This document shows positions 1-26,585 of a stretch of DNA of 26,585 bases, piece by piece. The translations under genes and the position numbers were made by a program. Under the pieces are notes generated by a model that searched no databases, had not been told where the DNA came from, and saw nothing but the letters and a program-made list of their open reading frames with translations. Within the stretch, counting starts at the first letter, position 1, and each line of letters starts with the position of its first letter. Origin of the DNA: Globomyces pollinis-pini (Eukaryota; Chytridiomycota; Chytridiomycetes; Rhizophydiales; Globomycetaceae). The stretch lies in the NCBI GenBank assembly GCA_025399215.1, contig MU621290.1, positions 1-26,585 of the forward strand, written 5' to 3'.

Positions 1-803
1 ACAACGTTTGGATGATCTAATGCGGCCATAACTCGACTTTCCTCATAGACGAGTCGTTCATGCTCAGGCTCGAAAGGTATTTTGGCAACAGCTTCTTTAC
101 CACCATAGACGGCCTTATAAACTTGTCCAACACCACCAGCACCAGCCATTCTTTTCAAGATTTGTAATCGAACATCATACAAGCTGGATGCCATGCTAGA
201 CTGTAGTGTACTGGCCATTGAATTTAAAACATTGGATCCAACATCTGTCATTGGGATCGAATTCGTTTGATTAATTCGTGGGGATTGTTGGTTAGGATAT
301 GATGCTGGTTGTGCATAGTTGTTATACGCTGGGTTTTGCTGGGATGCCTGGTAATTGTACACTGGTTGCTGTACTGGCTTTGGAAAGTTATACACAGGTT
401 GTTGCTGTTGCTGTACTACTGGTGTTGGATAGTTATACACAGGCTGTTGCTGTTGCTGTACTACTGGCTTTGGATAATTAACGACAAGCTGTTTTTGGAC
501 CAATGGTTTAGGATAATTGGCCACTTGTTGAGGTACTACTGGGGGATAACTAGAGACAGGCCTTTGACTGGGAGGGTTTTGGTAGACCGCGCTTGCTAAA
601 GGAGGAGTAGAATTCTGAACTGGGAGACTAGTTGGGACGGTTTGTGTAGTATTTGGAGTACTGTTAAATACTGGTGGAGGTGGTGCTCTTTTCTTTCTAC
701 CAAAAGCGCAGTAAGCACATACTCCAATCAGAAATCCGATTCCAATAATAACCATCCCTAAGGTTGTGGAACCTGAAGATGACGAAGAAGACGTTGAACT
801 CAT
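1..803 (-). CDS. Membrane-anchored protein kinase, N-terminal part (runs off the window)
   Basis: The frame is open from an ATG at 803 to the window edge (267 residues, no intron needed). A Ser-rich N-terminus is followed by one hydrophobic segment at about residues 15-34 and then the basic stop-transfer GRKKR, so a single-pass membrane protein with the kinase on the other side of the membrane is likely. Next comes a Pro/Gln/Tyr-rich linker with QQQQQPVYNYP-type repeats. From about residue 215 a kinase domain begins: a glycine-rich loop (GAGGVGQVYKA), the VAIK-like lysine in EAVAKI, and an alpha-C-like stretch ending DHPNV. The catalytic and activation loops lie outside the window, so activity and Ser/Thr versus Tyr specificity cannot be judged. 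The receptor-like arrangement is an inference from one membrane segment; no signal peptide is obvious. Confidence 0.8.
   Translation of the reverse strand, partial: MSSTSSSSSSGSTTLGMVIIGIGFLIGVCAYCAFGRKKRAPPPPVFNSTPNTTQTVPTSLPVQNSTPPLASAVYQNPPSQRPVSSYPPVVPQQVANYPKPLVQKQLVVNYPKPVVQQQQQPVYNYPTPVVQQQQQPVYNFPKPVQQPVYNYQASQQNPAYNNYAQPASYPNQQSPRINQTNSIPMTDVGSNVLNSMASTLQSSMASSLYDVRLQILKRMAGAGGVGQVYKAVYGGKEAVAKIPFEPEHERLVYEESRVMAALDHPNV
387..476 (-). repeat. 45-bp coding tandem repeat in the kinase linker
   Basis: Two nearly identical 45-bp units (387-431 and 432-476) encode QQQQQPVYN(Y/F)P followed by (T/K)PVV. Shorter, degenerate copies flank them on both sides, at about 353-386 and 477-520. The period is a whole number of codons, so copy-number change keeps the frame and only alters linker length between the membrane segment and the kinase domain. 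Confidence 0.8.
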
Positions 804-1148
804 TTTGGTTTTGCAATAGTTCTTTCCTGCTACATTTCATCTTTTTATAACACATGTTGTTTCATCCCCGTTCCACAGCGATCCCATTAATTTACAATCA
901 CACAAGACGTCGAATTTGACGTTGTGAGATATTCTAACTAGACCTCATCTGAAGTGTTCCTTCTTGGCCTTTGATTCTTCTCTTGGACTAATCCTAAGTT
1001 TGTTAGTGGCGCTCTTGGCAATTGAGAGCCTTTCTTTCCCAATCAATTGTAATCAGTTTCATCACAGTGTGGCAATGATGGAATTACCAAAGACAACTTT
1101 CAAAGCAAAAACTATTAAAAGAGAAATTTAATTTTGGTCTTATATTTT
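804..1148. other. Intergenic: kinase promoter and 3' flank of the Bud6-like gene
   Basis: No convincing reading frame was found in this 345-bp gap. On the minus strand a TATAAAAAG lies at 841-849, 38 bp upstream of the kinase ATG. The rest is AT-rich sequence without a repeat or RNA gene that I can recognise. Confidence 0.5.
841..849 (-). promoter_or_regulatory. TATA box of the kinase gene
   Basis: TATAAAAAG on the minus strand, 38 bp upstream of the ATG. With initiation about 30 bp downstream of the TATA, the 5' leader would be roughly 10 nt. The same close spacing is seen at other genes in the window. Confidence 0.5.
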
Positions 1149-3531
1149 TTATTCCTTTCCTATTAAATTTTGCTGTTCTTGATTGTAGATTTCGTGTAGT
1201 ATTTCAAGATCCTTTTGCTTTCGCAATTTTTCAATAACTTCATATCCACCACAATCTTTTAACCCATTGGTTTTAAGAAACGTACTGAGTTCCAATTGTA
1301 ATGGATTTCTCGGTAACGTACGGATTTTTTCTCGACATTGGGAGTCAACCAGTTCTACAATACCTTCACGTTGTTCAATCGCAAAACTCTCTTGAACAGT
1401 CTCCAGTTCAGATAGTAATTTGTTCATTCCAAATAATTTTACTTCTTCTGCATCCCAAACGTCAAGTTGTGGTTGATAAGTGGTTAATTTACGGTTTTCT
1501 TGATGTTCAATTATTGGCGAAATGTTATTGACCAAGTTTTCCAAATCCGAATACATTTCATCCAAACTGTCCACAGTAGCAGTTGTGTCAGATACTAATT
1601 TTTGTTCATTCAAAATACGATGAAGAGTTGTTTCCCATTCCTTCTTTCGAATTGCTTTCATATGGAAAACTTTTGGCTTCAGTAAAGTTAAATTATTGTT
1701 CAACTCTTTTAAATGTAATTCCATATAGGATTGGAATTCTTTACCAGGTCTTTTGCCACGGTTAAGATCGATTCCAGTTGTTTCAAGTATTAAACGAAAG
1801 TCATTAAATTCTTCTAATAGCTGGTATGTGGAGTTCTCCAATCGCTCTAGTGTTTTATCGGCGTATTTTCGTGTAGTTATATCCGACACAATTGATAAAA
1901 TTTCTGTTTCCGTTGCAACAAGTATATCATTACTGTTTGATTGAAGAAAATCTTTCATATTATTCAATGATTGTTTCAATTTTGCCAAATTTAATAGTGC
2001 AGTCTGAAATGGTTTGTTACTAGAATCTTTTTCAGCAGGTATTGATATTTTTAAATGTCCTAAAATGTGTTGCAATTGATCCTCTAATCGCTTCATATCA
2101 TCGATTGTGGCCAAAGCCTGCCGCGGTTCAACAGTTCTAAAACTCAACAATGATCCACTTTTAACATCCAATACATCTTGCAACAAATAATCATGACCAT
2201 ATTGATTGTCTTTAATATATACTTGAAAATCTTCTTCATCTATTGGAAAATGACGTTGGAAGAGCCCTTTAAGTTGATAAATCCCACCGGTCTGATCCCA
2301 ACTAGTTTTTACGGTAGTTTCTTTGTATAACAAGAACAACTGTATCGTGGTTGTAATTGGGGAATCAGAGTTGGAAAACGAAACTGATCTTAAAGATGAC
2401 TTTTTGCTACATAATTCGTCGGAGTTTGAACGGGATAAAACTTTTTGATGATCGAATATATTCTTATCTATAATTGTTAGTATTCAATAAAGACATACCT
2501 TCGGTGAGATGAGGAGTTAGTATTGGACTTGGCGATTCTCTTTTGGTAGTATTGGATACATCAGAATGAATTTTTTTCCATGATAATTGACCTCCAACTG
2601 TATTAAACAATCCCAAATTATCATCAAAAGTTGTACTGGTTGATTTCAATTGAGGGCCAGATGATTTTAATGATCCGGATCTGTTTAATCCAACACTTAC
2701 ATCCTCCAATTGTTTGAGTGTCATTGCATCTTTCACATAATTACTTTTCTCATTAGTAGTTCCATTTGAATATTTATCTTTATCATTTATCATTGATGGT
2801 TTCAGTTGTTTGATATCTTGGGGTTCTTCAATTACCGATTTTTTATAATCTCCATGCAAAAATGAATCTACGAATGATGTAGGATCATTTGTAAAACTGG
2901 AATTGAATTGATCTATCAAACTAGTTTTTGATACCGTTGATAGAGGTAGACTGATATTTGGATCAAAGTGTGAAGTTGAGCTTAATTTTTCAATTGATTT
3001 TGAGACCGAAACATTGTCTTTACTTGAATCTTTTGAGGGATTCAAAGAGCGCTTCATGACAGTCACTGCTTTCACAGCGATAGGCTCTGACTTGGTTTTT
3101 GGTTTTTCCATCGGAAGGGTAACATGAATAGTTGGGCCAGATTTGGAAAATTCATTATCAATAGCAGCAATATTGGCCTTTTTCAAGCAATCCAAATCAA
3201 GCAGTAACTTCTTAAGAATCTTCAATACATTCTCTTTTTTTTCTAGTGTATAGCCAGATAGTAGAATCATAATTGATTGACGAAGATGTTCAGGCATTAA
3301 ATGGAGTCGCTTTAGCAATCTAAGATTTGCGTTTCCTTCAATGTGAATCTTGGTCATCAGGGCATTCAAGGCATCTCCTATTGAAGTCGTATCTTCCAAC
3401 AATTGACCTGATGCATGATTCAAATCACTAGTTGGTAGCGCTGGATTATATTCTCCAAGCAATAACATCAATCTTTTACATATTAATGTTGTTGGTTTAA
3501 ATGGGTCTAATGGTAGCGAACGTTGAAGCAT
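1149..3531 (-). CDS. BUD6: Bud6/Aip3-like actin-interacting polarity protein
   Basis: Two exons (3531-2499 and 2467-1149) give 783 residues, close to yeast Bud6 (788). The 31-bp intron 2468-2498 has a GTATGT donor and a perfect TACTAAC branch site; splicing joins the two frames exactly. Residues 1 to about 125 resemble the conserved N-terminal Bud6 region (a helical stretch ending MPEHLRQ... LLLDLDCLKK). A long Ser-rich linker follows. From about residue 388 the Aip3 core begins (LFLLYKE, then GGIYQLKGLFQRHF, VYIKD and SLLSFRTVEP), followed by predicted coiled coil to the end. In yeast Bud6 binds actin monomers and the formin Bni1 to nucleate actin cables at growth sites; the same role is inferred here. 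Family assignment rests on the core motifs and overall layout. Confidence 0.82.
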
Positions 3532-3627
3532 TTTAATTTGTTAAAATCGCGTAAACAATAACAGAAGTTTAATTGCAAAAACCTACTTTTATTGAAACAT
3601 TCAGTAAATAGGCAGTAAATAAAAACA

Positions 3628-4092
3628 TCAGTCGTTCTTTTCAGTAGATGGGGATTCTCCTTTCTTATTTTCAGAAGTTTCAGGAAGGTTAAAAACTGGT
3701 TTGTATTGATGGACAAGTACTTGAATAAAAGGTGATGGTGCCTTCTTTTGATCCCCACTTACATATTTATCCATTCCTTGGTTATTTAACCATGATTCTT
3801 TCCATCGTCTTTTGGCATCATCCAATTTGTTTTGCTTTGCGTCATTACCTTCACCGCCAGATAAATATTCATCATGACAAAGTAGGAGTACCTTTGACAC
3901 ACCGGAATCATTTTGTTGATAAACATTCACGCACTTGGCTTTTGGGTGAATTCTGGCTCCTCCAATCTCTTTGGATGCTGGAGAATCTGCCCAGTCAAAC
4001 ACCGAGCCAATTACATATGTGGAATTCTTTTCACCTTGAGTTGGTAAAGCAATAGCAGTAGCAGCCAATAGGATTAAATTAACAAAGTTCAT
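3628..4092 (-). CDS. Small secreted protein, unknown function
   Basis: An uninterrupted 154-residue frame. The first 17 residues (MNFVNLILLAATAIALP) form a classic signal peptide with likely cleavage after the ALP region. The mature part is hydrophilic, with two cysteines (in AKCVNVY and LLLCHDE) that could pair, and a Lys/Glu/Ser-rich tail ending in TEKND. No domain was recognised. A TATA box lies just upstream. Size, signal peptide and lack of family resemblance fit a secreted or effector-like protein, but nothing in the sequence shows a target. A second secreted protein with a similar leader begins at 26287. Confidence 0.7.
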   Translation of the reverse strand: MNFVNLILLAATAIALPTQGEKNSTYVIGSVFDWADSPASKEIGGARIHPKAKCVNVYQQNDSGVSKVLLLCHDEYLSGGEGNDAKQNKLDDAKRRWKESWLNNQGMDKYVSGDQKKAPSPFIQVLVHQYKPVFNLPETSENKKGESPSTEKND

Positions 4093-4116
4093 TGATTCTT
4101 TTGCTATATTCTTACA

Positions 4117-4125
4117 GGTTTTATA
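4117..4125 (-). promoter_or_regulatory. TATA box of the small secreted protein gene
   Basis: TATAAAACC on the minus strand, 25 bp upstream of the ATG at 4092. If used as a TATA box it leaves almost no leader, so it may be coincidental in this AT-rich DNA. Confidence 0.35.
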
Positions 4126-4302
4126 TTGAAAGACGATTATGCAATATGCATTAGTAATGCAAAGATTATTGGCTATTACTATAGCATAGCATTATTTAGA
4201 GCTATATAAAAGTGTAAGTGAATTAGGGCTGCATAGACCAATGCCTTAAAATCGCATAACTCAAAATCGACCAATAAAGTAACATGATTTTGATTTATAT
4301 AT

Positions 4303-5849
4303 CTATCTTATGAAAGTTTCTGAGAATACAAAGCAAAATCCACGTTCATCAGACAATGTTTTAGATAGTTGGATTACATTGTTGGTCAAACTATCTGGAC
4401 CACATACAGCGATACCAAGATGTCCTTCATGATCAGCTTTGAATTTGCTCAAAATATCTTGTAAATTTGGTCTTCCATGTTGCAAGGTAAAGCTTTCAAC
4501 TTTAGTTTCAGACTTTTCTAAGATAAAGTCAACGCTTTATACTCTTACCTTTAGTAATATAGCAGTTGACGGTCAAACCCTTTTGCTTTGCCTCCAGCAA
4601 CTCTTTCTCGAAGCCTAGGATCATTGCTTCTTCTTTGACAGTCCAATGCAATTGAATATTTACATCCTCGGGTGCAGAAGATATTATACCCATAATGGGA
4701 GTAATACCGATCCCACCGGCTATCAAACAAATGTTCTTCATTGAAAATATACCGGTAAATTCAACACCATAGGGGCCATCCAAACGAATAAAGTTTGATT
4801 CATAGGTTAAAGAGGATGACCCATTGCTAGATATCAAATTCATTTCCATATCTGGATCTGCATCCATTGACCCGATACGCTTTTCAACAATGTTTGAAAA
4901 TTTACCCTTCTTGATACCAAAGCCAATGACTCCATCGTGAGATTTTGTAACACTAAATGGATGGTATTTGAAATTGTGATAAACTAAGAACCATTGCCCC
5001 GGTCTGACTTTGTTTGCTAAATCCGAGGTTACCGATAACTTGAGAAATTGATTGCCAACCACATCAACGTGACTTTCAAGAGGTTTTAACGAATTGACTA
5101 TTCGAATGACATAATCCAACAGAAACAAAAATAATGCAGGCCATAAATAAATAGCGCTTTCTTTCGCATGCAAATAAATTAGATACACTATAACTGGGTA
5201 TGCCAAAACATGAACAAATTTGAAGAATTGAAATGAAAGCCGGCGAACTGGAAATGAAGATGATATAAAGACTAAAATCAAGATAAATACGGTATAGACT
5301 CCAACCCAATTTCGTTGATTAATACCAAGAATTTCAAGAAATGGAAAATCAGGTGTAGCAGCTTCCAAATATATCTTGACGTATAAGCCGGCATGTATAA
5401 ATGCAAATATGATTCCAAAGGATGCTAAAAATATGTGTAGTTGTAACATTTTATCTCCAGAGAAGCCAAGTAGAGTTAATGGAGACCTCTTTAGGGACAA
5501 TAAAGGAGCAAAACCAAAATGGCATATAGCCATATATCCAAATGTCCTAAATAGAGTTAATTTCTTTGATTTCTACTTACGGGTAGTCGAAATCATCTTT
5601 CCAACTTGACACATTCTTCAACACCACCAAGAGCATTATGATTAAATAGACAACAATGAAGCATATCCAGTAGAAAGACCAATATGGGTAGAAACCTAAT
5701 TTAAATTTTGATAAATTGAAGAGAGTTCTATAAAAATTATTATTTGGTAACTTCAACCAAATAGTCAATTTCGGATACGCATACACAAGCGAAAGTATTC
5801 CTGCAATGGAACATAACACCACTATCGAATCTACTGAATACATCCTCAA
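4303..5849 (-). CDS. Ferric reductase / NADPH oxidase family flavocytochrome
   Basis: Three exons (5849-5581, 5546-4549, 4517-4303) encode 493 residues; the introns are 34 bp (5547-5580) and 31 bp (4518-4548). The membrane part is a ferric-reductase domain with the bis-haem histidine pairs H127/H141 (in LQLH and FIHAG) and H202/H216 (in FVHVL and YLHA), each 14 residues apart. The cytosolic part has the FAD motif HPFS (about 285), the NADPH-binding GGIGITP (367-373) and CGPDSL near 462. The protein would pass electrons from NADPH through FAD and two haems across the membrane, to ferric or cupric chelates or to oxygen; sequence alone does not decide between FRE-type and NOX-type use. It has no large extracellular N-terminal domain and no EF hands, so FRE-type is somewhat favoured. 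Confidence 0.88.
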
Positions 5850-6070
5850 TGTTTTAAAAATGTTCAGTGCAAAAAAGACTCAAATAGGGTAAATGCGCCA
5901 CATACCAGTGTAAAAAAGACTCAAGTGTGTAACTGAAATGTGGTGAACTCACCTATAAAACAATTTATGGAACTTAAACGTGTAACTCTGATTAAATAAT
6001 GAAATGAACTCACCAAGTTTAGATGTCAATAATTGATGTATAAGTTGTTGTATTTCAAATTTATATGAAA

Positions 6071-7444
6071 TCAAATGGAATTGTTTGAGGAATTACAATA
6101 ATGATACCGAAATGATTCACGAAGCATTTCGCCATATGAAAAAGGATTCGAAGAGCAAATAGAACCAATGGATGTACGATTTAAAAATACATTTGACAGA
6201 ACCATATGATCATTAGGGAATGAGACACAAAAATATTCATGAATTTCAAAAAGGAGTTCGGATGGTAAATAGCACATTAACATGATAAGCTTACGTGATT
6301 CAATTACATCAAAAGCACGATTATTGAGTTCTTGTATGGCTTCAAGGTTGTTTGCAAAATAATTGACTTCTTCTAATTGGGGCATAAGCATTACATCTAA
6401 ACAAATTGCTGGGTTGGTTCGATAAATAGATTCAATATTTCCACTTGCTTGAGATCCCTTGACAGAAAGTGCAAGATAGTTGAGTGATAGATTTTGATTC
6501 AAAGACTTGATAAGACAACCCAAATTGCTTTCGCTAATAGATTTACAATACAATGTCAAATCTTTCAGAATCCTAGTTTTCTGAATATAAATGCTTAATT
6601 CTTCAACTGATGAATCAGTAACGAGCATATCAACACACTCCAAGTGATCCACTTGACTTAATCTCTGCCCAAAATTTGCCGGGAAATTACATTTTTCATC
6701 CTCTATGATTAAGCATCTAAAATTGGAGCTGGTATGAATTAAATCCGGTAAAATTGCATAATTTTCGATGGATACGTTATTGACCATCAGTACTAATTTC
6801 CTAAGCGTCTTCATCGTTTTTAGAGTAGTCAGGATACTATTTAAACCAGTTTGATTGAATTCTTTGCACGTTTTGTAATCAAAATCATTCAAGATTTCAA
6901 AGCATTCCAGATTTCTACAACTTTTCAAAAACATGGATATCCACATAGCATTCGATTCATTGATATACTTGTATTTAATATTGAATGTATATATGTTTGT
7001 TGGTAAGTTCAATATTTTATCAGTAATACAATCACCATTAATTTGAATAGTCTCCAAATGTCTGATTAACTTCATACTGTCACTATCCGCCAATTGATTC
7101 AAGATATCTGCATCAATGTACATACTTTGCAAATTCTTTAGTGTGGTTAATAAATGGAATACTTGTGGTCGAGGAAATACTCCATTGATGTGAGCTGTTC
7201 TGATGGTGGGACTGTTGACAAAATTGTTGATAATATCTATTTGATCTTGTAATGTGAAGGATTCATGGAAATTAGATTCAAAGCTATTCACGATTGATTT
7301 TGTGTTGTCTAGTACAGTTTCTGATTCATAAAGCGACTTCTTTAAATCTTTTAATCCCTGCTCTGACATACTATCAGCTGTATCCAATTGATTCTTTAGT
7401 TGCTTCCATATAAGATAGTGCTGTTTCCAATACACTAAAAGCAT
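6071..7444 (-). CDS. Leucine-rich-repeat-like protein with possible C-terminal F-box
   Basis: The frame is open well upstream of 7444, but the first in-frame ATG is at 7444 (457 residues). The middle of the protein shows irregular leucine-rich repeats (for example LKNLQSMYIDADIL, LRHLETIQINGD and LKDLTLYCKSIS), like those of fungal F-box/LRR proteins. Near the C-terminus LPSELLFEIHEYF resembles an F-box core (LPxEll.xI), so it could be an SCF ubiquitin-ligase adaptor with inverted domain order. The 5' end is uncertain: a GTAAGT donor near 7542 and TTTCAG acceptors near 7510 and 7492 suggest a 5' untranslated intron. An ATG in another frame at 7463 opens a 29-codon upstream ORF that overlaps the proposed start. 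Function is inferred only. Confidence 0.6.
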   Translation of the reverse strand: MLLVYWKQHYLIWKQLKNQLDTADSMSEQGLKDLKKSLYESETVLDNTKSIVNSFESNFHESFTLQDQIDIINNFVNSPTIRTAHINGVFPRPQVFHLLTTLKNLQSMYIDADILNQLADSDSMKLIRHLETIQINGDCITDKILNLPTNIYTFNIKYKYINESNAMWISMFLKSCRNLECFEILNDFDYKTCKEFNQTGLNSILTTLKTMKTLRKLVLMVNNVSIENYAILPDLIHTSSNFRCLIIEDEKCNFPANFGQRLSQVDHLECVDMLVTDSSVEELSIYIQKTRILKDLTLYCKSISESNLGCLIKSLNQNLSLNYLALSVKGSQASGNIESIYRTNPAICLDVMLMPQLEEVNYFANNLEAIQELNNRAFDVIESRKLIMLMCYLPSELLFEIHEYFCVSFPNDHMVLSNVFLNRTSIGSICSSNPFSYGEMLRESFRYHYCNSSNNSI

Positions 7445-7606
7445 GGGAAGTAATTGTCTCCATCCTTTCACTCCTAACACAACGTCCTTGACTGAAATAT
7501 TGAATCAAAAGCTGAAATCGATAGACTGAATAAATTACTTACTATTGTAGTACCAATTCTATTTACAAATTACACTCAAACACAAATACAGTAATCAATT
7601 TTGGCT

Positions 7607-10399
7607 TTATTCATCCAATTTAACACGTTTACTATTTCGATCCAGACCATTATTCTTCTCCTGACTTTTAAGTGAGATAGAGAATGCTTTCTTCTTTAGT
7701 GGTTTACCAATTTGCAATTCTTCATCTTCCTCGTCCTTTTCAAAACCGTATGGCACTAATGGAGTTCCCCGAACAAACTCGAGAGGAGGTGACGGTTTAC
7801 GTTTTGTTGGTTCTACCTTTCCATCTGTCTCATCATCTGAATCATTAAAATATGCCTCTTCTGTCGCATCAACTTTTGCATAACCATCACCAACAACTTT
7901 AGGTCTAATATTCAATTTTAAAATTGTTTACTTTTCAGTTGACTTTTCCGGTGAAGGAGGTGGTTCTATTGATTGCTCATACTTCAACTGCAGAGATTTA
8001 AATATAGTGCAATAATCCAAGGAATCGAAAAAACGTTTAAAATTGGTAACTATATGACTGACAAGCTGCTTGGAAGACTCAGACTAACAATATTATAAAA
8101 TATTTCAATCATTACCACTCTAATGGATTCAAATAGTTCAAGACATGCAGAATTTAAACAATTGTTTCGTCCTTGAGTAGACATTAAACAAGCAAATAGT
8201 TTTCCAAATATATCATTCTTGATCAGCAATCGTCGATAGAATTCATCGTTGACACATAAACATACCCTAAATACACGTAAAGCGGCTAAACGTCAATTCA
8301 AACAGAAATTACATAATCGAAGATAACTTTGCTTCGCTTTTAACAAAATGCTGGTAGATTTTAGTATATCATGATGCAATAAGTAGTTTTTACTGAACAT
8401 AGCATGCTGGGTGATGATGAAGCATAATAGCTCACATAGAAAATTCATGGTGGTAGCTGCAGACTGTGATAATGGTAAATAATCCGCGCCATTAGGATCT
8501 GTTTCCAGTGGAATGGTCATTAATTCTGTAAGTGGTTTAAATAAATTATCGCAATGTTTGGTATAAAAATATTCAAGAAATCGATCTAAATCGCTATCAA
8601 CGGTTTGAGTTAACACCTTTAGTTAATAAAAAAAGAGAATAAATAATACTTCAACAGAGCCAATTCCAGATGTATCTAAAATTATCCTAATAATTTCCAC
8701 TAGTTGCGAGCAAAGTCCAGAATCACCTTCATTCAGAAATCTTGATATCAGAAACCCTATTAATGTCTCTTCCTCTGATTTGACTTGTGCAAGACAAAAT
8801 GACCGAACTGGTGCGGGATTATGTTCAACGATACTAGATAGAATAGCCAAGGCACCTGTTCTAATAGATATATCTTCATCTGCTAATGTTTTCTGGAAAA
8901 TTTTCAATATTCCACCATTTGCTAGTGCTCTATGGTAAATTCCATACAATGATACCGATAAAATGCAACTCGAGTCTCTTTTTGAAAGGGTCGGACAATG
9001 ACACATAGTTCATTGAAGAATCGAATTGTGTCTTTCAGTTTTTGTTTATCAACTTCCTGATTCTCTAATATCTTGAACAATTCAGACATATAATTATCTG
9101 ATTGGATATATGACAATATTTCTCCATGGTTGTAGTAAATCAAAGAATTTAATGCGGAGAAAGTAGAGTCTTCAAGGTTTCTTGCCAGTGCAACATCTTT
9201 CATATATGTTGCACGGTATACCTGTTGAATCTTTGTCACAACGTCTTCGTTTGTAATTGGAATAACCTTAATAGTGTTAAAAAACGATGGAGCAATACTT
9301 GTTTGAACTTCACATCATTTGCAAAGTACTCTCGATATCGTCCTTTTGTATTGGGATATTCTCGATCATCTTGAAAGTTAAAATAATATTCTTCATACAT
9401 TCTAACATTCCAAGGACTTCGGTAAAATATTTGTCTCTAAATAGAGTCACATAAACATTTGTGTTGTTGAGAAAAACTAAAATGAGGAGAGAAAGTATTA
9501 CATATTGCACGCATGATATTTCCTAACCTATAGCAATCCTATTGATTAACTGGATGGTTAAACTTTACATCGATGTTATCCAAATCTTCGCATGATTCAA
9601 GTAATGGAAGAAACTTATCCAGAAAATCCTGAAACTATTAGTTATACTACAAACCGTTTCCAAAATTAGCTTTAGTAAAGTATCTCGGTGTAACTGATGT
9701 CTACATGCTATCAAAAACACCCTCTCCATTTCAACCAAATTGCTTAATTGTGGGGAAGGAACTTTGAGCTCAAAATCTACAGGTTCTTCTTCTTTACCTA
9801 TATTTTTATCAGATAATGTAACTAACCATCCATATGGGGTAACTGGTCAATATCATTTTTATCTGCTGCTATCCGCTTCTGAGCGTCCATTATTTGATTC
9901 CACATCTCATCACAACCTTTAGCTTCCTGGAATGATAAAGCCAAGTCAACGCCAGTTGGGTCTGACCATAGAATCAGGGTATCTAATATTAATACTACAG
10001 CACTGACCTTGCTGTCTGGTATACTCGGTCTGGGTAATTTCGGAATTCATAACTCCTGAACCATCTTTTTCAGACCTTACTACAAGGGAATAATGTTGAT
10101 TCTAATGGTAAAAACATAGAGATCGGTACATAAACGCACTGAACAAAACCTGTTCCCTTGTCATTCCAATTTCCAGAATCAGTCATTTCATAAACTTTGA
10201 CTCTTCTTTTCAACTGTTCTTCATTCAGTTCTTCAACTTGATCATCGTGCAGAGAGTCATCCTGTGTTGTACTATTTTCAAGTGATTGCTCATGATCTTC
10301 CTTGACTTGGTCGTGAATATTTTCATCCGGATCTTTCTTTCCAGATGTTTCTATATTTTCCTTCTTATCATCCATAGTCGTCGTTGGTTGTGTACTCAT
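7607..10399 (-). CDS. PSY2: PP4 regulatory subunit 3 (SMEK/Psy2), 14 exons
   Basis: Exons: 10399-10136, 10101-10008, 9982-9827, 9797-9655, 9628-9569, 9538-9502, 9476-9399, 9369-9299, 9266-8956, 8929-8650, 8616-8313, 8285-8116, 8083-7932, 7904-7607. All 13 introns are 25-34 bp and the phases agree throughout, giving 805 residues against 833 for human SMEK1. Domains in order: an acidic N-terminus; an EVH1/PH-like domain from about residue 65 ([27 protein letters not shown]); the SMEK helical core ([39 protein letters not shown]); armadillo-type helices ([24 protein letters not shown]); and an acidic tail with basic clusters ending VKLDE. It recruits PP4 phosphatase to substrates in the DNA-damage response. 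The first donor is ambiguous (10135 or 10129). An in-frame ATG at 10459 is an alternative start. Confidence 0.88.
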
Positions 10400-10517
10400 G
10401 CAAGGTAAAAAAACGAAGTTGAATTTTTCAAAAAAATAATTTAAAACATCATTGGTCATTCCATCATCTCACTATATGAAGATGTCGAGCAGAGTGATTA
10501 GTATTGGAGTATTGGGT

Positions 10518-11274
10518 TTATTTCACTATATTTTCATACAATTGATCAGAAAGATCTGCGTAGTATTTTCTTATGCCATCAATTGTTGCGCTTTCTATCA
10601 ACGCTTCCTATTATTGTACTTTTCATTTACCTTTTGGAACAAGAAAGGCGACGTGTTTAACTATCTTGGCTTTAGCATACACTAAAAGTTTGGTTTGTGG
10701 TTGCCCACCATCACCCACATTATATTCTGTTAAACAAAGTTGTACTGTTGTAAGTACTCCCAGTGCTTCATTATCTATCTCCAATTCAATGCTCATGTGT
10801 TTGTCATTTATCTTTAAAATCCTATATGTATGAACAGAATAAGTGGTTTTAGGAACTTTTCTGTTAGCATTCCAATAACATACTGAAAGGTATTGAATGT
10901 CCAACTTGTACACGTCTGGTTGAACGTTGAGTCATTCCTCGTTGAATCATTCGAAAATTAGGATTAAACATGCCTTCACCAGCTTCATTGTAAGGAACCA
11001 TTACATTGAAGTCTGCTTCATTATTGGTAAAACACCATTTTCCATATCTCAAATCTGGGCATTCAATTGACAATTAGGAAATACCTTCAACTTCTAGTTG
11101 CTCTATAAGATATTTGACTTCTACATTTCCCTTTATCGATAGGCAAAACCATTGTTTCCAAAGAATTTCGATACTAAATGGTATCATCGAATCATGCACT
11201 TCCACAAACTGTAGGCTATCATCATTTTCAGATTGCTTTCCGCAAGTACATGCTGGATCCTTATTTTTTTTCAT
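10518..11274 (-). CDS. VASt-domain (StART-like lipid transfer) protein
   Basis: Four exons (11274-11085, 11054-10914, 10882-10631, 10603-10518), with introns of 30, 31 and 27 bp, give 222 residues. The order of motifs follows a VASt domain, as in Lam/Ysp sterol transporters: a CTCGKQ start, IPFSIEILWKQWF (the lobe that opens the fold), then LCYWNANRKVPKTTYSV, LTTVQLCLTE, TKLLVYAKAKIVKH, and the closing helix ALIESATIDGIRKYYADL. Such domains carry sterols between membranes. Unlike Lam proteins, no GRAM domain or C-terminal membrane anchor is seen in this model, so it may be a free VASt protein or its N-terminus may be missing. A candidate upstream exon (ATG 11447 to GTAAGT at 11354) would join in frame only through a 65-bp intron ending at 11290. 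The second donor (GTGTAC) is weak. Confidence 0.68.
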
Positions 11275-11447
11275 ATTGGTTGGTATATTCTTTCTTGTTT
11301 GTTGGATCAAAATAGTTTCTCTTTAAGTATGATTACTGCATAGGGTTAACTTACCAGATAAATCGATATGTAAATGTAAATTTCAAACAGGATAAGGGCT
11401 AAGGTATCTGAATGACCTGGGTTCTCTTCAGTTATTGTTGTTCCCAT

Positions 11448-12070
11448 TTATCTCATAACACTAACAAAAATCCCAGCAACTTTCTTCAAAAAATTCATTG
11501 GAGAATAAATAGCTGAGCTATTCATTAGTTTGAGCTATTATACCTCAGGGAAGGGAAAACAGCCAAGTTAGTGGATTCATCAATTCACTACGTCCTCTCA
11601 AATATCTGTATCGAAAACGTTGAGAAATTCTAAGCAACAGGATCTTTTGAAGCAAAAGCAAGAAGTACTTTCAATTGGATGAGATAGAATTGCTATTTTC
11701 ATTTCTGATTGAGATGAGTAGGCGAAGAATCAGAACCTTGGTTTATAAACGATGATGTGGGATTTGACAGACTGTTTACATATTTCAAATGACTTGTGAG
11801 ATATTTCTACAAAAGATTTGATATGATTTTCAAATGGTCAGATACCTAAACAGACAATAATAATATCACAGTAAATATGTTTGTTACATCTCAATGATCT
11901 AAAGATCTATTCTAAATGAATACTCAAGTAACTCATGAAAGAAGAAACTCTATTTCTATTGGTTTGTGAATTTGAGGGAAAGTCGAAAAAGTGAGAAAAT
12001 GTGGAGATTCAGGCTTTCGACCAATCAGATTCACACAAAACATCCTCAGGCTCACCAAGCCGAAAAATCG
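11448..12070. other. Intergenic: divergent promoter between the VASt gene and TBP gene
   Basis: About 620 bp without a convincing coding frame. It separates the minus-strand VASt gene (including its possible first exon, 11355-11447) from the plus-strand TBP gene, so it probably holds both promoters. Between 11990 and 12070 a plus-strand frame is open, but it lies upstream of the TBP TATA box and has no family resemblance. No RNA gene was recognised. Confidence 0.4.
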
Positions 12071-12078
12071 TATAAAAG
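12071..12078 (+). promoter_or_regulatory. TATA box of the TBP gene
   Basis: TATAAAAG, 55 bp upstream of the first base of the split start codon at 12126. The gene for the TATA-binding protein therefore carries a canonical site for its own product, so autoregulation is possible (inference). Confidence 0.6.
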
Positions 12079-12125
12079 GAAGGGCTGGCTCCAATATTTG
12101 CAAAAAAAAATTCTTCCCTCACAAA

Positions 12126-12888
12126 AGTAAAGTGGTTGATCAAAAATTAACTTTTTTTAAAGTGTCTGCCCCTACTTTATTTACTGGAAATGTTACACAA
12201 TCATCTGATGCGGGAAACCAACATCAGTCTGGTATTGTACCAACTTTACAGTAAGTTTGTGTAATAGATTTATTTCAGAAACATTGTTGCAACAGTGAAT
12301 TTGGACTGTAGATTAGATTTAAAAACTATTGCATTACATGCTCGTAATGCTGAATATAATCCAAAGGTATCTTGCTTTTCCAATATTGATCTACCTTCAG
12401 CGGTTTGCCGCCGTGATTATGCGTATTCGTGAACCTAAAACGACTGCATTGATATTTGCTTCTGGGAAAATGGTTGTTACTGGTGCAAAATCTGAAGAAC
12501 AGTCAAAGCTGGCTGCAAGGAAATATGCTCGTATTGTACAGAAACTTGGATTTCAAGCAAAATTCACAGACTTTAAAATCCAGAACATTGTTGGCTCCTG
12601 TGATGTAAAATTTCCAGTTCGATTGGAGGGGTTGGCTTTTGCCCATGGTCATTTCTCATCTGTAAAGCTCATTTTTCATTGAATGTTTAGTACGAACCCG
12701 AACTCTTTCCAGGTTTAATTTACAGAATGGTCAGGCCTAAAATTGTACTGTTGATCTTTGTGTCTGGCAAAATTGTGCTTACTGGTGCTAAGGCATTTAC
12801 TATAGTAAGCTGATGATAGGTTCGTGAAGAGATTTACCAGGCATTTGAAAATATCTATCCGGTGTTGACAGAATTTAGAAAACCTTAA
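12126..12888 (+). CDS. TBP: TATA-binding protein (TFIID subunit), start codon split by an intron
   Basis: Exons: 12126 (the A of ATG only), 12163-12250, 12279-12366, 12401-12661, 12691-12792, 12820-12888; 202 residues. Both halves of the saddle are intact: [65 protein letters not shown], then [55 protein letters not shown] and [16 protein letters not shown]. The N-terminal extension is short, about 28 residues. No in-frame ATG precedes the conserved core in unspliced DNA; joining 12126 to 12163 makes one (A|TG) followed by TCT GCC. The intron at 12793-12819 would use a GC donor (see findings). TBP nucleates pre-initiation complexes for all three nuclear RNA polymerases. Confidence 0.93.
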
Positions 12889-13686
12889 TTTTTATGTCAA
12901 TTAATGGTAAGATGATGGTGTGTATAACAGAAATTATCTTGAGAGGAAGTCTGTTTTTAATATAATATTTTATACCTTTACTTCGTCCACTTAGCAAATG
13001 GTAGAGTATAAAGAGTAAAATAATGATGACTTTAATGAAAGTTTCGGACATTTCCATTGTAGATGTTGTTTGTATCGTAATTAGAAATCAATATTTAATT
13101 TGTAGACATTTTGTGCCTAGATGATTTGGATTATCAACACTTTCATTTTGTTTCATTAGGTAGGTTGAATAGGTATTACCAGAATCAATGAATACTTGAA
13201 AGTGATAAAATATAACGGCATATTAAAATAGCTGAGACACATGAAAAGGATCTTGAAAGAATTATGCTAATTTGACTTGACTTGTCTACCACATTGAAAA
13301 AACTTCTGCGGGGACAATCAAAACATTTACAGTAAGTAATTGGATCGATGGGATTCACTAAAATGAACAATGTGATGTGATAAACCACTCTGAAAACGTC
13401 ATATGGTGCCTTAGCTGTGGAAGATATGTTTGAGGTCCCGGTTTTCCATACGATTTTGGTGGAAGGGTAAACCACCAAAAATACTGAATCTAGTGACTAG
13501 TCTTCAGAAACTATGAACTATGAATAGAGTTTATTTATTTTGCTGAGCATTAGTGATCCTGGATCTGTTTTATTTTTCATTGGACACCTTAATGGGGTTT
13601 ATCCGATCGTTTTTGGTTAAAATTGTACAAAAAAAGCGTTTTATGAATGATGTCATCAGGAGACAGATCACCAAATGATAAATTGG
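12889..13686. other. Intergenic with weak coding fragments, nothing firm
   Basis: About 800 bp between TBP and the sugar transporter. On the plus strand a GTAAGT donor at 13333 and a CCTTAG acceptor at 13418 could join a short open stretch (ending near CAAAACATTTACA) to VEDMFEVPVFHTILVEG and a stop at about 13470, but no start codon or family could be found. On the minus strand a 60-residue hydrophobic frame (12875-13057) overlaps the TBP 3' end, and a 97-residue frame (13185-13478) looks random. This may be the relic of a gene, or noise. Confidence 0.3.
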
Positions 13687-13692
13687 TATAAA
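13687..13692 (+). promoter_or_regulatory. TATA box of the sugar transporter gene
   Basis: TATAAA lies 42 bp upstream of the ATG at 13729, in GGTATAAAGG context. Initiation about 30 bp downstream would give a leader of only some 10 nt. Confidence 0.55.
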
Positions 13693-13728
13693 GGCAGCCA
13701 AAAAAATTCAAACACTAAAATATAATAA

Positions 13729-15226
13729 ATGCTGACTAGAGAGTATTGGATTGCAGCTTTGACCTGCCTTGGTGGATTCACATTTGGTAAGTTGAATGTC
13801 ACTAATTGTACTAGGTTATGATATTGGAATCATATCAGGAGTACTGATTGTTCCTGCATTTATGGAAAAGATGAATATTACTGATGCTAATCGGGATGCA
13901 TTAAGTGGAAATATAGCAGCTGTTTTACAGGTTGGTGGTTTATTAGCGGGTGCTGTTCAATTTTATCTGAATGATTATTTTGGACGAAGAGATACAATGA
14001 AATTAGGTTGTATAGTTTTTCTCATTGGTGCTGTGTTTCAAACAATTTGTTGGAACGTGAACATTTTACTGGCTGGTAGATTTATATCTGGATTGGGCCT
14101 GTTTCCTATGGTAGTATCTATTTCATTATACAATTCAGAAATGGCACCAAAAGAAATTCGGGGTAGAATTATTGGAATTCAACAATTGATGGTAGCTTGT
14201 GGTCTTGCAACTTCTTATTGGGTCAACTATGTAGCAGCATTGATTGATTTTTCACATAATCCACATTTAAGATATCAAATCCCACTTGGACTACAAACCC
14301 TACCAGCCATTATACTACTAAGTGGTGTTTTCTTTATCCCACAATCACCTCGATGGTTGTGTATGGTTGGAAAGAACTCTCAAGCAGAACAATCCTTATC
14401 ATTCATTAGAAAGGTACCACTTGAAGATCCAAGCATTAAAAGAGAAGTTGTGTCTGTTATCGAATACTTGAACGAAAAAACCGAATCAGATTGGAAATCT
14501 GTATTTAGTAGAGAAAACATTAAACGATTATCAGTATCTGTATTGTTTTTGTCTTTTCAACAGTTTGGTGGACAAAATTTGATCAACTATTTTGCACCTA
14601 GGATATTTAAAAGTATTGGGCTGACAGCAGAGAACAGTGAATTATTTGCAACAGGGTTAATTGGATTAGTCCGTGTTGCAATGACTTTACCAGCCCTTTA
14701 CGTGGTGGATACGTTTGGAAGACGACCATTGATGTTAATTGGTACTGCAGTAATGTTATCTTCATTTTTGTATCTTGCAAGTTACTTGGCTTTGAATGTG
14801 GGTGTAACCAGTGTAAGCTTTTTCGGCTACATTGCTATTGGATGTGTGTACTTGTTTATGTCTGGATACTCCACTTCATGGGGAGTGATGCATTATGTCA
14901 TTCCTGCCGAAATCTTTCCTCAAAATCTTCGTGCTAAATCAGAAACAGTGGGAGGATTTTTTGAATTGGTATTTCAAATCGTTTCAATCAAAACAGCACC
15001 TATTTTGATCACAGCACTACCAAATGGAGGTGTTTTCTTCTTATACAGTGGATTTTTATTTTGTTTCTTGATCTGGATTTTCATATGTGTTCCAGAAACT
15101 AAAGGTTTAGCTTTAGAAGATATTGATATTGTCTTCCAAACCTGGAAACGTTGGAAACCTTTAGAGGATATTCAAAAAGAACTGAAGGTTGAAAAAACAG
15201 CTGATCCAGAAAAACAAACGAAATGA
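13729..15226 (+). CDS. Sugar transporter, major facilitator superfamily
   Basis: Two exons (13729-13786, 13815-15226) joined across a 28-bp intron (GTAAGT donor, CTAAT branch) give 489 residues. Every hallmark of the sugar porter family is present in order: GYDIGIISG in helix 1, DYFGRRD in the first loop, GRFISGLGLF and APKEIRGR, PQSPRWL before the central loop, QQFGGQNLINYFAPRIF in helix 7, DTFGRRPLM, HYVIPAEIFPQNLRAKS, and VPETKGLALED near the C-terminus. Twelve membrane helices are expected. It would import hexoses or related sugars by facilitated diffusion or proton symport at the plasma membrane; the substrate cannot be told from these motifs. The splice falls inside helix 1, between GGFTF and YDIG. 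Confidence 0.92.
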
Positions 15227-15256
15227 GTAGGAATGTTTAAAAATTTTATTATTTCT

Positions 15257-15262
15257 AATAAA
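15257..15262 (+). terminator. Possible polyadenylation signal of the sugar transporter gene
   Basis: AATAAA, 31 bp after the stop codon. The convergent SAXO stop codon is at 15284, so the two transcripts share or overlap a 3' flank of only 57 bp. Confidence 0.4.
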
Positions 15263-15283
15263 ACTTATAAGGAACAAAAAAAA

Positions 15284-16702
15284 TTAATGATCCACCGGTA
15301 ATTCTTTTGGTTTGATTACACGTACATGACCATCTTTACCCTTTACTTGTTCCATTTGAGCCCAATCATCACCTTTACATCTTGGTAATGGTTTGGAATC
15401 ATGTTGTCTTCTCGTAGTACTGACGAAATCACGACCATCTTCTGTTGGCATGTAAACATTTCGGGGACTGAAATCCGGACTACGATTGATCACACCAGGA
15501 GCCAAATAATCAGATTTACTGGTACTTTTTCCATCAAACTTTAGTAGATTGGGAATATAAGTTGGTGTTGGGTGAATATAACGAACTAAAATGTTAAAAG
15601 TCAATGATTTCATTACCAGCTGTTTTTGGAATAAAAGTATTACTGTATGTGGTAGTACTACTAAATTCACCATCCGTTGGTGTATATTTAGCACGATGTC
15701 TTTGATACCGTGGTGGAATTTCCCAAGCTTGAAATGCATCTTTTGCAGTTGAATGTCCATAGAATTTTGCAGTTCTATCAGTGGTAACATTTTGTGGAGC
15801 TTTAACTAATTCCCTAACCTGTGGATGCCCAATGTAAGAAGCATTGGAAGTAGATTTGAAGTCACTAAAAAGTTAGTATAAAGTTTTTTTTTGTTGAATT
15901 GAAACAGGTAAAGTCAGTTGATAGATTCAAAAAAAAAAAATCACTTACCGATCTTCATTTCCTAGTGGAGGAGCTGGAATAGTTTTACGTCTAGTTGGTA
16001 CTGAAGTAACTTCCCAACGTTGATAATCAGCCACTTGAGTAGAAACACCATCCATTTTCTCACTTGATTTAATATACGGTTGTTGAGGTCGAATATAATG
16101 AGGTGGTAAAGGCATTTCAACAAAATCACGTTTAGAAGTAGTGGAAGATTCAAAAGTTCCTTGTGAAGGTTTATAAACAGCTTGTTGTCGTCGTTTAGGT
16201 GGTGTTACGTTTGGCCAAGGTTGATAATTTTCTCGTTGAGTTGTTGATCCATCCAATTTTGATTTATTTGGAATATATTCTGGTTTTACAATCTATTTCA
16301 ATATAAATGTATTTGTAAAGGTTTACCTTATAACGTGGTCCTAATTCATGTAATTTGAATTTTTCACGACTAGAAAATATTAAAATGTATATATAAATGA
16401 TAAAAGATAAAAGATGGATGGATAACACACACGATCAAAAAAAAAACTTACTTTTCAGTTGATGCATAGAAATCTCCACCCACTTTTAATTCTTGAGGAG
16501 CCGGTTTTCCACGTACGACATGAGATGGATAATTGAGAAAATGATCATTATATTCTATAAAATGAATTTATAAAAAAAAAAGTAGTTTAGGATTACCTGT
16601 TTTAGTTTCAATGGGTGCATCTGTCAAATGAACAGGTTTACAGAGTTTATGTCGTCCACAAGTACAAGCGTGACACATACAATCTTCATCATGATGTCCC
16701 AT
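15284..16702 (-). CDS. SAXO-type stabiliser of axonemal microtubules
   Basis: Six exons (16702-16597, 16554-16452, 16369-16327, 16292-15949, 15864-15617, 15585-15284) give 381 residues; introns are 42, 82, 34, 84 and 31 bp. The N-terminus has the cysteine-rich signature of the SAXO/FAM154 family (CMCHACTCGRHKLC). The rest is built of loosely repeated units in which an S/T-T-x-x-x-(D/N/A)-(Y/F) core recurs: DGSTTQRENYQPW, ESSTTSKRDFV, DGVSTQVADYQRW, FSSTTTYSN, GKSTSKSDYLAPG and FVSTTRRQHDS. These Mn-type modules bind and stabilise microtubules, and SAXO proteins sit in cilia, basal bodies and axonemes. A gene of this kind is not expected in fungi that have lost flagella, so it points to a zoosporic life stage. 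Low hydrophobicity and absence of enzyme motifs fit a structural protein. Confidence 0.85.
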
Positions 16703-17215
16703 TTTATATCTGTTGTTGTTAAATAGTTTGTGTGATTTAATATAAATTGTTTTTAAATTTCCAATAAGTAAGAGTTAAAAGACAAAACGTTTCTGTTTTT
16801 TTTTGTTTTGGAAATGTTTTTCTCTTGATGATGATTTTAAATTTGAATTTTAATGGAGGTAAATGATTGATATCCACGGTACATCCATTCAAAAAAAAAA
16901 TAAAAACATTTCATTTTCCATTCCCAATATTCATTTAACCTTCATAAAATCTAATCATAAACGATATGATGAATACTTCATGGTGATGAGTCCATCAAAT
17001 TCGCGATGTTATTAAAAAATACACGTCATTTCCTGTGGTAAACAAACTTCCTTTGTTATTCAATAGCTTACTGACGATGTGGATATTATCCAGATGATGT
17101 CATCACAATTCATTTATAAGTTCCAACTGATAATGTAAATATTATCAAAAACCATGTACTCGTACATGTGCACATTTATAAAAACAGTTTTCATCAAATC
17201 AAACCAATTGTTTTA
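16703..17215. other. Intergenic: SAXO promoter and 3' flank of the hydrolase gene
   Basis: About 510 bp, very AT-rich, with several homopolymer A or T runs (for example near 16795-16806 and 16893-16902). Open frames here are short and have no coding character. It should contain the promoter of the minus-strand SAXO gene and the 3' end of the hydrolase transcript. Confidence 0.45.
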
Positions 17216-18355
17216 TTAAATGGGTTGTTTAAAAAAAACTGCCAATTTCTTATTAATAAAATCAGCATCAACAGGATTAGTTCCAGGTCCACCAGCCCAA
17301 TGACCCCAAATAGATTCAATAGGTACAAATTCCGCATTTGGCATTTGTTGAACTTCAAATTGATTATCTTCTGGTGGGAAATATAAATCCATTGATCCAG
17401 GCATGACCATAGCTTTAGCTTTAATTCCATTCAAAGCTTTAATAAAATCACCCTTGTAAGTTGAAGTAGCTGAAATATCTCCATGTTGCCATGTCCATAA
17501 TTGACATAATAGATTATTTGGATCTTTTTGTAAAAAGTAACCTTCCCAAAATCCAACCAAGAAATCTTCAATAGATCCATAACCCATTTTCAAATAAATC
17601 TTTTCCCTATAAAAAGCTTGTGAAAGACCCCAACCTGCATAAACACGACCAAAAGCTCGTAACCCTTGTTGTGGTAACGTTTCCAAAGTATATCTTCCTT
17701 GATTAAACAATGGATCACATCTTAACGCATTAGCTGGACCTTCCAAAAAAACAAAATTATGAATCGATGTTTTAGCTGAACCACAAAATGGTACAATACG
17801 TTCAACAAAATCAGGATACATTGAACCCCACATGTAAGTTTGTTGAGCTCCCATCGACCAACCCAATACACAAAAGACCTTTTTGATTTGTAAATGTTGA
17901 GTGATCAATTGATATTGTGCTCGTACATTATCAGCCAAAGTAACGTTTGGAAATGATGGTCCATCATAAGGTCTTGGTTGATTGGAAGGTGATGATGAAA
18001 ATCCATTACCAAACATATTAGGACAAATCACATAATAATCTTTCAATACCTTGTTTTCTCCATAAATTAACCATTCATTATCAAGATGTGAACCAGAATA
18101 CCAAGTTGGAAACACAATCACTGGATTTTTGGGATTACCATAGGTTTTATAGGCTAGGAATGCATCAGGAAGACTCATCCCATTATCAAGTCGGAATCGT
18201 CCAAGTGAGTATGTTTCATAATCTTGTTGAAGTACCATGTTGTGGGGTAAGATCTTCAGCCCTGGTTTTTTATAGAACTTGAAAGTGTACAAACGCACAG
18301 ATATCATGTGAGAAACTGCATGATTGTTTGGATTTGTGGTAAAGAAATCCCACAT
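17216..18355 (-). CDS. Alpha/beta hydrolase, homoserine O-acetyltransferase-like
   Basis: A single intronless frame of 379 residues. The fold and family are shown by YKTYGNPKNPVIVFPTWYSG, DYYVICPNMFGNGFSSSP, the nucleophile elbow GWSMGAQQ (Ser167), an acid in GSMDLYFPPED (Asp323), and the histidine in WGHWAGGPG (His352), which make a complete catalytic triad. True MetX/Met2 enzymes have a PHALTGD-type motif in the first half, which is absent here. The protein is therefore better placed among the homoserine acetyltransferase-like hydrolases of unknown substrate than called Met2. The first 39 residues are basic and hydroxylated (ISVRLYTFKFYKK) and could be a mitochondrial leader; Met40 is an alternative start. 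It is the only long intron-free enzyme gene in the window. Confidence 0.8.
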   Translation of the reverse strand: MWDFFTTNPNNHAVSHMISVRLYTFKFYKKPGLKILPHNMVLQQDYETYSLGRFRLDNGMSLPDAFLAYKTYGNPKNPVIVFPTWYSGSHLDNEWLIYGENKVLKDYYVICPNMFGNGFSSSPSNQPRPYDGPSFPNVTLADNVRAQYQLITQHLQIKKVFCVLGWSMGAQQTYMWGSMYPDFVERIVPFCGSAKTSIHNFVFLEGPANALRCDPLFNQGRYTLETLPQQGLRAFGRVYAGWGLSQAFYREKIYLKMGYGSIEDFLVGFWEGYFLQKDPNNLLCQLWTWQHGDISATSTYKGDFIKALNGIKAKAMVMPGSMDLYFPPEDNQFEVQQMPNAEFVPIESIWGHWAGGPGTNPVDADFINKKLAVFFKQPI

Positions 18356-18532
18356 TTTGTATGGATAAAAGAACTAAACGAAATGGATATCAAATCACTA
18401 GTTGAATTGATTTATAACAACACTTGGACAATCAACCAAAAACGATAACTTCACAATTGAAACTCAATACAAAAACCCATGACAGGTCATCAAAAAAAAC
18501 ACAAAAAAAAACAATAACAAAAAAGATATGTT

Positions 18533-21500
18533 TTATAAAACACAAGGTTGAGTTCCAGCCAACAATTGCAACAACCGTATCAGATCAGCAGGTTCCGTGA
18601 CATGTGAATCAGCTCTTGTCATTTTCGTAGCACTACCAATGGTAACTGTAAAAATCCCATCTTCTCTGATTTGACTCTTACGCAAGACTCGAAACATATC
18701 TTCATCCGTTCGATCATCTCCTGCACAAATGACAAAATCACACCCAGTACGTGCTGTCACCAATCGTTTCACTATTTCACCCTTGTTCATACTAATCGGT
18801 CGTACCTAATCAAATATATAAATTGTAATGGATTTACTTCAAGGTTTTTTTTACCAACCATGACTTCAACAGGGAGTTTGGAAAGAATGGCATCTTCGAG
18901 ATGATGTTGACATTCTTTGGCTTGGAAAAGTCCATAGGATGGATCAGCTAATCGATAATGCCATGTAATCGAACATCGTTTATGTTCAACAAACGATCCT
19001 ACACAAAATCAACCACAACAATCTCCCACCTTGTGTTCGTTCAGTATAATAATTGAAAATCTCGGCAACTTCAACTTTCCAAGCCATATCCAATTCAGCA
19101 GCCAAATTCAACCATTTACCTCCAGGATATTTACTAGAATAAACAAAAAGGTTGTTACATGAATGATCCATGTTCGGCTGATAACCCTAACCCTTTGATA
19201 TGTCCCAACCATTCTTCAAGTGCATCTTGATCTCGCCCTGAAATGATAAAGACGACATTCTTGGGATCAGCTACCAACACCTTGAGTGCTTCCAACATGG
19301 CCGGAGGCGGTACAGCATCTTTTGGCTATATAAATCAATCAACCTAAACATCAACTTTACCAGTTTCACTATGGGTGTCAATGTTCCCTATAATTTATAC
19401 ATCATGAAAATCATACATCATAATCAAATAAAAGTAAACGACGTTGACTTTGTGTATACTGTTGATGGACATTGGCAAAATCCAATACTGGTGTTGGATT
19501 ATCTTGTAATTGTACAGATGATTTCGAGATCAATTCCTTAATGAACGATTGGGCCCAGAATTGTGAAGTATGGCTAGTCACATATGAATACAATTGCTAT
19601 CATTAAACAACTAAAATGTGAAATACATCATGTTTGATTTGACGGTCTTCGATGGATTTGGTTAAAGCATCTTGGATGGCATTGGCTACACCAAGTGTAT
19701 CCCATGGGTTAACAAGAATAGCGCCTACGGTTATCAAAAAATTAGATACCGGCCACTAGATATCAAAACAAAATAGGGGATTACTGGCGCCAGCGGTGCC
19801 TGTGAACTCACTCAAAATCAAAATGCCATGATTTCCTTTCTGACACACCACATAATCATGACTAGTGGTATTCATCCCATCACGTAACGGTGTAATCAAT
19901 GCAACATCCGCAATCGACTATGATGAGTTCGTTATGATGGTACCATGAGTGCAAAATATTCTTCAGGGTCGAGATGATGATGGTAATGATGAACTGGAAC
20001 AAATTCGAGAGATCCGAAATTGCCATTGATTCGTGCGATAGAGTCGGATATCTTGGCGGCAATGTTGGGATTGGCTTTGTTGGAACTTGTGGATACTTGA
20101 ATTAATACTACCTGTTGTCGTTAGTACAATTTTTAGATTCACCTTTGATCATTAATGAGATCTTTGAATAAACCTTTATCATCAATATGATTCTTTATTT
20201 TACCTTTAATAGTGAATAATCAGTCAATATACCTATGTAATAAAATCAAATTCAAATTCACAAACCTTATTATGCCATTCAGGATATAACTCCAAAAACT
20301 TTTCAAATGCATCCAATTTCTGACTGATTCCTTTAATATGATCCATAGAATCACGCCCTATAATAATAATCTGTAATCAACATCATCAGTAAATCAAACC
20401 TTGTCTTTATATAATGTTGAGATATGTTTGATCTTGTTCTGTACAGCTTGGGATTGACTTTGGTTAGTAGTAGTGGTGGGTACCGATATGTTTCGACGCG
20501 GTTGATATCAATCCCGATAGCTAAGGTGAGTTAGATGGGTGTTACGAAAGATGCCGATGGTGATGTTGAACCCTTGGTATTCGACGCCAGTGGGTGAAGA
20601 TTCGCAGCCAATGACTCGAGTACAACTACTGATAAAGTGTCTGGCATGGGAATATGTTTGGAATCCAATGACGTTTGCTCCAAGTAATCCTTTTTTTCTG
20701 TTTAGTATTGTTTGATGTACCTTTAACGTTAGTTTTAGTTTTATATTGGTGAATGTAGAGACTTTGGTAGGTTTCTGGTTGGGTGGGATGTTAATGATTA
20801 TGATAGTAATTGAAAATATGTGTTTGACAGGAGGTCATTTTATACTATTTTTCACACAGTAATTTTACAGTATGTGCTGACAGTAAAAATGTGAACTATG
20901 TGATTGACAGGGTTATTTGACAGGCGTGTTTTTGACACTGTAATATTTACAAGACAATAGTTTATACTCTGTGATTGACAGGGAGAAGTTTAAATAAAAT
21001 AACCATTGCGAGTTTAAATAATGCAATGCGAGTTGAAGTAACACATTTTGAGTTTAATTAACGCCATGTGAGTATAAATCACCAATTGTGAGTTTAAATA
21101 ACGGAATGTGATTTTGTCCAAAACAATAGCAATCATTGTGCATTAGACAATTAAAGTCCAAAAGAAAAAAAATCAAAGCTGGTCATAATAATTGTAGATT
21201 GATAGTTTGTATAACATTAAATGATTGTAGAGTTAATTGATGGATGAACATTATGTGATTGTAGAGTGTTGCATCAATATTTTAGAGTGATATTTTGTAT
21301 AAAAATCCGGAGAATTAAAGGTTGAATAAAGTGATTAAGTTGAATACCTTTGAGTATTTCAGAACGTCCTAAGAATAAGAAATAGAAATCTTTAATTACT
21401 GGGTAAACATCTGAATATTTCAGATGATGGAAAGGGAGTATGTAAAAAGAAACCTATGGCGGCATTGGGTAAAGCAGCTCGCAAAAGAGCAGGAAGTAGC

Positions 21501-22178
21501 CTATGAATTAGAGTGAGATTGATAATGTACCTGTGTATTAGAGTGAAATTGATGATGTACCTATGTATTAGAGTGGGATTGATGATGTACCTAAGTATTA
21601 AAAGTGAGATTATAGTACATGAAATGATAATCTTGAATCCATACTAAGATGAGATTTGGAATGGATTACTTAGATCACCAGGTTGATAGTGTAATAAGAC
21701 AGCATCAGCAAAAGCTTGATTTACTTTACAGTAGTGATGATAATTTTTATTTTCCAATATTCCATCTTGAAATTAGTTTTTTTGATATTACCGGTAGCAT
21801 TATCCCATAATACGTAATGAAATAGAGGCCATAATTCTGATTTACAGTAACCTTCGTAATGACCTTTTGAAATATTATCAGGGTATTCTACGACGACACC
21901 TTTTGTTATTAATTTTAGTAGATACCATTTAATTTTTTGAATAAGTTTAATTTTTGATCATTTGAGAAATCATTATTATGACCGAAATGGATAGTTTTTA
22001 AATTTAAAGAATTTGTTCCTTTTTAATTAATTTATAATAGTATGTATACCTTATGATTAATTAATAATAAAGTACCTGAGAATTGAGTAGAATGACCTCT
22101 TTTTAATATGAAATTATTATTTGAATCAATTAACCACGGCAATTGATGAGTGATGACCAACAGTCGTTGATGTTGCAT
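18533..22178 (-). CDS. TPS2: Bifunctional trehalose-6-phosphate synthase/phosphatase (TPS-TPP), 21 exons
   Basis: Exons: 22178-22076, 22018-21926, 21899-21792, 21765-21670, 21643-21619, 21500-21400, 21368-21348, 20689-20546, 20520-20484, 20457-20400, 20370-20266, 20111-19944, 19917-19785, 19755-19750, 19724-19627, 19596-19417, 19387-19361, 19325-19159, 19133-19030, 18998-18838, 18805-18533; 735 residues with consistent phases. The GT20 half has SELWPLFHY, IWIQDYHFM (Asp138), GFFLHTPFPSSEIFRCLP, GANVIGFQTY, and R268/K275 in GRDSMDHIKG. The HAD phosphatase half has DYDGTLTPI (about 490), IISGRDQ, LSAEHGSF and GDDRTDED (about 674-681). UDP-glucose and glucose-6-phosphate binding residues and both HAD aspartates appear kept, so the protein may make trehalose by itself or act as the Tps2 subunit. 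Intron structure is extraordinary: concatemers, a 658-bp intron and tiny exons. Confidence 0.9.
19750..19755 (-). other. 6-nt microexon in the TPS-TPP gene
   Basis: TGGCCG lies between a 29-bp intron (19756-19784, ending TATCTAG) and a 25-bp intron (19725-19749, starting GTATCTAAT). Including it gives ATG GCC G|GC, so the protein reads FTGTAGAMAGAILVNPWD. That matches the usual number of residues between SEFTG and GAILVNPWD in this family. Skipping it keeps the frame but removes two residues. Confidence 0.7.
20112..20265 (-). repeat. Concatenated intron, five GT-AG units (TPS-TPP intron 11)
   Basis: The 154-bp intron between HNK and VVLIQV divides without remainder into five abutting segments: 20265-20233 (33 bp), 20232-20204 (29), 20203-20174 (30), 20173-20143 (31) and 20142-20112 (31). 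Each begins GT and ends AG. Units 2-4 share a degenerate ATTRATGAT(C)AAAG end, showing ancestry by duplication; unit 5 has a good ACTAAC branch site. Each unit is the size of an ordinary intron in this window. Confidence 0.75.
20690..21347 (-). repeat. 658-bp giant intron rich in repeats (TPS-TPP intron 7)
   Basis: It lies between EILKG and LLGANVIGF, which are contiguous in the family, so nothing inside needs to be coding. It is some twenty times longer than a typical intron here. Inside are a 20-bp minisatellite (21001-21120), two copies of TGTGATTGACAGGG (20899-20912 and 20970-20983) with a weaker one near 20818, and two related AACATTA..ATTGTAGAGT copies (21213-21233 and 21247-21267). Confidence 0.75.
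21001..21120. repeat. 20-bp minisatellite, six copies
   Basis: Six units start at 21001, 21021, 21041, 21061, 21081 and 21101, in strict 20-bp register, with plus-strand consensus near AC.CAATGTGAGTTTAAATA. The units differ by several bases. The array lies wholly within the giant intron of the TPS-TPP gene. Confidence 0.8.
21501..21618 (-). repeat. Concatenated intron, four GT-AG units (TPS-TPP intron 5)
   Basis: The 118-bp intron between DYHF and MLLP consists of four head-to-tail units: 21618-21591 (28 bp), 21590-21561, 21560-21531 and 21530-21501 (30 bp each). Each runs from GTAC to a terminal AG, and each has its own CTAAT-type branch site about 6 nt before the AG (in the first unit TTAAT). 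The last three are highly similar. The flanking join AT|G gives the invariant methionine. Confidence 0.88.
22019..22075 (-). repeat. Concatenated intron, two GT-AG units (TPS-TPP intron 1)
   Basis: The 57-bp first intron splits exactly into a 26-bp unit (22075-22050, ending ATAAG) and a 31-bp unit (22049-22019, starting GTATAC, ending AAAAG). Only removal of both restores the frame into SLNLKTIHFG. Similarity between the two units is weak, so this example is less certain than the longer arrays. Confidence 0.5.
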
Positions 22179-22357
22179 AGAAAACTAACCCTAACTCATA
22201 ATAACCCTAATACTAATTGTTGTAACCCTAACTCATAATAACCCTAATACTAAAGTAACCCTAATACAAGTCATAACCCTAACTAGTAAAGTAACCACTA
22301 GGGTTCAAAATACAAATTTCAATACAAAAAAAAAACAAAAAAGAAAAAGATACCCAC
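22179..22357. promoter_or_regulatory. Divergent promoter with six telobox (AACCCTAA) sites
   Basis: This 179-bp gap separates the start codons of the TPS-TPP gene (minus) and the poly(A) polymerase gene (plus). Exact AACCCTAA occurs at 22187, 22203, 22224, 22240, 22257 and 22275 (first bases), spaced 16-21 bp, all in one orientation. A 30-bp segment with two boxes (22186-22215) is repeated exactly at 22223-22252. In other fungi Tbf1/Teb1-type Myb proteins bind such motifs in promoters as well as at telomeres, so a shared regulator of both genes is plausible. Confidence 0.65.
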
Positions 22358-24911
<2,554 letters not shown>

Positions 24912-26244
24912 ACCAACCTCCCCTTGACCCCTAGTGTTGGCCATTACGGTGGTATGAGTACCCTCAAACATTCCCTCCGTAAAGGTTTTATTGTTATTGT
25001 TGATTTTATAGGACCCGAGATTCGAATGAAATTGAGTACGAATGAAGGTGATTGTTGATTTTGTTGTGAACAATAAACAATTTTTGTTTTGTTTTGATAC
25101 TTGTTGGATGTATTACTTACAGCTTGTATACGTGACTTTGTGGGTGACTCCAGATAAGTGTCATACCATCTGAGAGTTCATTGATATTAATGGTATCCCA
25201 TTTACATTCCAAGAAATAATATCCAATTTCCTACAATGAGTTTATATAGACTTGAACGTGATGGTTTTATGTGTGATTGATTGTACCGGTTTCCATATGG
25301 TGAATTTTCACTGTTTGTCCGAATACTCGAATCCAACCTCAACAAATGGATGGTGGTGATACGATCAATTGTAACCAACATTTCAGTACAAGTCACAAAT
25401 GGTATACAAACTCAATTTTTGAAATAAATGAATCGAGTGATGAAATTGTTTAGAACTAGTGAACACAAACCACTTTTTCTTGATACTTATCAACTAACCA
25501 AAATCGTTGCATCAAGTCTATGCCAAGATCTGATACAATGTCATCACAAAGTACAACTAGAATAATACATAACTAGATTTTATATTTCAAAATCTGGTAA
25601 AGTGGATAGTAAATAACGTGATTGCTAAAGGGTTGAATTTGGATTGGTAGTTTGGAGTTGGATTGAAGAATGCCATATCCTGTTGAAAATGATTCTCCAT
25701 AGTGTCACTCAATAAGCTTATCTGTATAAACAAAAGCCTTATTTGAATCATCGAATCCAATAAAGTCATTGTTAAAATGATTTGGAACATGAATGGACTT
25801 TTTTTGAAATTACAGCAACGTCCAATCTATCGCCCCTAACAACGCAAACACCAAATTGCAATTTATCTGAAAAAGGGTCACTAAAAGGGTGAAGTGTGGG
25901 AGATGATTGTTTAATCTGTAACCAAGGGGTTTTTGAATAGGTTACAAATCATCATCCAAGGTTACATTGAAACACCATTTCATTGGGATTGAAGAAAAAG
26001 GGTGGTGTATGGTGGTGTTTTATTTGTATGGGACCTAGCTTTGAAGGATGAATTGAAATAATCATCTGGAAATGGAAACAACAATTCAGAAATGAAGAGA
26101 GACATGATATCCTTGTTCAACTAAATATCAAGGATAAATGAAGACATATCCAATCAAACTAATGTTTACCATTATTCCATAATCCTCATTCCACAGCATC
26201 TTAACCGCCCGTTCACATGATTTTATTGTGCTCTGGTTCGCGTC
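24912..26244. other. Unresolved region, possible intron-rich gene on the minus strand
   Basis: From about 26000 down to 25117 the minus strand has short stretches of coding character in shifting frames: FGVCVVRGDRLDVAV (near 25830), DFIGFDDSNKAFVYTDKLIE (near 25750), CDDIVSDLGIDLMQRFWLVDKYQEK (near 25510), GWIRVFGQTVKIHHMETG (near 25310), and GYYFLECKWDTININELSDG followed by MTLIWSHPQSHVYKL before a stop at 25117. GTAAGT follows that last segment, so it might instead be a donor. I could not join the pieces with confident splice sites or recognise a family. It may be a real gene with small introns or a decaying one. 24912-25110 shows nothing clear. Confidence 0.35.
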
Positions 26245-26252
26245 TATAAAAA
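26245..26252 (+). promoter_or_regulatory. TATA box of the second small secreted protein gene
   Basis: TATAAAAA, 42 bp upstream of the ATG at 26287, the same spacing as at the sugar transporter gene. Confidence 0.55.
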
Positions 26253-26286
26253 GGACCAAATAACTGTAACTGTTCATTCAACTAAA

Positions 26287-26585
26287 ATGGTCTCCTTCAC
26301 CAATCTTTTACTATTATCCGCTACAGCTCTAGCCATGCCAGCCATGCCAGCCAAACCACAAGTATGCACCCCAGTACTTCGCGACCACCAAACAACCGGT
26401 CTCGGATCGAAAGCAGTTGAAACCATCAATCAAGTTATCTTACCAGCATTTAGAAAAAGATTAGTCACCAATGGAGTCGCTTGGGTACTTTCCTATCAAT
26501 CCAATACTAAAAATAAAGTTGAACAAACTGAATTGGTACGTGCTGTTGCACATTTAACTGGTGAAAAAGGTTTGGTGTTTTTGAC
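26287..26585 (+). CDS. Small secreted protein, N-terminal part (runs off the window)
   Basis: The frame is open from the ATG to the window edge (99 codons). It begins with a signal peptide (MVSFTNLLLLSATALA) followed by a 9-bp direct repeat coding MPAMPA, with cleavage probably at ALA or within this stretch. One cysteine (QVCTPVL) is visible in the mature part. The rest (KAVETINQVILPAFRKRL, WVLSYQSN, ELVRAVAHLTGEKGLVFL) looks like a folded domain, but I do not recognise it. The 3' part lies outside the window. Its leader is similar in style to that of the protein at 3628-4092, but the mature parts do not look related. Confidence 0.75.
   Translation, partial: MVSFTNLLLLSATALAMPAMPAKPQVCTPVLRDHQTTGLGSKAVETINQVILPAFRKRLVTNGVAWVLSYQSNTKNKVEQTELVRAVAHLTGEKGLVFL

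Follow-up and report, generated by a model that had tools for sequence, protein, structure and literature searches.

The window, that is, the whole 26,585-nt stretch of DNA from the chytrid Globomyces pollinis-pini (Rhizophydiales) that we analysed (contig MU621290.1), carries on its minus strand a gene for a trehalose-6-phosphate synthase / phosphatase, which was modelled over positions 19725..22178. At ten of the 14 intron positions in the modelled part there is a single intron of 25-31 nt, at three an array of abutting intron-like units and at one an intron of 658 nt. The spliced model is identical to the deposited G. pollinis-pini protein P0001 at residues 1-432 of 439, its final seven residues extending into another intron. 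The single introns, the 658-nt intron (21347-20690, minus strand) and the three arrays of 57, 118 and 154 nt are all missing from P0001, which keeps no unit.

The 118-nt array (21618-21501, minus strand) consists of four GT..AG units of 28, 30, 30 and 30 nt with zero bases between them (GTACTATAATCTCACTTTTAATACTTAG, GTACATCATCAATCCCACTCTAATACATAG, GTACATCATCAATTTCACTCTAATACACAG and GTACATTATCAATCTCACTCTAATTCATAG). Unit 1 (21591..21618, GTAC..TTAAT..AG) follows an exon ending in TTCAT; unit 2 (21561..21590, GTAC..CTAAT..AG) shares 90% identity with units 3 and 4; unit 3 occupies 21531..21560; and unit 4 (21501..21530) precedes the downstream exon GCTACTTCC. The original prediction had placed four abutting units at exactly these coordinates, leaving unstated the strand, which is the minus strand. 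Taking out the array yields ..WIQDYHFMLLPALLR.., so that the joined exons read DYHFMLLP, and the site is free of gaps in both displayed alignments to solved relatives. The predicted absence of the 118 nt from the protein (DYHF|MLLP) is thus borne out by exact removal and by the identity to P0001. The array has the GT..AG ends and the branch-point motif of ordinary introns, whose U2 class we assume, and within the removed stretch AG is directly followed by GT, as in zero-length exons. Tandem Repeats Finder independently detected a repeat at 21500-21611 (period 30, 3.7 copies, 86% matches). Units 2-4 share 87-90% identity without gaps and all six unit pairs of the array were clearly alike. These identities support recent in-place tandem duplication of units 2-4, as had been suggested for this array.

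The first array of the gene comprises two minus-strand units of 26 nt (22050..22075) and 31 nt (22019..22049), and taking out these 57 nt yields the QFSGTNS of P0001. The third array (20112..20265, minus strand) spans 154 nt in five abutting units of 33, 29, 30, 31 and 31 nt (20265-20233, 20232-20204, 20203-20174, 20173-20143 and 20142-20112), and its removal gives HNKVVLIQV. A 6-nt microexon (19755-19750, minus strand), flanked by introns of 29 and 25 nt, is retained in P0001. The 658-nt intron contains an imperfect 20-nt tandem repeat at 20997-21115, and close to its end AG|GTAC..AG is found on the minus strand.

The neighbouring gene, on the plus strand, codes for a poly(A) polymerase and contains three abutting units of 28, 32 and 27 nt at 22521..22607 (22521-22548, 22549-22580 and 22581-22607). 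With all three taken out, the product fits LILGKLNNLVKEW in the alignment to a solved poly(A) polymerase; an array of two units was rejected because it leaves nine extra residues relative to the best-matching solved poly(A) polymerase. Between the starts of these two divergent genes lies a CCCTAA-rich, telomere-like stretch (22186-22296). Neither the Rfam scan nor the tRNA scan returned any match in the window.

Single introns and arrays in other genes

A frame-based gene model of 20 sources totalling 200,021 known bases yielded 418 introns, 206 of which had good coding flanks on both sides. The 167 confident single introns of 20-45 nt had a median length of 28 nt (5-95% range, 24-34 nt). Since single introns are this short, each array unit corresponds to one normal intron and the length of the exon between units is zero. 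The units of the 118-nt array lie within this range and carry the expected signals, in agreement with the original prediction that each is a normal intron of this genome. Eight introns of the trehalose gene, six of which are units of arrays, provided the starting splice-site scores of the model; retraining then used its predicted introns between 20 and 45 nt, out of a searched length range of 15-160 nt. Early permissive runs of the gene finder produced a near-flat tail of long introns and over-extended the chains (four units for the true three in poly(A) polymerase, seven for five in trehalose synthase), so no array counts were drawn from them. The acceptor score, trained on single introns, was 3.29 for array units picked by spacing compared to 3.57 for single introns. 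GTAAGT is the donor in 8 of the 167 single introns, and its rarity among mini-introns possibly reflects two classes of introns in the genome.

We assembled 27 arrays, namely the three of the trehalose gene, those of poly(A) polymerase and phosphoglucomutase, and 22 fetched candidates. The candidates form a non-random sample: six came from chained or neighbouring matches to a looser pattern, and sixteen had at least two overlapping rows among the listed AGGTA triples (see below). Exact removal has good protein support for 11 arrays in nine genes, and the other array genes contain 3 to 10 units. Array sites are ungapped relative to a solved relative in phosphoglucomutase (39+29+30 nt; GLRKR|VTVFQQ), a SAMHD1-like protein (five units; VSYY|VYLG), a histone deacetylase (six units; DVHH|GNGTQ) and an M16 protease (three units; LPHTLE|HLIFCG). 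The SAMHD1-like peptide has no Pfam match but matches solved SAMHD1 structures. The product of a peroxin gene with a seven-unit array, which we take to be PEX10, matches Pfam Pex2_Pex12.

In a gene for a ubiquitin-conjugating enzyme of the UBE2H / Ubc8 type, the array spans 195 nt in seven units of 25-30 nt. The deposited protein P0121 is 100% identical over the 167 residues of the array-free model and keeps no units. A 216-nt intron of the same gene is also absent from the deposited protein; this intron (L047) starts with GTAAGT and has CTAAC near its end.

The longest of the arrays by unit count, ten units and 285 nt, lies in a gene with a phytanoyl-CoA dioxygenase domain (L048). Its exact removal is backed by three relatives. 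The deposited protein, P0241, retains units 4 and 8 as 19 in-frame residues, while the three aligned relatives lack the insert. This insert is likely a misannotation, and possibly a case of unit retention. The arrays thereby illustrate a risk for annotation, as one deposited protein apparently carries two intron units as exons.

Protein support is weaker for four arrays, in short-chain dehydrogenase, RRP46-like, carrier-like and WD-repeat genes, whose peptides scored below the curated Pfam cut-off. For the remaining 12 of the 27 loci, an open frame or less was seen. At some loci the chain finder took in exon sequence: by frame, the last unit of L030 and L038 and the first of L031 and L037 are exon, and the ends of the chains at L032, L033, L035, L036, L039 and L045 are possibly exon, so that unit counts there are upper limits.

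AGGTA spacing across the genome

Pattern searches covered 18.55 Mb in 459 contigs. Three AGGTA words separated by 21 to 30 nt each (period 26-35) occurred 241 times in the whole genome (115+126), compared to 46 (17+29) for the reversed pattern as control. At a spacing of 41-50, the corresponding counts were 6 (1+5) and 40 (24+16). The 100 triple matches listed of the 241 represent 68 separate loci, and extrapolation of this ratio suggests about 160 loci for the full set. As the search pattern fixes the unit length at 26-35 nt, length is not independent evidence for the units found in this way.

Pairs of AGGTA, counted genome-wide in windows eight wide, followed the same trend, with 225 at period 13-20, 995 at 25-32 and 256 at 41-48. 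A further 309 pairs lay at 115-122, a distance of about four units, where arrays are among the matches and the count is not pure background. The reversed controls (1,075, 1,172, 1,169 and 1,041, respectively) exceed the observed counts, so only the variation with spacing is informative. Pairs also overstate the number of arrays, because a single intron between an exon ending in AG and an exon starting with GTA counts as well: 1 of the 167 single introns mimics a pair in this way, which by extrapolation would account for about 230 of the about 750 excess pairs. A looser two-unit pattern that included branch-point words was not enriched in the genome (255 matches compared to 298 in the reversed control).

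Another kind of tandem repeat was seen on contig C1 (21789-21966, minus strand). Its period is about 45, introns of about 29 nt seem to alternate with exon-like pieces of 15 nt, and it looks as though exon and intron were duplicated jointly.

Likeness of the units and their branch points

Core identity between units of different arrays, compared pairwise over the 27 arrays, averaged 0.555, with a 99th percentile of 0.727. In 18 of the 27 arrays no unit pair exceeded this percentile, and the adjacent units of these 18 arrays had a mean core identity of 0.563, practically the between-array value. Clear likeness was found for 13 of 106 adjacent unit pairs; it was clear in the 118-nt array and present to some degree in eight others, with near-identical neighbours in L030 (up to 0.95) and L031 (1.0), which likewise suggest recent duplication in place. 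Adjacent units of the ubiquitin-conjugating enzyme array, by comparison, were 0.52-0.62 identical over all seven units. With so few alike pairs, unit identity does not establish duplication as a general origin of the arrays. Some exon-like ends, and a poly(A) polymerase array of two units, were present in the first sets used for identity, motif and splice-score measurements; identity and branch points were counted again with most exon-like ends dropped and three units for poly(A) polymerase.

No sequence family of the kind expected of introners was found among the 27 arrays compared, and the window used as a query against the genome matched only itself. An exonic origin of the units was also considered, prompted by a unit of L031 (IQSIILIFK) that resembles the preceding exon (LQSMLIFK), but found no support, the likeness not being significant over all comparisons. 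Units scored on average 12.62 against their own flanking exons and 12.30 against the exons of other arrays, a measure by which old copies would be unrecognisable. Only 1 of 264 unit-exon comparisons lay above the 99% identity level, and the 'exon' in that comparison was in fact the third unit of poly(A) polymerase. Among 137 units, lengths were split 53, 43 and 41 over the three frame classes, with no clear preference for multiples of three.

The branch-point motif YTRAY, located 2-14 nt ahead of the AG, occurred at a frequency of 0.557 among the 106 units picked by spacing (59 of 105 distinct units), compared to 0.641 (107/167) among single introns. These 106 units come from 53 of the 100 listed triple rows, two from each and one duplicated, and were selected on AGGTA spacing, not on YTRAY. 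Shuffling the unit interior lowered the fraction to 0.226, and AG|GTA..AG stretches from anywhere in the sample, true introns included, gave 0.358. Within the 18 arrays of dissimilar units, 27 of 48 inner units carried the motif, compared to a mean of 10.8 and a maximum of 19 in 300 shuffles, although this set is biased toward YTRAY since the chain finder rewarded branch-point motifs.

Splicing and origin of the arrays

We consider it probable that each array strings ordinary spliceosomal introns of very small size into a concatemer with zero-length exons between them, that these introns are removed unit by unit and that spliceable copies of them multiply. Because the introns are so short, each unit would be recognised by intron definition, with a donor, a branch point and an acceptor of its own. 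Excision of any unit would join the preceding exon end or AG to the next GT or exon and thereby re-create an AG|GT junction, so that the remaining units could be removed afterwards, in any order, until the exons meet. Since neighbouring units share sequence at AG|GT, where an acceptor overlaps the following donor, they would be hard to process simultaneously, which points to sequential removal. Whichever upstream GT is paired with whichever downstream AG inside the array, the same mRNA could still result. If the whole array finally goes, such mispairing would be harmless, and an extra unit would cost little and be nearly neutral. Tandem duplication may thus add units in place, and the copies may later diverge without ceasing to be spliceable. 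We infer removal unit by unit, its order, near-neutrality and duplication as a general origin from the DNA sequence.

Another account, which we regard as unlikely, is that splicing uses the first GT together with the final branch point and AG and no other sites, the whole array leaving in one step and the inner units being neutral filler produced by tandem duplication of an intron. The final mRNA would be identical, and the removal of the 658-nt intron of the trehalose gene and of the 216-nt intron of the ubiquitin-conjugating enzyme gene indicates that length alone does not force stepwise splicing in this genome. However, were only the outermost sites used, inner branch points should drift to about the shuffled level, assuming that dissimilar units are old. 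Instead, the motif is kept both by spacing-picked units (0.557 versus 0.226 after shuffling) and by inner units of the dissimilar arrays (27/48 versus a mean of 10.8), thereby favouring, of the two routes that the original prediction had allowed, removal unit by unit over removal in one step. The donors point weakly in the same direction, as only 1 of 27 first donors of arrays (L044) is the GTAAGT that begins the 216-nt intron, in a comparison where some first units are probably exon and few long introns are verified. It is more doubtful still that intron-like elements such as introners were inserted repeatedly and independently at AG|GT, rather than being duplicated in tandem. The 18 of 27 arrays without a similar unit pair, in which neighbours are hardly closer than units of different arrays (0.563 versus 0.555), would fit such insertions, and one report (PMC3443670), in its available part, names AGGT as a site where introns are preferentially gained. 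Yet the arrays bear no family likeness to each other (mean 0.555, 99th percentile 0.727 over the 27 arrays compared pairwise), some have near-identical neighbours, and units of about 30 nt would leave scant space for a transposable element.

Some units might be alternative mini-exons, in which case the array would be a regulated means of adding short peptides through unit retention, as the 19-residue in-frame insert of P0241 from units 4 and 8 could be taken to indicate. We think this very improbable, given that the insert is missing in the three aligned relatives, that P0001 and P0121 retain no units and that multiples of three are not clearly favoured among unit lengths (53, 43 and 41 of 137). 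The arrays could also be an artefact, either of assembly or of GT and AG words that occur by chance in an AT-rich repeat. A split into two units is indeed not rare by chance: 5 of 37 long intervals from the permissive gene model split at AGGT, compared to 0-4 at permuted four-letter junctions, the 4 being for GGTA, which overlaps AGGTA. But the count of AGGTA triples varies from 241 to 6 with spacing, protein evidence supports exact removal well for 11 arrays in nine genes, and the units are mutually non-repetitive in 18 of 27 arrays, which indicates that repeat expansion during assembly is not their source. An artefact is hardly credible on these grounds.

With concatemers of spliceable mini-introns as the preferred reading, we also favour, if less firmly, an architecture that extends across the genome: probably several hundred arrays of 2-10 abutting mini-introns, which would be spliced recursively and copied in place at almost no cost. 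If so, introns would multiply within genes like a neutral satellite. Removal unit by unit would mean recursive splicing acting on very small introns, in the small genome of a fungus and in ordinary housekeeping genes. The arrays also offer natural test objects for the minimum intron that can be defined with a shared AG|GT, for the role of order in splicing and for intron multiplication.

Comparison with known systems

The original prediction knew of no described class of intron concatemers of this kind, and no account of spliceosomal introns that abut in arrays turned up in the open-access literature to which our search was confined. Open-access papers that name G. pollinis-pini, judged by title, include none about introns; one of them credits the genome to Amses et al. 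2022 (PMC13391722, available in part). A survey of fungal introns finds chytrids relatively intron-rich, and the words 'tandem' and 'Globomyces' are absent from the part of its text available to us (PMC8476143).

Introner elements, in the available parts of the reports on them (PMC9860276; for Amoebophrya, PMC7789003), resemble the arrays in that introns multiply within one genome. The chytrid arrays that we compared, however, share no sequence family, and their multiplication seems to occur in place. The gain of introns through tandem duplication or the expansion of repeats, as described in the accessible portions of two papers (PMC2395259, on Cryptococcus, and PMC3443670), likewise involves duplicated spliceable segments with AGGT borders. 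There, what is duplicated is exonic sequence or a repeat carrying an intron, and the new intron arises elsewhere, whereas the chytrid units lie at one place without exons between them.

Fungal stwintrons (PMC7138796 and PMC9024468, both available in part) are also complex intervening sequences made of spliceosomal introns and removed by consecutive reactions. In a stwintron, as these excerpts have it, one intron lies inside another, usually within a splice signal, whereas the chytrid units are consecutive, up to ten in number, each with its own complete signals. The excerpt of PMC7138796 uses 'sensu lato' for stwintrons that are not nested in a splice signal and describes a case in Lipomyces starkeyi with abutting donor elements, where removal can take place in one reaction or two. 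In the 118-nt array the units abut with their own ends and no intron interrupts a signal of another, which sets it apart from stwintrons in the strict sense.

Recursive splicing is known chiefly as a means to cut up long introns of animals, with examples at ratchet points in Drosophila. The likeness to recursive splicing and zero-length exons, as presented in the available part of PMC5126111, lies in a donor placed immediately after an acceptor (AG|GT), which permits stepwise splicing. For the chytrid arrays, stepwise use is what we infer. The pieces differ: in that source long introns are cut into pieces, whereas the pieces in the chytrid are complete introns, each about 24-34 nt long, and as many as ten follow one another.
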